Below, piece after piece: positions 1 through 64,000 of a stretch of 64,000 bases of DNA (positions are counted from its first letter, which is position 1; every line of letters begins with the position of its first letter). This DNA comes from Thermoleophilum album (GTDB lineage Bacteria; Actinomycetota; Thermoleophilia; Solirubrobacterales; Thermoleophilaceae). The notes beneath the pieces were generated by a model. The model did not search any database, was not told where the DNA came from, and saw only the letters and a program-made list of their open reading frames with translations. A program made the translations under genes and the position numbers. The DNA lies in NCBI RefSeq assembly GCF_900108055.1, contig NZ_FNWJ01000001.1, positions 186,001 to 250,000 of the forward strand. Reading direction: 5' to 3'.

Positions 1-489
1 GGCGGCGACCGACAAAACGAGTAGCGCTAGCCGCCGCCTCAGCAGCAGGAAAGCAGAGACCGCAACCCATACGAAAAAGAGCCCGTAAGCACTCGCGGCC
101 TGATCGTTGGCGACCGCCATCGCCACCAAAAGGCAGCCGAACAGGAGGCTCGCGAGCGTCACCCAGGTTGGGCGGCTGCGGCGGCCGAGCTGCCACAGAT
201 AGCCGCTGGCCGCGATCGCCGCAAGCGCCAGCCCCACAAGCACTGCCAGGCGCGCGTGGGGATTGCGCGGTAGCGCCAGCGACAGGAGGCCGAGAACGCC
301 GCCAGCCAGGAACAGGAGCGCCAGCATCCGCAGGCCAGTGCCGCTGGGATCGAGCAACACCGGGCGCAGATCATCGAGTGGGTTATCAGGGCGCGGGGCG
401 AGCGCTTGCTGAGTCTCTGCGCGCCTCGGATCAAGCGCCTCGCGCCCGCGCGCCAAGGCGCCGCGGCCGGGTCGGTTTGCGCGTGTCAT
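1..489 (-). CDS. Membrane protein, N-terminal part, cut by window start
   Basis: An open frame runs from an ATG at 489 to the window edge without a stop, about 163 codons. A polar N-terminus is followed by at least four hydrophobic segments. The segment ending at the window edge (FFVWVAVSAFLLLRRRLALL) closely resembles the last part of the membrane region of the next gene upstream (YTWVAVAAFLFFSGRLALL). I therefore infer a second GGDEF-type signalling protein whose catalytic part lies outside the window. The start codon overlaps the stop of the upstream gene as TGATG, so translation is probably coupled. The catalytic domain is inference; the membrane character is seen. Confidence 0.6.
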   Translation of the reverse strand, partial: MTRANRPGRGALARGREALDPRRAETQQALAPRPDNPLDDLRPVLLDPSGTGLRMLALLFLAGGVLGLLSLALPRNPHARLAVLVGLALAAIAASGYLWQLGRRSRPTWVTLASLLFGCLLVAMAVANDQAASAYGLFFVWVAVSAFLLLRRRLALLVLSVAA

Positions 490-2225
490 CACGCAAGCGC
501 CCGCAGAAGCGCCTCAACGACACGGCGGTCGAAACGCGATCCGGCCGCGGCACGCAGCTCGGCGGCAGCCTCGTCGTGGCTCATCGCGGGGCGGTAGGGG
601 CGGTCACTGGTCATCGCCTCGTAGGCATCGGCCACCGCGATGATCCGTGCTTCCAGCGGCACCTCGTCACCGTGCAGCCCGAGCGGATAGCCGGTGCCGT
701 CGAGATGCTCGTGGTGCGCGCGTACCCAGGCGCCGAGCTCACGCTGTTCGCTGACCTCCAGCATCCGCGCCCCGACGACCGGATGCGTGCGCACGAACTC
801 CCACTCTTCATCGCTCAACGGACCGGCCTTTTGCTCGACCGAGTCGGGTAGCGCGATCGTGCCGACGTCGTGGAGCAGTGCCGCGAGCCGCACCTGTTCG
901 ACCCGCTGTGCCGGCAGTCCCAGCTCGCGTGCTGTGAGCTCGGCGAACCGTGCAACTCGCCGGCAATGGCTCGCGCTGCCCGATCCCAAGCGGTCGACCG
1001 CCTCGGCAAGGTCGACCAGCGCCGCCAGCTCGACCGTCGCCCGCTCCTCCCCGCTGCGTTCCGCGGTCCGCGCCGTTTCGAGTTCCGCGCTCGAGATCAC
1101 CACGCGGTTGCGCCCCAGACGCTTCGCCGCGTACATCGCCTGGTCGGCAGCGGCGAGGAGCGCTTCGAGCGTTTCTCCGTGGACCGGATGCACCGACGCG
1201 CCGATGCTCACCGCCACCGGTCCGTATTGGTGCCTCGCAAAGTGTCGCTCGACCGCCTCGCGCAACCGCTCGGCCAGCTGGTAAGCGCCGTGCTCGTCGC
1301 AGTCGGGCGCGAGCAGCGCGAACTCCTCGCCACCGTGGCGGGCGGCAAGGTCGAACGCGCGCTTCGACCGTTCGATCACTTGGGCGATCTCGCTCAGTAC
1401 CTCGTCGCCGGCACGATGCCCGAAGCGGTCGTTGATGCGCTTGAAGCGATCGACATCGATCACGAGGACCGCCAGCGGCCGCTCGCTGCGCCGCGCACGT
1501 TCGAGCTCGACGTCGAAAACCTCTGCCAGCGCGCGCCGGGTGGCAAGACCGGTCAAGGGGTCCTTGCCGGCTGCCTCATTGAGGCGGCGTACGAGCCCGG
1601 CGACGTAATAGCGAGCCACTGAGACGAGCAAGCCCGCCCCGACCAGACTGGTCGTCGTGGCAAGCCACGCGTTCGCCGGGATCTCTCCCCGCTGCGCCAG
1701 CAGAACGCCGCCGTAGGCGGTCGCGATCAGCGCGACGTGGAGCAGCGCCAGCCGACCGGAGAAGAACAGGAAGGCGGCGACCGCTACCCAGGTGTAGGCG
1801 AGCGTTCCGTAGCCGCGCTCGGCACCCCAACCGACCACCGTGAGGGTCGCTAGGACCGTCGCCAGGATTACCGCGAGATGGGCGCGCAAGGGCGTCAAGC
1901 GCGCTTCCGATAACCACAGCGCCGCGCCGAGCGCGGCTGCGCCCGCCGCCGAAACCAAAAGCAGCGAGCGGTGCGCCGGGTGCTCGCCCGGTAAGAGCGC
2001 TGCGACTAGAGCGACCAGCGCGCCGAGCCAGGCCGCCATCGCACCGGCGGGCGCTAGGGCGCTTAAGGGCGCGATTGGCCCATCACGTAGCGCTCCCCGC
2101 AGAAGCGGACCGCGGCGCGGTGAGCGCCTGGCCGCTTCGACGATCGGCGACTCGACTTTGATCGCGACTGCCTCCTTGGTGTGGGCAGCGCCGCAAATCG
2201 GCGGGCGGGGCGCACCAGGCACCAC
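489..2225 (-). CDS. Membrane GGDEF / HD-GYP bifunctional c-di-GMP protein
   Basis: About 578 residues. Residues ~63-215 hold several hydrophobic segments. A GGDEF domain follows (~222-385) with an intact GGEEF active site and an RxxD inhibitory I-site five residues before it (RAFD). The C-terminus is an HD-GYP phosphodiesterase domain with HD (LLHDVG) and HHEHLDGTGYP. The usual HDIGK lysine is threonine here (HDVGT). The protein is expected to make and break cyclic di-GMP at the membrane. The GTG at 2225 is the longest start; GTG or ATG codons further in, for example before MAAWLG, are also possible. It overlaps the next membrane gene at TGATG, suggesting a two-gene signalling operon. Confidence 0.88.
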   Translation of the reverse strand: MVPGAPRPPICGAAHTKEAVAIKVESPIVEAARRSPRRGPLLRGALRDGPIAPLSALAPAGAMAAWLGALVALVAALLPGEHPAHRSLLLVSAAGAAALGAALWLSEARLTPLRAHLAVILATVLATLTVVGWGAERGYGTLAYTWVAVAAFLFFSGRLALLHVALIATAYGGVLLAQRGEIPANAWLATTTSLVGAGLLVSVARYYVAGLVRRLNEAAGKDPLTGLATRRALAEVFDVELERARRSERPLAVLVIDVDRFKRINDRFGHRAGDEVLSEIAQVIERSKRAFDLAARHGGEEFALLAPDCDEHGAYQLAERLREAVERHFARHQYGPVAVSIGASVHPVHGETLEALLAAADQAMYAAKRLGRNRVVISSAELETARTAERSGEERATVELAALVDLAEAVDRLGSGSASHCRRVARFAELTARELGLPAQRVEQVRLAALLHDVGTIALPDSVEQKAGPLSDEEWEFVRTHPVVGARMLEVSEQRELGAWVRAHHEHLDGTGYPLGLHGDEVPLEARIIAVADAYEAMTSDRPYRPAMSHDEAAAELRAAAGSRFDRRVVEALLRALA

Positions 2226-2241
2226 ATGCAGCGCTGCGTCG

Positions 2242-2255
2242 GGGGTATCTACCCC
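2242..2255. promoter_or_regulatory. Short perfect inverted repeat upstream of the GGDEF/HD-GYP gene
   Basis: GGGGTA-TC-TACCCC, six-base arms with a two-base centre, 17 bases upstream of the longest start of the GGDEF/HD-GYP gene. It could be an operator or part of a leader hairpin. Nothing else recognisable is seen in the 184-base gap 2226-2409 between the divergent genes. Confidence 0.3.
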
Positions 2256-2409
2256 ACGATAAAGCTGCCCCGCCCTGGCGGCCAGTGGCGTCCGTTCGCG
2301 AGTGGTCAGGCCTGCTGCGTCGGGCGGTGGGCGCGGCTGCGCCGGGCCGGCGCAGCTGCGTGCGACGATGGGTCGCGCCCGCCGCCGCGCGAGCCGCTAG
2401 CTTCGCGCC

Positions 2410-2835
2410 GTGGCCGTCTGGTTACAACGCGAGCTGGTGCTGCCCCCACGCCCGCGGGGCTTTCACCTAGTGACCGACGAGGTGCTCGCGCAGGTCCCCG
2501 AGGTACGGTCGCTGCGGGTCGGTGTGGTGCACATCTTCATCCGCCACACCTCGGCCGCGCTGACGCTCAACGAGAACGCGAGCGCCGACGTCCGTCGCGA
2601 CTTCGCTGCCTGGTTTGACCGCGCGGTCCCGGACGGGGCCCCTTATTTCTCGCACACCCTCGAAGGGCCGGACGACATGCCGGCGCACGTGAAAGCGAGC
2701 CTGCTCGGCAGCGCCGTGTCGTTCCCGGTCGCCGAGGGGCGGCCGCTTCTGGGGACTTGGCAAGGGATCTACCTCTGCGAGTTCCGCGAGCGCGGGGGCC
2801 CGCGGCGGTTGGTCGTCACCGTCTTCGGCGAATGA
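2410..2835 (+). CDS. YjbQ/UPF0047 family protein
   Basis: 141 residues, the usual length for the UPF0047/YjbQ family of small cytoplasmic beta-barrel proteins. Family hallmarks are visible: the HTSAALTLNEN stretch, a conserved H-rich centre (FSHTLEGPDDMPAHVKASLLG), and the C-terminal GTWQGIYLCEFRE. Some members have weak thiamine-phosphate synthase activity; the in vivo role is not settled. The start is GTG at 2410; no strong ribosome binding site is visible. The radical SAM gene begins 54 bases downstream on the same strand, so the two may be co-transcribed. Confidence 0.9.
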   Translation: MAVWLQRELVLPPRPRGFHLVTDEVLAQVPEVRSLRVGVVHIFIRHTSAALTLNENASADVRRDFAAWFDRAVPDGAPYFSHTLEGPDDMPAHVKASLLGSAVSFPVAEGRPLLGTWQGIYLCEFRERGGPRRLVVTVFGE

Positions 2836-2889
2836 GAGCGCTGGCAGCGAAGTGCGCCGCATGCGCCCGTCCGACCGTGCTGCGAACAT

Positions 2890-3975
2890 GTGTTCGTGCG
2901 CTGGCAATCGCTCGACGTAGCAACCGACACGCCACCCCTGCCGGGTTTCGAGGAAGTAGCGCGCGCACGTCACTTCGACGCCCCGGAGGCGCTCGACGTG
3001 ACCTTCTACGAGATCCGCGCTCGTTCACTGCTCAATCGGCTGCCCGAACGCTCGCGGATGCCGTTCCGCTGGACGATCAACCCGTATCGCGGCTGCGCCC
3101 ACGCTTGCGTTTACTGCTTCGCGCGCCCTAGCCATCGCTACCTAGACCTCGATCCTGGTCGCGATTTCGAGCGTCGGATCGTCGTCAAGGTCAACGCCCC
3201 CGAGCTTGCGCGCGCGGAGCTCGCGCGAGCGACCTGGCGACGGGAACACGTGGCCCTCGGCACCAACACCGACCCGTACCAGTGGGCCGAGTCGCGTTAC
3301 CGCCTAATGCCGGGAATTTGGCAAGCCTTGCGGGATGCCGCAACGCCGGCCTCGGTCCTCACCAAGTCGCCGCTGCTGCTCCGCGATCTGCCGCTTTTGC
3401 GGGAGCTGGCCAGCGGTCCCGGCTTCGAGGCCGGGCTTTCGATCCCGACCATCGACGAGCGCGCCTGGCGCGAGACCGAGCCGCACACGCCGCACCCGCG
3501 GGCGCGGCTCGAGGCGGTCGCCGAGCTGGTCCGGAACGGCATTCCTACGACCGTCTTGGTGGCCCCGCTAATGCCCGGTGTAAACGATCGTCCGGAACAG
3601 GTGGAGCGCATTCTCGAGGCGGCACGTGAGGCCGGCGCCACGCAAGTATCTGGCATCGCCCTCCACCTGCGCGGCGAGGTACGGGAGTTGTTCATGAGCT
3701 GGCTGCGCGAACGCCGACCGCAGCTCGTTCCGCTCTACGAACGCCTGTACGCGCGCGGCGCCTATCTGCCGAAGCAGGAGCGTGCGCGGCTGCAGCAGCT
3801 AGTGCGCTACGAGCCCGGCTCGCCGCGAACCGCTTCGAACTCGCCGGTCTCGATCTCCCGCTCGATCTCGCGTTCGATCGCTTCGCGCGAGAGCGCGGGC
3901 AGCTCACCGGTCTCGACGCGGCGTTGGATGTCTCGCTCTCGCCAGCGCCGAAACTTGAGGATCTCGAGCACGTAG
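2890..3975 (+). CDS. Rv2578c-like radical SAM protein
   Basis: 361 residues if the frame is read to its only stop. The radical SAM cluster motif CxxxCxYC lies near residue 60 (CAHACVYC), preceded by NPYRGC. The NTDPYQ stretch that follows is typical of the Rv2578c / spore-photoproduct-lyase-like group. A 4Fe-4S cluster binding S-adenosylmethionine is expected; the substrate is unknown. The GTG at 2890 is chosen because no in-frame ATG lies close by. The last ~56 residues are a Ser/Arg-rich low-complexity tail that lies antisense to the end of the WecA-like gene, so the true end may be disturbed by a frameshift or may be a read-through tail. Confidence 0.85.
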   Translation: MFVRWQSLDVATDTPPLPGFEEVARARHFDAPEALDVTFYEIRARSLLNRLPERSRMPFRWTINPYRGCAHACVYCFARPSHRYLDLDPGRDFERRIVVKVNAPELARAELARATWRREHVALGTNTDPYQWAESRYRLMPGIWQALRDAATPASVLTKSPLLLRDLPLLRELASGPGFEAGLSIPTIDERAWRETEPHTPHPRARLEAVAELVRNGIPTTVLVAPLMPGVNDRPEQVERILEAAREAGATQVSGIALHLRGEVRELFMSWLRERRPQLVPLYERLYARGAYLPKQERARLQQLVRYEPGSPRTASNSPVSISRSISRSIASRESAGSSPVSTRRWMSRSRQRRNLRISST

Positions 3976-4997
3976 ACCACGTACACGCTGGCGGCCACCG
4001 CGATCGCTCCGAACACCGCGAGCAGCGCCGCCCACCCCGGACGCAGGTGTCCCGCCTCGTCCGAGTAGGGGACGAAGCGCAGCGCCAGCGCTAGCAGGGC
4101 GAGGGAAAGCGACCACCCGTAGAGGTACATAACGGTGCGCCGCTGCGAGAAACCGATGTTCGCGAAGCGGTGGTGGAAGTGCCAGCGGTCGGGCGCGTAC
4201 ACGGGCCGGCGGTACTTGATGCGCTTGGCGATCACGAAGGTCGCGTCGGCGGCCGGTACCGCCAACACCATCAGCGGGAAGAGCAGCGCCACGACCGCCG
4301 CAGTCTTCAGAACCCCCTGGATCGCCACGCAGGCAAGGAGCAGGCCGAGCAGATTCGACCCGGCGTCGCCCATGAAGACCGAGGCGGGATGAAAGTTGTG
4401 ACGAAGGAAGCCGGCCGCGGCCCCAGCCGTGAGAGCCGCGAGCACGCCCGCCGCGTCGCGGTCGAGGGAGAGCGCCAGCACCGCGAACGTGACCGCCGCG
4501 ATCAGACAGACGCCGGCTGCAAGCCCGTCGACGCCGTCCGTCCAGTTGACGACGTTCACGACGGCGACGATCCCTAGCAGGGTCAAGGGGGGACCGGCCG
4601 GGCCGAGGTCTAGCGCCCCCAGGAAGGGCAGCGTGACGTGGTCGACATAGACCCCTGCCGCGACCGGGACGGAGGCGGCAGCCAGCTGTCCCATTAGCTT
4701 GGGCACCGGGTGCAAGTCGAAGCGGTCGTCCAGCGCCCCGAGCAACGCGATCAGCGCAGCACCCGCTAAGACCCCCAGGTACTCGCGTTGGAGCGGCAGA
4801 AAAACGAGCCCGGCAGCAATTACCGCGGCGAGAATCGCGAGTCCACCGAGTCCCGGCGTCGGGCGTTCGTGAAGGTCGCGTTCGCGCGGCACGTGGATCA
4901 CCCCCAGGCGCCGCGCCAGTCGTGCGCTAAGCGGCGTCGCGAGCCACGCGACGACCGCCGCGAGAGCAAACGCGCCGACCGCGTCCCGCACTCCCAC
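3807..4997 (-). CDS. WecA/MraY-type undecaprenyl-phosphate sugar-1-phosphate transferase
   Basis: 396 residues, integral membrane with about ten hydrophobic segments. Family motifs are present in order: an early HERPTPGLGG, DDRFDLHPVPKLMGQL, NVVNWTDGVDGLA, VFMGDAGSNLLG, and the histidine loop HFHHR. It should transfer a HexNAc-1-phosphate from UDP-sugar to undecaprenyl phosphate, starting wall teichoic-type polymer, arabinogalactan or O-polysaccharide synthesis. The HFHHR motif favours the WecA/TagO side over MraY. It follows glyA on the same strand by 57 bases, as in many Gram-positive glyA-wecA-atp arrangements. The start is GTG at 4997. The acidic C-terminal tail overlaps the radical SAM gene by 169 bases on the opposite strand. 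Confidence 0.9.
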   Translation of the reverse strand: MGVRDAVGAFALAAVVAWLATPLSARLARRLGVIHVPRERDLHERPTPGLGGLAILAAVIAAGLVFLPLQREYLGVLAGAALIALLGALDDRFDLHPVPKLMGQLAAASVPVAAGVYVDHVTLPFLGALDLGPAGPPLTLLGIVAVVNVVNWTDGVDGLAAGVCLIAAVTFAVLALSLDRDAAGVLAALTAGAAAGFLRHNFHPASVFMGDAGSNLLGLLLACVAIQGVLKTAAVVALLFPLMVLAVPAADATFVIAKRIKYRRPVYAPDRWHFHHRFANIGFSQRRTVMYLYGWSLSLALLALALRFVPYSDEAGHLRPGWAALLAVFGAIAVAASVYVVYVLEILKFRRWRERDIQRRVETGELPALSREAIEREIEREIETGEFEAVRGEPGS

Positions 4998-5054
4998 GGC
5001 GAGGGAGGCTACCGCGGGGCTTCCCTAGACCCAGCGTCCGGCGCTCGGTTTCGG

Positions 5055-6341
5055 CTAGGCAGGCGCCGCGGCCTGCGGCGAGACGTACAGCGGGTGGCGC
5101 TCAGCGAGCACGCGCACGCGCTCCCGCAGCTCGCCTTCGAGAGCAGTGTCGAAAGGCTGCGTCAGAGCGGCCGCGATGATGCGGCCGACTTCGCGGAAGT
5201 CATCGCCGACGAAGCCGCGGGTAGCGAGCGCCGGCGTACCGATGCGCACGCCCGACGAGACCATCGGCGGCCGGGGGTCGAAGGGAACGGTGTTGCGGTT
5301 GACCGTGATGCCGATCCGATGCAAGCGATCTTCAGCCTGCTTGCCGTCGAGCTCCGAGCTCCTCAAATCGACCAGCACTAGATGGACATCGGTGCCTCCC
5401 GTGAGCACGTCGAGACCACCGGCGATCAGCTCCTCGGCGAGTATCGCCGCGCCCTCACGGGTGCGGCGCTGCCGCTCGCGAAACGCCTCGCTAGCTGCGA
5501 TCCGCAGCGTCACCGCCTTGGCAGCAATGGCGTGCATCAAGGGGCCTCCCTGGATGCCCGGAAAGACCGCCGAGTCGATCTTCTTCGCTAGCTCCCCGCG
5601 GCAGAGAATCATCCCGCCGCGCGCTCCCCCGAGTGTCTTGTGAGTGGTGGTGGTGACGACGTCGGCGTAAGGCACCGGGTTCGGGTGCTCGCCAGCTGCT
5701 ACCAGACCGGCGAAGTGGGCCATGTCGACCAACAGATAGGCCCCCACCTCGTCGGCGATCTCCCGGAAGCGGGCGAAGTCGAGCTGGCGCGGGTAAGCCG
5801 ACCAGCCAGCGATGATCAGACGCGGCCGGTGTTCACGCGCGAGGCGTGCGACCTCGTCCATGTCGACCAGGAAGTCGTCTTTGCGGACGCCGTACGCGAC
5901 GACCTGGAAGTAGCGCCCTGAGAAGTTGAGGCGCATGCCGTGCGTCAGGTGACCGCCGTGGTCGAGCTTCATGCCGAGGATCGTGTCGCCCGCTTCGAGC
6001 AGCGCCATGTAGACGGCGGTGTTGGCCTGGGCGCCAGCGTGCGGCTGCACGTTCGCGTGCTCGGCCCCAAACAACGCCTTCGCTCGCTCGATCGCCAGCG
6101 ACTCAGCCACGTCGACGTGTTCGCAGCCCCCGTAGTAGCGGCGCCCGGGATACCCCTCCGCGTACTTGTTGGTGAGGACCGAACCCTGGCAATCGAGCAC
6201 CGCGCGCGGGACGAAGTTCTCGGAAGCGATCATCTCGAGCGTCGACTCCTGACGCGCTCGCTCAGCGCGCAGCGCGGCCGCTAGCTCGGGGTCGACCTCC
6301 TCCAGTGGACGCTGAAAGAAATCCGCAGGCAGATCCGCCAT
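5055..6341 (-). CDS. glyA: Serine hydroxymethyltransferase
   Basis: 428 residues, full length for a bacterial SHMT. It interconverts serine and glycine with tetrahydrofolate and supplies one-carbon units in the cytoplasm. Visible features are the N-terminal [21 protein letters not shown], the pyridoxal-phosphate lysine in [14 protein letters not shown], and the C-terminal [10 protein letters not shown]. The start is ATG at 6341. It lies 28 bases downstream of the tsaC-like gene in the translation block, a common genomic association. Confidence 0.97.
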
Positions 6342-6369
6342 CGCCGGGACGGTACCACCGCCCCGCGAC

Positions 6370-7008
6370 CTAACGACCGAGTGCGCGCGCGACCTCGCCT
6401 TCGGGAACCGCGCCCTGCCGAACGATCCGCCAACGCCCCTCGCGCTCGTACTCGGTGAGGTCGATCACGGTCGAGGGTGTGCCCGGGAGCACGCCGCCGT
6501 CGAGAGCCAGATCGACGGCCGCCAGGATGCTCGGATCGACCTCGTCGATGCTCCGAGCGTCGCGCCCACCGGACGGGTTAGCGCTGGACTGCAGCACGCA
6601 CACCCCGACTCCGGAAAGCGGCGCCAGACGCCCGACGAGTCGCGGCACCCGCAGCCCCAGTACCTGCGGTCGCGGCCCACAGGCCAGCGGGTAGCGGCGA
6701 TCGGGGTTCGGCAAAAGCAGCGTTACGCCACCGGGCAGCAACCGTTCGCAGGCGGCACGAGTGCGCGGACCGAGGAAGCCAAGCTCCGCGAGAGCGTGCT
6801 CGCGCGAGAAAAACATCACCGCCGACGGTTTCGCAGGAGGTCTGCCTTTGATCTCGTAGAGGCGCTCGACAGCTCGTGCGTCCTCGGGATCGCAGGCCAA
6901 CCCGTAGACGGTGTCAGCGGGAAACAAGACGACGCCGCCGCTGCGCAGCGCGCGTTCGAACTCGGCTATCGCCTCGGGATCGTCCGTGTTTCTCACTGTT
7001 GTCGCCAT
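6370..7008 (-). CDS. tsaC: L-threonylcarbamoyladenylate synthase (Sua5/YrdC/TsaC family)
   Basis: 212 residues, a single YrdC domain. It makes threonylcarbamoyl-AMP from threonine, bicarbonate and ATP for the t6A modification of ANN-decoding tRNAs. Seen motifs are [15 protein letters not shown], the nucleotide-binding [12 protein letters not shown], and SSANPSGG. No C-terminal Sua5 domain is present, hence the TsaC naming. It lies 30 bases downstream of prmC, matching the frequent prfA-prmC-tsaC order. Confidence 0.93.
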
Positions 7009-7038
7009 CGCCGTGTCTGTCGGAGCTAGAGCGCGTGT

Positions 7039-7902
7039 TTAGGGAACGAAGCCGACGGTAACCCGCGGGTGACCGGCCAAATCGCAAAGGGTCTGGGGCT
7101 CGCGAAGAAGCGCTCGCACCTCGTCCGCTTGGTGCGGTGCGTGCTCGAGGGCCATCCGTTGCCCGCGGGGCGCGACCGCGACGAGCGCGGCGATCAGCTC
7201 GCTGCCGTGCGGCCCGGCAACCAGCGCCGAGCGCGGCTCGTAGAGACGAATCTCCGGTGCCAGTTCTGTCCACTCGTGCTCGGCGACGTACGGCAGGTTG
7301 GCGACCACGAGGTCGGCGCGGTCGCCACCTTCACGCCGCAGACGTGGCGGCAAGAGGTCGGCGACCTCGAAGAACACGGGCAGCCCGAGGCGCTGGGCGT
7401 TTTCGCGCGCGACCGCGATCGCGGCCGGCGCGCTGTCGGAGGCGGAGATCCGCAGGTCCGGACGCTCCGCCGCCAGCGCGAGCGCTACGGCTCCCGAGCC
7501 GGTGCCGACATCGTGAACCGCTCCGCCCGCAGGCGTGCCGAGAGCTACCTCCACCAAGAGCTCGGTTTCCGGCCGTGGCACCAGCACCCGCCGGTCGATC
7601 GTTAGCTCGATCGTGCGGAACGCCCGTCGGCCAATGATGTACGCGAGCGGCTCCCGGCGCTCGCGACGTACCAGCCACTGCTCAAGCAGGGGCCGCGCCT
7701 CGACGGGAACTTCCAGCTCCGGGTTGGCCACAACCTCCCACCGCTCCCGTCCCAGCGCGGCGGCCACCAGCAGTTCCGCGTCGAGGCGCGGACTCGCGCA
7801 ACCGGCGCGCGCGAGTCGCGCCACCGCGGTGCTGAGGAACTCACTCACCGACACTGTCGGCGGCGAGTCGCTCGGCGAGGAAACGGTCACCCCCTGCGAC
7901 AT
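7039..7902 (-). CDS. prmC: Release factor glutamine methyltransferase
   Basis: About 287 residues from the ATG at 7902 (MSQGVTV). This start is chosen because the longer frame would overlap the end of prfA. It methylates the GGQ glutamine of peptide release factors. The N-terminal helical domain is followed by a class I SAM fold with VHDVGTGSGAVALALA (motif I). The catalytic motif, usually NPPY, reads NLPY here. The C-terminal EHAPHQADEV region is typical. It starts 14 bases after prfA. Confidence 0.93.
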   Translation of the reverse strand: MSQGVTVSSPSDSPPTVSVSEFLSTAVARLARAGCASPRLDAELLVAAALGRERWEVVANPELEVPVEARPLLEQWLVRRERREPLAYIIGRRAFRTIELTIDRRVLVPRPETELLVEVALGTPAGGAVHDVGTGSGAVALALAAERPDLRISASDSAPAAIAVARENAQRLGLPVFFEVADLLPPRLRREGGDRADLVVANLPYVAEHEWTELAPEIRLYEPRSALVAGPHGSELIAALVAVAPRGQRMALEHAPHQADEVRALLREPQTLCDLAGHPRVTVGFVP

Positions 7903-7915
7903 GCCCCGCAAGCGC

Positions 7916-8971
<1,056 letters not shown>

Positions 8972-9086
8972 CGGCGCTGAGCTTAGGCGCGCCAAAGCGT
9001 CGCGCGCTCGCGGGGTGTACTCACAGGCTGCGCTCACCGGCGGCCCGTTGGGCGAGCGCTGAACGCTCCGCGCGCGACCGGCGGCG

Positions 9087-10280
9087 CTACGCGGCGACTT
9101 CGATACCGACCGCTCGTCCGCGCAGACGGGCCGCCGCCTCGTAGGGGTTTTCGCGCGCCAAGACTGCCTTGAGCGCGGCGATCGCTACCTCGAGTTGCCG
9201 TTCGTCGGGTTCACGGGTGGTGAGCCGCTGGAGCTGCAACCCGGGCCACATGAGGGCGCGCGCGAGGGGACGCTGACGGTTGCGACCCATCCACCGAATC
9301 ACCTCGAAGGCGATCCCGGCCACCAGCGGAATACCGACGATCCGGCTCGCGAACAGCCAGTGCCAGTCGAGTTTTCCGAGCGGCGCGAAGACGACGATCG
9401 CGACGATCACGACGAGCAGCAGGAAGCTGGTTCCGCAGCGCGGGTGCAGGCGGGAGAAGCGGGCGGCCGAGCGCGGCTCGAGCGGCGCGCCGGCCTCGTA
9501 GCAGGCGATCACTTTGTGCTCAGCGCCGTGGTAGGCGAAGACTCGCTGGAGGTCCGGCAGCAGCGAGATCGCCCAGAGGTAGGCGATCAAAATCGCGACC
9601 CGCAGCAACTTCTCGACGATCACGAAGGCGAGCCCGCTGCCGAGCCCACCGCCGAGGAGCTTGGCGAGCGTGGCGGGCAGCAGGAAGAACAGGCCGACGG
9701 CCAGAGCGAGCGAAAAAGCGACCGTTCCGGCCCATGCGGTGCGTGAGATCGCGCGCTCCTCAGGACGGTCCGCGGCGAGCGCCTGCCCGTCGCGCAAGAC
9801 CGGCGGGTCCGTCTGCCGCTCGTCGCCCGACGGCGTCGGATCGAGCGCGCGCCCTTCAGCGACCGCTGCTTGCGCCTCCGCCGAGATGCCGAGCGCGCGC
9901 AGACCCAAGGCGAGGGACTGCACGAGCGCGACCACGCCGCGCACGATCGGCAGACGAAGCCACCTTCGCTGAGCGGCAGGGGAAGCCAGCTCGTGGCACC
10001 AGATGCGGATCGGCCCGGGATCGCCAGAGGGATCGGTAGCGCTCGGATCGGCGAGTCGCACGGCCACCGCCCAGTGCCCGACGCCGCGCATCATCACCCC
10101 TTCGAGCACCGCCTGCCCCCCGACCGGCGCATCGAGTTGCGGACGGTTTGCAACGGTGGCCGCCTCTGTTGCCCGCTCCTCGGCCGCCGCGACGGCTGCT
10201 ACCGCCTGGCCGGCATCACCTCGACTGGAAGACGCTCTCGTCACTGGCGACACACTCCGGTTCGCCCATCGTAGAGGCAT
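9087..10280 (-). CDS. YqhQ-like DUF1385 membrane protein
   Basis: About 397 residues if started at the ATG at 10280; a GTG some 30 bases further in is equally possible. The family signature [14 protein letters not shown] opens the conserved part. Two hydrophobic clusters follow, then [16 protein letters not shown] and [14 protein letters not shown], all typical of DUF1385/YqhQ. Members are multi-pass membrane proteins of unknown function that often lie next to prfA, as here (115 bases upstream). The 'metal-dependent enzyme' name sometimes used in databases has no support that I can see beyond conserved histidines. Confidence 0.88.
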
Positions 10281-10346
10281 CCGCTGGCGATCCACCGCGG
10301 GCGCCGACGCCTCGCACCGGCGTCGTTCGGTGCATGATTGAGGCGG

Positions 10347-11039
10347 ATGCGAAAACGCGACGAGCTCAGCGAGGCCGTCGAGGACTACGTGAAGTCGATC
10401 TACGTGCTGCAAGCGCGTGCCGGCGGCGAAGCGGTGACCACGACCGCGCTCGCCGAACGCCTTGGCGTGACGCCGGCTTCGGTCTCGGCGATGATCCGTC
10501 GGCTCGACGAGCAGGGTCTGGCACGGCACGAGCGTTACCGGGGCGTGCGGCTCACGGAGGAAGGCGAACGCCTGGCACTCGAGGTGCTACGCCACCACCG
10601 GCTGCTCGAGCTGTACTTGGTTGAGAAGCTGGGCATGCCGTGGGACAAGGTGCATGCCGAGGCGGAGGTACTCGAGCACGTGCTCTCCGAGGAGCTCGAG
10701 GAGCTGATCGCGCGCAAGCTGGGGCACCCCAAACGCGACCCCCACGGCGATCCCATCCCGAGCGTCGAGGGCCACGTCGAGGAAGAGGAGACGGTCAGCC
10801 TCGAATCGCTCGAGCCGGGCGCCAGGGGCCGCTTCGTGCGCATCTCCGACTCCGATCCGGAGATGCTGCGCTACCTCGCGGACCGCGGCATCAAACCGGG
10901 CGACCACTTCGAAGTGGTCGAACGGCAGCCGTTCGGCGGACCCTTGTTCGTGCGCTTCGGGGGCGAAGTGCACGCCCTCGGCGGGGAACTGGCGCGCTCG
11001 ATGCGCGTCGTCGTCGACGACGCCAAAGGGCGCATCTGA
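10347..11039 (+). CDS. DtxR/MntR-family metal-dependent transcriptional regulator
   Basis: 230 residues from ATG 10347 (a TTG lies nine bases upstream). An N-terminal winged helix (LAERLGVTPASVSAMIRRL) is followed by the dimerisation and metal-binding domain with HHRLLELYLVEKLG, HAEAEVLEHVLSEEL and the HPKRDPHGDPIP loop. A C-terminal FeoA/SH3-like domain covers the last ~75 residues. It should repress iron- or manganese-responsive genes when metal-loaded. The residue that is cysteine in DtxR/IdeR (before PxGxPIP) is aspartate here, which leans to Mn-type members. Two TTAG-type boxes near 42380 and 42960 are possible targets. Confidence 0.9.
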   Translation: MRKRDELSEAVEDYVKSIYVLQARAGGEAVTTTALAERLGVTPASVSAMIRRLDEQGLARHERYRGVRLTEEGERLALEVLRHHRLLELYLVEKLGMPWDKVHAEAEVLEHVLSEELEELIARKLGHPKRDPHGDPIPSVEGHVEEEETVSLESLEPGARGRFVRISDSDPEMLRYLADRGIKPGDHFEVVERQPFGGPLFVRFGGEVHALGGELARSMRVVVDDAKGRI

Positions 11040-11055
11040 TCTGACCGTCGGTCGT

Positions 11056-12003
11056 TCAGCCGCGCCGGACGCCCGTCTGCAGCGGGCAGACCCGTTGGAG
11101 CGAGTTGTCGGATTCGTCGCTCTCGGCGATCAGCCCGTCGGGATCGACGACAACCGCGACCGAGGTGCCCTCTAGGCAGAGCGGACCGTCGACGCGGAGC
11201 TCGGTGCTCGAGTGCGGGACGAGCGGCGGCAAAGTCAGCCGTTTCGACCACGCCCCGGCGGTGATCTCGACGACAGCGGGTGGCGCCGGCCCATTTCCGG
11301 TGTTGCGAACAACCAGCCGGTATCCGCCGCTGGCCGCGCCCCAGCTGATGGCGACGGGACGCAGGTTCGGCAGCAGTTGCGGGAGCACGCAGGCTCCCGA
11401 GCGCTCGCTTTGCTGACGGAGCGTCTGGCCGTGCGCGTCACGCCACGCGAAGTCCGCGCGCACCCGATAGCTCGCGCCGTGACGCAGGTTGCGATACGTG
11501 CGTTCGAGCACGAAGGCCGGGACCCCTACTTTCGACCAGCGCCAGCGCGAAGAAGCGAGCCGGATCGTGCGCCAGCGCCCATCGCCAGCAAGGTTGCGTT
11601 CCTGGAGCTGCAAGCGGATGCCTAGCTGCGCCGCTCCGGGCACTCTGCGCATGCGCGCGACGAAGGTTGCGCGCGCAAGCGTTGGTCGGCAAGCCCGCAG
11701 CGCCGCCTCCGCGAGCCTGGACGACGGCTTGCTGGCACTACCGGGCGCGCCCGATGTGCCGCCGCCAGCAGCGACTGCCGGCGCGGCAGCCGTGGCGGCG
11801 CCCAGCGCGCCGGTCGCGCTCACCGCGAGCGCCACACCCGCCACTAGTGCCGCGATCGCTAACGACCACAGCGGAGCGCTCGATGCCCAAAAGCGGCGGT
11901 TCCGGCGGCGCACGCGCGCGTCCGGAGTCCGCATCACGGCGCGGTGCGAGCGGCTGCGCTCGTCACGACCGACGAGGCGAGTGCGTGCGGTACGGAACCC
12001 CAT
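11056..12003 (-). CDS. Secreted or membrane-anchored CARDB-domain protein
   Basis: 315 residues. A basic N-terminus precedes a single hydrophobic segment (~45-75), then an Ala/Gly/Ser-rich spacer. The C-terminal ~100 residues form a CARDB (APHP-type) beta-sandwich, starting PNLRPVAISW and ending with the characteristic DGLIAESDESDNS. Such domains are extracellular adhesion or spacer modules. The middle part (~105-215), with two cysteines, is not recognised. It converges with the DtxR gene 16 bases away. Function unknown; cell-surface location is inferred. Confidence 0.75.
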   Translation of the reverse strand: MGFRTARTRLVGRDERSRSHRAVMRTPDARVRRRNRRFWASSAPLWSLAIAALVAGVALAVSATGALGAATAAAPAVAAGGGTSGAPGSASKPSSRLAEAALRACRPTLARATFVARMRRVPGAAQLGIRLQLQERNLAGDGRWRTIRLASSRWRWSKVGVPAFVLERTYRNLRHGASYRVRADFAWRDAHGQTLRQQSERSGACVLPQLLPNLRPVAISWGAASGGYRLVVRNTGNGPAPPAVVEITAGAWSKRLTLPPLVPHSSTELRVDGPLCLEGTSVAVVVDPDGLIAESDESDNSLQRVCPLQTGVRRG

Positions 12004-12193
12004 GCGCCCTCACCAACAACCCGCCGGCGCGGAAGTTTCGTGCTTTCGACAAGTAGATCCGCAGGCACGAGACCGGCCGGCGACACGGGCCGCGGGGTAA
12101 CGGGCGCGGCGCGCGGAGCGCGTGGCGAGGACGGCACCTCGGCCTGCACGGCGTGTGGCGATCAGTGCGCCGGGCGTGCGCCGCGCGCTGCGA

Positions 12194-12418
12194 TCAGCGT
12201 GACTTGGCCTGCGCCGCGCGGCTGCGCGCCACCTTGCGACGGAAGCGCTCTACGCGGCCGCCGGTGTCCACCAACTTCTGCTTGCCGGTGTAGAAGGGGT
12301 GGCAGTTCGAGCAGATCTCGACGTGGATCTCGCTCTTCGTGGAGCGCGTCCAGAACTCGTTGCCACAGGTGCAGCGAACGTGCGCCGGTCCGTATTCGGG
12401 GTGAATGCCCGCCTTCAT
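12194..12418 (-). CDS. rpmE: 50S ribosomal protein L31 (zinc form)
   Basis: 74 residues, normal L31 length. Starts [16 protein letters not shown]. Four cysteines at 16, 18, 36 and 39 form the CxC...CxxC zinc site, so this is the C+ form. The family anchor [20 protein letters not shown] is intact. It lies 12 bases downstream of gpsA. The 190-base stretch on the other side (12004-12193) shows no gene or convincing signal. Confidence 0.98.
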
Positions 12419-12430
12419 CGCACGGCGAGT

Positions 12431-13519
12431 CTACTCGGGTGCAGCGCCAGTCGCGTCCTGGCCGTCGGCGAGCTGACGCCGCCGACGCAAGCGGCGAGCG
12501 AGGTAGCGCATGCGCAGAAGCCAGGAGCGCGGTCGGCCGAAGCGCGCCGGCGGCGGCTGCTGGGCGCGCACCAGTGCGACCCAGCGATCGAGCGGCAGGG
12601 AGCCGTCGATGAGGTGAGCGAGCGCCGACGTTACGGGCGCTTCGAGGCCTTCGCGCGCGATCGCTTGCGCCAAGAGCTGCACGGTCTCGAGCGCCTCGAC
12701 GGCTTGGCCAACACGAGCGGGGATCTCAGCTGCCGGGACCCCTTGCGCAAGCAGCTCGCCAGCGGTGCGGTTGCGAGAGGTCGGAGCGAGCGCGGTCGCG
12801 ACGAGATCGCCGGTGCCTGCGCGGCCCACGAAGGTACGTGCCTGGGCACCTCGTCGCTCGGCGAACGCGAGTACCTCGAGAAAGATGTCGGCGGCAGCCA
12901 TCCCGGCGGCGTTCAGACCCTGCTCGCGCGTCGCGCCGACCGCGACCGCCGCGGCGTTCTTCGCCACGCCGGCAAGCTCGACGCCGACCGGATCAGAGGA
13001 GACCTCGCACACCACGCCGGCCGCCTGGAAGACGCCGGCGACGGCGTGCGCTAGCTCACGCGACCAGGCCGCGCACACCAGTCCGGCACCCGCTTCGACC
13101 ATCTCGCGGGCGTGAGCGGGACCCCCCACGCAGGCGATCCGGTCGCCGCCGAAGCGATCGGCGAGCAGCGCCGTCGGCTGCCGACCGTCGGGTGGAACGA
13201 GTCCCTTGGCGAGCGACACCAGACCGGCGTGCGCTGGCGGCTTGCGCTGTCCGAGCGCTTCGACGGCGGTCGGCAAAGCCTTCGATGGCACCGCCAAAAA
13301 GACGAGGTCAGCGCGTGCGAGCGGCTCCCCCCAGTCGCCGGCGAGGGCAGCTACGCGCAGCGCCGGCGGCAACGGCACCCCGGGCAGGTAACGCCGGTTC
13401 TCGCGCCGGCGCCGCAACTCCTCCGCGTGTTCGGCGCTGCGCACCAGGAGAGTCGTCCGCAAGCCTGCGCGGACGAGCAGGATCGCGACGGCGGTGCCGA
13501 ATGAGCCGCCCCCGACCAC
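12431..13519 (-). CDS. gpsA: Glycerol-3-phosphate dehydrogenase [NAD(P)+]
   Basis: 362 residues from GTG 13519. It reduces dihydroxyacetone phosphate to glycerol-3-phosphate for phospholipid synthesis. The dinucleotide site VGGGSFGTA, LAKGL, GGPAHAREM, the catalytic lysine in AGVAKNAAAVAVG, and GTGDLVATALAPTSRNR are all visible. The C-terminus carries a ~35-residue basic extension. The chosen GTG begins inside the first beta strand. The residues just before it (SFRRAIV) fit the family better, but the only candidate start there is an ATT, and a stop lies 48 bases upstream of the GTG, so the exact N-terminus is uncertain. Confidence 0.93.
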   Translation of the reverse strand: MVGGGSFGTAVAILLVRAGLRTTLLVRSAEHAEELRRRRENRRYLPGVPLPPALRVAALAGDWGEPLARADLVFLAVPSKALPTAVEALGQRKPPAHAGLVSLAKGLVPPDGRQPTALLADRFGGDRIACVGGPAHAREMVEAGAGLVCAAWSRELAHAVAGVFQAAGVVCEVSSDPVGVELAGVAKNAAAVAVGATREQGLNAAGMAAADIFLEVLAFAERRGAQARTFVGRAGTGDLVATALAPTSRNRTAGELLAQGVPAAEIPARVGQAVEALETVQLLAQAIAREGLEAPVTSALAHLIDGSLPLDRWVALVRAQQPPPARFGRPRSWLLRMRYLARRLRRRRQLADGQDATGAAPE

Positions 13520-13720
13520 GATCGCTCGGCGGAAGCTGTGAAGCCGCGTGAGAATGGCGCGAGGCTAACGAGCCGCGCTGCGAACAGCTGGTGAAGACCG
13601 CAAGACCAGCCCCGTCAGATCGCGAGCGGCCGCGTCCGCGCTTGATCGATCGACGCGTGACGCCCGGCACTAGCGGGTGTAAACGTGGAAGCGAACGAAC
13701 TCGCGCGAAGGGAGCATGCG

Positions 13721-14125
13721 ATGCGGTTGGCGGACGTCATGACTCGCGACTTGCCCCGGGCACAGCCGGACGAGAGCGTCGCCTCAGCGGCGCAGAAGAT
13801 GGTCGCCGCGGGCGTCAAGGCACTGCCGGTATGCCGGGGCGACGCGCTCGTCGGCATCCTCACCGATTGGGACGTGACGCGAGCGGTAGCGGAGGCCGCG
13901 GACCCCGCACGCGAACACGTCGAGCGCTGGATGACTAAGGACCCGATCAGCGCCCCACCGGACGCCCTGCTCACAGATGCCTCGGAGCTGATGGCCCAGC
14001 ACCAGATCCACCACCTGCCGGTGGTGCGTGACAACGTCGTCGAGGGGATGGTCCACCTCGACGTCGACTGGAATCGCCTCGGCGAAGCGGGCATGCCGGC
14101 GGCGAGCTTCGCTACCCCGATCTGA
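13721..14125 (+). CDS. Two-CBS-domain protein
   Basis: About 134 residues from the ATG at 13721, preceded by a GGGAG ribosome binding site; a GTG at 13685 would add 12 residues. It is a tandem CBS pair: VMTRDLPRAQPDESVASAAQKM...VGILTDWDVTRAV, then WMTKDPISAPPDALLTDASELM...HHLPVVRDN. Standalone CBS pairs bind adenine nucleotides and modulate partners; the partner here is unknown. The second domain ends in a degenerate VHLDVDW instead of the usual SxxDL. Confidence 0.9.
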   Translation: MRLADVMTRDLPRAQPDESVASAAQKMVAAGVKALPVCRGDALVGILTDWDVTRAVAEAADPAREHVERWMTKDPISAPPDALLTDASELMAQHQIHHLPVVRDNVVEGMVHLDVDWNRLGEAGMPAASFATPI

Positions 14126-14166
14126 CAGAGCAGACCGCGCACCCGGAGCGGACCGCGCAGTCGGGC

Positions 14167-14186
14167 AGCGGTGCTAAAGCACCGCT
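14167..14186. terminator. Bidirectional terminator-like hairpin
   Basis: A perfect nine-base inverted repeat (AGCGGTGCT / AGCACCGCT) with a two-base loop sits between the convergent CBS and ETF-QO genes. There is no T-run, as is common in very GC-rich genomes. Its placement 10 bases from the ETF-QO stop supports a terminator for either strand. Confidence 0.55.
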
Positions 14187-14196
14187 CGCGTCGCCG

Positions 14197-15924
14197 TCAG
14201 GTGAGCTGGTAGTTGGGGCCGTCGCCGCCCTCAGGCGGGGTCAGGCGCCCGCCCTTGGCGGTGATCGCGCCGCACTGCACGCAGTTCGAGGCCGTGACCT
14301 TCACCTTGACGAGCTTCTTGCCGTCGAGCCGGCCGTCCACTCGCGCCGCCTCGAGTTCCTCTTCGGGAACTTCGTAGACCTGCGCCGGACACATGTTCTG
14401 CCACATCAGCGCGACCTCCAGCGGCACTGGATTCGCGATCCGGATGTGGTTAGGCGCGTCGTCACGAGTGGCGTTGCCCGACAGGAAAACCGAGTCGAGC
14501 TTGTTGAACGTCAGCTCGTTGTCGGGCTTCGGATAGACCTTGTCGCGATCCCCGATAAAGACCGGGACGGTCGCGTCGTCGTGGGTTTCCCAGTGCCCAC
14601 CCGGGAAGCGGCCCTTGGTGATGAGCATGGCGTTGGAGATCGCGCCGCCCACGAAGAAGCCCTTCGAGAACGGCTGACGCATGTTGCGGACCTCGTAAAG
14701 GTCCTTTTCGATCTCCGACTCGCGCACGCGCCGTTCGTAGCCCGAGAGGTCTTCCGTCGAACCGTGCTCCTTGAGCGCCTCGTAGACCGCTTCAGCGGCA
14801 AAGATGCCGGCGTGCATCGCGTAGTGAATGCCCTTCAGGCGTGGGACGTTGACCATCCCCGCCGAGTCGCCAGCGATGCACATGCCGGGCGCCCAAAGCC
14901 GCTTGGGCATCGCCCAGTAACCACCCGACGGAATGGTCTTGGCGCCCCAGGCGATGCGCTTACCACCCTCGAGGATGCCGCGCACCAACGGGTGGGTCTT
15001 GAGCAGCTGGAGGGTGTCGTGGACGGAGAAGGTGGCGTCCTTGTAGTCGAGCCCGGCGACGAAACCGAGCGAGACCTTGTCCTCGCCCATCGGATAGATG
15101 AAAGAGCCGCCGAACTCGCCGTACTTCGCGCGGTAGCGCAGCGGCCAGCCCATCGTGTGGATCACGCGATCGAGCGGCTGCTTTACCTCCCACACTTCCT
15201 TGACTCCGAGCTCCCACTGCTGGGGGTCCTCGGAGCCGAGACCGAAGTAACGGATTGCCGCTCCCGCGAGATGGCCCTGCGTGCCCTCGCAGAGGATCGT
15301 CGCCTTGGCGATCACGTCGGAGCCCGGTTCGAAGTTCGAGAGCTCCTTACCCTCGCGATCCCGGCCCTTGTCGCCAGTCCGAACGCCGACCACCCGACCG
15401 TCCTCGACCAGCAACTTGACGGCGGCAGTCTCGGGGAGGATGTATGCGCCGAGCTCCTCGGCCTTGCCCGCCAGCCAACGACCGAGCTGCGCGATCGAGG
15501 TCACGTGATTCCCGTGGTTGCGGAACGGCGGCGGCGTCGGCTTGAGCGGGATTGCGCGCTTCGGTGTGAGCAAGTAGACGGCATCCTTGTCGACGGTGCC
15601 GTAAGTCGGCCACTCCGACTCCGGCATGTCGGGGAACAGCTTGCGCATCGCCGACGGCCGCATCATCGCGCCGGAGAGCAGGTGCGAGCCGCAGGTCTTG
15701 CCCTTCTCGATGATCGCGATCGGCACCTCGCCGAGCGACTCGAGAAGTTGCTCGTCTTCGGCCAAGAGCTGGCCAAGACGGATCGCGCAGGCAAGACCAG
15801 CCGGTCCGCCACCGACGATCGCGATCCCGACCTCGATCCGTTCGTCAGGGGGGTCGGTCGGCGGCCCGACGAACTCCTTTGCCGGATCGACGGGCGGTGG
15901 AAACTCTGCCGGCGCAGTCGCCAT
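14197..15924 (-). CDS. Electron-transfer flavoprotein:quinone oxidoreductase (ETF-QO)
   Basis: 575 residues, full length for ETF-QO. It passes electrons from reduced ETF to the membrane quinone pool. The FAD-binding GGGPAGLACAIRLG is near residue 38 and a second GMCIAGDSAGMVNVPRLKGIHYA matches the family. At the C-terminus the 4Fe-4S ligands should be C...CxxCxxC. Here CPAQVYE supplies the first and NCVQC the next two, but the fourth is isoleucine (CGAI). The final PPEGGDGPNYQLT matches the conserved end. It follows etfA by 5 bases, so etfB-etfA-ETF-QO is an operon. Confidence 0.93.
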   Translation of the reverse strand: MATAPAEFPPPVDPAKEFVGPPTDPPDERIEVGIAIVGGGPAGLACAIRLGQLLAEDEQLLESLGEVPIAIIEKGKTCGSHLLSGAMMRPSAMRKLFPDMPESEWPTYGTVDKDAVYLLTPKRAIPLKPTPPPFRNHGNHVTSIAQLGRWLAGKAEELGAYILPETAAVKLLVEDGRVVGVRTGDKGRDREGKELSNFEPGSDVIAKATILCEGTQGHLAGAAIRYFGLGSEDPQQWELGVKEVWEVKQPLDRVIHTMGWPLRYRAKYGEFGGSFIYPMGEDKVSLGFVAGLDYKDATFSVHDTLQLLKTHPLVRGILEGGKRIAWGAKTIPSGGYWAMPKRLWAPGMCIAGDSAGMVNVPRLKGIHYAMHAGIFAAEAVYEALKEHGSTEDLSGYERRVRESEIEKDLYEVRNMRQPFSKGFFVGGAISNAMLITKGRFPGGHWETHDDATVPVFIGDRDKVYPKPDNELTFNKLDSVFLSGNATRDDAPNHIRIANPVPLEVALMWQNMCPAQVYEVPEEELEAARVDGRLDGKKLVKVKVTASNCVQCGAITAKGGRLTPPEGGDGPNYQLT

Positions 15925-15929
15925 CGCGC

Positions 15930-16913
15930 TTACGCCCCGCCGTTCCTGCGTGCCCGCAGAGCCTCGATCAACTTGGGCACGATCTTGTGCAGGTCGCCGA
16001 CCACACCGAGGTCGCAGAACTCGAAGATCGGGGCGTTCGGGTCCTTGTTGATCGCCACGATGTTCTCAGAGTTCTGCATGCCCACCTTGTGCTGGATCGC
16101 GCCGGAGATACCGGCGGCCAGGTACAGCTTGGGCGCGACCGTCTTACCGGTCTGGCCGATCTGGGCGCTGTACGGGTACCAGCCCGCGTCGACGACAGCA
16201 CGGGTAGCGGCGACCGCCCCGCCCATCAGCTCCGCGAGCTCCTCGAGCATCTTGAACCCTTCCGGCTGCCCGAGGCCGCGGCCGCCCGCGACGATGATCT
16301 CGGCGTCCTCGATGTTGATGTCGGCGCCGCGCTGCTCACCGCGCTTGACCATCCGCGCTTTCTGGGAGTGCGGCTGGAATTCGACGTCAACGTCGATCAC
16401 CTGCGCGGCCGCACCGTTGCGCTCGACGGCGTCGAAGGCGTTGAGGCGGCCGATCACGATGCCCGGGGAGCCGACATAACCCGAGTCGACGAGGGCCGAG
16501 TCCTGCAGGACCGGGCGGGTCGCGACGAGGCGTCCGTCTTGGACTTTGACTTCGGTCACCTCCATCACGACGCCGGCACGCAGCCGCGCCGACAGGCCCG
16601 CCCCGACCTCGAAGCCGAGCAGACCGCCGCCGAACAGCGCGTAGTCGTAGCCGTGCTCCTGGATGACCTTGGCCATCGCGTCGACAACCGGTTGAGCGAG
16701 CCCCTCGGGACCGCGCACCCGGTAGACCTTGCTAGCGCCGTAGCGGCCGAGCGAGGCGCACAGCTCGTCGGTGAGGTCGTCCCCGCCGACGACCACGGCA
16801 GCCGCCTCGCCGCCGAGCTCGGCGGCGAGCTTGGCGCCTTCGGAAACCGCACCGAGCGAGTTCTTGTTGAACGCGCCTTGGTAGTGGAGTGCGTAGGTGA
16901 GGATCCCGCTCAT
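15930..16913 (-). CDS. etfA: Electron transfer flavoprotein alpha subunit
   Basis: 327 residues from ATG 16913, which overlaps the etfB stop as ATGA; the longer open frame upstream is a shadow of etfB. The FAD domain is clear: RGLGQPEGFKMLEELAELMGGAVAATRAVVDAGWYPYSAQIGQTGKTVAPKLYLAAGISGAIQH is the family's most conserved part (about residues 205-270). With EtfB it carries electrons from acyl-CoA dehydrogenases to ETF-QO in the cytoplasm. Confidence 0.96.
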   Translation of the reverse strand: MSGILTYALHYQGAFNKNSLGAVSEGAKLAAELGGEAAAVVVGGDDLTDELCASLGRYGASKVYRVRGPEGLAQPVVDAMAKVIQEHGYDYALFGGGLLGFEVGAGLSARLRAGVVMEVTEVKVQDGRLVATRPVLQDSALVDSGYVGSPGIVIGRLNAFDAVERNGAAAQVIDVDVEFQPHSQKARMVKRGEQRGADINIEDAEIIVAGGRGLGQPEGFKMLEELAELMGGAVAATRAVVDAGWYPYSAQIGQTGKTVAPKLYLAAGISGAIQHKVGMQNSENIVAINKDPNAPIFEFCDLGVVGDLHKIVPKLIEALRARRNGGA

Positions 16914-17704
16914 GCCAAAAGCTTCCTTTCCTCGAGCCAGGCGATGATCTTCTGCACGGTCTCGTCGGTGTCTTCGTCCTCGATGATCTCGCCCGGTTCC
17001 TTCTGGGGCGGCGGGTTGATCGCGAGGACTTCCGTCCGCGAGCCCTTCTCCCCGACGTACTCGGGATCGATCCCGGCGTCGGCGACGGACAGCTTCTGGA
17101 GCGGCTTCTTCTTGGCCCCCATAATCGCCTTGAGCGATGGGTACCGCGGCTCGTTGATCGCGTCGCCGACGGAAATCACGGCCGGCAGCTCGACCTCGAC
17201 CGTGTCGTAGCCGTACTCGGCCTGGCGCTCGCAGATGAGCTTGCCGTCCTGCACGTCGATCGCGATCACCTGCGTGAGTGACGGCATCTTCAGGTGATCG
17301 GCGACCACCGCACCGACCGTGTAGCACTCACCGTCGTCGGACTGCTGGCCGAGCAGCACGAGATCCGGCTGCTCGCGCTCGAGGACCTTTGCGAGCGCGT
17401 AGCCGGTGGCGCACACGTCGGAGCCGGCGAGGGCCGGGTCGGTCAGGTGGATCGAGCGGTCAGCGCCTAGCGAGACGGCCTTGTGGAGCGTGCGGAAAGC
17501 ACCTTCCGGCCCCATCGTGACCGCCACGATCTCGTCAACCTGGACCTTGCCGCCCTCGCGGATCTGCATGGCGGCCTCGATCGCATGCGTGTCGAAGGGG
17601 TTGAGTTGGGTCTCGCCGGAGCGGTCGAGGCGCTTCGTCTGAGGGTCGATGCGCTTCTCGACCGCCGCGTCGGGTACCTCCTTGACGAGGACGCAGATCT
17701 TCAC
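16910..17704 (-). CDS. etfB: Electron transfer flavoprotein beta subunit
   Basis: 264 residues starting MKICVLVKEVPDA. The GTG at 17704 is preceded by AAGGAGAT at good spacing. The AMP-binding region includes the conserved ETF-beta core, and DLVLLGQQSDDGECYTVGAVVADHL is typical of FixA/EtfB. First gene of the etfB-etfA-ETF-QO operon; a perfect palindrome lies about 83 bases upstream and may be its operator. Confidence 0.96.
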   Translation of the reverse strand: MKICVLVKEVPDAAVEKRIDPQTKRLDRSGETQLNPFDTHAIEAAMQIREGGKVQVDEIVAVTMGPEGAFRTLHKAVSLGADRSIHLTDPALAGSDVCATGYALAKVLEREQPDLVLLGQQSDDGECYTVGAVVADHLKMPSLTQVIAIDVQDGKLICERQAEYGYDTVEVELPAVISVGDAINEPRYPSLKAIMGAKKKPLQKLSVADAGIDPEYVGEKGSRTEVLAINPPPQKEPGEIIEDEDTDETVQKIIAWLEERKLLA

Positions 17705-17786
17705 AGGCGATCTCCTTACCGTGTCTCTCCGATTCCGGCCTCGGCGCCGGCGGCGCAGTGAGCGGCGGGAATCTTACCGAGGTCTT

Positions 17787-17802
17787 GACTGACGAGTCAG
17801 TC
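17787..17802. promoter_or_regulatory. Perfect 16-base palindrome upstream of etfB (TetR/FadR-like operator)
   Basis: GACTGAC-GA-GTCAGTC, two perfect seven-base arms with a two-base centre, lies in the 136-base gap between the B12-subunit stop and the etfB start. Its shape resembles operators of TetR-family fatty-acid-degradation regulators such as Bacillus FadR, whose regulon includes etfBA. No regulator gene of that family is in the window. The perfect symmetry is seen; the regulator is inferred. Confidence 0.6.
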
Positions 17803-17840
17803 GCCCGCCCCGCAGAGCACGGAAGGGCGTGCGAAGCGCG

Positions 17841-18293
17841 TCAGGAAGCGCCGCGAGCCTCGGCCACGGCCGAGCGGATGAAGTCGACGATCGCCTGGAC
17901 CGAGGAGCCCGGCGTGAAGACTTCCGCCACACCGAGTTTCTTGAGTTCCGGGATGTCGTCTTTCGGGATCGTCCCGCCGACGACAACCACCACGTCATCC
18001 GCCCCTTGTTCGCGCAACAGTCGCACGACCTTGGGCACGAGGGTCATGTGGGCGCCCGAGAGAATCGACAGTCCGACGGCATCGGCGTCCTCTTGGATCG
18101 CCGTCTCGACGATCTGCTCGGGGGTTTGATGGAGGCCGGTGTAGATCACCTCCATGCCCGCATCGCGCAGTGCACGGGCGATGATCTTTGCTCCCCGGTC
18201 GTGGCCATCAAGGCCGGGCTTCGCCACCACAACACGGATCTTTCGCGCACTTGCGTGCTCGCTGGTGGCCCCGCTACTGGTCGTCGCCTCCAT
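17841..18293 (-). CDS. Cobalamin-binding small subunit of an acyl-CoA mutase
   Basis: 150 residues, a free-standing B12-binding domain. The base-off/His-on motif DxHxxG appears in [12 protein letters not shown], followed by SILSGAH and [12 protein letters not shown], in the usual spacing. It pairs with the large subunit encoded at 19431-21089 to form a heteromeric methylmalonyl- or isobutyryl-type CoA mutase. A cupredoxin gene separates the two, an unusual insertion. On the minus strand a TATAGACT lies just upstream of the start and may be a -10 element. Confidence 0.93.
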
Positions 18294-18416
18294 CGCGAGG
18301 GGCGCAGTCTATAACCACGGCGACCGCTTGGCGGGCTAATGGGCGCCGTCTCTCAAGGCGCGTGCGACGACCCAGACGACCTGGCCCTTTCGCCGTCGGG
18401 CGGGTCGCCGCGGCGG

Positions 18417-19325
18417 CTACTCGAAACGCCGGGCGGAGCGGCGGATTCCGAGACCACCACCGAGCAGACCTGCGCCGACCAGCGCCAGCACTCCTGCCGC
18501 TGCTCCTGTTGCCGGCAACGATGGCCCGCTTCTCGCTTGCGGCTGCGACGGTCCAGCGGAGCCGCCCACCGCGCCACGAGGCGCCTGGCCCCCACTTGCG
18601 GCGCCACCGCCAGCGCGCCCGCGGCCGGTCGCACCCGAGCCGCTGCCCTGCGGCGACGCCGCGGCCGCGAGCACCGTCACCGTTCCCCGCATGAACGGAT
18701 GCGGCTCGCAGTGGTAGCGGTAGACGCCCGGGCGAGTGAAGGTGAACGAGGCGCTCCGGCCCTTCTGTAGGAGCGGGATCCGGAAGCCCTGGCCAGCCGC
18801 GTTGTGGACGACCGAGTCGGTGTTTGTCCAGGTCACCGACTCGCCGACGCGGATCGTCACGTTGGCGGGGCTGAAGGCGAAGTTGTGGATCGTGACGCCG
18901 GCGCTCGCGATGCGAGCCCGCGCGGGCTGGGTTGCTGTCGACGAGGAAAGCGCGCGCCGGGCACTCGACGCCGCTGTGCCGCTGGCCGCAGCAGTGGCCG
19001 GAGCCTCAGCAGCGGATGTAGCGCCCGGCTCGGGCTCGGGAGCGACGCTCGTCGCGGTGGTCGCAGAGGACGCAGCGGCGGTGGGTGCGGGGACCGCAGC
19101 GGCGGTGGTCTGGGCGTCGCCTAAGCCCTGACCCTGACCTTCCTGCGGCTCCAGGGACGCGCCGCTCGCGACGGCCACCGGTAGCGCTGCGGCGACCAGC
19201 AGCAGGGCGGCCGCGCCGCCCGCAAGCCGACAGCGCGAGCGCGCCCATCGGCGCGCCCCAGGCGCGCATCGGTGATTGCCGTGGTCGCCTCGCGCGGCGA
19301 CTTCGCTCGTCCCCTCGTCGATCAC
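18417..19325 (-). CDS. Cell-wall cupredoxin with LPxTG-like anchor
   Basis: 302 residues from GTG 19325, which has a strong AGGAGG six bases upstream. An N-terminal hydrophobic signal (~33-55) is followed by an Ala/Thr/Pro-rich linker. A cupredoxin domain (~125-210) begins VTIHNFAFSPANVTI, with type-1 copper ligands in SVVHNAAG and YHCEPHPFMRG (H, C, H, M). A Gly/Ser-rich spacer leads to LPATG, a hydrophobic stretch and terminal RRSARRFE. This is a classic sortase sorting signal. A surface blue-copper electron carrier is inferred; no sortase gene is in the window. Confidence 0.85.
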   Translation of the reverse strand: MIDEGTSEVAARGDHGNHRCAPGARRWARSRCRLAGGAAALLLVAAALPVAVASGASLEPQEGQGQGLGDAQTTAAAVPAPTAAASSATTATSVAPEPEPGATSAAEAPATAAASGTAASSARRALSSSTATQPARARIASAGVTIHNFAFSPANVTIRVGESVTWTNTDSVVHNAAGQGFRIPLLQKGRSASFTFTRPGVYRYHCEPHPFMRGTVTVLAAAASPQGSGSGATGRGRAGGGAASGGQAPRGAVGGSAGPSQPQARSGPSLPATGAAAGVLALVGAGLLGGGLGIRRSARRFE

Positions 19326-19430
19326 GCGAACCTCCTCTGGGGTGGGGCGATCGGGGCCAGGATGCGTCGTTGTTTAACGCCCCCGAAAGGGAAATGCAAT
19401 CGCTCTCTCCGAGCGCTCCACTCGTGCAGC

Positions 19431-21089
19431 TCAGAAGACCGGGGTCTCTACGTAGCGCCCGAACACTCGCTGCAGCGACTCGACGATCTCGCCCTCGGTG
19501 CAGTGCGCCCGCGCGCAGTCGAGGAGCGGCCACATCAGGTTGCGGTCCTCTTCGCGTGCAGCTTCACGCAAGCGCTCCAGTGCCCGCTGCGCGCGCTCCT
19601 CGTCACGCTCCGCGCGCACACGACGCACGCGCTCGATCTGTTTGCGCTCCACCTCTGGCGGGATGCGGAGGATTTCGACCTCCTCCTCTGCGCCGTCCTC
19701 GAGCCGATAGCGGTTGACGCCGACGATCACTCGCTCGCCGCGCTCGACTTCTTGCTGGTAGCGGAACGATGCCTCCGCGATCTCGCGCTGCGGAAAGTTC
19801 TGCTTGATCGCCTCGACCATTCCGCCGAGTTCGTCGATTCGGCGGAAGTAGTTGTAGGCCGCGCTCTCCATCTTGCTGGTGAGTGCCTCCACGAAGTAGG
19901 AGCCACCGAGCGGGTCGATCGTGTTCGTAACTCCGGTCTCGTGAGCGATGATCTGCTGCGTTCGCAGGGCCACGCGCGCTGCCTCCTCGGTGGGAAGCGC
20001 GAGCGCTTCGTCGTAGGAGTTGGTGTGCAGCGACTGCGTGCCCCCGAGCACTGCGGCCAGCGCCTCGATCGCCGTGCGGACGATGTTGTTGAGGGGTTGC
20101 TGAGCGGTCAGCGAGCAGCCGGCGGTCTGCGTGTGGAAGCGCATCAGGAGCGAGCGCTCGTCCTTTGCGCCGTAGGTGTCACGCAGTTCGCGGGCCCAGA
20201 TCCGCCGGGCCGCCCGGAACTTGGCGATCTCTTCGAAGAAGTCGATGTGCGAGTTGAAGAAGAAGGAGAAGCTCGGTGCGAAGGCATCGATGTCGAGCCC
20301 GCGCTCGAGCGCGTGCTCCACATAGGTGAAACCGTCCTTGAGCGTGAACGCAAGCTCTTGCTGGGCGGTGGCACCGGCCTCCCGGATGTGGTAGCCGGAC
20401 ACCGAAATCGGGTGCCAGAGCGGCATCTCGCGCGCGCAGAACTCGATCATGTCGGTGACCAGGCGCATCGCCGGGTCGATCGGGAAACACCACTCCTTCT
20501 GCGCGATGTACTCCTTGAGGATGTCGGTTTGGATCGTGCCCCGCAGCTTGTCGGCCGGCACACCTTGACGTTCGGCTGCGACGACGAAGAACGCCAGCAT
20601 CACCGCGGCCGGCGCATTGATGGTCATCGAGACGGAAACTCGATCAAGCGGAATGCCACGGAACAAGCGCTCCATGTCGACGACCGAGTCGATCGCGACG
20701 CCTTCGCGGCCGACCTCTCCCTCCGCCCGCGGGTGGTCGGAGTCATGCCCCATCAGGCTCGGCATGTCGAAGGCGGTCGAGAGCCCGGTCTGCCCGTGCT
20801 CAAGCAGGTACAGGAAGCGCGCGTTGGTTTCCTCGGCGGTCCCGAAGCCCGCGAACTGGCGCATCGTCCAAAGACGCCCGCGGTACATCGAGGGGTAGAC
20901 CCCGCGCGTGTAGGGAAATTCGCCGGGGTACCCGATTTCCTCGAAAGGCGGCAGATCCTCGGGACCGTAAAGCGGCTCGATGGGCTCGCCCGAAATGGTT
21001 GTGAAGAGCGCATCCCGCTCCGGCGCGCGGGCATAGCGCTCTCGCAACCAGCGTTGTTTACCGCTTGACTCCGGCCCCTCCGTCCTCAT
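19431..21089 (-). CDS. Acyl-CoA mutase large subunit (methylmalonyl- or isobutyryl-CoA type)
   Basis: About 552 residues from ATG 21089; the frame upstream is spacer. It is the TIM-barrel subunit of a B12-dependent CoA-carbonyl mutase: [62 protein letters not shown] and SISV-type [14 protein letters not shown] are family blocks. Length and the missing C-terminal B12 domain match archaeal-type split enzymes. Two pocket positions differ from true methylmalonyl-CoA mutase: Phe where MCM has Tyr89 (RQF), and Gln where MCM has Arg207 (AQKEW). Both are the isobutyryl-CoA mutase residues, so the substrate should be tested. Confidence 0.9.
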
Positions 21090-21223
21090 GGTGATGGAAG
21101 GGTAAGGCACGACCGCGGGGCTCGCCGATTCGACTGACCCTGCGTCCGACGATGCGCCCCTCCTCTCAAGATCCGCGCGCTCTTCGCCGACTCGCTCAGC
21201 AAGGAACCCGCCGCGGAGGAGTG

Positions 21224-22360
21224 ATGCCCGCAAGCCAGCGCGAGCGCGACAACTTGGCGACCCCCAAGACCACGGACCCGCCCTCGCACCCCGTGGCTAC
21301 GCCAGGCGCAGGAATCGGCGAAGAGCTACGGCGCGAGCGCCTTTTCGACATCGAGGGGCGGATCGCGCGCCATCGGCGGCGGACGTTCGCAGTGCTGGCG
21401 GTGGCGCTGTTGCTCTCGACGCCGGAACTCGGCGCCTGGTGGCTGGTGCCCTTCTGCGCGACGGTGATCGCCTTTCCGCTCTGCGAACGCGCGATGAGGC
21501 GCTCGCGCAAGCCGTACGCGTGGGCGGCGATCGGTTGGGCGGTGAGTCCCTTGGCGATCTCGGTGGCAGTTGCCCTCACAGGTGCCGCCGAGAGTCCCGG
21601 GACACCGTGGCTGGCGCTGCCCGCGATCAGCCTCGCCGCACGTTTCGAGCGCCGTGGCGTGATCCTCGGGACCGCCTACATCTACTTGCTGCTGCTGGCC
21701 TCGACGTTCGCGATCGACCCGCAGGCGGTGATCGACCGTCCCTCGCGGGTGATCTTCCCGGCCGCGCTTGTACTGGGCGCGGTGATGCTCTCAACGGCGA
21801 CCGTCGAGTCCGACCGTAAGCACCGTCGCGAGGCGCTGTTCGATCCGCTTACCGGACTGCTCAACCGCAATGCGCTGCGGCTGCGCCTCGACCAGCTAGC
21901 GAACGATGCGCGCACGCCCGGCGGGGGCCGCGCACTGGCCTTCGCGATCGGAGATATCGACCACTTCAAGCGCGTGAACGACGAGTTCGGTCACGTGGTG
22001 GGCGATGAACTCCTTCGGACCGTCGCCACCACCATGCGCTCGGTGCTGCGCGGCGGCGACGAGCTCTTCCGCATCGGCGGCGAGGAGTTCGTTGTGCTTC
22101 TCCCGCTCGCCGATCGCGAGCGTGCGGTGGCGGTCTGTGAGCGACTCCGGGAGGCGGTCTCGCAAGCGCGCTCGCCGTCGGGGATCGGAGTGACGATCAG
22201 CTTCGGGGTAACGGTCGTGCGCGGAACGCCACCGCCTTTGGAAGCGCTGGTCGCGGCTGCCGACGAAGCGCTCTATCGGGCCAAGCGTGAGGGTCGCAAC
22301 CGGGTCGAGGTCGCTGGCTCGCGCGAACGCGCGCAGGTCGCCGGCGAATCCTCCAACTAG
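21224..22360 (+). CDS. Membrane-anchored GGDEF diguanylate cyclase
   Basis: 378 residues from ATG 21224, preceded by GGAGGA; the longer frame has no better start. Five or six hydrophobic segments lie between ~60 and 205. The GGDEF domain (~212-370) has [27 protein letters not shown], an RGGD I-site and the active GGEEF. It is expected to synthesise c-di-GMP. Its TAG stop lies in a CTAG palindrome shared with the convergent glycoside hydrolase stop. Confidence 0.9.
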
Positions 22361-23748
22361 GCAGCAGCTTCCTGCTCGGCCGCAGTGGTGAGCTGGCCAC
22401 CGCAGAGCCCGCGAGGTCCCAGCTCGCGTAGACACAGTGCGGCCGTCCAAGCAAAGTCGTGCGCTCCGAGCCCGCGACCCGAACCGGGGGCGTAGTACTC
22501 TCGTACACCGCCCGCACGCACGCACTCGACTACTCGCCGAATGAGCAGCGCAGACGAGCGCCGGCGGCCGTGAGTGGCGAGCCCCAGCGCGCACAGCCAG
22601 CCGACGTTCACCCAAACCGGGCCTCGCCAATAGCAGCGCGGCCTGAGCCGCCGATCACCGCGATCGAGCGAGCGCACGCCAAAGGGGCTTGCCAGCGGGC
22701 CTTGCAAAACCACCTGCTCCAAGGCGTCGAGACTGGCCGCGGACAAACTCGGGGCAACCACCGCCAGCGCGCTCCCGCAGGAGAGAGCGTCGCTTTCCGA
22801 GTCGTCGGCCAGGTCGATTGCGCGGGCGAGACCATCGCCTCCGGTGCGGGCGGCGAGCGCTGCGGCAACACGCTCCGCGCGGGCTGCTTCGACCTCCGCG
22901 AGTCTCCGCTCGCCGAGCGCGTCGGCGAGTCGCGAGAGGTCCGCGCAAGCGCGCGCGAGGATCGCGCTGAAGCCGGGGTCGAGAACGCGGAAAGGTCCTC
23001 GCGCCGCGAGCTCGCGCTGACGCCACCCGCTCCGTGTGCCGCGGCGCACGAGCGTCAGAAAGCGCCGATAGTGGTCATCGCTCGGCCGTTCAGCGGCATC
23101 AACGTGGTCGCGATCGGGTCGCGGCACGACCGTCACTTCCGGGCGCACGCGGTCGAGCGGGGCGTCCCACTCGGGTGCGTTGTCTCGACCCGACTCCCAA
23201 GGGTGGATCAGGACCGGCTCGCCCAGGCCCAGCGGATCGCGCTCGTCGAGCAGGAAGCGGTGCCAGCGTGCGAGCGCTGGCAGGAGGGCGCGTGCTCGCG
23301 GTTCGTCGCCGGTCGCCTCGAACAACAGCCAGGTTGCCGTCGCCGCTACCGGGGGCTGAGTGATCGCCGAACAAAAGCGACCGTCGCCGCCGCGACGCCA
23401 GCCCCACCAGGCAGGCGAGGGGGAGTAGCGGCGGCCGACTAACGCCGGCACCAATCGCCGCACCACGGGCACGTCGTGGAGGTGTGCAACGAGCTCGGCG
23501 ATCGGTGCCGGTGTCGCGTAAATCAAGTGCGGCACAAGACCGTTCGGCTGCTGCGCGGCGAGCAGACTCTCCAACTCGCGCCAGGCGCGCTCGGGGGAGA
23601 TCTCAAGCCAGCCGAGCGCGACGAACGCGGAGTCCCAGTTCCATTGGTGGGGGTAGGTGAGCGGGGCGGGCACCGTGTAACTGCCGCGGTCGTCGCGTTC
23701 GAGCGTTGCGCGACAGACGGCCGCCAAGCGTCCGTCGAGTACGTCCAT
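22357..23748 (-). CDS. MGH1/GH63-like glycoside hydrolase (mannosyl- or glucosylglycerate hydrolase type)
   Basis: About 463 residues from ATG 23748; an earlier start up to the HAD gene at 23801 cannot be excluded. It is an (alpha/alpha)6-barrel enzyme of the MGH1 type. YPHQWNWDSAFVALGW, HPWESGRDNAPEWD, CYWRGPVWVNVGW and EYYAPGSGRGLGAHDFAWTAA match the blocks of Thermus/Rubrobacter mannosylglycerate hydrolase and mycobacterial glucosylglycerate hydrolase. No signal peptide is seen, so it is probably cytoplasmic and acts on a compatible solute or oligosaccharide. The exact substrate is not decidable from sequence alone. Confidence 0.8.
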   Translation of the reverse strand: MDVLDGRLAAVCRATLERDDRGSYTVPAPLTYPHQWNWDSAFVALGWLEISPERAWRELESLLAAQQPNGLVPHLIYATPAPIAELVAHLHDVPVVRRLVPALVGRRYSPSPAWWGWRRGGDGRFCSAITQPPVAATATWLLFEATGDEPRARALLPALARWHRFLLDERDPLGLGEPVLIHPWESGRDNAPEWDAPLDRVRPEVTVVPRPDRDHVDAAERPSDDHYRRFLTLVRRGTRSGWRQRELAARGPFRVLDPGFSAILARACADLSRLADALGERRLAEVEAARAERVAAALAARTGGDGLARAIDLADDSESDALSCGSALAVVAPSLSAASLDALEQVVLQGPLASPFGVRSLDRGDRRLRPRCYWRGPVWVNVGWLCALGLATHGRRRSSALLIRRVVECVRAGGVREYYAPGSGRGLGAHDFAWTAALCLRELGPRGLCGGQLTTAAEQEAAA

Positions 23749-23800
23749 CCGGTGGCGCCGAGCAGCGTGCTCGGACGCCGTCGGAGCGGCGCGGCGCTGG

Positions 23801-24595
23801 TCAGGCACGGACTGCCACGGGGAGCCTCCGGCGCCGCCCCCGACGACGCGTGGCGAACAGTGCAGCGACCGTGCCCACGCCTGCCGCCAAAAGAGCAGCG
23901 GCGGCCAAGCGGAGGCGCAACAGCAGTTTGTCGAAGCGCATGATTCGCCACCCCTCGCTACGCGCGATCCGTTCGAGCTCGCGGTCGGGATTGACGGCCA
24001 CCGGATTGCCGACCACACGCAGCATTGGCAGATCCGATTCGGAGTCGGAGTAGGCGTAGGACGCCGCCAGGTCGATCCCTTCCCTGGCCGCCAGCTCGCG
24101 GATCGCTTGTGCCTTGCCCTCCCGATAGGTGAAGGGACCGGCCGTCCGTCCGGTGTAGACGCCGTTCTCGACCTCTGCACGCATGCCGATCGCGCCGTCG
24201 AAGCCGAGCACGTTGGCGAGCGTATCGGCGAGCTCTTGCGAAGCCGCGGTGACGATGTAGACGCGGCGGCCGGCGTCCTGGTGGCTCCAAGCCTCGGCCA
24301 GCATCTGCGGGTAAAGCCGCGGCAAGATCGCCGCCAAAACGCGCGGTCCCAGGCGCATCAAATCGCGCTGACGCTGCCCGGCGATCGCTTCCAGCACGCG
24401 CCGCTTGACGGCTTCGGTCTGGTCGTCGGTCGATCCCCGCAGCCGGAAGCGCAGGTTGGCGATCAGGTCGCGCGCGAGTTGGCGCCGCGAGAGCATCCCC
24501 GACTCGAACGCGGCCCGCGCGAAGTGGAACGCGCTGGAGCCCTCGAGCAGGGTTTTGTCGAGGTCGAAGAACGCTGCGGCGCGCTCGCTCGGCAC
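23801..24595 (-). CDS. HAD-IB family phosphatase with C-terminal membrane helix
   Basis: 264 residues. HAD motif I is FFDLDKTLLEG, motif II VYIVTAAS, the lysine region EGKAQAI, and motif IV YSDSESDLPML, as in SerB-like HAD-IB hydrolases. A hydrophobic segment near residues 228-248 followed by a very basic RRRGRRRR end suggests inner-face membrane anchoring. The substrate is unknown; relatives include phosphoserine phosphatases and lipid-linked phosphatases. The start is GTG 24595, ten bases after the thiolase stop, so the two genes are likely co-transcribed. Confidence 0.85.
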   Translation of the reverse strand: MPSERAAAFFDLDKTLLEGSSAFHFARAAFESGMLSRRQLARDLIANLRFRLRGSTDDQTEAVKRRVLEAIAGQRQRDLMRLGPRVLAAILPRLYPQMLAEAWSHQDAGRRVYIVTAASQELADTLANVLGFDGAIGMRAEVENGVYTGRTAGPFTYREGKAQAIRELAAREGIDLAASYAYSDSESDLPMLRVVGNPVAVNPDRELERIARSEGWRIMRFDKLLLRLRLAAAALLAAGVGTVAALFATRRRGRRRRLPVAVRA

Positions 24596-24605
24596 GGGCC
24601 GAACG

Positions 24606-25790
24606 CTAGGCGCCGTCGACCTCGATCACGATCGCGTCGCCCTGCCCGCCGCCGGAGCAGATCGCGGCGACACCGATGCCACCGCCGCGGCGCCGCAGCT
24701 CGAAGGCGAGGGTCATAAGGATGCGCGCGCCGCTCGCGCCGATCGGGTGACCGAGAGCGATCGCGCCGCCGTTGACGTTCACCTTCGACTCGTCGACGCC
24801 GAGCATGCGCATCGAATTGATCGCAACCGAGGCGAACGCCTCGTTGATTTCGAAGAGGTCGACGTCGTCGACCGACAGACCGGCCTTGTCGAGCGCTTTT
24901 TGCGCCGCCTTCGCAGGAGTGCGGGCGAGATAGGGAAAGTCATCGGCTATCGCCGCCTGCGCGACGATCGTCGCGAGCGGCTTGCGGCCGTTGCGCTTAG
25001 CCCATTCGTCCGACGCCAGCACCAGGGCTCCCGCGCCGTCGTTCACGCCGGGTGCATTGCCGGCGGTGTGCGCTCCGTCCTTGTGGAACGCACCGGGCAG
25101 CTTCGCGAGCTTTTCGAGCGACGTGTCGCGCCGCGGGGCCTCGTCGATCTCGACCGTCGTCTCAGCCTTCTTGGTGCGCACCGTGACCGGCACGATCTCC
25201 TCGGGCAACCGTCCCTCGTCGATCGCGCGGATCGCGAGCTCGTGAGAGCGCAGCGCAAACCGGTCCATGTCGGCTCGCGTGATCTCGAGCTCCTCGCCGA
25301 CCTCGTCGGCCTCCTCCCCCATGTGCTTGCCGGTAAACGGGTTGCGAAGGCCGTCGTTGATCATCGCGTCGAGCAGCTTGGCGTCACCCATGCGGTAGCC
25401 AAAGCGCGCCTCCTTCAAGAGGTAAGGCGCGTTCGACATCGACTCCATGCCGCCCGCCACCGCCACGTCGAGCTCGCCGGCGCGCACTGCCTGGTCGACG
25501 ATGCCGACCGAGCGCAGACCGGAAGCACAAACCTTGTTGATCGTCTCCGACGGGACCTCGCGCGGGATGCCCGCCTTGATCTGCGCCTGGCGGGAAGGGA
25601 TTTGGCCCTGACCGGCCTGGAGCACCTGCCCGAAGACGACCTGCTCGACTTGCTCGGGTGCAACCTCGGCGCGCTCGAGCGCGGCCGCGATCGCCCGTCC
25701 ACCGAGCTCCGTCGCATCGAGCGGGGCGAGGCCACCGCCGAGCTTCCCGAACGGCGTACGGGCTGCTCCGAGGATCACGGTCTTGGGCAT
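24606..25790 (-). CDS. Acetyl-CoA acetyltransferase (thiolase)
   Basis: 394 residues, full length. The nucleophilic cysteine is in NKVCASGLRSVG (near residue 88), the catalytic histidine in GGAIALGHPIGASGAR, and the second cysteine in AICSGGGQGDA. It condenses or cleaves acetoacetyl- and 3-ketoacyl-CoA, the last step of beta-oxidation or the first of polymer and ketone routes. Starts at ATG 25790. Confidence 0.96.
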   Translation of the reverse strand: MPKTVILGAARTPFGKLGGGLAPLDATELGGRAIAAALERAEVAPEQVEQVVFGQVLQAGQGQIPSRQAQIKAGIPREVPSETINKVCASGLRSVGIVDQAVRAGELDVAVAGGMESMSNAPYLLKEARFGYRMGDAKLLDAMINDGLRNPFTGKHMGEEADEVGEELEITRADMDRFALRSHELAIRAIDEGRLPEEIVPVTVRTKKAETTVEIDEAPRRDTSLEKLAKLPGAFHKDGAHTAGNAPGVNDGAGALVLASDEWAKRNGRKPLATIVAQAAIADDFPYLARTPAKAAQKALDKAGLSVDDVDLFEINEAFASVAINSMRMLGVDESKVNVNGGAIALGHPIGASGARILMTLAFELRRRGGGIGVAAICSGGGQGDAIVIEVDGA

Positions 25791-25908
25791 CGGTCGCCTC
25801 CCCTCCTTCGACTCGTTGGCGCTAGGGAACTTAAGGAGCGAGAGCGAAAACGATAAACCCCGCGCGCCCGCTCGCGCTCACCCTCGGCAGCCGTAGACTG
25901 CGGCGCCG

Positions 25909-27420
25909 GTGGAAACGGTCGACGCGATCGAAGTACAGGTACGGGAGGGCGAGCTTGCAGAGGCATCGGCGGATGCTCGCGTCGTATTCCTGTTCGACGA
26001 CGAGTCTCCGGCCGATCCGGTAGCCAGACGTCTGCTCGAGCTCGGCGAGGCGAAGAAGCGCTTCAAAGCGGTCGCTCACGGCCACGACGAACGCAACCGC
26101 CGGGTCATCACGGTGGGCCTCGGTGCGCGCGCCGATCTCGATGCCGAGCGACTGCGGGTGGCCGCCGCGCTAGCCGTCGCGCGCGCCTGCGAGCTCGGCG
26201 CCCGGACAGTGGCCTGCGCGGTTCCGCAGCCGCCGGCAGATACCAGCGCAGGTGGCGCAATGAAGGCGAGCTCGGCGCCCCGGTCGCCGCTCGCGGCTGC
26301 GCTCGTCGAGGGCGCCCTACTGCGCCTGTACCGGTTCAATCGCTTCAAGAGCGACTCTGATGAGCGACCGACCGTGCGGCAGCTCGAGCTATACGGCGCA
26401 GCCGACGCGCAAGCGGTCGCGCGAGCGCGGGTGGCAGCGATCGCCACCAACCGCGCCCGCGACCTCCAAAACCTCCCCGGCAACGTCGCGACCCCGACGC
26501 ATCTTGCCGAACGCGCAGCCGAGATCGCCGACCAGCACTCGTCTCTCGAAGTCGAACTGTTCGACCGCGAGGGCATCGAGCGCCTCGGCATGGGCGCTTT
26601 CGCGGCGGTAGCGCGAGGCTCCGCGAACCAACCGCGACTGATCGTGATGCGCTACACGCCGAACGGCGCGAGCGGTCCCCACCTCGGGTTCGTGGGGAAG
26701 GCCGTCACCTTCGACACCGGCGGCATCTCGATCAAGCCAGCGAGCCGCATGCACGAGATGAAGTACGACATGTCGGGCGGCGCGGCGGTGATCGAGGCGC
26801 TCGACGCGATCGCTGCGCTGGGTTTGCCGGTCCGGGTGACGGCGGTGGTGCCGGCTACCGAGAACATGCCCGACGGGGGTGCGTTCAAACCCGGTGACAT
26901 CGTCACCGCCCTGAACGGGCGAACGATCGAGATCACCAACACCGACGCCGAGGGGCGGCTGCTGCTGGCCGATGCCCTGACCTTCGCGGTGCGCGAAGGA
27001 GCGGAGCGCCTAGTCGACCTAGCGACCTTGACGGGCGCGATCGTGGTGACGCTCGGCTCCACCTACGCGGGGCTTTTCGGCAACGACGAAGCGTGGTGCG
27101 CGGAGGTAGCGGCGGCGTTCGAGGCAGCGGGGGAGCCGGCCTGGCGGCTCCCGCTCCACCCCGACTTCAAGGAGATGATCAGAGGTGAACAGGCCGACCT
27201 CGTCAATGCGAGCCAGGAACGAAAAGCGCTGTCTTGCTACGCCGCGCAGTTTCTGGCCGAGTTCGTCGACGGCCGCCCCTGGGCGCACCTCGACATCGCC
27301 GGGACGGCTTGGGGCCGCGGACGCGAGTACGTGGGCAAGGGGGCGTCCGGTTTCGGCGTGCGGGCGCTGATCGCCCTCGCCGAGCGCTGTGCGCGATCGA
27401 CGGCGCCCGGGCCTGTCTAG
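25909..27420 (+). CDS. pepA: Leucyl aminopeptidase (M17)
   Basis: 503 residues from GTG 25909. A cytosolic hexameric dizinc aminopeptidase that removes N-terminal residues from peptides. Metal and catalytic motifs are intact: GKAVTFDTGGISIKP, MKYDMSGGAAVIEA, and the signature NTDAEGRLLLADAL. The C-terminal HLDIAGTAWG is typical. A small GC-rich hairpin (27426-27445, imperfect) follows the stop and may be its terminator. Confidence 0.95.
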   Translation: METVDAIEVQVREGELAEASADARVVFLFDDESPADPVARRLLELGEAKKRFKAVAHGHDERNRRVITVGLGARADLDAERLRVAAALAVARACELGARTVACAVPQPPADTSAGGAMKASSAPRSPLAAALVEGALLRLYRFNRFKSDSDERPTVRQLELYGAADAQAVARARVAAIATNRARDLQNLPGNVATPTHLAERAAEIADQHSSLEVELFDREGIERLGMGAFAAVARGSANQPRLIVMRYTPNGASGPHLGFVGKAVTFDTGGISIKPASRMHEMKYDMSGGAAVIEALDAIAALGLPVRVTAVVPATENMPDGGAFKPGDIVTALNGRTIEITNTDAEGRLLLADALTFAVREGAERLVDLATLTGAIVVTLGSTYAGLFGNDEAWCAEVAAAFEAAGEPAWRLPLHPDFKEMIRGEQADLVNASQERKALSCYAAQFLAEFVDGRPWAHLDIAGTAWGRGREYVGKGASGFGVRALIALAERCARSTAPGPV

Positions 27421-27568
27421 GGTCTGGGCGACAGCCCTGTCTCGCCAAGCGACGCCGAGCGCCCGGCGGTACCCGGTTGCGCTCCGGCTCGAGGCCCGTC
27501 TAGGGCTGCGTCGTCCGCTTGGGCGCGGCAGCGCACGACCGGTCGCCGGCGATGCGCTGCCGGCAGGC

Positions 27569-29245
27569 TCAGGAGACCTGCGACGCCGCCGCGATCGACC
27601 GCGGCTGCAGCTCGCGCTCGTAGCGCTCACGCAGCACGCGCTTGAGGATCTTGCCGGTGGCGTTGCGTGGTAGTTCGTCGAGCACGTAGATCTCGCGCGG
27701 CACCTTGTAGCGGGCGAGGTTTTCGCGCACCCACTTCTTGAGCTCGTCTGCCTGCACCTGGGCACCGGCCTCGAGCGCGACGAAGGCGACCAGTCGCTGG
27801 CCCCACTCTTCGTCGTCGACGCCAATACAGGCTGCTTCGCGCACGGCCGGATGGCGAGCCAGGCAGTCTTCGACTTCCTGCGGGAAGACGTTCTCGCCGC
27901 CGGAGACGATCATCTCGTCGTCGCGCCCCTCGACGAAGAGCCGACCAGCCGAGTCGAAACGGCCGACGTCGCCCGTCGCCATCAGGCCGTCGATGACCTG
28001 CTTGCTGTTGCCGTCGGTGTAGCCCTCGAAGAGCATCGGGTTACCGACGAAGATGCGTCCGGTGCGGCCGGGAGGCACCGGCCTGCCTTCTTCGTCGAAG
28101 AGCTTGACGACGGTGCCGCGCGGCGGCGTGCCGGCGGTGCCCGGTGCGGCCCGCAGCTCTTCCGGGGTCGCGATCGTCGCCCAGGCCACCTCGGTGGAGC
28201 CGTAGAGGTTGTAGAGGTTGTCGCCGAACTCGTCCATCCAGCGGATCGCTAGATCGCCCGGCAGGGCCGATCCGGAGACGGCGACGACCTTCAGGCACGA
28301 GACGTCGTAACGACGACGGACTTCGACCGGCAGCTCGAGTATCCGCTTGAGCATCACGGGGACCGCGGCCAGCGAGTAGCAGCGGTGCTGGGCGACCGTC
28401 GCCAAACAGTCCTCGGGATCGAAACGGCGTCGCAGCACGTAGGTGGAGCCGATCAGCAAGCCGATCTGGAAGTGCGCAAGCCCCCAGGAGTGGAACAGCG
28501 GCGACGCGATGTGCGTCCGCTGACGGGCCTTCAGCGGGATCTTCGAGAGGAAGCTGACGGCGGGATCGATCGAGTCCGGCGTGGGCCGGCGCGCACCCTT
28601 CGGCGTGCCAGTCGTTCCGGAGGTCAGGATCGTCACCTTCGGGGTGCGGCCGGGCGGATCCGGGTTGCGCTGGTCGCCTTCGGCGATCAGCTCCTCGAGC
28701 GTCGGATCCGGAGCTTTGAGGCTGTCGTGCCACGCCACGAAGCGCTTGCGCCGCCGCGCAGCCGGCCGCACCAGCTCCGCGAACTCTTCGTCGTAAACGA
28801 CCGCGTCGGGCGACTCCCGCTTGATCACGTCGGCGAGCTGGGGGCCGGCGAACATCGTGTTCAGAAACAGCGAGTCGGCGCCGAGCTTGGAAGCCGCGAA
28901 GACCGTCTCCATGAAACCGCGGTGGTTGCGACACATGATCGCCACCTGGGATCCCGGACCGAGCCCGCGCGCCTTGAGCGCGTCGGCGAGCGCGTTGGTG
29001 CGGCGATTCACCTCGGAGAAGGTGAGGGTCCCGATCTCGTCGATGATCTGCGGCTCGTCCGGAAAGCGTGCGGCCAACGCGATCGAGGCGGCTCCCGGGG
29101 ACGGCCCCCAACGCGCCAAGGTCCGTGCGAAAGCGAGCGCCCGGTCGGGTCGCATCGGGCGAATCACGCCGCGCTCGGCCAGGATCTTCAGCGTTCCCAG
29201 GTGGTAGGCGACGCGGTCGGCAAGCTCGAACAATCTGTCGGTCAC
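27569..29245 (-). CDS. AMP-forming acyl-CoA synthetase (FadD-like)
   Basis: 558 residues from GTG 29245, which has GGAG eight bases upstream. It activates a fatty acid with ATP and CoA. P-loop-like ILTSGTTGTPKGARRP, YNLYGSTEVAWATIA, VEGRDDEMIVSGGENVFPQEVE and the catalytic lysine in LPRNATGKILKR are all present. A first ~45 residues before the adenylation fold resemble mycobacterial FadD12-type ligases. Chain-length preference cannot be read. It fits the acyl-CoA oxidation genes elsewhere in the window. The 281 bases upstream (29246-29526) show nothing convincing. Confidence 0.93.
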   Translation of the reverse strand: MTDRLFELADRVAYHLGTLKILAERGVIRPMRPDRALAFARTLARWGPSPGAASIALAARFPDEPQIIDEIGTLTFSEVNRRTNALADALKARGLGPGSQVAIMCRNHRGFMETVFAASKLGADSLFLNTMFAGPQLADVIKRESPDAVVYDEEFAELVRPAARRRKRFVAWHDSLKAPDPTLEELIAEGDQRNPDPPGRTPKVTILTSGTTGTPKGARRPTPDSIDPAVSFLSKIPLKARQRTHIASPLFHSWGLAHFQIGLLIGSTYVLRRRFDPEDCLATVAQHRCYSLAAVPVMLKRILELPVEVRRRYDVSCLKVVAVSGSALPGDLAIRWMDEFGDNLYNLYGSTEVAWATIATPEELRAAPGTAGTPPRGTVVKLFDEEGRPVPPGRTGRIFVGNPMLFEGYTDGNSKQVIDGLMATGDVGRFDSAGRLFVEGRDDEMIVSGGENVFPQEVEDCLARHPAVREAACIGVDDEEWGQRLVAFVALEAGAQVQADELKKWVRENLARYKVPREIYVLDELPRNATGKILKRVLRERYERELQPRSIAAASQVS

Positions 29246-29526
29246 CTCGAATCTCCTTCGCTGGGCTGAGTCTCTGGCGGGGCGCGATCATCTCACGCGA
29301 ATGCCCGCCACATTGGTCGGCCTCTCTTGGATCGGCACGGGGGCGCCGAGTTTTGACACCGGCTCGCGGCGCCGGCGTAGCTCGCGCATGGTGCCGCCCG
29401 CGCGCTCCGCACCGCGCCTCGAGCCGCGAAATAGATCGCTACCGCGTAGCTAGCTAAGTATCGCAGGGTTCCCTGCTTCGCGAAAAACCGCCAGTCCGTC
29501 GCCGAGACACAAGACGGCGCTCACCG

Positions 29527-30558
29527 TCAGGAGTCCGGTGCCTCGGGGTCGTCGAAGACTTCCTTGCGCCAGGGCGGATCGACCGGCCCATGCGCCCGGT
29601 AACCAGCTCGCGAGCGCGGGTTGCGATCGATCGGCACGAGCACGATGTCGGCCGGCGCCACGAACGTTCCATCGCGCGCCCGCACCGGGCGCCCCTGCGG
29701 GTCGAGGGTATTGGCGTGACTGCCCTCGTCGACCTGTGTCCACCCGCCGTAGGGCAGCCAGCGAACGCAACTGCGCCGCACCGCCGGCAGCCGCTGTGTC
29801 ACCGCTCTGAGCCCGGGCAAGGGGATCGCGCGAGGCAGCTCGTCGCGAATGATTTGTCGCGCCTTGTCGAACGTGCCCAAGCGGCAGGGAAACCAGTCCC
29901 CGTGGTGCGACGCTCGCGCGTAGACGCGGCCGTCGCGCTCGAACTTGAGTTCGTACGCCTCCCAATCGTCGGCGTGGTAGCCCGGTCCGGGCCGTCCGAA
30001 CGCACCGAAGATCGGGTCGACCAGTGTCCGCGTTCGCGAGTCCGGGTAGTAAAGCCAGTACTGAACGTATAGCCGTGCGGCCACGCGCCGAACCCTCACG
30101 AACGCGACGATCGGCCGGCCGTGGGATGTGCGCGAGACCGCTCCGCCGGCCGTCCGCAAACGGGCGCAAGCGGGCCGCCGGCAGCTACGCCAGTCGACCG
30201 GGAAGTCCAGCTCCTGAGCTTGGTGACGACCGCGGAGGCCGCTGGGTAGGTGCGGAGTGTTAGCGAGCGATCGCTCGCGCGCCCGGTAGACGAGTCCGGG
30301 TGCGTGATCCCGTACCAGCTCCGCGACCTCGGACCCGTAGGCCCGGCGCAACGCGCCGTCGCCGCGATCGCAGTCGCTACCGCTGATCGCGCAGACTAAG
30401 TGACGAGCGAAGCCGGTAGCGAAGCGCAAACCGTCGACCCGCTCGCCGCCTACAACTGCGGCCGCGCCGAGCGTCAAGGCCAGCACTAGGGTCGCGCCAA
30501 GCCACTCGAGCGTGGCCTGAGCGCTCTGCTCGCGGAGTCTCGAAAGCGGCTTTGGCAC
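29527..30558 (-). CDS. Unrecognised secreted/anchored protein with pilin-like N-terminus
   Basis: 343 residues. The N-terminus, basic then QATLEWLGATLVLALTLG, resembles class III signal or TadE/Flp-type leader segments of actinobacterial pseudopilins. About residues 165-235 contain a striking block: YVQYWLYYPDS, GYHADDWEAYELKFERDG and ARASHHGDWFPC, rich in aromatic and His/Asp residues. It is reminiscent of Vps62-like beta-sandwich proteins, but I do not recognise the family with confidence. Six or more cysteines suggest disulphides outside the membrane. It stands alone, divergent from the SCP2-hydrolase gene. The start used is the ATG at 30558. Confidence 0.6.
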   Translation of the reverse strand: MPKPLSRLREQSAQATLEWLGATLVLALTLGAAAVVGGERVDGLRFATGFARHLVCAISGSDCDRGDGALRRAYGSEVAELVRDHAPGLVYRARERSLANTPHLPSGLRGRHQAQELDFPVDWRSCRRPACARLRTAGGAVSRTSHGRPIVAFVRVRRVAARLYVQYWLYYPDSRTRTLVDPIFGAFGRPGPGYHADDWEAYELKFERDGRVYARASHHGDWFPCRLGTFDKARQIIRDELPRAIPLPGLRAVTQRLPAVRRSCVRWLPYGGWTQVDEGSHANTLDPQGRPVRARDGTFVAPADIVLVPIDRNPRSRAGYRAHGPVDPPWRKEVFDDPEAPDS

Positions 30559-30629
30559 GGCGCCGCTCGAACGTAGGCCTCACTCCGTCGCGTGCGGGTG
30601 AAGCAGGTGACGACATCACGACGAAAAGG

Positions 30630-30644
30630 TTGCGAATGTCGCAA
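30630..30644. promoter_or_regulatory. Inverted repeat in the divergent promoter region
   Basis: TTGCGA-ATG-TCGCAA, perfect six-base arms, lies in the 175-base divergent region between the unknown secreted protein and the SCP2-hydrolase gene. It is followed by TGTCGATACATACT, a relatively AT-rich patch that could hold a -10 element for the plus-strand gene. A binding site for a dimeric regulator is inferred. Confidence 0.4.
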
Positions 30645-30733
30645 GCGAAAGTGTCGATACATACTGAGTAGGTGACCCGCTCGCAATCGGCGCATAGGAG
30701 TCCGGCGTACGTGGTAGTCGTAGGGAGAAGCTT

Positions 30734-31969
30734 GTGAGCGCTGTCCGCCGAGCCCCATGGGAAGAGCCCCCGGCGCCGCTAGTTCGGCTGCTCGAGCGCT
30801 ACGACGAGCGCTTCATCGACCTTCCGGAGGGTCACGCGCGGCTGCGACTCGAGCTCGGCGAGCAAGAAGCTGTCGACTGCCTGCTCGAGACCGGCGCGCC
30901 ACCACGCTTACTTCCCCCCCGGGGCGGCGCCGACGCGGTGATCAGCGCCAGCCCCGCCGCGTGGCGTGCACTGGCCCACGACCTACGCGACGGTATGCGG
31001 GTATTTCGCAGCGGTGGCCTGCGAGTGCGCCGCAACCTGCACATCGGTGTGGGTTTCCTGGCCGCAACGTCGGTGGACGAGCCGGGACGGCTGCGTTTCC
31101 GGCGCGCCCGCACGAGCATTGGCGAGATCTCTTTCTGCGAGGCGGGTAGCGGCGAGGCGGTAGTCTGCCTGCACGGCCTCGGCGGTACCAAAGCGTCCTT
31201 CTTGCCGACGCTGGCCGCGCTCGCCGGGCCGTACCGAGTGATCGCACTCGACCTACCCGGGTTCGGCGACTCGGCGAAGCCTCTCCGCGCCCCCTACGAC
31301 GCACCTTGGCTGGCGGCGATGGTGGCGGAGTTCCTTGACGCGCTTGGCATCGACCGCGCCCACCTGGTCGGCAACAGCATGGGCGGACGTGTCGCCATCG
31401 AGCTAGCGCTGGCAAAGCCAGAGCGCGTACGGTCGCTCGGCCTTTTGTGCCCCTCGCTGGCTTGGTTGCGACGTCGGCAGGCCGCGCCCCTGGTACGCGT
31501 TCTGCGCCCGGAACTCGGGATCCTCCAGCTCACGCCGCGCCCGCTGGCCGAGTTCTTCGTTCGCCGCCTGATCCCCGGCGCGGCCGCTGACGGCTGGGCG
31601 GCGGCCGGTGTCGACGAGTTCCTGCGCGCGTACTGCACGGCGCGGGGGCGCGCGGCCTTCTACGCCTGTGCGCGCAACATCTACCTCGAGCCCGCCCACG
31701 GCGAGCGCGGTTTCTGGCGGCGACTGGGCGAGCTGGAGCCGCCCGCGTTGTTCGTGTGGGGGCGGCGCGATCAACTGGTGCCCGCGAGCTTCCGCAGGCA
31801 CGTGCAGCGCGTACTTCCTCGCGCTGAGCACCTGATCTTGCCGGGCGGTCACGTGCCGCAGGTGGAGAATCCGCAGCGCACGCACGCGGCACTCGACGCA
31901 CTCTTTCGGAAGGCGGCGCGCAAGCACCGGCGTAACGCCGCGGCGCGCCGGAAAGTCCGCGCCGCGTAA
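30734..31969 (+). CDS. SCP2-like domain fused to an alpha/beta hydrolase
   Basis: 411 residues from GTG 30734 with AGGGAG at good spacing. Residues ~35-115 look like an SCP2 sterol-carrier-type lipid-binding fold (GADAVISASPAAWRALAHDLRDG...FRSGGLRVRRN). Residues ~130-390 are an alpha/beta hydrolase with oxyanion HGLGG, nucleophile GNSMGG, acid GRRDQLVP and histidine GGHVPQVE. A cytoplasmic lipid or ester hydrolase with its own lipid-binding module is inferred. A basic Arg/Lys-rich tail ends the protein. Adjacent plus-strand genes begin 43 bases downstream. Confidence 0.8.
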   Translation: MSAVRRAPWEEPPAPLVRLLERYDERFIDLPEGHARLRLELGEQEAVDCLLETGAPPRLLPPRGGADAVISASPAAWRALAHDLRDGMRVFRSGGLRVRRNLHIGVGFLAATSVDEPGRLRFRRARTSIGEISFCEAGSGEAVVCLHGLGGTKASFLPTLAALAGPYRVIALDLPGFGDSAKPLRAPYDAPWLAAMVAEFLDALGIDRAHLVGNSMGGRVAIELALAKPERVRSLGLLCPSLAWLRRRQAAPLVRVLRPELGILQLTPRPLAEFFVRRLIPGAAADGWAAAGVDEFLRAYCTARGRAAFYACARNIYLEPAHGERGFWRRLGELEPPALFVWGRRDQLVPASFRRHVQRVLPRAEHLILPGGHVPQVENPQRTHAALDALFRKAARKHRRNAAARRKVRAA

Positions 31970-32012
31970 CCGCAGGCGGCGAGCGGTCCAACCCTTCCGC
32001 TAGAAAGCCGGC

Positions 32013-33098
32013 GTGCTTGTGCACCGCTGCAAGATCCGCGCGGCGTTCCGAGCCACGCGCGGCCGGCGTCAGCTAGCGCTGCTGGCACACGCGCGCGCGG
32101 CCGGGCGGGTTGCTGCCGTGGGCACCCTGGCCGTCTGCGCCGCCGTCTTTGCGGCAGCCTGCGGCGGCGAGGAGCGGGCGGCACCACGCCCCGTGACGGT
32201 GGCGCTCGACTTCGCCCCCAACCCGGTCCATGCGCCGATCTTCGCGGCCCGCGCCGAGGGACTCGACCGCCGGCACGGCGTGCGCTTGCGGATCCGGGCA
32301 CCAGGGTCGGCACCGGACTCGCTGAAACTGCTCGAGGCTGGCCGCGTCGATCTCGGCGTGCTCGATATCCAGGACCTCGGGCTGGCGCGCGAACGCGGCG
32401 TCGATGTGGTCGCGGTCGGGGCGCTGGTCGATCGCCCGCTGGCGGCCCTGATTGCGCGCGCAGCGATCGCCCGACCGCGCGATCTCGAGGGCCGCCGCGT
32501 GGGGGTCTCGGGACTGCCCTCGGACCCGGCTGTCGTGCGCGCGGTGGTGGCGGGGGACGGTGGCGATCCGCGCCGCGTGCGTTACCTCACGGTCGGCTTC
32601 GGCGCTGTGCGCAGCCTGATCACCGGACGTATCGATGCGGCGCCGGTGTTCTGGAACGCCGAGGGCGTCGCCCTGCGCTTGCAAGGCGCGCGTGTTCGCG
32701 AGTTCCGCTTGGAACGCTTTGGAGCCCCACGCTTCCCGGAGGTCGTACTCGTCACCAGCCGGTCGCGGCTGCGCCACGAGGGGGCGACGATCGGCCGTGC
32801 GCTTGCAGCCATCGCGGACGGAATCGCAGCGGTGCGCCGCGACCCGGAACGCGCCACGAGCTTGATCGTCCGCGCCGGTGGCGGCGATCGTCGACTGGTG
32901 CGAGCGCAGCTCGACGCGGTGCTCCCGGTCTTCGCCGACGATTTGCGTGTGCCACGGAGTGCGCTGGCCGGCTGGGCGGATTTCGCCGTGCGCTTCGGAA
33001 TCCTGCGCCGGCGTCCCGCGCTTTCCGAAACCTTCGCGCTACGCCTACGCTCGGGTGCCGACGTGGGTGCCGTCGGACACCGCCGCACCGCGAGCTAG
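32013..33098 (+). CDS. NMT1/THI5-like substrate-binding lipoprotein (orphan)
   Basis: 361 residues from GTG 32013. A long basic N-region leads to a hydrophobic segment and a lipobox-like AAAC (about residue 50), so a lipoprotein is predicted. The body matches NMT1/THI5-type ABC binding proteins: VTVALDFAPNPVHAPIFAARAEGLD near the start and SGLPSDPAVVRAVVAGDGGDP. Such proteins bind pyrimidine precursors of thiamine, aromatic or alkane sulfonates, or nitrogen heterocycles. No permease or ATPase is adjacent, and the 43-base gap upstream is too short for a TPP riboswitch. Ligand unknown. Confidence 0.8.
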   Translation: MLVHRCKIRAAFRATRGRRQLALLAHARAAGRVAAVGTLAVCAAVFAAACGGEERAAPRPVTVALDFAPNPVHAPIFAARAEGLDRRHGVRLRIRAPGSAPDSLKLLEAGRVDLGVLDIQDLGLARERGVDVVAVGALVDRPLAALIARAAIARPRDLEGRRVGVSGLPSDPAVVRAVVAGDGGDPRRVRYLTVGFGAVRSLITGRIDAAPVFWNAEGVALRLQGARVREFRLERFGAPRFPEVVLVTSRSRLRHEGATIGRALAAIADGIAAVRRDPERATSLIVRAGGGDRRLVRAQLDAVLPVFADDLRVPRSALAGWADFAVRFGILRRRPALSETFALRLRSGADVGAVGHRRTAS

Positions 33099-33107
33099 CT
33101 TCACCGC

Positions 33108-34106
33108 GTGCGGCTCTTAACCTCGCTTGAGGAGGCGATCGGCGCCGCCGCGTCTCGGCAGACAGAAGCGGCCAACGAGCCGATCTGGATCGACCTCGAG
33201 TGCCCGGCGCAGGAGCTCCGTGCGGATGGGTTGCCGCAGCTCCTACCGGCCGAACTGCGCGACGAGTTCGCCGAGCGAGCTCGGTTATTAGCGATCGAAG
33301 CGCAGAGTGGACCGGCCGCCGTGGAGCGCGCGGACGGCGAACCACCGCCGTTGCCGAAACCGGACCTCGTCACCACCAACGGCGCGATTCTCTGCTCGCT
33401 GGCCGCGGCTGATCGTGCAGGCCGGGCGCTGGCCGTTTTGCTCGTGGCCTCGGCCGAGGTCGTAGTGAGCTGGCGCGAGCGGCCGCTTCAGGAGCTCGAG
33501 GAGCTGCGGACAGCGCTACCGGCGACGGCACACCAGCTGGTCGCGTCGATTGTCGCGCGCACCGCCGGCACCCTCGACCAACTCCTTGATCCCTTCGACG
33601 AGCATCTCGCGGAGCTCGAGCGTCTCGCCGGCAGCGCGCACAAGTCCGCTTGGCGTGCAGCTGCAAGGGAAATCCCGCCGTTGCGCCGCCAAGCGCTGGC
33701 GATCCGCAGGCTGGCGCGCCAACAGGGGACGGTGGCGGAACGCCTCAGCGGACGTTTCGAGCTCGCCGGTGAGAGCACACCGGCGCTCGCTCGACTGCGC
33801 GAGGCCCGCGCGGAGGCCGAGGCGGCGGCCGCTGAGGCCAACGACGTGCTCGAGCTGCTCGCCTCGATCGCGGAGCTGATCGCGGGCAACACCGCCAACC
33901 GCCTCAACGAGGTGACCGAGCGGCTCACCCTGGTCGCAGTGATCTTCCTGCCGCTCACCTTCATCACCGGTTTCTTCGGCATGAATTTCGGCTGGATGGT
34001 CGATCACATCCGCTCGCCCCTCGCCTTCGTCACGCTCGGCCTGGTCCTGCCACTGCTCGCGCTGGCGCTGACACTGGTCGCCGTCGTACGCCTGGAACGC
34101 GACTAG
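33108..34106 (+). CDS. CorA-type divalent metal ion channel
   Basis: 332 residues from GTG 33108. A long helical cytoplasmic N-terminal domain is followed by two C-terminal membrane helices with the pore motif in TGFFGMNFGWM (GMN signature present). It would conduct Mg2+, Co2+ or Ni2+ by gradient. The residue after GMN is usually part of an MPEL-like loop; here FGWM, which is common among ZntB/CorA outliers, so the ion is uncertain. It lies 9 bases after the binding protein. Confidence 0.9.
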   Translation: MRLLTSLEEAIGAAASRQTEAANEPIWIDLECPAQELRADGLPQLLPAELRDEFAERARLLAIEAQSGPAAVERADGEPPPLPKPDLVTTNGAILCSLAAADRAGRALAVLLVASAEVVVSWRERPLQELEELRTALPATAHQLVASIVARTAGTLDQLLDPFDEHLAELERLAGSAHKSAWRAAAREIPPLRRQALAIRRLARQQGTVAERLSGRFELAGESTPALARLREARAEAEAAAAEANDVLELLASIAELIAGNTANRLNEVTERLTLVAVIFLPLTFITGFFGMNFGWMVDHIRSPLAFVTLGLVLPLLALALTLVAVVRLERD

Positions 34107-34139
34107 CACGCGCAGCGGCGGTGCGCGAGAATCGCGCCC

Positions 34140-34841
34140 GTGGCCGGCTGGCGGGCGTCAGATCGAGGGGGCAACGGGGACGACCAGTCCAGCGCCGTCA
34201 CCAAGCGTCCCCCCACCCTGAGCGAGCTAACGCGCCTGGACGACGCCGAACTGCTGGTTCTAATTCGCGAGGCTCGCGCAGCGGGCGACGAGGAGACAGC
34301 GCGGCGGGCCGCTGACACCCTGTTCGCCGGCTACATCCCGCACCTGCAGAAGCGGGCACTCTTGAGGCTGCGAAACACCCGTTTCGAAGGGCAGATCGAT
34401 GACGTAATCCAAGAGACCCTCGCCGCCGCTTTGTCCTTCTCCTTGCGAGGCCAGACCGCCCAGGCGTTCCGGGCTTGGCTACACACAATCCTCGAGCGGC
34501 GCATCGCCGACCTCTTCCGCGGCCGTGGCCAAGATCGCCTCGCTGCCGATCTTTCGCTCGATGACGCGGCGGGGCCGGCGGGACCACGTACCGACGCCGA
34601 CCTCGCGGACTTGCTGCACTGTCGGGACGCCCTGCAGGAGGAACTGGGACGACTCAGCGATCGCCACCGTCAGCTCGTCTCAATGATCCTCTTCCGAGGG
34701 TTCTCGACCGCGGAGGCCGCACGCCTCACGGACCTCTCGTTGGACAACGCCTACCAAATTTTGTCGCGCTTCCAGCGGCGGGTGCTCGCGAGATTCAAGG
34801 AACCGGACGAACTACCAGTCGAGGAATCCAGCAGTGCCTGA
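34140..34841 (+). CDS. Sigma-70 family (ECF-like) RNA polymerase sigma factor
   Basis: 233 residues from GTG 34140. Region 2 spans about 65-130 (LFAGYIPHLQKRALLRL, then DDVIQETLAAAL, matching the DDxxQETF-type core-binding helix). Region 4 is about 165-225 (LQEELGRLSDRHRQLVSMILFRGFSTAEAARLTDLSLDNAYQILSRFQRRVL). Region 3 is absent, as in ECF sigmas. The stop overlaps the next gene by eight bases, implying coupled translation with an XRE-like regulator, followed by an ImmA protease. No classical anti-sigma zinc finger or membrane gene is adjacent. Confidence 0.88.
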   Translation: MAGWRASDRGGNGDDQSSAVTKRPPTLSELTRLDDAELLVLIREARAAGDEETARRAADTLFAGYIPHLQKRALLRLRNTRFEGQIDDVIQETLAAALSFSLRGQTAQAFRAWLHTILERRIADLFRGRGQDRLAADLSLDDAAGPAGPRTDADLADLLHCRDALQEELGRLSDRHRQLVSMILFRGFSTAEAARLTDLSLDNAYQILSRFQRRVLARFKEPDELPVEESSSA

Positions 34842-35484
34842 GGGCGACCACGAGATGACGCTGTTCGAGCGCCTCGCCGCGTTCGCGCAGGCGTTCGCGG
34901 CGGGGGAGGACCCGGACCCTTTTGCCTACACCGAAGGGCTCACGGAGGTCGAGCAGCGGGCGCTGCTGGGGTTCATCGACGCCTACCTCCGCGAGGCGCC
35001 GCGGCTCGCACCCGAGCTCGTGGCAGAGTCGCTGCGCGATCGCATCACCGAACGCGCGTGGCGCGCCGTCGCCGGGCGATCGGGGCTTTGGCCACTGCTT
35101 TTGCCCGCATTACGGGAGCGGGCGCGCAAGCTGCGTCGCGAGGTGGTCGCCGAGCTCGCCGCGCGCCTTGGGGCGAGCAGTCGTGAAGCGAAGATCGCCG
35201 ACTACTACCACCGCATGGAGCAGGGGTCGCTGCCAGCGGCGGGGGTTTCCGACACGGTGCTCGAAGCACTGGCAAAAGTGCTCGGGACAACCCTCGAGGA
35301 GCTGCGGCAGGCCGGTCGCGCGCTGCCCGCGCTTGGTCCGGAGCCTCGAACGTCGTCGGTCTTCGCTCGCACCGCCGAGCAGCCGAGCGAACCCTCGGAG
35401 GAGTCACGAAGCCCGAGCGCTAATTCGTGGGACGAATGGGACGAGATCGACCGCCTGTTCCTCGGCGGACCGCCGCCACAGTGA
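34834..35484 (+). CDS. XRE-like regulator paired with the sigma factor
   Basis: 216 residues from GTG 34834; an ATG at 34855 is an alternative start. Residues ~100-170 look like a divergent XRE helix-turn-helix (ELAARLGASSREAKIADYYHRMEQGSLPAAGVSDTVLEALAKVLGTTLEEL in pieces: LAARLGAS, YYHRMEQGSLP, VLEALAKVLGTTLEEL). The N-terminal ~95 residues are helical and unrecognised; the C-terminal ~45 are acidic and Ser/Glu-rich. I infer an inhibitor or co-regulator of the sigma factor and a likely substrate of the downstream ImmA-type protease. The HTH assignment is by eye and moderate. Confidence 0.6.
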   Translation: MPEGDHEMTLFERLAAFAQAFAAGEDPDPFAYTEGLTEVEQRALLGFIDAYLREAPRLAPELVAESLRDRITERAWRAVAGRSGLWPLLLPALRERARKLRREVVAELAARLGASSREAKIADYYHRMEQGSLPAAGVSDTVLEALAKVLGTTLEELRQAGRALPALGPEPRTSSVFARTAEQPSEPSEESRSPSANSWDEWDEIDRLFLGGPPPQ

Positions 35485-35567
35485 TGAACGCGGAGCGCGG
35501 CGTCAGCAGTCCGGGTCACGGCGCGACGTCATGAGCAAACGATGCCGACGACCGCGAAGGAGCGACC

Positions 35568-36398
35568 GTGGATCTCGCCGAGCTGTTTCTGCGCCTCGGA
35601 CCGTTCGCGGGCGACGACACGCTGCTGCGGCGACTGGTACCGCTGTTCGCGCACGACGAGGATCTCTGTGCGCGCCTCGATGCGCAGCTGCGGGCCCAGC
35701 CACGTTGCCAGGGCGCGCTCACGCCGCCGGCGCTTTCCGCCATCTGGTGGGCGATGATCGCTAACGCTGGGGCAGAACCGGACGATCAGCGTCGCGACCC
35801 GGAGATCACCGACGACGGGCGCTCTGCGGCCGCGCTATCGCGCGCCGAGAACGCCGCGCAGGAACTGTTGCGAGCAGTTCCCGGTTTTGTCTGGGACGGC
35901 ACGCGACTGCCCGTGCCGGTCGCCGACATTGCCGACTCGGTGCTCTGCCTGCGGGTACGCGAAGTCGAAGAGATGGCGGCGGCACCCGGTCTGCCGCCCG
36001 AGCTGGCGCGAGCACCCCTATCGGGACTGCTGCTTCCCGAGCTCGGCGAGATCTGGGTGAACGCGGCCGAGGCGCGCGAATGGCCCGCGCGCAAGCGCTT
36101 CACCATTGGTCACGAGCTCGGCCACTGGCAGCTTCATCGCGAAACCTTCGCTCCCATCTTCTGCCGCACAGAAACCGTTGACGCCAGCATCGAGGCCGCC
36201 TCCGCGCAGCGCGAGCGCGAGGCCAACGCCTTCGCCGCGGCGCTGGTGATGCCCGCCGAGTTGGTGATCCATCACTACGAGCGGCTGCGGACCGCCGAGC
36301 CCGAAGACCGCTTTGCAGAACTCTGCAAGCTGTTCGAGGTCTCGGCGAAAGCGCTCGAACGACGCCTCACCGTCCTTGGACTGAGCGCCGAGCAGTAA
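35568..36398 (+). CDS. ImmA/IrrE-type zinc metallopeptidase (M78)
   Basis: 276 residues from GTG 35568, preceded by AAGGAG at a spacing of five. The M78 active site is clear: HELGH at residues 182-186 in FTIGHELGHWQLH, and the third ligand in EREANAFAAALVMP (about 218). The C-terminal helical part (LCKLFEVSAKALERRLTVLGL) is typical of the ImmA family. Known members (Bacillus ImmA, Deinococcus IrrE/PprI) cleave XRE-type repressors to turn on gene sets. It lies 83 bases after an XRE-like gene and a sigma factor. An N-terminal ~80-residue helical part is not recognised. Confidence 0.9.
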   Translation: MDLAELFLRLGPFAGDDTLLRRLVPLFAHDEDLCARLDAQLRAQPRCQGALTPPALSAIWWAMIANAGAEPDDQRRDPEITDDGRSAAALSRAENAAQELLRAVPGFVWDGTRLPVPVADIADSVLCLRVREVEEMAAAPGLPPELARAPLSGLLLPELGEIWVNAAEAREWPARKRFTIGHELGHWQLHRETFAPIFCRTETVDASIEAASAQREREANAFAAALVMPAELVIHHYERLRTAEPEDRFAELCKLFEVSAKALERRLTVLGLSAEQ

Positions 36399-36409
36399 CC
36401 CTTGAACCG

Positions 36410-37498
36410 TTAGGGTGCGCCCGCCACCGCACCTTCGCCCTCCGGCGCATCCTTGCCCTCGAGCGAGCCCTCGGCAAAAGCTACGCCGTGCGCGAGTGCG
36501 CCGCCCAGCTGCCAGACAGCGGTGCGGGCGGCTGGCAGCGCCGTCATGTTCAGGAACCCGTGTAGATGCGGGTGGCGGTAGGTCGAGACGGGCACTCCGG
36601 CGGCGCGCAAGCGTCGGGCGTACTCCTCCCCCTCGTCACGCAGCGGATCGGCGACGGCCGTCGCCACGTGGGCGCGCGGCAACCCTCTTAGATCCGGCTC
36701 GCGCAACGGCGACACGCGTGGGCTCCGGCGTGACTCCACGTCCGGCACGTACTGGTCGGCGAACCAGTCCATCTCCTGCTGGGTCAGGATGAAACCGCGG
36801 GCGAACGTGCGCCGCGAAGGAAGCGCCTCAGCGAGGTCGGTCGCTGGGTAGATCAGGAGCTGAAAGCACGGCAAGCGTCCACCGCGGCGGCGTAGCTCCT
36901 GGCAGACAGCGGCCGCCAGCGTGCCGCCAGCAGAGTCACCACCGACGGCGACAAGTTCGGCACTCGCGCCAAACTCCGACGCGTTTTCCGCGACGTGCTC
37001 GAACGCAGCGACGGCGTCCTCCAGCGGGGCTGGAAAGGGGTGCTCCGGTGCGAGGCGGTAATCGACCGAAAGGATCTTCACCCCGCTCGCATGGGCGAGC
37101 AGTCGCAGCGGGCGGTCGTGCGTCTCGATCGAGCCGAGCACGAAACCACCGCCGTGGAAGTAGACGAGGAGCGGCCCTCGAGCAGGTGCGCTGCGCGGTA
37201 TGTAGAGGCGTGCAGGCAGCAGGCCTTCCGCCCCCTGTACCTCCCGCTCAAGGGTCGCCACAGGTAGTCCGAGCGGCCGCGAAACGCTGGCTACCTGTGC
37301 TGCGAACAGGCGTCGAGCGACCGCGACCGGCAACGACTCGATCGGCGGCAGTGGACTGCGCTCGGAGAAGCGGGCGAGCGCCCACGCCTCGGGTTCCAGG
37401 TCGGGCGCCTGTGGCGGGGGTGGCCCTACCAGACGGCGCAAAAGCGGACGGGGCAGCCGGGCCAAGACCCGAACCGCTGGCTTGGCCGCTCTTGCCAT
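36410..37498 (-). CDS. Alpha/beta hydrolase, hormone-sensitive lipase family
   Basis: About 362 residues from ATG 37498; a TTG at 37522 is possible. HSL family IV marks are clear: the HGGGF oxyanion motif (VYFHGGGFVLGS), YRLAPEHPFPA, nucleophile GGDSAGG, acid in ADPLRDEG, and the histidine in HLHGF. It hydrolyses small esters or acylglycerols in the cytoplasm. The basic N-terminal cap domain is normal. It diverges from the acyl-CoA dehydrogenase gene across ~175 bases in which I see no clear promoter. Confidence 0.92.
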   Translation of the reverse strand: MARAAKPAVRVLARLPRPLLRRLVGPPPPQAPDLEPEAWALARFSERSPLPPIESLPVAVARRLFAAQVASVSRPLGLPVATLEREVQGAEGLLPARLYIPRSAPARGPLLVYFHGGGFVLGSIETHDRPLRLLAHASGVKILSVDYRLAPEHPFPAPLEDAVAAFEHVAENASEFGASAELVAVGGDSAGGTLAAAVCQELRRRGGRLPCFQLLIYPATDLAEALPSRRTFARGFILTQQEMDWFADQYVPDVESRRSPRVSPLREPDLRGLPRAHVATAVADPLRDEGEEYARRLRAAGVPVSTYRHPHLHGFLNMTALPAARTAVWQLGGALAHGVAFAEGSLEGKDAPEGEGAVAGAP

Positions 37499-37673
37499 TA
37501 GCTCCGTGCGTCGCACGCCCAATAGCTAAACGCATCTCTTGGGCAGGAGGCGCCGCGACCGCGGCTGCCTCACGCAGCTACCCCTCGGCTTGCCGCGCGA
37601 TGACCGCTGATTGCATGCGCGACAGGTCGGCCGCTCGACGACAGGACGCTGCCGAGAGCGTCAGCGGGTTACG

Positions 37674-38816
37674 ATGCCAGCGGTGCAGTTCGAGCTCACG
37701 GACGAGCAGGGGCAGATACGCAAGCTCGCGCGCGAGTTCGCCGAGCAGGAGGTGCGACCCGTCGCACCCTTGCTCGACGAGCAGAAACGCTTCCCTTACG
37801 AGCTCGTCGCCAAGCTCTCGGAGCTCGGGCTGATGGGCATCCCCTACCCCGAGGAGTGGGGTGGCGGCGGGGCCGACACGCTCAGCTATGCGCTCGTGAT
37901 CGAGGAGCTGGCGCGCGTCGATGCGTCGCTCGCGATCACTGTCGCGGCCCACACCAGCCTCGGCACCTACCCGATCTACGCCTACGGCAGCCGCGAGCAG
38001 AAGGAGCGTTGGCTGCCCGATCTCTGTTCGGGTCGCCGACTCGCGGCCTTCGGTCTGACCGAGCCCGAGGCGGGCTCCGACGCCGGCAACACGCGCACCA
38101 CCGCCCGACTCGAGAACGGCGAGTGGGTAATCGACGGCAGCAAACAGTTCATCACCAACGCGGGCACCGACATCACCGCGCTGGTCACCATTACTGCGCG
38201 CACCGGCCCAGACGAAATCTCGAACATCATCGTGCCGAACGGCACCCCGGGCTACGAGATCGGCCCGCCCTACCGGAAGATGGGGTGGAACGCCTCCGAT
38301 ACGCGCCCGCTCAGCTTCGACGGGGCGCGCGTGCCCGCCGACCACCTGCTGGGACCACGCGGCGCTGGCTTCAAGCAGTTTCTCGCGGCACTCGACGGCG
38401 GCCGGATCTCTGTCTCGGCGATGGCGGTCGGGCTCGCACAAGGCGCTTTCGACGAGGCGCTGGCCTACGCACGCCAGCGCCAAGCGTTCGGCAAACCGAT
38501 CTCCAAGTTCCAGGCGATTCAGATGAAGCTTGCCGACCTTTCAGCGGAGATCGAGGCGGCGCGCCTCTTGACCTACAAGGCCGCGGTGCTCAAAGACCAG
38601 GGCAAACCATTCACCCTCTGCGCGGCCCAAGCAAAGCTGAAAAGCGGTCGGCTGGCCGTGCGTGCCTGTGAGGAGGCGGTCCAGATCCACGGCGGCTACG
38701 GGTACATCGAGGAGTACCCGGTTTGCCGCTTCTACCGGGACGCCAAGATCTTGACGATCGGCGAGGGCACCGACGAGGTCCAGCAGCTCGTGATCGCCCG
38801 CCAGCTCGGCTGTTAG
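37674..38816 (+). CDS. Acyl-CoA dehydrogenase
   Basis: 380 residues from ATG 37674 (a GTG nine bases on is the alternative); the 63 bases before it are not conserved. FAD enzyme of the short/medium-chain type: FGLTEPEAGSDAGNT, the WVIDGSKQFITNAG stretch, RQAFGKPISKFQAIQMKLADL, VQIHGGYGYIEEYPVCRFYRDAKI, and the catalytic glutamate in the IGEGTDEVQ end, where Tyr is normal before EGT and Gly is found here. Electrons go to ETF (etfBA in this window). Confidence 0.95.
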   Translation: MPAVQFELTDEQGQIRKLAREFAEQEVRPVAPLLDEQKRFPYELVAKLSELGLMGIPYPEEWGGGGADTLSYALVIEELARVDASLAITVAAHTSLGTYPIYAYGSREQKERWLPDLCSGRRLAAFGLTEPEAGSDAGNTRTTARLENGEWVIDGSKQFITNAGTDITALVTITARTGPDEISNIIVPNGTPGYEIGPPYRKMGWNASDTRPLSFDGARVPADHLLGPRGAGFKQFLAALDGGRISVSAMAVGLAQGAFDEALAYARQRQAFGKPISKFQAIQMKLADLSAEIEAARLLTYKAAVLKDQGKPFTLCAAQAKLKSGRLAVRACEEAVQIHGGYGYIEEYPVCRFYRDAKILTIGEGTDEVQQLVIARQLGC

Positions 38817-38819
38817 TCG

Positions 38820-40292
38820 GTGACAATTAGGCCGCCAGTGCGCGCGCCTCTTCCGAGCGGGGGTCTCGCTCGCATCGCCGGGCGTGCCCGCCGCCGCCGG
38901 GTCGCCCTGCTCGCCGCGATCCTGCTGGCGACCTACCTGTCGACGCTCGGCCTGCGCGCCTTCGGCGCCGCCGAATACGCGGGCGATGAGCCGCACTACC
39001 TGCTTGCCGCACACTCGCTGGTCAACGACGGCGACCTCGACGTCTCCGACGAATACCGGGACCGCGCCTACCGCACCTTCTACCCCTACCCGCTCGACCG
39101 TCACGGAGCGCCGCGTCGAGATGGCGCCCTGCTCGAGCCGCACGGGGTTGGCATGCCCGTGCTGATCGCGCCCGCTTACGCGCTGGGCGGTGCCAAGCTG
39201 GTCGAGGTTTGGCTCGCGCTCTTGGCGACCGCGGCGATACTCGTCGCCTACTTCTTAGCGCGGCGGGTGGTGCCGGATCCTTGGGCGTTCGGCGCGACCC
39301 TGGCGGTCGGGCTCTCGCCGCCCCTGGTGGCCTACGGGACGGCGGTTTATCCGGAGCTGCCAGCGGCGCTCTTGCTGGGGCTCCCGATGCTGCTCACGCT
39401 GCGCCTGGCCGACGAACGACCGCGGGCCGCGGACGCGCTCGCCGCGGCCTTCTGCCTGGCGCTACTGCCCTGGCTCGGAACGAAGTTCGCGCTGCCCGGC
39501 GTGGCCGTCGCCGGGCTTTTGTGGCGGACGCTCATGCGAGGCCGCCGCCCCGGCCTGGCCGCTGCCTGTGTGAACTTGCTGGTGGTGTCGGGAGTCGCCT
39601 TTGTGGAAGTCAACCGGGCGCTCTACGGCGGAGCGACCCCGTACGCCGCGGACCTCGCTGGCGAGAGCGCGACCGACGCGGCCTTTCCCCACGACTACCT
39701 CGATCGCGTATACCGCTTTGCGGCGCTCTTCTTGGACCGGGAATACGGGCTGTTGCGGTGGGCGCCGATCTTCGCGCTGTCGTTCGTCGGCTTGTTTCTC
39801 TTGCGGGCGTCGGTGCGATCCGGACTGGCGCGGGCGCTCCCGGAGCAGTCACGGGCGGAGCGCTGCGCGCGTGCCTGCGCCCTCGTCGCTGCAGCTCAGC
39901 TGGTGGTCGCGGCGCTTTTGGCGCCGACGATGTTCGGGTTCTGGTTTCCGCCGCGCCACCTGCTCGCTGCGCTGCCGCTCGCGACACCTTTGGTCGCTTG
40001 GGGCACCCGGCGTCTCCCGCGGCTCGCGCTGCTCCTCGCGGTCGCCGGGATGGTCGCGACCGTGGCGGTCTGGCTAGCCGGGCGGGAGGGCGGCGGGTTG
40101 GTGGTCGCCAAACCGGCGCAGGCGCCGTTCGGGCCGCTCGTCGAGCTCTTGCCGCTCTACGGAACCGGCACCCTCTGGCCGTACCTACTGGGCGCCGGCT
40201 TTTGGGGCGCGTTGCTCGCCCTCCTGGTCTTCAGCGAACTGCGCCACTCGCGCCAAACCGCCGGCAACACGCGCGCCAGGTACTCCGGATAG
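38820..40292 (+). CDS. Polytopic membrane protein, GT-C glycosyltransferase-like
   Basis: 490 residues from GTG 38820, with about ten hydrophobic segments. The first outer loop has AEYAGDEPHYLLAAHSL, an acidic GDEP motif reminiscent of the catalytic aspartate loop of lipid-linked-sugar GT-C enzymes (GT39/GT83). That suggests a polyprenyl-sugar-dependent transferase acting outside the membrane. It follows acyl-CoA dehydrogenase by three bases and converges with, and overlaps by 136 bases, a phosphatase-glycosyltransferase fusion. The overlap codes for a last membrane helix here, so it is probably real. Substrate unknown. Confidence 0.7.
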   Translation: MTIRPPVRAPLPSGGLARIAGRARRRRVALLAAILLATYLSTLGLRAFGAAEYAGDEPHYLLAAHSLVNDGDLDVSDEYRDRAYRTFYPYPLDRHGAPRRDGALLEPHGVGMPVLIAPAYALGGAKLVEVWLALLATAAILVAYFLARRVVPDPWAFGATLAVGLSPPLVAYGTAVYPELPAALLLGLPMLLTLRLADERPRAADALAAAFCLALLPWLGTKFALPGVAVAGLLWRTLMRGRRPGLAAACVNLLVVSGVAFVEVNRALYGGATPYAADLAGESATDAAFPHDYLDRVYRFAALFLDREYGLLRWAPIFALSFVGLFLLRASVRSGLARALPEQSRAERCARACALVAAAQLVVAALLAPTMFGFWFPPRHLLAALPLATPLVAWGTRRLPRLALLLAVAGMVATVAVWLAGREGGGLVVAKPAQAPFGPLVELLPLYGTGTLWPYLLGAGFWGALLALLVFSELRHSRQTAGNTRARYSG

Positions 40293-42367
40293 CGCACGAA
40301 CGAACGCCCCGCCGTCCGGCGTCGCCAAGCGATCGGCACCTCGAGCGGCTCGATGCCCGCTCCCCACAGCGCGATCGTCAGCACCTGCGCGTAGTTGTAG
40401 TCGTGACGGATTCGCGCGGCCGCGAGCGCCCGGCGCGAGAAAGCTCGGAAACCACTTTGCCCGTCGGTGACCACGCGACCCCCGAGCAACATTCCGAGTA
40501 GCGCGCTTCCGAGTCGGTTGGCAAGCGCCCGGTGCCAGCTCATACCGCTGCGCTTGCCGAGAAAGCGGCTACCCACCACGTAGTCGGCGCGCCCGCGAAC
40601 GATCGGTTCGAGCAGGCGCGGGATCTCGCGAGGGTCGTACTCCCCGTCGCCGTCGAGGTACACGCAGACGTCGTAGTCGCCGTCACGCGCTGCCTGGAGA
40701 CCGGAGCGCAGGGCAGCACCGAGACCACGACCTGGGCGATGGCTGAGCACGCGCGCACCACGGGCACGGGCGATCGCCGCGGTGGCATCGCGCGAACCGT
40801 CGTCAACCACCAGCACCTCCAGCTCGACGCCGCAGGCGACGCGCGGCACGCCGTCGATCACCGCCCCCACGTTCTGCTCCTCGTTGCGCGCGGGGATCAC
40901 CACCAGCCCTCGCCGCACCCGTGGTTGCACGACCACTTCTGTCGGTTCGAGCTCCGGTACGAGCGGCCGGCCGCGCGCCGCGCGTGGCGGCTCCACACCA
41001 AGCAGGGCAGCGACCGTCGCCGCTAGCTCGAGGATCGATCGGCGCCCCTTGACAACGGCACCCGGCAGCGCCCCCCGACCCCAGATCGCGAACGGCACGG
41101 GCCGCTCGCCCCAGTCGAGGTGTCCGTGCCCACCGATGCCCCGTCCCTGCCCGTGATCGGCCATCAGGATCACCGTCGCGTCCTCGAGCTTCCCGTGTTC
41201 CTCGAGCAACGCCAGGAACTCGCGGACGCGGGCATCGGTAGCTCGCAGCTGCTCCAGGTACTCGCGGTTGCGCACGCCGCGGACGTGGCCGATCTGGTCA
41301 GTGGCGAGCAGTTGCAGAACCAGCAGTTCGGGATCCTCCTCGCGTACCACCCGCACCGCCTCGGCCACCAGTGAGCGATCGATTTGGGCGGTTGGCTGAA
41401 CCGAAGTGACGGCCCGGACCGGACCGCCCGGGAACGGATCGAGGAGGTGAGCGATGCCGACCAACCGGCCCCGCATCCCCGCGCGGGCGAGCACGTCGAA
41501 GATCGACTCACCGCGCACACCGAGTCGCGGAGCGAAATTCGAGCGCATGCCGTGCTCCTCGGGCGGTGCCCCGGTCAGCATCGAGGAGAAGCAGACGACG
41601 GTGCGTGCCGGGTACGCGGGCTCGACCTCGAGATACTCGCTGCCCTCGCGGAATAGACGGTCGATCGTCGGAACCTCGGCCTGGTACAGGCGCTCGCGGT
41701 TGCAGCCGTCGATCACGATCACGTACACCCGACGGGCAAGTGCAGAGCGCGGCTGCGGGGCCGCGGTGATCGGTGGATAACTCGGCAGCTGCCGAGCGCG
41801 GAAGCGTCGCTCCCACCAGGCACCGACCAGCGCAACACCAGCGAGAGCGACCAGTGGCGGTACGAGGCCGACGAGGTGGCGTGCTTCCGCGACGCTGCCG
41901 GCCACCGCGAGCGCGAGCAAGAACTTCGGAACCTGCTCGGCGGCGTTGCCGCTGGTCGGGTCGGAGTTGGTCAGCACGAGGCGCCAGAAGCGCAAGCCGT
42001 TGGTCCACGGCGCGCCTGTGCGCAAGCGGTAGTAGAGGGTTCCCCAGAGCCCCAGCGTGAACAGCGCATAGCCGGCGACCGCAGCAACCAGCAGCCCCCA
42101 TTCGCGCCTCGGATCCAGCAGCACGAGCGCCGGCAGCGCGACCGCCCACAGCGCAAGCCGCCCGCGCAGCGGGAACTGGAAGCGCGCGAGCAGCAAGGAG
42201 CTCGCGAGCGTGCCGGCGAACGCAGCTGCGAACGATCCGCTGGGAGCGATCCCGAGGGGTAGCGCCGCCAGCAAGGCGAGCGCTGGATAGACGATCGAAA
42301 ACGGGCGCCCCTCGTTGAACACGTTCCAAACGCGGGCGGCCCAGATCTCGAAATGGCCGGCGAGCAC
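40157..42367 (-). CDS. Membrane-anchored alkaline-phosphatase-superfamily / GT2 fusion
   Basis: 736 residues from GTG 42367. Order: membrane part ~1-190 (five or six hydrophobic segments); type I phosphodiesterase/nucleotide-pyrophosphatase domain ~210-480 with VIVIDGCNRERL, the nucleophile region AYPARTVVCFSSMLTGAPPEEHG, ATDQIGH and MADHGQGRGIGGHGH; then a GT2 polyprenol-phosphate-sugar-synthase-like domain ~490-700 with VIPARNEEQNVG, VVDDGSRDAT, DGDGEYDP and DGQSGFRAFS. The GT2 product could feed the convergent GT-C-like protein. A TTAGG box lies just before the start. The fusion is unbroken in one frame. Confidence 0.82.
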   Translation of the reverse strand: MLAGHFEIWAARVWNVFNEGRPFSIVYPALALLAALPLGIAPSGSFAAAFAGTLASSLLLARFQFPLRGRLALWAVALPALVLLDPRREWGLLVAAVAGYALFTLGLWGTLYYRLRTGAPWTNGLRFWRLVLTNSDPTSGNAAEQVPKFLLALAVAGSVAEARHLVGLVPPLVALAGVALVGAWWERRFRARQLPSYPPITAAPQPRSALARRVYVIVIDGCNRERLYQAEVPTIDRLFREGSEYLEVEPAYPARTVVCFSSMLTGAPPEEHGMRSNFAPRLGVRGESIFDVLARAGMRGRLVGIAHLLDPFPGGPVRAVTSVQPTAQIDRSLVAEAVRVVREEDPELLVLQLLATDQIGHVRGVRNREYLEQLRATDARVREFLALLEEHGKLEDATVILMADHGQGRGIGGHGHLDWGERPVPFAIWGRGALPGAVVKGRRSILELAATVAALLGVEPPRAARGRPLVPELEPTEVVVQPRVRRGLVVIPARNEEQNVGAVIDGVPRVACGVELEVLVVDDGSRDATAAIARARGARVLSHRPGRGLGAALRSGLQAARDGDYDVCVYLDGDGEYDPREIPRLLEPIVRGRADYVVGSRFLGKRSGMSWHRALANRLGSALLGMLLGGRVVTDGQSGFRAFSRRALAAARIRHDYNYAQVLTIALWGAGIEPLEVPIAWRRRTAGRSFVRYPEYLARVLPAVWREWRSSLKTRRASNAPQKPAPSRYGQRVPVP

Positions 42368-42379
42368 GCCGGCATCGTA

Positions 42380-42393
42380 TTAGGTGTCCCTAA
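42380..42393. promoter_or_regulatory. TTAGG-N4-CCTAA box before the phosphatase-GT2 gene
   Basis: TTAGG-TGTC-CCTAA, perfect five-base arms, 13 bases upstream of the GTG at 42367 and overlapping a possible -10 (TAATAC on the minus strand). The half-sites match DtxR/IdeR iron boxes (TTAGG...CCTAA). A related TTAG-N6-CTAA element precedes the fur-like gene at 42960-42973. Confidence 0.45.
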
Positions 42394-42427
42394 CTATGGG
42401 CGTCGCCGGGCGCCGCGCCGCGCTCTG

Positions 42428-42931
42428 TCACGCGTGTCCCAGGGCGATGCCCACGCCGGCCACCAGCGCGCCGCCCAACGTGACCTGCAACAACGAGACC
42501 CCGAGCGGCACGCGCATGAAGCGCTTGCGGATCAGCGCGATCGTGACCAGCTCGATGGAGACCACCACGTAGGCGACCGCCAGCGCGTGCTGCACGTTGG
42601 GGATCAAGAACGGCAGCGCGTGCAGGGAACCACCGATGAACGTGGCGACGCCGGTGACGGTGCCACGCACCCGGCCTCGACCGCGCCCGGTGACGGTCCC
42701 GGGATCAGACAGTCCCTCCGACAACCCCATGCTGATCCCCGCGCCGAGGGCGGTCGCCAAACCCACGAGCAGCGCCTCGCGCGAGCCGGCGAGGTAAGCG
42801 CTGGCGAAGATCGGCGCGAGGGTCGACACCGTGCCGTCGATCAGCCCGACCATTGCGGGCTGCACGTAGCGCAGCACGAAGCTGCGCTCGTCGATCCCGA
42901 GCCGGGCATGTAGCGCCTGCCCCGTTCGCAT
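42428..42931 (-). CDS. VIT1/CCC1-family iron/manganese transporter
   Basis: About 167 residues from ATG 42931. Multi-pass membrane protein with the VIT signature [21 protein letters not shown] and [24 protein letters not shown], then further helices including [17 protein letters not shown]. It exports Fe2+ or Mn2+, usually by proton antiport. The ferritin-like or metal-binding middle domain of longer members is missing. It is divergent from a Fur-family regulator across 43 bases, which suggests metal control. Confidence 0.88.
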
Positions 42932-42944
42932 GTCGATACTTATA

Positions 42945-42973
42945 GCAACTGATTTAAAATTAGATTGCCCTAA
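42945..42973. promoter_or_regulatory. AT-rich operator island between vit and fur-like genes
   Basis: The 43-base divergent gap is far more AT-rich than its surroundings. It contains an imperfect dyad (GCAA...TTGC arms at 42945-42948 and 42965-42968, centre ATTTAAAAT) and, overlapping it, TTAG-ATTGCC-CTAA at 42960-42973. Both are plausible sites for Fur or DtxR-type regulators acting on the two divergent genes. The low GC content is seen; binding is inferred. Confidence 0.5.
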
Positions 42974-42974
42974 G

Positions 42975-43457
42975 ATGAAGAGCGTGTCGCGGAGCACCCA
43001 CGACCCTCGGCAGTCTTCTGCCACCCAGCCCCTGGCAGCAGCGCTACGCAGCCGCGGGTTGCGCGTCACACCACAGCGCCTGCTGATTGAGGAGGCGTTG
43101 CGCCGGATCGGTCGGCACGCGACCGCCGAGGAAGTCAGGCGAGCCGTCGCCGACCGTCTGCCGCACGCGACCGCCCCGACCGTCTACGCGACGCTTGAAC
43201 TACTCGCTGAGCTGGGGCGGGTGCGCAAGGTGCGCGCGGGGCGCGGGCCGCTGCTCTTCGATCCGCGCGTCGACCGCCACGCGCACTTCGTCTGCAGCTC
43301 CTGCGGCGCGGTCTTCGACCTACCGGCACAGGCGCCGGCGGAGATTGTCGACCCGGCGCCTGCGCTCGCTGCTGCACGGGCAGCCGGTCACCACCCCGAG
43401 GCCGCCGAGGTCGTGGTGGAGGGGCGTTGCGCGCGCTGCGTCCAAGCGCCGCGCTGA
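42975..43457 (+). CDS. Fur-family transcriptional regulator
   Basis: About 160 residues from ATG 42975; an ATG at 42930 in the same frame would lie inside the neighbour's start. Winged helix: [20 protein letters not shown] and [16 protein letters not shown]. Metal sites: [10 protein letters not shown] and the C-terminal GRCARC, the two CxxC pairs of structural zinc. The DRHAHF motif is the Fur/PerR regulatory site. It is paired with a VIT transporter and a shared operator island. Whether it senses iron, zinc or peroxide cannot be read. Confidence 0.9.
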
Positions 43458-44603
43458 CTAGCCGCCGCGGGCGCCGTGCCCGCAGTCGGTAGTAGCGCCG
43501 TCGCGCGGACCATCGCGCTCTTCGGCGCGCATGGGCTCGGTCTTGTCGCGGAAGAGGTCGACGTCGGCACGTTCGATCAACTTCTGGCGATCACTATCGA
43601 CCGCCTGCGCGATCCCGCAGGAGACACGGATCGGTCGCCCATCGGGCGCCTGACAGGAAGCGGCAACGATCGCGCGCACCCGATCACGTAGACGCTGCGC
43701 GCCAGCGGCGTCGGTCTCGCGCAAGATCACCGCGAACTCGTCGCCGCCCCAGCGGTAGCAAGCGTCCGTCGCGCGGGCCGCCTCGGCCAGCGCTACTGCG
43801 ACTTGCCGCAGGCACTCGTCGCCAGCGGGATGACCCCACGTGTCATTTATCTCCTTGAAGCGGTCGACGTCGAGCAGCAACAGCGACAGCGTCGACCCGG
43901 CTCGCTCGAGCCTCGCCAGCTCGAGTTCCAGTGCTTCCTCAAAGGCCCGGCGGTTGCCGAGCCCGGTGAGCTCGTCGATGCGCGCCAGCCGCCGCGCCTG
44001 AGCCTCGTTCTCCCCGGAGACGATCCGCTGGTGGCGGACGTAACTCATCAGGATCAGGAAGGCGGTGCTGAGGGCGTACCAAGGGAGCGCGTGGCTCAGC
44101 AACAGCAACAACCGGTCGTAGCTGTAGGGCTCGTAGATCAGGGGGCTGAAAATCGCCAAGCCGATGAGCCCGAGCAGTGGCAGCGCGCGTCGCGCTGGAT
44201 GAATGCCGGCAGCCGGGATCAACGCCAGCAGGTACGCCTGGTTGAAGGCCGAGTGCGTACCCCCAGACTGCCAGACGAGCAGCGCGAGCAGCGGTATCAG
44301 AGCGGCGTTGAGCAGCCAGAGGTGACGGAAACCGACCCGCTCACCGGCCAGCAACCAGTACGCACCGGCTATTGAGAGTGCGAGGAATGCCAGGTGTAGG
44401 ACGAGCACCGGCGCTTCGAGTCCCCGCGCCGGAATCGACAGCAGCAGCAACAGCAGCCCGACGATCACCCCGATGATCAACGTCAAAGCCATCATGCGGC
44501 GAGCATTGCGCAGGTCGGCGCCCGCGTAGGGATCCTCCCGTTTCGTGAAAAGCTCGCTTACAGCGGCGCGGAACTCGCGGTCCGCGCTCTCTCTCCCGGT
44601 CAT
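43458..44603 (-). CDS. Membrane GGDEF diguanylate cyclase
   Basis: About 381 residues from ATG 44603; a TTG at 44639 overlapping the MeaB stop (TTGA) is an alternative coupled start. Six hydrophobic segments (~35-205) are followed by a GGDEF domain with DELTGLGNRRAF, VDRFKEINDTWGH, an RATD I-site and the canonical GGDEF active site. The C-terminus past the domain is charged and disordered. Fourth GGDEF-type gene of the window. Confidence 0.9.
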   Translation of the reverse strand: MTGRESADREFRAAVSELFTKREDPYAGADLRNARRMMALTLIIGVIVGLLLLLLSIPARGLEAPVLVLHLAFLALSIAGAYWLLAGERVGFRHLWLLNAALIPLLALLVWQSGGTHSAFNQAYLLALIPAAGIHPARRALPLLGLIGLAIFSPLIYEPYSYDRLLLLLSHALPWYALSTAFLILMSYVRHQRIVSGENEAQARRLARIDELTGLGNRRAFEEALELELARLERAGSTLSLLLLDVDRFKEINDTWGHPAGDECLRQVAVALAEAARATDACYRWGGDEFAVILRETDAAGAQRLRDRVRAIVAASCQAPDGRPIRVSCGIAQAVDSDRQKLIERADVDLFRDKTEPMRAEERDGPRDGATTDCGHGARGG

Positions 44604-44635
44604 GTTCCGTTGATCGGCCGCGCGTCTGGCGAACT

Positions 44636-45610
44636 TCAATCCTGGACAGCCACGCTGGCCGCACCAGCAAGGAGCTGCTCGGCCGCGCTCGCTGGGTCGA
44701 GACGCCGCGCCACGACCTCGTCGAGCAGCGCTTGCAGGCGCGGATCATCGGCGACGGCCGCTTCGAGACGGCGCCGCAAGCGGGCGGCTGCGATCGTCAG
44801 GACCTCGTTGCGGAGGTTGCGGCGCCGACGCTCGGCAAGCTCGCCGGCCGCCTCGATGTAGGCGCGGTGCTCGGCGATCTTGGCGGCCAGCTCGCTTACC
44901 CCCTCTCCCCGCGACGCCTCGGTACGCACGATCGGCACTCGCCACCCTTGCTGCGGGCCGAGCGAGAGCACCGACCTGATCTCCCGCACCATCGTGTCGG
45001 TGAGTGGATGATCGGCCTTGTTCACGCAGATCACGTCGGGGATCTCCATCACGCCGGCCTTAAGCGCCTGGATCGAATCGCCCGAGCCCGGGATCAGTAC
45101 GAGCACCACGGTGTCCGCGTTGTCGACGATGTCAACCTCGGCCTGCCCCACACCGACCGTCTCCACGAAGATCTCCTCACGCCCCGCGGCATCCATCAAA
45201 AGCACTGCCTGTAGGGCTGCCTCGGCGAGGCCACCAAGGGCCCCACGGTTGGCCATCGAGCGGATGAAAACTCCCGGGTCCAGGAAGTGCTCGGACAGGC
45301 GGATGCGATCACCCAGCACCGCCCCTTGCGTGAACGGCGAGGAAGGGTCGATTGACAGCACGCCGACCGTCCGACCCTGGTTGCGGGCGTGCTCAACGAG
45401 GCGCGCGATCAACGTCGACTTGCCGGCCCCCGGCGGACCGGTGAAGCCGACCACGCGCGCACGCCCCGTACGCGGGTAGAGCGCCCGCACCAACTCCCAA
45501 CCGCGGGGATCGTCGTTCTCGACCAGCGAGATCGCGCGCGCCAGTGCCCGCCGGTCACCGGCCGCCACAGCTTCCGCCAGCTGGTCTATCGTCTTGGTGG
45601 TTGCCGCCAT
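44636..45610 (-). CDS. meaB: Methylmalonyl-CoA mutase chaperone GTPase (MeaB/ArgK)
   Basis: 324 residues from ATG 45610 (MAATTKTIDQL); the longer frame is upstream spacer. G3E-type GTPase that loads and repairs B12 cofactor in acyl-CoA mutases. P-loop TGPPGAGKSTLIARL, SIDPSSPFTQGAVLGDRIRL, ETVGVGQAEVDI and NKAD are all in order. Mutase subunits lie 24 kb away (17841-18293 and 19431-21089). It diverges from the M50 protease across 30 bases. Confidence 0.96.
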   Translation of the reverse strand: MAATTKTIDQLAEAVAAGDRRALARAISLVENDDPRGWELVRALYPRTGRARVVGFTGPPGAGKSTLIARLVEHARNQGRTVGVLSIDPSSPFTQGAVLGDRIRLSEHFLDPGVFIRSMANRGALGGLAEAALQAVLLMDAAGREEIFVETVGVGQAEVDIVDNADTVVLVLIPGSGDSIQALKAGVMEIPDVICVNKADHPLTDTMVREIRSVLSLGPQQGWRVPIVRTEASRGEGVSELAAKIAEHRAYIEAAGELAERRRRNLRNEVLTIAAARLRRRLEAAVADDPRLQALLDEVVARRLDPASAAEQLLAGAASVAVQD

Positions 45611-45640
45611 CGGGTGGATGGCCAGCGTACCGGCTGGAAG

Positions 45641-46786
45641 ATGGGTATGGAGTCGAGCATCCGACTGGGGCGTATCGCCGGCATTGAGCTCGGCGTCAAC
45701 TGGAGCTGGCTGGTCGCCGCCGCGCTCTTCACCTGGATCCTGGCGGGCGGCGTCTTCCCTGCATCGAACCCGAACCTCGGTACCGGCACCTATCTCGCGA
45801 TGGCGGTGGTGGCGGTGCTGGTGTTTTTCGCGTCGCTTGTCGCCCACGAGTACGGCCACGCCTTGCAGGCCCGGCGCGAGGGCGTCGCGATCGACGGCAT
45901 CACGCTCTGGATTTTCGGCGGGGTGGCCAAGCTCGCAGGACCTTTCCCATCGCCCGAGGCTGAGCTGCGCATCGCCTTGGCCGGCCCTGCGGTGTCGCTG
46001 GTGCTCGGCGTCCTCTTTCTCGGTCTGGCGGTGTTGCTGCCGCTGCCGGCAGCCGCCGACGGCGTGCTGCACTGGCTGGGCAACACGAACCTGGTGCTTT
46101 TGGCCTTCAACATGCTGCCGGCGCTACCGCTCGACGGCGGCCGTGTGCTGCGATCGCTTTTGTGGCGCAAGCGCGGCGACTTCCGTTCGGCGACACGCAC
46201 CGCGGCGCTGCTCGGGCGCGGCTTCGGCCAAGGCCTGATCGTGCTCGGTGTGCTCGCGGTCATCGCGGGCGGTGCGGCAGGCGGCATCTGGCTGGCCTTC
46301 ATCGGCTGGTTCCTGCTCGGTGCGGCGGAAGCCGAAGCCCAAGCCGCTGAGCTAGGGCTGGCGCTGCGCGGAATGCGTGTGGCTGACGCGATGGTCCGCG
46401 ACCCGGTGGTCGTCACCCCCGACTTGAGCCTCGACGAGTTTCTCGACCGGGTCTTCTTCGACCACCGTCACACCGCTTACCCGGTGATCGACACCGGTGA
46501 TGGCCGCGTCGTGCGCGGCATCGTCTCGTTCCGCGACGCCCTGCGTGTGCCGCGCGAACAGTGGCCACGCAAACGCGTCGCCGAGGTGATGGTGCCGCTC
46601 GAGCAAGCGCAGGTGCTCGACCCATCACTCCCGCTGGAGGAGGCACTGCGCACGCTCGCCGCCTCGCCGCTGCGGCGCGGGCTCGTGATGTCGAACTCGC
46701 GCTTCGAGGGGCTGCTGTCGATCACTGACGTGTTGCGCCTGCTCGAGCTCCTCGAGGGCGCTCCGTTGGCGCGCCGTCACTCGTAG
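45641..46786 (+). CDS. Site-2-type zinc metalloprotease (M50) with C-terminal CBS pair
   Basis: About 381 residues from ATG 45641 (ATG 45647 also possible). Intramembrane protease with the zinc motif LVAHEYGHALQ (HExxH) in an early helix and the third ligand in LPALPLDGGRVL. Residues ~245-375 hold two CBS motifs (VADAMVRDPVVVTPDLSLDEFL, then VAEVMVPLEQAQVLD). Group is the SpoIVFB-like M50B family. The cut substrate, often an anti-sigma factor or signal peptide remnant, is unknown. It ends in a ten-base convergent overlap with the ABC permease. Confidence 0.92.
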   Translation: MGMESSIRLGRIAGIELGVNWSWLVAAALFTWILAGGVFPASNPNLGTGTYLAMAVVAVLVFFASLVAHEYGHALQARREGVAIDGITLWIFGGVAKLAGPFPSPEAELRIALAGPAVSLVLGVLFLGLAVLLPLPAAADGVLHWLGNTNLVLLAFNMLPALPLDGGRVLRSLLWRKRGDFRSATRTAALLGRGFGQGLIVLGVLAVIAGGAAGGIWLAFIGWFLLGAAEAEAQAAELGLALRGMRVADAMVRDPVVVTPDLSLDEFLDRVFFDHRHTAYPVIDTGDGRVVRGIVSFRDALRVPREQWPRKRVAEVMVPLEQAQVLDPSLPLEEALRTLAASPLRRGLVMSNSRFEGLLSITDVLRLLELLEGAPLARRHS

Positions 46787-49344
46787 GCGAGCGCTTCGAG
46801 GATCGCCACCCGCGCCGCCCGCCGGGCCGGCGCCAGCGCCGCCAACAGCCCGGCCAGCGCTGCCAGCACGAACAGCAAAAGCAGCTGAGCGACCGGCCAC
46901 GCGAGCACGAACCCCTCGCTCGCCAGCGGACCGGCCATCGCCGCCGCCACAACGCAGCCGAGGGCGATACCGAGGGTGGCACCGATCAGGGCCGTCAGGA
47001 CCGCTTCGAGCAGCACCATCGTGCGCAGCTGACGCCTGCTCATCCCGACGGCGCGCAGCAGACCAAGCTCCCGCGTGCGTTCGAGCACGGAGAGCGCCAA
47101 GGCGTTGACGATCCCCAACACCGAAACCAGGATCGAGAACGCGAGCAGTACGTACACGAGCGCCGCGAGCTGGTTCACCTGACGCTCGATCTTGCGCTTC
47201 GCGGCGCGCTGGTCGAGCGCCTGGACGGTCGGAAACTTGCGCTCCAGCACGCGGCGCAAGCGCCTCAGCAACACCGGCGTAGGGACACCGCGCTGCGGCT
47301 CGACGAGGAGCAAGGCGACGCGCCGCTCGCCGAAACGTGCGGCCAGCGTGCGTCGCGAGACGACGATGTCACCGAAGACGTCCGCGTCGTCTTCCACGGT
47401 CGCGGCGACGCGTGCCCGGAACCGTGTGTCACGCGGCGTCAGGATCGTCACCGTCCGTCCCGGCGCGATACCGCGCGAACGAGCGAAGCGTTCGTCGAGC
47501 AAAACCTGACCGCGAGCAAGCGCCGCCAGCGGCCGTTCGCTGCCGCGCACCACGCGCAGACGCACGAGCGACGCGGGGGTGTCGGTGTCGAGGGCGCTGA
47601 CTTGCCGGGTCCCATCGATACCGACAATGCGCGCCGCGGAGAAGCCGAGGCCGGCGACGGCACCTACGCCCCTTACGCGCCGCACGGTCTCCTCCACGCT
47701 CAGCGGCAGCACCGTGAAGCCGTCCTGCGACTGCACTTCGAGCGGGGCGGGCAGCGTCGTCTCAATCGCGCGTCCCGCTGAAGCATTGATGCCGGCCGCG
47801 AAGACCGCGACGAAAACCACCAGCGCGAGACCGATCATCAAGGCCGTTGCCGAAACCGCCGTCCGGCCCGGCTGGCGCAGAGCGTTCTCGCGCGCTAGCC
47901 GACCAGCCAACCCGCCGATCCGCGCGAAGCCTGCGCCGAGCACACGCGCGACCGGCACCACCACGAGCGGTCCCGCAAGCACCAAACCCATCAAAAGCGC
48001 CAAGGCACCGGCGCCCACCAGCAGGGCCGCACGACCGCTGGCTAGCGGCGCCAACGCGCCGATAGTGAGTCCCAAGGCACCCGCTACGAGCAGCGCCGCG
48101 GCGGCGCCGCGGCGCCGCCTGCGCGCGCGCCGCGAGACGCGCGCGACCGGTAAGCGGAGCGCTGCTAGCGGCGGTATGCGGGTCGCGCGGATCGCCGGCA
48201 CCAGAACCGCGACCAGGGTCACCGCGAGGCCGACAGCGAGCCCAACGATCAGCGAGCGCGTTCGCACAACCGGACCGCTGTTCGGCAGGTCGAGCCCCGC
48301 CATTCCAAGCAGCTCGTCGAGCGCGGGCGTCGAGGCGATCCCGAGCGCGACGCCAAAGCCAGCGCCCAGAACCCCGAGCGCCAGCGCCTCCGCGATCACC
48401 AAGCCGAGCAACTGACCGCGAGCTGCGCCCAACGTGCGCAAAAGCCCGAACTCGGCAGTGCGCTGAGCGACCGTAATCGAGAAGGTGTTGAAGATCAAAA
48501 AGCCCCCGACGACCACCGCCACCCCGGCAAAGACGAGCAGCGCAATACGCAAGAACGAAAGTCCGGATCGAACCTCGCGCGCCTGGCGCTCGACGCTTTC
48601 CGCGAGCGTCTCGACGCGCGCTTCCCGCCCGAGTCGAGAGGCGAGGCGAGTGCGCAACTCCTCAGGGGTCACGCCGGGTGCCGCCCGCACCAGCAGCTGA
48701 TCAAAACGACCGCGCTTGCCGGTTACGGCGCGGGCGTCGGCAAGCGTGAGCGTTACCGCTACCGCTCCGCCGAGGGAGGCCCCCGCGCCAAGGCGCGTGA
48801 TCCCGACCACGCGAAAGCGACGGATACCGCGCTCCCCGACCACGCCGATGCGCTCACCCACACGGACCGAGCGAAACCTTGCGCTCGCCTCGTCGATCGC
48901 CGCCTCGCCCGACCGGCTGGGCGCCCGTCCACGGACGTACCGCAACGATTCGAACGGCCGCGGCAACACCGAGCCGATGAAGTTCGGGGCGAAACCGCGA
49001 CCGAGCGGGCGGTCACGGTCGTCGACCACCTTCGCGAAGCCGACGACTCCGCCCACCGCCTGGCGGACGCCCGGCACGGCGCGCACGCGCGCGAGCAGAG
49101 AGGCTGGCAACGTCGGCGGTTCGACTGCCGGAGAGCTGATCGGTTGGCGGGCCGTCACGACCACGTCGGCGCCCTTCTGGGACTCCCGAAAGAGCCGCTC
49201 GAAGGAGCGATCGATGGTGTCCGTTAGCACGTAAGTCCCGGACACCAACGCAACACCGACGACCACCGCCGCGAGCGTCGCGAGCGCTCGCAGGGGCCTC
49301 GCCCGCAGGTTGCGCAGCGGTATGCGCAGGGGGACTCTCAGCAC
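46777..49344 (-). CDS. ABC transporter permease, two FtsX domains
   Basis: About 855 residues from GTG 49344; the longer frame would overlap the ATPase gene. Typical MacB/LolC-like exporter: an N-terminal helix, a periplasmic-type domain, three helices with FtsX (~265-400), a central pair of helices, a second extracytoplasmic domain, and a final FtsX domain (~735-855) ending EALAYE. It partners with the LolD-type ATPase four bases upstream. In monoderm bacteria such pairs export lipids, peptides or bacteriocins, or act in cell-wall signalling. Cargo unknown. Confidence 0.9.
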   Translation of the reverse strand: MLRVPLRIPLRNLRARPLRALATLAAVVVGVALVSGTYVLTDTIDRSFERLFRESQKGADVVVTARQPISSPAVEPPTLPASLLARVRAVPGVRQAVGGVVGFAKVVDDRDRPLGRGFAPNFIGSVLPRPFESLRYVRGRAPSRSGEAAIDEASARFRSVRVGERIGVVGERGIRRFRVVGITRLGAGASLGGAVAVTLTLADARAVTGKRGRFDQLLVRAAPGVTPEELRTRLASRLGREARVETLAESVERQAREVRSGLSFLRIALLVFAGVAVVVGGFLIFNTFSITVAQRTAEFGLLRTLGAARGQLLGLVIAEALALGVLGAGFGVALGIASTPALDELLGMAGLDLPNSGPVVRTRSLIVGLAVGLAVTLVAVLVPAIRATRIPPLAALRLPVARVSRRARRRRRGAAAALLVAGALGLTIGALAPLASGRAALLVGAGALALLMGLVLAGPLVVVPVARVLGAGFARIGGLAGRLARENALRQPGRTAVSATALMIGLALVVFVAVFAAGINASAGRAIETTLPAPLEVQSQDGFTVLPLSVEETVRRVRGVGAVAGLGFSAARIVGIDGTRQVSALDTDTPASLVRLRVVRGSERPLAALARGQVLLDERFARSRGIAPGRTVTILTPRDTRFRARVAATVEDDADVFGDIVVSRRTLAARFGERRVALLLVEPQRGVPTPVLLRRLRRVLERKFPTVQALDQRAAKRKIERQVNQLAALVYVLLAFSILVSVLGIVNALALSVLERTRELGLLRAVGMSRRQLRTMVLLEAVLTALIGATLGIALGCVVAAAMAGPLASEGFVLAWPVAQLLLLFVLAALAGLLAALAPARRAARVAILEALAYE

Positions 49345-49348
49345 CTGA

Positions 49349-50131
49349 TCAAGCCGAGCCGGAGAGCAACTCGGCGACCTGTTCCCGGCTCTCTGCGCGA
49401 CCGTCAAAGGCGATACGCCCGTCGCGTAAGAGCACCAGCCGGTCTGCCCACACCGCTGCCGCCGGATCGTGGGTGACCATCACCACCGTCTGACCGAACT
49501 CGTCGACCACTCCCCGTAGCAGCCGCAGCACCTCCTGGGAGGAGCGCGAATCGAGGTTGCCGGTCGGCTCGTCCGCAAACACCACGGCGGGACGAGCGAT
49601 CAGGGCGCGCGCCAGCGCGACCCGCTGTTGTTGGCCGCCGGAGAGCTCAGACGGGCGGTGCTCAAGGCGGTCCCCGATACCGATCCTGGAGACCAGCGTG
49701 GCAAACCACTGCTCATCCGGCTTACGGCCCGCGATCTCGAGGGGCAGCAGGATGTTTTCGCGCGCCGTGAGCACCGGCAGGAGGTTGAAGGACTGGAACA
49801 GAAAGCCCACCCGGTCACGGCGTAACCGTGTCAGCGCCTCTTCGTCGAGCTCGGTGATGGTTACACCGTCGAGGACGATCGAACCCGCGGTCGGCCGGTC
49901 GAGTCCGGCCAAAAGATGCATGAGCGTCGACTTCCCGGAGCCGGACGGTCCCATCACGGCAGTGAAACGTGTTGCCTCGATGTCGAGGTCGACGCCGCGC
50001 AGAGCCGAAACCGCCGCTTCGCCTTCGCCGTAGACCCGGCGGAGTCCGCGCGCTCGCACGATTGGGGCAGTAGTGGCGGCGGGCTTGGAACCGTCGAGAC
50101 CTAACATCAGCGCACCTTGGAAGCCTAACAT
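49349..50131 (-). CDS. LolD/MacB-type ABC transporter ATPase
   Basis: About 260 residues. Walker A GPSGSGKST, Q-loop FLFQSFNLLP, signature ELSGGQQQRVALARAL, Walker B VVFADEPTGNLDSRSS and the H-loop VMVTHDP are intact. Two in-frame ATGs, at 50131 and 50107, lie in the two copies of a 24-base tandem repeat, each preceded by the same AAGGTG at equal spacing. Either start is possible; a TTG at 50170 is less likely. It forms an exporter with the FtsX permease downstream. Confidence 0.92.
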   Translation of the reverse strand: MLGFQGALMLGLDGSKPAATTAPIVRARGLRRVYGEGEAAVSALRGVDLDIEATRFTAVMGPSGSGKSTLMHLLAGLDRPTAGSIVLDGVTITELDEEALTRLRRDRVGFLFQSFNLLPVLTARENILLPLEIAGRKPDEQWFATLVSRIGIGDRLEHRPSELSGGQQQRVALARALIARPAVVFADEPTGNLDSRSSQEVLRLLRGVVDEFGQTVVMVTHDPAAAVWADRLVLLRDGRIAFDGRAESREQVAELLSGSA

Positions 50132-50147
50132 CAGCGCACCTTGGAAG
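50100..50147. repeat. Perfect 24-base tandem duplication with duplicated start site
   Basis: Two exact copies of a 24-base unit, 50100-50123 and 50124-50147. On the minus strand each copy holds CCAAGG-TG, then an ATG, so the ribosome binding site and start codon of the ABC ATPase are doubled in frame, adding eight residues. The repeat also overlaps the possible TTG start of the divergent acyltransferase. Confidence 0.9.
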
Positions 50148-50863
50148 CGAGCGGCAAAGCGATCGAGCAAGAACGCGGTGAGGGGCTCGAGCCGCCGCCG
50201 CCACCCCTACCTCCAGACTACCCGTTCGTCCGCACCCCCCCGCCGCCGCTGCGCGGTGGGCCGCTAGCGCTTTTGACCTTCATGGCCCGTAACCACATGC
50301 TGCGCCCCCGCTACGGGGTGTTGTTGGCTCGTCTTCTATGGCTCAAGCTGCGTTACCGCGGGCGTCTGGTTACCGACGGCATCGCCTTCGTCGAGCGCGG
50401 TGTGGAGCTCGAGATCGGCAGACGAGCACGCGTCGAGCTCGGCCGGTGGTCGTGGATCGGCCGGCGTTCGAAGATCCGCTGTCACGAGGGGGTGGTGCGC
50501 ATCGGCGCGAAGACCGTGCTCGGACAGGAGTGCACGATCTCCGCTTATCAACACGTGTCGATCGGCCGTGAGTGCGTGATCGCCGATCGCGTGATGCTGA
50601 TCGACTTCGATCACTGCATGGCCGAGGTCGAGCGTCCGATTCGCGAGCAGGGGATTTACAAGCGCGACGTGCGCGTCGGCCACAACGTGTGGATGGGGTA
50701 CGGCGCCTGCGTTTTGCGGGGCGCGACGGTCGGCGACAACTCGGTGCTCGGCACCTACGCGGTGGTTACGCGCGACGTACCGGCCAACGCGGTGGCGGTC
50801 GGCGTGCCAGCGCGGGTGATTCGCATGCGCCCGGCGCCCGAGCGCCTGCGCTTCGTCGACTGA
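50141..50863 (+). CDS. Left-handed beta-helix acyltransferase (hexapeptide repeat)
   Basis: Up to 240 residues from TTG 50141; the ATG at 50282 (MARNHMLRPRYG) would remove the Pro-rich start and gives 194 residues. The LbH hexapeptide repeats run about 75-230, with DFDHCMAEVERPI and VGHNVWMGYGACVLRGATVGDNSVLGTYAVVTRDVPANAVAVGVPAR-type coils and an acetyl/acyl-transfer active-site histidine area (DHCMA). Relatives add acetyl or short acyl groups to sugars. Position beside GT4/GH57/methyltransferase genes parallels the mycobacterial MGLP locus. Confidence 0.8.
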   Translation: MEASGKAIEQERGEGLEPPPPPLPPDYPFVRTPPPPLRGGPLALLTFMARNHMLRPRYGVLLARLLWLKLRYRGRLVTDGIAFVERGVELEIGRRARVELGRWSWIGRRSKIRCHEGVVRIGAKTVLGQECTISAYQHVSIGRECVIADRVMLIDFDHCMAEVERPIREQGIYKRDVRVGHNVWMGYGACVLRGATVGDNSVLGTYAVVTRDVPANAVAVGVPARVIRMRPAPERLRFVD

Positions 50864-50873
50864 CGCCGCAGCC

Positions 50874-52067
50874 TCAGCCGCCGAGCGCGAGCGGTGCGTC
50901 GACGACGAGTTCCCGGTAGACGGAAGCCACTTGCCGGGCGACGTCGGCCCAGTCGAACGTGAGCACGTGCTCCGACGCCTCGGCCACGAGTCGCTCGCGT
51001 AGCTCGGCGTCTGTCAGTAGCCGTTCCGCCAGCTCGGCGAGCGACTGCGGATCGCGCGAGCGGAAGCGCATTCCCACTTGCTCGCTCGGCACCACTTCCC
51101 GCAAGCCGCCGGTATCGGCGACGAGACAGGGACAGCCCGAGGCCATCGCCTCGAGCGCGACGAGGCCGAACGGCTCGTAAATCGACGGCACCACGCAGAG
51201 GTCGGCGATGCGGTACAGCGAGTGCAGTAGGTCGTCGCCGATCCAGCCGAGGAACGTACCGTGGCGATCGAGACCCAACTCCCGCGCTTGACGGCGCAGG
51301 TCGTCCTCAGCGGTCCCCGATCCCGCAATCACGAAGCGCACGCCGCCGACCCGCTCGATCACCCGCGGCAGCGCCTCAAGCGCGATCTGGAAGCCCTTCT
51401 CGTAGACCAGCCGCCCGACTAGCAACACCAGCTTCTCGTCGGGACGGGCGAACTGCCCACGTAGCGTGTCGAGGTCAGCGACCGGCACCAGTTCGCTGGG
51501 GTCGATGCCGTTCGGGATCACGGCGATTCGGCGCTCGTCGAGGCCGAACACGTCGGCGACGTGCTCGCGCATGTACGACGAGCAAGTGATCACGCGGTCA
51601 GCGCGGTTCGCGATCCAGCGTTCCACCCCGTGGATGTAGGACTGCGGGTGGCGATCGACGTGGCCCTGATGGCGCCCGTACTCGGTGGCGTGGATGGTCA
51701 CCACGAGCGGCACGTGGAAGCGGCGTGCGAGGTGGTCACAGGCGACCGCCACCAGCCAGTCGTGCCCGTGTACGACGTCGAAATCGAAGCGGTCGCCGAG
51801 CTCGACACCGGCCGCCAACATGTCGGCGTTCATGTGCTCTACCCAGGCGATGAACTGAGCGAGGTCGCGGGGGCGACGCGGTTCGCGCACACGATGGATC
51901 GTCAGCGCCCCAAGTTCCTCCTCCGGCGGTGACTCCTCGAGTCCGCGGGCCAGAACGTGTACCTCGACTCCCTGGTCGAGGAGGTTCTCGGCCAGTTTGC
52001 GGACGTGCCGAGCGAGGCCGCCTTCGATCAGCGGCGGATACTCCCAGGAGAGGATTAGTGCACGCAT
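50874..52067 (-). CDS. GT4 glycosyltransferase, Rv3032/glycogen-synthase-like
   Basis: 397 residues from ATG 52067; upstream codons in the frame are a shadow. GT-B fold: N-terminal LSWEYPPLIEGGLARHVRKLAENL and VVHGHDWLVA, C-terminal AVIPNGIDPSEL, LLVGRLVYEKGFQ and the EPFGLVALEAMASGCP sugar-nucleotide site. This motif set is that of actinobacterial alpha-1,4-glucan (GlgA/GlgM/Rv3032-type) enzymes. Downstream of GH57 and a methyltransferase in the same order as Rv3030-Rv3031-Rv3032, so an alpha-1,4-glucosyl chain for methylated polysaccharide is the best guess. Confidence 0.88.
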   Translation of the reverse strand: MRALILSWEYPPLIEGGLARHVRKLAENLLDQGVEVHVLARGLEESPPEEELGALTIHRVREPRRPRDLAQFIAWVEHMNADMLAAGVELGDRFDFDVVHGHDWLVAVACDHLARRFHVPLVVTIHATEYGRHQGHVDRHPQSYIHGVERWIANRADRVITCSSYMREHVADVFGLDERRIAVIPNGIDPSELVPVADLDTLRGQFARPDEKLVLLVGRLVYEKGFQIALEALPRVIERVGGVRFVIAGSGTAEDDLRRQARELGLDRHGTFLGWIGDDLLHSLYRIADLCVVPSIYEPFGLVALEAMASGCPCLVADTGGLREVVPSEQVGMRFRSRDPQSLAELAERLLTDAELRERLVAEASEHVLTFDWADVARQVASVYRELVVDAPLALGG

Positions 52068-52101
52068 ATCTCGTTCTAGCCGTCCCTGGTTCAGTCGGCC
52101 G

Positions 52102-53592
52102 CTAGGGCACGAAGAGGTACTCGAGGGCGAGGTCGGGCGCGAGGTTCCCGACCGTCGCCGCTTCGACAGGGCGGGAGTGTTCCAGAGCAGCCAACGCGAT
52201 GTCGAACTCGCGCCGGTGCGCACGAGCCCGCTCGAGCGGATAGGGGCCGGCGGTGCGCTTGGAATGCATGAACGCCCAGTCGCTCGCTTGCAGCGCAAGC
52301 AGCTCGCGCGTCGCGCGCGCGAGCGCCGGCTCGGCACGTGGATCGCGTGGTGCGACGATCCGAGCGACCCGCAGCAACTCGAGTTCGGCGCGGCGCGCGG
52401 TGTGCACGATCTCGTCGGTCGCTGCGCAGTCCCACGTCGAGAGGTCTTTGTCGGTTCCCCAACTGGCGACCGGCAGGCGGCAGCCGGGGTCCGGACGCGC
52501 CCGCGCGGCTGCCGTGCGCAACGTGACGAGCGCGATGCCGGCCTCCGCCGCCGAGTCCAGCACGTGCCGCAGCCAAAGCGGACCCTCCGCCCACCAGTGG
52601 CCGAGCAGCTCGGCATCGAGCGCGCAGCACACCAGGCCGTCGCGACCGCGTGCACGGCGGTAGGCGCGCAGTCGCGCAGCGACTTCCTCGACGAAGTGCT
52701 GCGCGTCGCGCGCCGCGCGCGCCGCGGCCCGCGTCGGATCGTAGGGGCGACCGTCGTTCGACCAGGCGTTGAAGTGGTGCTCCGTGCCGCGGTAGTAGTC
52801 GCGGTATTCGGGTGCGGTCGGATAACCCGTGCGCTCGTCCCACACCAGCGCGACCGTCGCCCAGTCGATCGGCACCGCCACCAGGCCACTGCCCAGCCTC
52901 ACCGGCTCGAGGTGCTCGAGCGCACCGATCCCAAGCTCGCGTGTGCGGTCCACGCAGACGTAGCGCACACCGATCGGCGCAAGCACACGTTCGAGTTGCG
53001 GCGCCCAGGCGCACTCGGGTAGCCACAGGCCGCCCTTAAAAGTGCCGAAGCGGCGCTGCTGGGACGCGACGCCGGTCGCCACCTGCAACTTGCGCACGCG
53101 TTCGCTCGCCACCAGCGGCAAAACCGGATGGGTAGCGGCCGAGGTGATCAGCTCGACCTCGCGCAAGCGCCGCGCCCGCGCGAGCGGCGCGTAGCCACCT
53201 GCGAGCAGTTCGAGTGCCCGCGCGTAGGGACGCCCCTGGCTTGCGATCGCGCTCGCCAACTCCGGGGAGCCGGAGCGCTCAAGTGCAGCGGCGTCCTCGC
53301 CGATCAGCTGCACGCGCAGCTCCCGCAGAAAGCGCACCAGGCGCTCCCGCTCGGGCGCATCGTCGCTCTCCAGAAGCTCCAGCTGGTCGCACAGAACCGG
53401 CGTCAAGCCAAGCGTCACCGCTCGCCCGTCGATCGTCTCGAAAAGCGGCACGTAGACCGTGGCGATCGCCTCCCATAGCCACTCTTCGCCGAACGGCCAG
53501 GTGCCGAATCCGGTGACGTACGGCATGTGGCCGTGCAGCACCAGCGCTAGGGCGCCGAGCGCCTGCGAGTTGCCGGCGTCTCGTTTCACCAC
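52102..53592 (-). CDS. GH57 1,4-alpha-glucan branching enzyme
   Basis: 496 residues from GTG 53592, which overlaps the end of the upstream methyltransferase by seven bases. GH57 with DUF1957-type C-terminus: LHGHMPYV at the N-terminus, the nucleophile Glu in GLWLPECAWAP (about 197) and the catalytic Asp in ALDAELLGHWWAEG (about 325). This matches Thermus/Thermococcus branching enzymes and Rv3031. It would introduce alpha-1,6 branches in the glucan made by the GT4 neighbour. Confidence 0.92.
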   Translation of the reverse strand: MVKRDAGNSQALGALALVLHGHMPYVTGFGTWPFGEEWLWEAIATVYVPLFETIDGRAVTLGLTPVLCDQLELLESDDAPERERLVRFLRELRVQLIGEDAAALERSGSPELASAIASQGRPYARALELLAGGYAPLARARRLREVELITSAATHPVLPLVASERVRKLQVATGVASQQRRFGTFKGGLWLPECAWAPQLERVLAPIGVRYVCVDRTRELGIGALEHLEPVRLGSGLVAVPIDWATVALVWDERTGYPTAPEYRDYYRGTEHHFNAWSNDGRPYDPTRAAARAARDAQHFVEEVAARLRAYRRARGRDGLVCCALDAELLGHWWAEGPLWLRHVLDSAAEAGIALVTLRTAAARARPDPGCRLPVASWGTDKDLSTWDCAATDEIVHTARRAELELLRVARIVAPRDPRAEPALARATRELLALQASDWAFMHSKRTAGPYPLERARAHRREFDIALAALEHSRPVEAATVGNLAPDLALEYLFVP

Positions 53593-54329
53593 AGGACGGC
53601 CACGAGGTCGAGCGCGCGCTCGAGCGGGCCGCTAGCGATCTTGAAGTCGCGGGCCGTGATTGCCGGCACGAAGCGCTCGTAGAAGGCTCGGGTGAGACGC
53701 AGCCGCGGATGCACGGCGTCCCATCCGAGTCGCAGCGCCAGCTCGTGGAGACGCAGCTTGCGAGCGTGGTAGACGCCGAACAGCTCGACGTGGTCGAAGA
53801 CGCTCGCGCACAGCTCCTCAAACTCCTCGGGGCGATACTCGCGCAAGTGGAAGGGATTGTCCGAGCGATCGGCGCCGGGTGGGGCCAGCGTCAATACGTT
53901 CGGGGTGGAGACGAAGACCACACCGCCGGGCCGAAGAATCGACCGGAAGTGCCGCAGCACACCCTCTGGGTCGGGCACGTGTTCGATCGTCTGCAAGAAG
54001 ACGATCGCGTCGCACGGCTCCGCGTAGTTCTCGACCAGTTCGCGCACGAAGCGGACTCCCGGACGCGTGTACTTGAGGCGCGCGTGCTCGAACGCCTCCG
54101 GGTTGGCGTCGACGCCGACGACCGTCGCTGCCCGCCGCGCCAGCACCTCGCAGCCGTAACCCTCGCCGCAGGCCATATCGACGACGTCGAGACCGGCACA
54201 GCGTTCGGCCACCCACTCGTAGACAACGAGGTGGCGACGGAACCAGTAGTTCTCCTCAGGCACGTCGGGTAGCGTGCGCTCCCCGGTCAGCTCGAGCGGC
54301 GGCACGCCGGGCGGCTGGTCGCGCTGCAC
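53586..54329 (-). CDS. SAM-dependent methyltransferase, Rv3030-like
   Basis: About 247 residues from GTG 54329; the frame extends upstream but would run into the divergent methyltransferase. Class I Rossmann fold: VVDMACGEGYGCEVLAR (motif I), VGVDANPEAFEHARLKY. The leading ELTGERTLPDVPEENYWFRRHLVVY closely matches, from memory, mycobacterial Rv3030, the proposed 6-O-methyltransferase of methylglucose lipopolysaccharide. First gene of the methyltransferase-GH57-GT4 operon. Confidence 0.85.
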   Translation of the reverse strand: MQRDQPPGVPPLELTGERTLPDVPEENYWFRRHLVVYEWVAERCAGLDVVDMACGEGYGCEVLARRAATVVGVDANPEAFEHARLKYTRPGVRFVRELVENYAEPCDAIVFLQTIEHVPDPEGVLRHFRSILRPGGVVFVSTPNVLTLAPPGADRSDNPFHLREYRPEEFEELCASVFDHVELFGVYHARKLRLHELALRLGWDAVHPRLRLTRAFYERFVPAITARDFKIASGPLERALDLVAVLW

Positions 54330-54425
54330 GTAGCGCTCCGCGCCGCTGCGCGGCTCTTGGTTCGGTGGCTGTCGAACTTCGCTCGGCAAGGTCGGCGCAG
54401 TGTATTGCCGTACCCTTCCGCGGCC

Positions 54426-55430
54426 ATGCAACCGCAACACGCGCAAGCGGTCCGTCAGGCCAACGTCCGCTACCACGACCTCGCCGCCGAGCATTACGAC
54501 GCGAAGTGGGGCATCAGCTTCGACGAGCTCGGCCAGAGCCAGGTGCTCGCCAAGTTGCGGCGAGCGCTCGGCCGTCGCGAAGTCGGTCGCTTCCCGCGGG
54601 CCCTCGAGATCGGCGCCGGCACCGGCTACTTCTCGCTCAACTTGATGCTGGCTGGCGTGATCGACCGACTGGTCGCCACTGACATCTCGCAAGGGATGCT
54701 CGAGCGTCTGGAGCGCACGGCGACGGCGTTGGGGCTCGGCGAGCGGGTGGAGTGTGTCCGCTGCGAGGCTTCCGAACTGCCGTTCCGAGCCGGCACTTTC
54801 GACCTCGTTTGTGGGCATGCGGTGCTCCACCACCTGCCCGATCTGGATGGCGCCTTCGCGCAGTTCCTGCGCGTGCTCAAGCCGGGCGGCGAGATCGCCT
54901 TTTGTGGCGAGCCGTCGCTGTGGGGAGACCGCGCCGCGAGCATCCCGAAACGCCTCGGGAGCCGCGTCGCACCGATCTGGCGAACGCTTCTGGGGATCCC
55001 CGCTCGCCCGCACAACGGCTCGGCGACGGACCGCGAGGAGGAGTTTCTGGAGCAGCTCGTCGACGTACACGCGTTCACGCCCCGCGACCTTCGTCGACAC
55101 GCTGAGCAGGCAGGGTTCGAGGACGTCCGCGTGCGGGGCGAGGAGCTGGTCGCGAACTGGTTCGGATGGACCAACCGCTCGCTCGAGGCAACCGCGGATC
55201 CTGCGCGGATCCCGCGGCTTTGGCGGCTCTGGGCGTACCACGGGTATCTCGCGTTGCAGCGCCTTGACCGGGCTCTGCTAGAGCCTCACCTGCCGCCGGC
55301 GCTCTTCTACAACCTGCTCATCGCCGCCCGCAAGCCGGCGCGGCAGCGCGCGCCGCGCGGTAGCGCGCGAGGGCGCGCTCGCGCGCCGCGCGATGGTCGA
55401 CGATCGGCGGCGGGTAGTCGCGGCCGATGA
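54426..55430 (+). CDS. SAM-dependent methyltransferase (type 11)
   Basis: About 334 residues from ATG 54426. Class I methyltransferase: ALEIGAGTGYFSLNLML (motif I), FDLVCGHAVLHHLPD, and LRVLKPGGEIAF. A C-terminal ~130 residues past the core fold is helical and family-specific. The last ~33 residues are an Arg/Ala/Gly low-complexity stretch that lies antisense to the photolyase end (113-base overlap) and is probably a read-through tail. Divergent from the Rv3030-like gene; acceptor unknown, but the neighbourhood suggests a sugar or lipid. Confidence 0.85.
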   Translation: MQPQHAQAVRQANVRYHDLAAEHYDAKWGISFDELGQSQVLAKLRRALGRREVGRFPRALEIGAGTGYFSLNLMLAGVIDRLVATDISQGMLERLERTATALGLGERVECVRCEASELPFRAGTFDLVCGHAVLHHLPDLDGAFAQFLRVLKPGGEIAFCGEPSLWGDRAASIPKRLGSRVAPIWRTLLGIPARPHNGSATDREEEFLEQLVDVHAFTPRDLRRHAEQAGFEDVRVRGEELVANWFGWTNRSLEATADPARIPRLWRLWAYHGYLALQRLDRALLEPHLPPALFYNLLIAARKPARQRAPRGSARGRARAPRDGRRSAAGSRGR

Positions 55431-56754
55431 CGCACCCACACTGTCGCTGGAGTGCTTCCGGCATCAGCCACGGCTGCCGGCGGTAGCGCGCCGGCACATT
55501 CGCGAGCTCGGGTACGTAGCGAGCGATGTACTCCCCGTCGGGGTCGAAACGCTCGGCCTGCAGCGTGGGGTTGAGGATCCTGCGCGCCGGCGGCGCCGGA
55601 TCGCTGCCGACCGAAGCGATCCACTGCCAGTTGCCGTTGTTGGAGGCCTCGTCGCCGTCGACCAGCATCCGCATGTACCAGCGCTCGCCTTCGCGCCAGT
55701 CGACGCCGAGATGCTTGGTCAGAAACGAGCCCGCCACCAGGCGCGCACGGTTGTGCACCCAGCCCTCGTGGCGCAGCTGGCGCATCGCGGCGTCGACCAA
55801 CGGGTAGCCGGTCAGCCCGTCGCGCCAGGCGCGCAGTGCGCGCTCGTCGCGCTGCCAGCGCAGAGCCCGGTACTCGACCCGCAGCTCGCGCCGCGCAAGC
55901 AGCGGGTCGCGGCGCAAGAGAGCGGCGTAAAAGTCGCGCCAGGCAAGCTGGCGGCGAAAAGCCTGCTCGCCCTCGCTGCGGCCGAGACGCGCCTCGAGCT
56001 CGCGCGCCGAGACGCACCCGAAGTGCAGGTAGGGCGACAGCCGCGAGGTAGCCGCGCGCGCCGGCAGGTCGTGCAGGCGCGCGTACTCGCGCACCGGACC
56101 GGCGAGGAAACGCGTCATCCGCTCACGACCGGCGCGCTCGCCGCCGCGGGGCCGCGCCGGCGCGTCTGCGCCCGGTGGTGCCAGGTCGTCGACGCTCGGC
56201 AGCTCGCCAGCGTCGAGCGGTGGCGGGGGCGGGGGCGGGGGCGGCAAGGTGGGCACTGCCAGCGGCTCGCGCCGCGGAGCGGCCAACCAGCGGCGGTAGT
56301 AGGGCGTGAAGATGGTGGTGCCGGCGACCGCAGCAGGGTCGTCGCAGGCGAAGCAACCGGGGTGCAGGCGGAGTTCGACGGCGATCTCCGCGAGCGCCGC
56401 CCGCGCTGCCGCCTCCCGCGCGTGGGCATAGGGCCCGACGTCGGCGGTCGCGTGAACGCGTGTCGCACCGGTGGCGAGAGCGAGCGAGCGCAACTCGACC
56501 TCGGGACGCCCGCGTCGCAGAACCAGCTTCTGGCCGCGCTCTGCCAACGACCACCGCAGCTCGGCGAGAGCCTCGAGCAGAAAGCCGGTGCGCACCCGCG
56601 AGCCGTGGCGACCGTGCAGCAGGCGATCGTCGAAAACGAAGACGCATAGCAGCCGGGGCGCGCTCGCGGCCGCCGTCAGCGCGGGATGGTCGTGGAGGCG
56701 CAGGTCGCGCCGGAACCAAACGATCTCGAGCCCGTCTTGCCGTTCGCTGCCCAC
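55318..56754 (-). CDS. Deoxyribodipyrimidine photolyase
   Basis: About 478 residues from GTG 56754; more distal starts would overlap gamma-glutamyltransferase. DNA repair flavoenzyme using light to split pyrimidine dimers. N-terminal antenna domain starts IVWFRRDLRLHDHPAL; FAD domain has AATSRLSPYLHFGCVSAREL, RQLAWRDFYAALL, TGYPLVDAAMRQLRHEGWVHNRARLVAGSFLTKHL and DGDEASNNGNWQWIASVGSDPAP. The inter-domain linker holds nine consecutive prolines, coded by a G5-C repeat on the opposite strand. Confidence 0.95.
   Translation of the reverse strand: MGSERQDGLEIVWFRRDLRLHDHPALTAAASAPRLLCVFVFDDRLLHGRHGSRVRTGFLLEALAELRWSLAERGQKLVLRRGRPEVELRSLALATGATRVHATADVGPYAHAREAAARAALAEIAVELRLHPGCFACDDPAAVAGTTIFTPYYRRWLAAPRREPLAVPTLPPPPPPPPPLDAGELPSVDDLAPPGADAPARPRGGERAGRERMTRFLAGPVREYARLHDLPARAATSRLSPYLHFGCVSARELEARLGRSEGEQAFRRQLAWRDFYAALLRRDPLLARRELRVEYRALRWQRDERALRAWRDGLTGYPLVDAAMRQLRHEGWVHNRARLVAGSFLTKHLGVDWREGERWYMRMLVDGDEASNNGNWQWIASVGSDPAPPARRILNPTLQAERFDPDGEYIARYVPELANVPARYRRQPWLMPEALQRQCGCVIGRDYPPPIVDHRAARERALARYRAARAAAPACGRR
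56222..56244 (+). repeat. G5-C repeat (three runs) antisense to the photolyase linker
   Basis: Three runs of five G separated by single C, with GG flanks, on the plus strand. It codes for the nine-proline linker on the minus strand. Three long runs and two short ones could allow a partial or two-tetrad G-quadruplex, but this is weaker than a four-run canonical site. Confidence 0.5.
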
Positions 56755-56797
56755 GCTGGGCTTACGCGCCGGACGACTGCGCGGTTCGCCGACGGTG

Positions 56798-58342
56798 CTA
56801 GGCGTAGGCGACGGCACCGCCGCGCCGCGGGTCGCCCCCACCCACCAGCCGCCGGCCAGGCAGTTCGCGGGTCACGGCTTGCACACCGCCGAAGTAAAGG
56901 TTGCGTTCGGGCCAGCGCACCACCCGCCACCCCCGCCGCTCGATCTCCAGGAGCTCCTCTTCCGGCAACCCGGGCTCCGCTTCCACCGTCCCGCCCTCGA
57001 AATGGATGCGCGGACGGGCCACCGCCTGCGCCGCATCGAGGCGCTCGTCGATCACTGCGAGGATCGTCTGCAGGATCGCCGAGCGAATGCGGTTGGAGCC
57101 AGCCGATCCGAGCGCCAGCTCGCACTCCCCGTCGCGCAGCACGACGGTCGGAGCCATCATGCTCGGCACCCGCCTACCAGGCTCGTGCTGGTGGAAACCG
57201 AGCGGGTTGAGGTCCTCCTCGCCGAGCATGTTGTTGAGGTGAACACCGGTCCCGGGGACCACCACCCCACTGCAGGAACCGTTGGAGCAGGTCATGGCAA
57301 CGGCGTTTCCCTCGGCGTCCATCACTGAGATGTGGGTCGTCGATCCCAACCGGTCGGCGGCCGCGTCAAGGGCACTCCACAGCTCGTGAGCGGCGCGCTC
57401 GAGCGCCTCCTTGGCCAGGAAGCGTTCCAGGTAGCCCTCGCTGTGCAAACCGAGCTCGAACTCGCGCGTGCGCTCGCGATTGGTGCGTTCCATTACCGCC
57501 ACAAGGTCCGCCAGTCGTCGCGGGCGACCGAGCCGCTCGAGTAGGTCGAGGGCGTACGCAATCAAGATCCCGCCGGCCGACGGCGGGGGGTTGGTGAGCA
57601 CGGTGCGCCCGGCGTAACGCGCCCGTGCCGGCGACCGCTCGACGACCGCGTACGTCTCGAGATCTCGCTGGGTGATCGCGCCACCCCGCTCGAGCAGCCA
57701 CTCGGAGACCGCTTTGCCGACGTCTCCGTCGTAGAGGAAACCAGGCCCCTCGTTGCCGAGCCGGTCGATCAAGTCGGCTAGCTCCGGCAGGCGCACGCGC
57801 TCACCTACCGCCAGGATGCGCCCGTCGGGTGCGTACCACCGCTCGCACTCAGGCGTCGACCGCAGAATCGGCTCGAGGATGCGGAGTAGATAGCCCTGGA
57901 TCGGGGTGATCGCGACGCCGGCGCGCGCCGCCTCAGCCGCCCGCGGCGTGAGCTCGCCGAGCGAGCGGGTGCCGAAGCGCCGCAGCGCCTCGGCCAGTCC
58001 GAGCGCCGTGCCGTAGACACCGCACGAGGCGGGACCTACGTTGAACCGCTGTCGCTGGCCGGCGGTGAACTCCACCCACAGCGGCGTCAGCTCGACGCGC
58101 GCGTGATCTGCCGGCAGCCCCTTGCCCGGAGCAGCTACGAAGAAGTCGAGCAGGTGATCCTCGCCAGCGGCGGTGTGGACGAACATGAAGCCGCCGGCGC
58201 CCGGGCCGGTGAGCGGTGACTCGGCCGCCCACGACATCAGGCCGGCAGCGACTGCCGCATCGACCGCGTTGCCGCCGTCGCGCAGGACCTCCGCGCCCGC
58301 TTCGGCGGTCAGCGGGTGGCCGGCTGCGACTACTCCTTTCAT
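56798..58342 (-). CDS. Gamma-glutamyltransferase family protein (N-terminal nucleophile hydrolase)
   Basis: 514 residues from ATG 58342. Starts directly at MKGVVAAGHPLTAEAGAEVLRDGGNAVDAAVA, so it lacks a signal peptide and is probably cytoplasmic, unlike periplasmic Ggt. The autoprocessing/catalytic threonine is in GSTTHISVMDAEGNAVAM, with CSNGSCSGVVVPGTG and the NNMLGEEDLNP lid region following. Substrate may be glutathione-like or other gamma-glutamyl compounds (e.g., mycothiol pathway is not gamma-glutamyl), so the name is family-level. Adjacent to ftsZ. Confidence 0.9.
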   Translation of the reverse strand: MKGVVAAGHPLTAEAGAEVLRDGGNAVDAAVAAGLMSWAAESPLTGPGAGGFMFVHTAAGEDHLLDFFVAAPGKGLPADHARVELTPLWVEFTAGQRQRFNVGPASCGVYGTALGLAEALRRFGTRSLGELTPRAAEAARAGVAITPIQGYLLRILEPILRSTPECERWYAPDGRILAVGERVRLPELADLIDRLGNEGPGFLYDGDVGKAVSEWLLERGGAITQRDLETYAVVERSPARARYAGRTVLTNPPPSAGGILIAYALDLLERLGRPRRLADLVAVMERTNRERTREFELGLHSEGYLERFLAKEALERAAHELWSALDAAADRLGSTTHISVMDAEGNAVAMTCSNGSCSGVVVPGTGVHLNNMLGEEDLNPLGFHQHEPGRRVPSMMAPTVVLRDGECELALGSAGSNRIRSAILQTILAVIDERLDAAQAVARPRIHFEGGTVEAEPGLPEEELLEIERRGWRVVRWPERNLYFGGVQAVTRELPGRRLVGGGDPRRGGAVAYA

Positions 58343-58409
58343 TCGGCGGCGAGCGTAGCCGCCCGTTGCTGCGCGCTGCGCGGGGACGGCGAGTGCCCGC
58401 CCGCGCCGC

Positions 58410-59810
58410 TCAGCCGCGCGGCAGGAACTCGGGCACGCGCACTTCGGCGAGCTCGGCGGCTAGCGGACGCTCGGACCTCGCCAAACGCCGCACCCGCGGT
58501 TCGGCGTCGGGAACGTCGCTCGAGCGGGCGCGCCGGTCGCTGCGCTCTCCATAACCGGTCGCCACGACCGTCACCCAGACCTGATCGCCGACCTTCTCGT
58601 CAACCATCGCTCCGAAGATGATGTTCGCCTCTGGATGGGCCGCAGCGCGCACTGCTTTGGCCGCCTCGTTTACCTCCCACAGCGATAGGTCGGGGCCGCC
58701 CGTCACTGACAACAGGATCGAGCGAGCACCCTCGAGCCGGGTCTCGAGCAGCGGCGACTCGATTGCGTGCTCGACCGCATCGAGCGCGCGCCGCTCGCCG
58801 GTACCCATGCCGATACCGAGGAGCGCCTGCCCGGCGTCCGACATGATCGTCCGCACATCGGCGAAGTCGAGGTTGATCAGCCCGGGCAGCGTGATGAGAT
58901 CGGAGATCCCCTGCACACCCTGGCGAAGCACGTCGTCCGCGACGCGGAAGGCGTCGAGCATCGAGACGCGGCGGTCGAGCACCTCGAGCAAACGCGCGTT
59001 CGGGATAACAATCAGCGTGTCGACGGCCGCCGCGAGCTCCTCGATCCCTGCCTCCGCTTGCCGCGCCCGGCGCGAGCCCTCGAACGGGAAAGGCTTGGTG
59101 ACGATGCCGACCGTCAGAGCCCCGACCTCACGGGCGATGCGTGCCACGACGGGCGCGGCACCAGTGCCGGTACCACCGCCCGCGCCCGCGGCGATGAAGA
59201 CCATGTCGGCGCCCTTCAGCAGCGCCTTGATGCGGTCCTGATCCTCGATCGCCGCTAGACGGCCGAGCTCCGGGTTCGATCCCGAGCCGAGTCCTCGCGT
59301 GACCTCGCTGCCGATGTGCAGGCGCTGGTGGGCGCGCGAATGCTCGAGCGACTGAAGGTCCGTGTTGAGTGCCACGAACTCGATCCCCTCGACGCCCGCC
59401 TCGACCATCCGATTGACCGCGTTCACGCCGGCGCCCCCCACGCCCACGACCTTGAGAACCGGTTCCGTCGGCGTTTCTGCCGCCGCCCGCTCAGCGAGGC
59501 CAGCGGATGAAGCCACGGAGTCACCCGCGGCCTCCTCGGCCAGCGGTGGCTGTGGTTCGCGCTCGAGCATGTTGAAGGGAATGTCGGCGGAGAACACCGC
59601 CTTCAGGCGCTCCTCAGGCGAAGGCGGTCGATCGGCGTAGCGTTCCGCGGCAGCAGGGGTCGACGGTCCCGTGCCCCGCGAGGGCTCGTGTGGTCCCCGG
59701 GTTTGGGCGAACTCGCTGCGCTGCGCGGGCGTCGTCGGCTCCGCGCCAGGGCGCTCCTCCGTTCGCTCGTCGGTCCGCCGGAAGAGCTCCGCCAGCGGGC
59801 CCTCGCGCAT
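58410..59810 (-). CDS. ftsZ: Cell division protein FtsZ with long N-terminal extension
   Basis: 466 residues from ATG 59810, ten bases after the parA stop. The tubulin-like core starts near residue 117 ([17 protein letters not shown]), preceded by an unusually long acidic, Pro/Glu-rich extension without stop codons; an internal ATG at 59570 would shorten it to ~37 residues. GTP motif [13 protein letters not shown]7-loop [11 protein letters not shown] and the C-terminal partner-binding tail [10 protein letters not shown] are intact. It lies outside a dcw cluster, next to a ParA-type ATPase. Confidence 0.94.
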
Positions 59811-59820
59811 GCTCGCTCGC

Positions 59821-60624
59821 CTACCGCTTGCCATTCCCAAGGACCTCCTCTGCCAGCTCGCGGTACGCGTAGGCCGCCTTGCCGTCCGGGTCGTACTTCA
59901 GGACCGACATCCCTTTAACCGGCGCCTCCGCGAACCGGATCGTCTTGTTGATGCGCGAGGCGAAAACGCGATCGCCGAAGTTCTCTTCGAGGATCTCGAT
60001 CGCCTCCTTCGCATGCACCGTGCGCGTGTCGACCAGCGTCGGCAGGATGCCCTCGATCTCGATCCGAGGGTTGAGCTCCTCTTTGACCATCGAGAGCGTG
60101 TTCTGGAGCTGGATCAACCCGCGCATGGAGAGATACTCGCACTGCACGGGGACGATCACTTTGTCGGCCGCCGTGAGCGCGTTGATCGTCAACAGGCCGA
60201 GACTCGGCGGCGTGTCGATGAAGACGTAGTCGTACTCGTCCTTTACCGCCTTCAGCGCCTTCGCCAGAGCGCGCTCGCGACCGATCTTCGTCGACATCGC
60301 AATCTCGGCGCCCGCCAGGTCGATCGAGGCGCAGGCGACGTCGAACTCGCGGCGCTTGATGACCCGCTTGATCGGCAGACCGTGGACTAGCACGTCGTAC
60401 ATCGACACCTCGAGGGAGTCAGGGTCGATGCCTTGGCTCATTGTGAGGTTGGCCTGCGGATCAAGATCGACCGCTAGTACCCGAAGACCTCGCTCCGTGA
60501 AGGCGGCCGCGAGATTGACGGTGGTGGTCGTCTTCGCGACGCCGCCCTTCTGGTTGGTGAAGGCGTAGACCAGCGCAGCGCCCTCGTTTTGCGCTTGCGT
60601 GCCCTTGCTGCCCGCGGGTTCCAT
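59821..60624 (-). CDS. ParA/Soj-type partition ATPase
   Basis: 267 residues starting at ATG 60624. Deviant Walker [14 protein letters not shown] after the signature lysine (NQKGG), DLDPQANLT (A'), and [16 protein letters not shown] (Walker B). It drives chromosome segregation or subcellular positioning by ATP-dependent DNA binding. No parB partner or parS-like site is seen next to it; instead ftsZ follows directly, implying a link between segregation and division. Could also be a MinD/MipZ-like division-site regulator, though motifs favour Soj. Confidence 0.93.
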
Positions 60625-60674
60625 GGCAAGGGCGTATTTCGCAGCGGTGGGCGGGAATCCTGCAAGCTTCAGTC

Positions 60675-61616
60675 GTGCGCTCGACTCTTGGCCTTGCGTC
60701 GCGTCGTCTCGTTTTCGTCACCGGCAAGGGTGGCGTCGGCAAAACGACGGTCGCGGCTGCGATCGCGCTGGCGGCTGCCGCCCGCGGCTTGCGTGTCCTC
60801 GCCGTCGAGGTGACCGACGACGGCGACCTCGGCGCGGCGCTCGGCGGCGATCCTCTGGTCGGCGAGGAACGCCAGGTGGCCGGAACCCTCTGGGGCATGC
60901 GCGTCGATCCGCGCCGCGCGCGCGACGAATGGCTGCACTACCGGCTGCCGGCACCGCTGGCGACGCTCGTCGCGAAGTCGCGGATCGTCGACCATCTCGG
61001 CGCGCTCGCCCCCGGCTTCGAGGAGTTGCTAGCGGTCGGCAAAGTTTGGGAAGTCGCGCAGGAGCAGCGGATCAGCGAGGGGGCGCAGCCCTACGACGTG
61101 GTCGTGTGCGACGCCCCGGCGAGCGGTCACGGTCTCGCGATGCTGGGCGCCCCCGCCGTGTTCCGCGAAGCAGCAGCGGTCGGCCCCGTGCGGCGCCACG
61201 CCAGTCGCATCGAAGCATTTCTGAGCGATCCGCGAGCGACCGCCGTCGTCTGCGTCGCGAACCCCGAAGAGCTCGCAGTAACCGAGGCGCTCGAAACCGA
61301 CGCGCGCCTGCGCAGCGAGCTAGGGCGTGGTGTCGACCTGGCGGTCGTCAACGGCGCGTTGCGCACGCACTTGCGCAGCGACGACGTGCGACGTCTCGAG
61401 GAGCTGCGCGGGCGGTTGCCCCGCCCCGCTCAGGCAGCAGCAACGGTGGCCCTCACCGAACACCAACGCGCGGCCGATCAGCGCCGACAGATCGGGCGGC
61501 TGCGCCGGGCGGGACTCGCAGTCTGCTCGCTGCCCCTGCTGCCGACCGACGATGCCGCGTCCGATGGCACACCATTGGCCGCACTCTTGCGCCCACGAAT
61601 ATCCCGCTTCCTGTGA
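60675..61616 (+). CDS. ArsA/Get3-family ATPase, subunit 1
   Basis: 313 residues from GTG 60675. ArsA-type deviant Walker A FVTGKGGVGKTTVAAA with the signature lysine, VVVCDAPASGHGLAML (Walker B/switch region with the DAPxTGHxxR-like block, here DAPASGHGL). The arsenite CxxC/HxC metal motifs of true ArsA are absent. Its stop overlaps the next ArsA gene as GTGA. The pair resembles mycobacterial Rv3679-Rv3680. Probable role in membrane-protein or metabolite handling; true substrate unknown. Confidence 0.9.
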   Translation: MRSTLGLASRRLVFVTGKGGVGKTTVAAAIALAAAARGLRVLAVEVTDDGDLGAALGGDPLVGEERQVAGTLWGMRVDPRRARDEWLHYRLPAPLATLVAKSRIVDHLGALAPGFEELLAVGKVWEVAQEQRISEGAQPYDVVVCDAPASGHGLAMLGAPAVFREAAAVGPVRRHASRIEAFLSDPRATAVVCVANPEELAVTEALETDARLRSELGRGVDLAVVNGALRTHLRSDDVRRLEELRGRLPRPAQAAATVALTEHQRAADQRRQIGRLRRAGLAVCSLPLLPTDDAASDGTPLAALLRPRISRFL

Positions 61617-62788
61617 GCGACCGGGATCGACAGCGCGCGCCGCGTCGCGCGGTAGGCGCCGAACTTGAGTCTCGACGGGTCCTACTGGTCTGCGGCCTCG
61701 GCGGTGTCGGCAAGACGACGACCGCCGCCGCGCTCGGTGTGGCCGCGGCCCTCCGTGGTCGCCGAACGGTAGTGCTGACCATCGATCCCGCTCCGCGCTT
61801 GGCCGACGCCCTCGGCCTCGATCGCGCACACGACCGACCCACGCCCGTGCGCCTCGAAGCTCCCGGCGAGCTCTACGGCTTGGTGCTCGACCCGAAGCGC
61901 GTTTTCGACCGCGCCCTGGCGCGCGCTGCGGCGGATTCGGGAGCGCGCGAGCGCATTCTCGAAAACCGCATCTACCGCGGCCTCTCCGGTGCAGTGCCGG
62001 GCTCGGAGGAGTTCAGCGCGATGGAGTGTCTGTGGGAGCTCTACGAGAGCGACGAGTGGGATCTGATCGTGCTCGATACCCCGCCGAGCGCACACGCTCT
62101 CGACTTTCTCGAGGCACCGAGCGTGCTGGCGGGAATGCTCGGGTCGCGCACCCTGCGGCTGGTCGCTGGCGGCGGACGGATCGGGGGCGCGCTCGCCGGG
62201 CGCAGCACCAGCGCCGTGCTGAAAGCCTTCGGGCGCGCCACCGGCGTGGAGGTGCTGCGCGAAGTTTCCGAGTTCTTTCAGGCACTCGCGGATGCCACCA
62301 GCGAGCTGGTGCGACGCGCCAGCGCGGTGCGTGAACTACTGGCCAGTGAGGAGGCCGCGGCGGCGATCGTGACCGCGCCGACGGCGCGGGCGATCGCCGA
62401 CAGCGTGGCGTTCGCGCAACGCGTGCGCCGGTTCGGTGTGAGGGTCAGCTTCGTGGTCGCGAACCGCGTCACCGAGCCGCCACCCGAGTTGCCACGGGAC
62501 TGGCTCGAGGGCGCATCGACGCAAGCGCGTCCGGGCGAGCGGGTGCACGCCGCCAGCGCCGTCGTCGCAGAGCTCGCTCGGGCCGGTATCGACAGCCAGT
62601 TGGCAGAAGCGGTGGCGCGCAGCGTCGCCAGCCAACTCGCGGTCGCCAGCGTGGAGCGCAAACGCTTGGCAACTCTGACGGCAGAGCTACCGGACATGCC
62701 GCTGCTGGTGGTCCCACGGCGACAGCGGGATATCCGCACGGTCGAGGATCTCGTCGAGCTCGCACCGCTACTCGCGGGCCGCCCTTAG
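61613..62788 (+). CDS. ArsA/Get3-family ATPase, subunit 2 (atypical P-loop)
   Basis: 391 residues from GTG 61613, overlapping the first ArsA stop. P-loop LLVCGLGGVGKTTTAAALGV: the deviant Walker A lysine that reaches across the dimer (K in GKGG) is leucine here, so it may bind but not hydrolyse ATP by itself. TIDPAPRLADALGLD and VLDTPPSAHALDFLEAP are the other ArsA blocks. An extended C-terminal region (~245-380) is helical. Expected to form a heterodimer with subunit 1, like Rv3679/Rv3680. Confidence 0.9.
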   Translation: MSDRDRQRAPRRAVGAELESRRVLLVCGLGGVGKTTTAAALGVAAALRGRRTVVLTIDPAPRLADALGLDRAHDRPTPVRLEAPGELYGLVLDPKRVFDRALARAAADSGARERILENRIYRGLSGAVPGSEEFSAMECLWELYESDEWDLIVLDTPPSAHALDFLEAPSVLAGMLGSRTLRLVAGGGRIGGALAGRSTSAVLKAFGRATGVEVLREVSEFFQALADATSELVRRASAVRELLASEEAAAAIVTAPTARAIADSVAFAQRVRRFGVRVSFVVANRVTEPPPELPRDWLEGASTQARPGERVHAASAVVAELARAGIDSQLAEAVARSVASQLAVASVERKRLATLTAELPDMPLLVVPRRQRDIRTVEDLVELAPLLAGRP

Positions 62789-62850
62789 AGCCGCGAGCAG
62801 CCGAGCTGAGCGCCCGCCGACGCTGGCGCCCGACCGCGGGCGACCACACG

Positions 62851-64000
62851 TCAGACCGGCGCGGAGTAGTCGTCCGGGTCGTCGAAAGGCTGGCTGCCGG
62901 ATGTTGGTGGCACCGCTGCGAAGCCCAGGGGATCGGTCTCGTCCCCGCTCACGGCGCTGCCGGCGCGCGCTTCGTCAGCGTCGGCGCGCGGCTTCGATAC
63001 GCGCAAGTCACGGGCGGCGATCTCGACCTCGCCGGTCGCCCGCAACAACATGTCGTCGGCGACACGCGCCAGATCGAGCTCCAGGTACCCGCACAGCACG
63101 TCGCGCAAAAGCGCCCGCACGTGACGTTCCAGCTCGCGCACCACCGGCGCGACTGCGTCGGCATCCGAACCCTGGGCGGTGATCGGTCCCGCGAGCAGCG
63201 ACCGCTCGAGCGACAAAGCGCGCTCCACGTCGCGGCGCACGCGCGGGCGGTCGGGCACGTCGGCGCAGAGCGCGGCAACCCGCAACCCGAGGCTGGCACG
63301 GTCGGTGTCGGTGTGTTCGGCGAGCAGCGCCCGCAGCGCGCAGAGCAGGTCGAGCAAAGCGACCTGTGGATCGGCAGCTGCGCAGCCGCGGTCGAAGCGT
63401 TCGAGCGCTAGCTCTAGACGCGGCTCGCGCGCGCGCCCGCGGACCACGGCTAGAAGCTCGCCGAGCTCGGCCGCGCGCTCGTCATCGATCCTCAGCGGCT
63501 CGCCGCGCCCCGGCCCGGGTCGCTCGAGCTCGAAGCACACCCAGCGGCTCTCGGCGACTCGCCGAAAACCAATTGCGAACGGATCCACACGCCCTTCTGC
63601 GAGCAACCGCAAGGCCAGCCGTAGCTCGCGCAGACGTTCACGGAACTGGTGCTCGAGCGGCGCCACCGCACCCTCTGCGAGCAGCTCCAAGCAGACCATC
63701 GTGGTTCCCCCGTCCGCGCGTACGACACCGGCGAGCTCGACCGGCAGCTCGAGCTCCACGAGCTCCGGCGGTCGCAATTCGAGTCGCTCGCGCGCGCCGA
63801 GGCGCACCGGCCCGCTGAGGCACTCAACGCCGCGCAGACAGGTGACGAACAGACACGGCCGCGCATCGCCGTAGAGCGATTGCTCGAGCTCGGCGTAGAC
63901 CCGCTCGAAACGCTCCTCGGGAAACGCGAAGTTCGTTTGGTCCTCGTAAAGCCGCTCGAGCAGCGCGCGCAAGGCGGGCTCGGCGTCGTCGTCAGCAACA
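62851..64000 (-). CDS. Unrecognised protein, 5' end cut by window edge
   Basis: An open frame of at least 374 codons continues past the window edge at its N-terminus; a TTG at 63972 is the first internal start. The visible part begins RALLERLYEDQTNFAFPEERFERVYAELEQSLYGD, then a beta-rich ~80 residues and long helices rich in Arg, Glu and Leu. The C-terminal ~40 residues are disordered and acidic (SGDETDPLGF...FDDPDDYSAPV). No motif, signal peptide or membrane segment is recognised. It converges with the ArsA pair across 62 bases. Confidence 0.5.
   Translation of the reverse strand, partial: VADDDAEPALRALLERLYEDQTNFAFPEERFERVYAELEQSLYGDARPCLFVTCLRGVECLSGPVRLGARERLELRPPELVELELPVELAGVVRADGGTTMVCLELLAEGAVAPLEHQFRERLRELRLALRLLAEGRVDPFAIGFRRVAESRWVCFELERPGPGRGEPLRIDDERAAELGELLAVVRGRAREPRLELALERFDRGCAAADPQVALLDLLCALRALLAEHTDTDRASLGLRVAALCADVPDRPRVRRDVERALSLERSLLAGPITAQGSDADAVAPVVRELERHVRALLRDVLCGYLELDLARVADDMLLRATGEVEIAARDLRVSKPRADADEARAGSAVSGDETDPLGFAAVPPTSGSQPFDDPDDYSAPV

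What the first reader, a model, noticed from the sequence alone, without database searches (positions are those of the whole stretch)
34140..36398. Sigma factor, XRE-like regulator and ImmA-type protease in one cassette
An ECF-like sigma factor overlaps by eight bases an XRE-like protein, followed by an M78 zinc peptidase with intact HELGH. Known ImmA/IrrE proteases cleave XRE repressors (ImmR, DdrO), but those lack an attached sigma factor. Here the XRE-like protein may hold the sigma factor inactive until the protease cuts it, which would be a soluble version of regulated anti-sigma proteolysis. The classical membrane or zinc-finger anti-sigma is absent. This is the strongest candidate for an undescribed regulatory system here.
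Basis: partly seen in the sequence, partly recalled or inferred. Interest (0 to 1): 0.75.

Follow-up and report, generated by a model that had tools for sequence, protein, structure and literature searches.

The report
Sigma factor with protease-controlled XRE-like partner
A little-studied class of soil and hot-spring bacteria carries a conserved three-gene switch (a transcription sigma factor, a soluble partner shaped like a DNA-binding repressor, and an ImmA/IrrE-type protease) whose likely promoters also stand before DNA-repair genes, which suggests a stress response in which a protease frees a sigma factor.

Summary
SIG (ECF sigma), MID (XRE-like) and PEP (M78 protease, intact HELGH) lie at the stated coordinates. 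The trio is not a local accident. Of 77 loci with MID, 74 have SIG directly upstream and 71 have PEP adjacent. MID occurs in 79 of 299 Thermoleophilia genomes and in one genome outside the class. The predicted MID structure contains an XRE fold (residues 82-168; SinR, CapH and DdrO N-domains match), a helical N-domain, a disordered linker with a conserved 'F-A-R', and an almost invariant C-terminal 'DE(I/V)DxLFxGG'. De novo motif search found an ECF-type promoter (TGTCAGA, then CGAC 17 bases after TGTCAG) before the SIG operons (above 12 bits in 47 of 71, background 3.7%). In the window's genus it stands before PEP. Genome-wide the motif also precedes SSB, AddB-like, SbcD, RmuC and YhaM-like nuclease genes. 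Best explanation: SIG drives a DNA-maintenance regulon and its own module; MID holds SIG; PEP cuts MID in the linker. Holding and cutting are inferred. The rival is a CapH/DdrO-like repressor above a sigma factor. At the YhaM-like gene the motif also occurs in genomes without the trio. No description was found in the papers held.

The parts
34140..34841 (+). SIG: ECF-type sigma factor (regions 2 and 4), 233 aa, GTG start
   Evidence: the start aligns with the GTG start in same-genus L023/L024
34834..35484 (+). MID: XRE-like soluble partner, 216 aa, no Cys, no membrane or zinc-finger anti-sigma match
   Evidence: 8-base overlap with SIG
35077..35337 (+). XRE-fold domain of MID (residues 82-168)
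   Evidence: AlphaFold model; pdb_via Z 8.9 SinR, 8.3 CapH N-domain, 7.8 DdrO
35362..35370 (+). linker motif F-A-R (residues 177-179; R179 invariant in alignment A4), candidate protease site
   Evidence: cleavage there is inferred
35434..35469 (+). conserved C-terminal tail EWDEIDRLFLGG of MID (residues 201-212), predicted helix 204-210
   Evidence: only DE[IV]DxLF-type coding site in the genome
35499..35529 (+). promoter-like site GTCAG-N17-CGAC in front of PEP (15.6 bits); exact consensus at the same place in same-genus L023/L024
34154..34183 (+). weak, off-spaced match to the same motif near the SIG start (11.6 bits), inside the ORF; ambiguous
35568..36398 (+). PEP: M78 (ImmA/IrrE-type) zinc peptidase, 276 aa, GTG start
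35568..35807 (+). N-terminal about 80 aa of PEP, matched by a separate small ORF in several relatives (e.g. L026:4552-4782)
36111..36125 (+). HELGH zinc-binding motif of PEP

Best explanation
A cytoplasmic sigma / XRE-like anti-sigma / M78-protease switch. SIG is an ECF sigma factor that reads promoters of the type TGTCAGA with CGAC 17 bases after TGTCAG: its own module (before SIG in most genomes, before PEP in the window's genus) and a small set of DNA-maintenance genes. MID, made with SIG from overlapping genes, binds SIG through its body and/or its conserved C-terminal helix and keeps it off RNA polymerase. A signal, most likely DNA damage or single-stranded DNA as for IrrE/DdrO and CapP/CapH, makes PEP cut MID in the disordered linker at or near the conserved F-A-R. 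This separates the XRE part from the tail and frees SIG. Positive feedback then raises SIG, MID and PEP together. Shown by sequence: conserved trio, XRE fold, tail, linker motif, intact zinc site, promoter motif and some of its downstream genes. Inferred: SIG reading the motif, MID-SIG binding, cleavage, and the signal.
For: 74 of 77 MID loci have SIG directly upstream and 71 have PEP adjacent, 16 of them convergent, so the link survives inversion. ECF-type promoter motif before SIG: above 12 bits in 47 of 71 versus 3.7% of background; exact dyad in 18 of 65 versus 9 or fewer for any dyad in shuffles; best match at most 9.0 bits before 15 SIG-family hits in trio-negative genomes. Only the -35 and -10 columns are clearly conserved, and no inverted repeat is enriched. 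Exact sites: 48 versus 6 for the reversed pattern in 18 trio genomes, and 2.0 per trio genome versus 0.6 in the rest. Genes after the sites: SSB, SbcD, RmuC, AddB-like PD-(D/E)XK nuclease, YhaM-like OB-HD nuclease. PEP is closest to CapP (PADLOC 2e-21; PDB 7t5t), and the XRE domain is near the CapH and DdrO N-domains.
Against: No direct evidence of MID-SIG contact; the read-through model gives pTM 0.65 without an interface score, and in MID alone the tail helix is already predicted with confidence. The motif before the YhaM-like gene occurs about as often in genomes without the trio (6 of 14) as with it (7 of 14), so another factor may read it. LexA is present in most relatives, so a second damage response is not needed. 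PEP has no C-terminal sensor domain, so the signal is unknown.
Confidence: 0.52

Rival explanations
1. MID is a DNA-binding repressor like CapH, DdrO or ImmR that represses the SIG operon or a few promoters. PEP cuts it, the sigma gene is derepressed, and SIG is the output rather than the direct partner of MID.
For: XRE fold near CapH and DdrO N-domains; PEP closest to CapP; a disordered linker followed by a C-terminal element is also the plan of cleaved repressors.
Against: No conserved operator or inverted repeat at the promoter region, though species-specific operators could be missed; an ECF-type promoter is what is conserved there; the N-terminal helical domain and the near-invariant acidic tail are not features known to me from these repressors.
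Confidence: 0.27
2. MID is a co-activator or adaptor that brings SIG to promoters (XRE part on DNA, tail on sigma or polymerase), and PEP ends the response.
For: XRE domain plus a short conserved tail on a flexible linker would suit a DNA-to-polymerase tether.
Against: Only the -35 and -10 columns are conserved at the promoters, with no added binding site; M78 proteases described so far inactivate repressors.
Confidence: 0.08
3. The motif belongs to another regulator that controls both this operon and the repair genes; the trio is one of its targets, and SIG has other promoters. (This concerns the promoter only and can hold together with either MID mechanism.)
For: Motif before the YhaM-like gene also in trio-negative genomes.
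Against: More exact sites in genomes with the trio; the motif is absent before 15 SIG-family hits in trio-negative genomes; distant trio families use GTAAG in place of GTCAG, as expected if the reading sigma drifts with the module.
Confidence: 0.22
4. A toxin-antitoxin or mobile-element control module (COG2856/XRE type) that happens to sit beside a sigma gene.
For: XRE-M78 pairs are often annotated this way (e.g. PMC10538038; spr1629 antitoxin family hit).
Against: SIG is part of the unit in 74 of 77 loci; MID has no match in plasmids, phages or viral contigs.
Confidence: 0.04

Closest known systems
CapH/CapP (XRE repressor and ssDNA-activated M78 protease controlling CBASS and other immune operons)
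   Same: PEP is closest to CapP in sequence; the XRE domain is near the CapH N-domain (7t5u, Z 8.3); protease gene next to XRE gene
   Different: A sigma factor belongs to the unit; MID has an extra N-terminal helical domain and a conserved acidic tail; PEP ends soon after the M78 domain; candidate outputs look like DNA-maintenance genes
IrrE(PprI)/DdrO of Deinococcus
   Same: M78 protease and XRE-fold partner with a likely link to DNA damage; ssDNA is the described signal there (PMC10904395)
   Different: DdrO binds promoter sites directly and has a dimerising C-terminal domain; no sigma factor; no GAF-like domain in PEP
ImmR/ImmA of ICEBs1 and TnSmu1
   Same: XRE plus M78 gene pair (PMC10233336)
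   Different: No sigma gene; control of mobile elements; MID not found on plasmids, phages or viral contigs
Membrane anti-sigma / regulated proteolysis systems (RseA-SigE and relatives) and soluble anti-sigmas
   Same: Idea of a protease freeing an ECF sigma; sigma auto-regulation
   Different: MID is soluble, without zinc-finger or membrane anti-sigma domain; the protease is cytoplasmic M78. A review of ECF regulation (PMC8103513) has no mention of ImmA, XRE or metallopeptidase

Membership tests
ECF sigma factors | sigma region 2 and region 4 only | tested here: met
   Sigma70_r2 above cut-off; region 4 just below (23.9 vs 25.7 bits); family profile finds solved ECF sigmas
ECF sigma factors | reads a -35/-10 promoter, usually also its own | tested here: inconclusive
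   conserved TGTCAGA/CGAC motif at operons; recognition by SIG not shown
M78 (ImmA/IrrE) peptidases | M78 domain with HExxH zinc site | tested here: met
   PF06114 over cut-off; HExxH in 75 of 75
XRE (Cro/C1) domain proteins | five-helix XRE fold | tested here: met
   model residues 82-168 match XRE domains; Pfam HTH_31 in 10 of 22 relatives, window copy below cut-off
XRE DNA-binding repressors | specific operator in the promoter region | tested here: inconclusive
   no shared inverted repeat; species-specific operators could be missed
CapH/CapP | XRE protein cut by adjacent CapP-like protease | not testable with these tools
   needs a cleavage assay
CapH/CapP | located beside a CBASS or other immune operon | not tested
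   flanking genes vary but were not scanned for defence systems
[quoted passage not shown]
   M78 match ends at residue 268 of 276
Classical anti-sigma factors | zinc-binding or membrane anti-sigma domain | tested here: not met
   no such Pfam or NCBIfam hit; the MID sequence has no cysteine
Anti-sigma factors in general | binds and inhibits its sigma | not testable with these tools
   no complex prediction with interface scores available

The most novel reading that the evidence does not exclude
A new kind of anti-sigma factor built on an XRE fold and removed by an ImmA/IrrE-type protease, forming a sigma-factor-based DNA-damage response of Thermoleophilia that runs beside LexA.
Probability: 0.4. 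Interest if true: 0.87.

Novelty: new variant of a known kind. Interest (0 to 1): 0.72.

Why it matters
If right, M78 proteases do not only destroy repressors but can also release sigma factors, joining two textbook ways of bacterial stress control (repressor cleavage and regulated anti-sigma proteolysis). It would also give the poorly studied Thermoleophilia a candidate DNA-stress sigma factor with a defined promoter, directly testable with three small proteins and one DNA fragment.

Tried and rejected
Chance neighbourhood: rejected by 74/77 and 71/77 linkage. Mobile-element or phage origin: no MID match in plasmids, phages or viral contigs. Replacement of LexA: rejected, LexA is present in most relatives. 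Natural SIG-MID or MID-PEP fusions as evidence of contact: none found. Shared operator palindrome: none found. A controlled test of the motif at the YhaM-like gene in trio-positive versus trio-negative genomes gave no difference (p 0.31), which weakens the claim that SIG alone reads it there; one 'negative' genome, G051, holds a SIG-like gene cut off at a contig end. Sequence search of MID against the PDB gave no XRE match; only the fold comparison did. Foldseek on the SIG-MID read-through model gave ECF sigmas at the top but no E-value under 0.001. The first mixed alignment for co-folding was misaligned and dropped. Motif sites in the window's own genome: one exact hit without a convincing gene behind it, so the regulon there is open; the one-mismatch count is 26 versus 12 for the control. 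Part of the SSB and MazG sites come from one genus with near-identical spacers and are not independent. The MazG sites may lie in coding sequence. Paper searches for sigma plus ImmA/IrrE systems gave nothing relevant.

Full report
Observation. SIG has sigma region 2 above the Pfam cut-off and region 4 just below it, and its family profile finds solved ECF sigma factors. PEP is an M78 peptidase with FTIGHELGHW. MID has only a sub-threshold HTH_31 match.

Conservation. Searching relatives with PEP and then with the MID profile found MID in 79 of 299 Thermoleophilia genomes and in one genome outside the class in a sample of the phylum. Profile searches of the fetched loci showed 77 loci with MID: SIG lies directly upstream on the same strand in 74, and PEP is adjacent in 71 (55 downstream on the same strand, 16 convergent); three of the six loci without PEP end within 80 bases of MID. 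Flanking genes differ between genera, so the trio is held together by function. In the window's genome a CorA-like gene sits between the upstream transport-type gene and SIG; in the same-genus loci L023/L024 it does not. Named records of the family are Thermoleophilaceae, Solirubrobacterales, Conexibacter, Paraconexibacter and Bacterium HR41.

Anatomy of MID. The AlphaFold model (mean pLDDT 81.8) has an N-terminal helical domain, a five-helix block at 86-162, a disordered linker and a short helix at 204-210 with high confidence. Residues 82-168 match XRE domains: SinR Z 8.9, CapH N-domain Z 8.3, DdrO Z 7.8. These Z values are middling, but the list is dominated by XRE domains, which agrees with Pfam HTH_31 in 10 of 22 relatives. 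Across very divergent relatives two short stretches outside the fold are kept: an F-A-R or L-R type motif in the linker (R179 invariant in alignment A4), and the extreme C-terminus DE(I/V)DxLFxGG. The tail pattern occurs once in the window's genome.

PEP. HExxH is intact in 75 of 75 relatives. The nearest solved relative is CapP (7t5t) and the nearest defence model capP (2e-21), ahead of IrrE. A cysteine follows the HExxH within 35 residues in 60 of 75, and the family's conserved cysteine aligns with a CapP cysteine in the profile match; whether it acts as a switch is not known here. The domain ends near the C-terminus, so there is no GAF-like sensor. The N-terminal 80 residues of the window's PEP are a separate small ORF in several relatives.

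Promoter motif. An unbiased count of spaced word pairs upstream of SIG gave GTCAG-N17-CGAC in 18 of 65 non-redundant loci, against 9 or fewer for any pair in shuffles. A weight matrix scores above 12 bits in 47 of 71 loci against 3.7% of background segments, mostly just before the SIG start; more distant families have GTAAG instead of GTCAG. The matrix was trained on the same loci, so its rate is optimistic; the shuffle comparison is not. Only the -35 and -10 columns carry clear information, and inverted repeats are not enriched. Upstream of 15 SIG-family sigma hits in trio-negative genomes the best match is at most 9.0 bits. In the window's genus the motif is before PEP: exact in L023 and L024, and GTCAG-N17-CGAC at 35499-35529 in the window. 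The match near the window's SIG start (34154-34183) is weak and off-spaced.

Candidate regulon. In 18 trio genomes the exact motif occurs 48 times against 6 for the reversed control. Over the order, trio genomes have 2.0 sites each against 0.6 for the rest, p 4.5e-7 without correction for relatedness. Besides the SIG operons, sites lie upstream of SSB, SbcD, RmuC, an AddB-like nuclease (PDDEXK_1 7e-36, addB 1.3e-19), YhaM-like OB-HD nucleases in five genomes, a SNF2-type helicase, ClpC, HtpX, HsdM and others. A direct comparison at the YhaM-like gene found the motif about equally often in genomes with and without the trio, so at that gene the link to SIG is not established.

Interpretation. 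The data fit a soluble sigma/anti-sigma/protease switch: overlapping SIG and MID genes, a partner with a disordered linker and a conserved tail, a CapP-like protease, and likely auto-regulation by an ECF-type promoter with DNA-maintenance targets. Known M78 systems act on repressors in response to DNA damage or ssDNA (PMC10904395, PMC10233336, PMC13373217), which suggests but does not show the signal. The main rival is that MID is a repressor of the sigma operon. LexA is present in most relatives, so the system would act beside it.

Verdict. The trio is real and conserved, and no description of it was found in the library searched (subscription papers are mostly not held). It is best called a new variant of the XRE/M78 protease modules, now coupled to a sigma factor.

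Noticed in passing
window 35568-35807; L026:4552-4782: The N-terminal region of PEP in the window corresponds to a separate small ORF between MID and PEP in several relatives: a fourth small component that may be fused or free.
   Followed up: partly
L214 (G187 775500-788500), L276 (G060), L028 (G017): Extra copies of the promoter motif lie within a few kb of the trio, before ARPP-1-type genes, an HsdM gene and a membrane-protein-like gene: possible local targets.
   Followed up: partly
L210:2087-3250: A motif copy lies 137 bases before the start of a Cas_GSU0053 (CRISPR-associated) gene in one trio genome.
   Followed up: no
G051:C183 (L331): A genome scored as lacking the trio holds a SIG-like gene cut off by a contig end, so some absences may be assembly gaps.
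   Followed up: yes
upstream of the YhaM-like gene in G021, G044, G038, G050, G049: Strong motif matches in genomes without a detected trio; the factor reading them is unknown.
   Followed up: partly
L002 (G000:C1:332672-332821): A second M78-type match in the window's genome, in a 507-aa open frame, not part of the trio.
   Followed up: no
window 33108-34106: A CorA-like gene stands between the upstream transport-type gene and SIG; same-genus loci L023/L024 lack it.
   Followed up: partly
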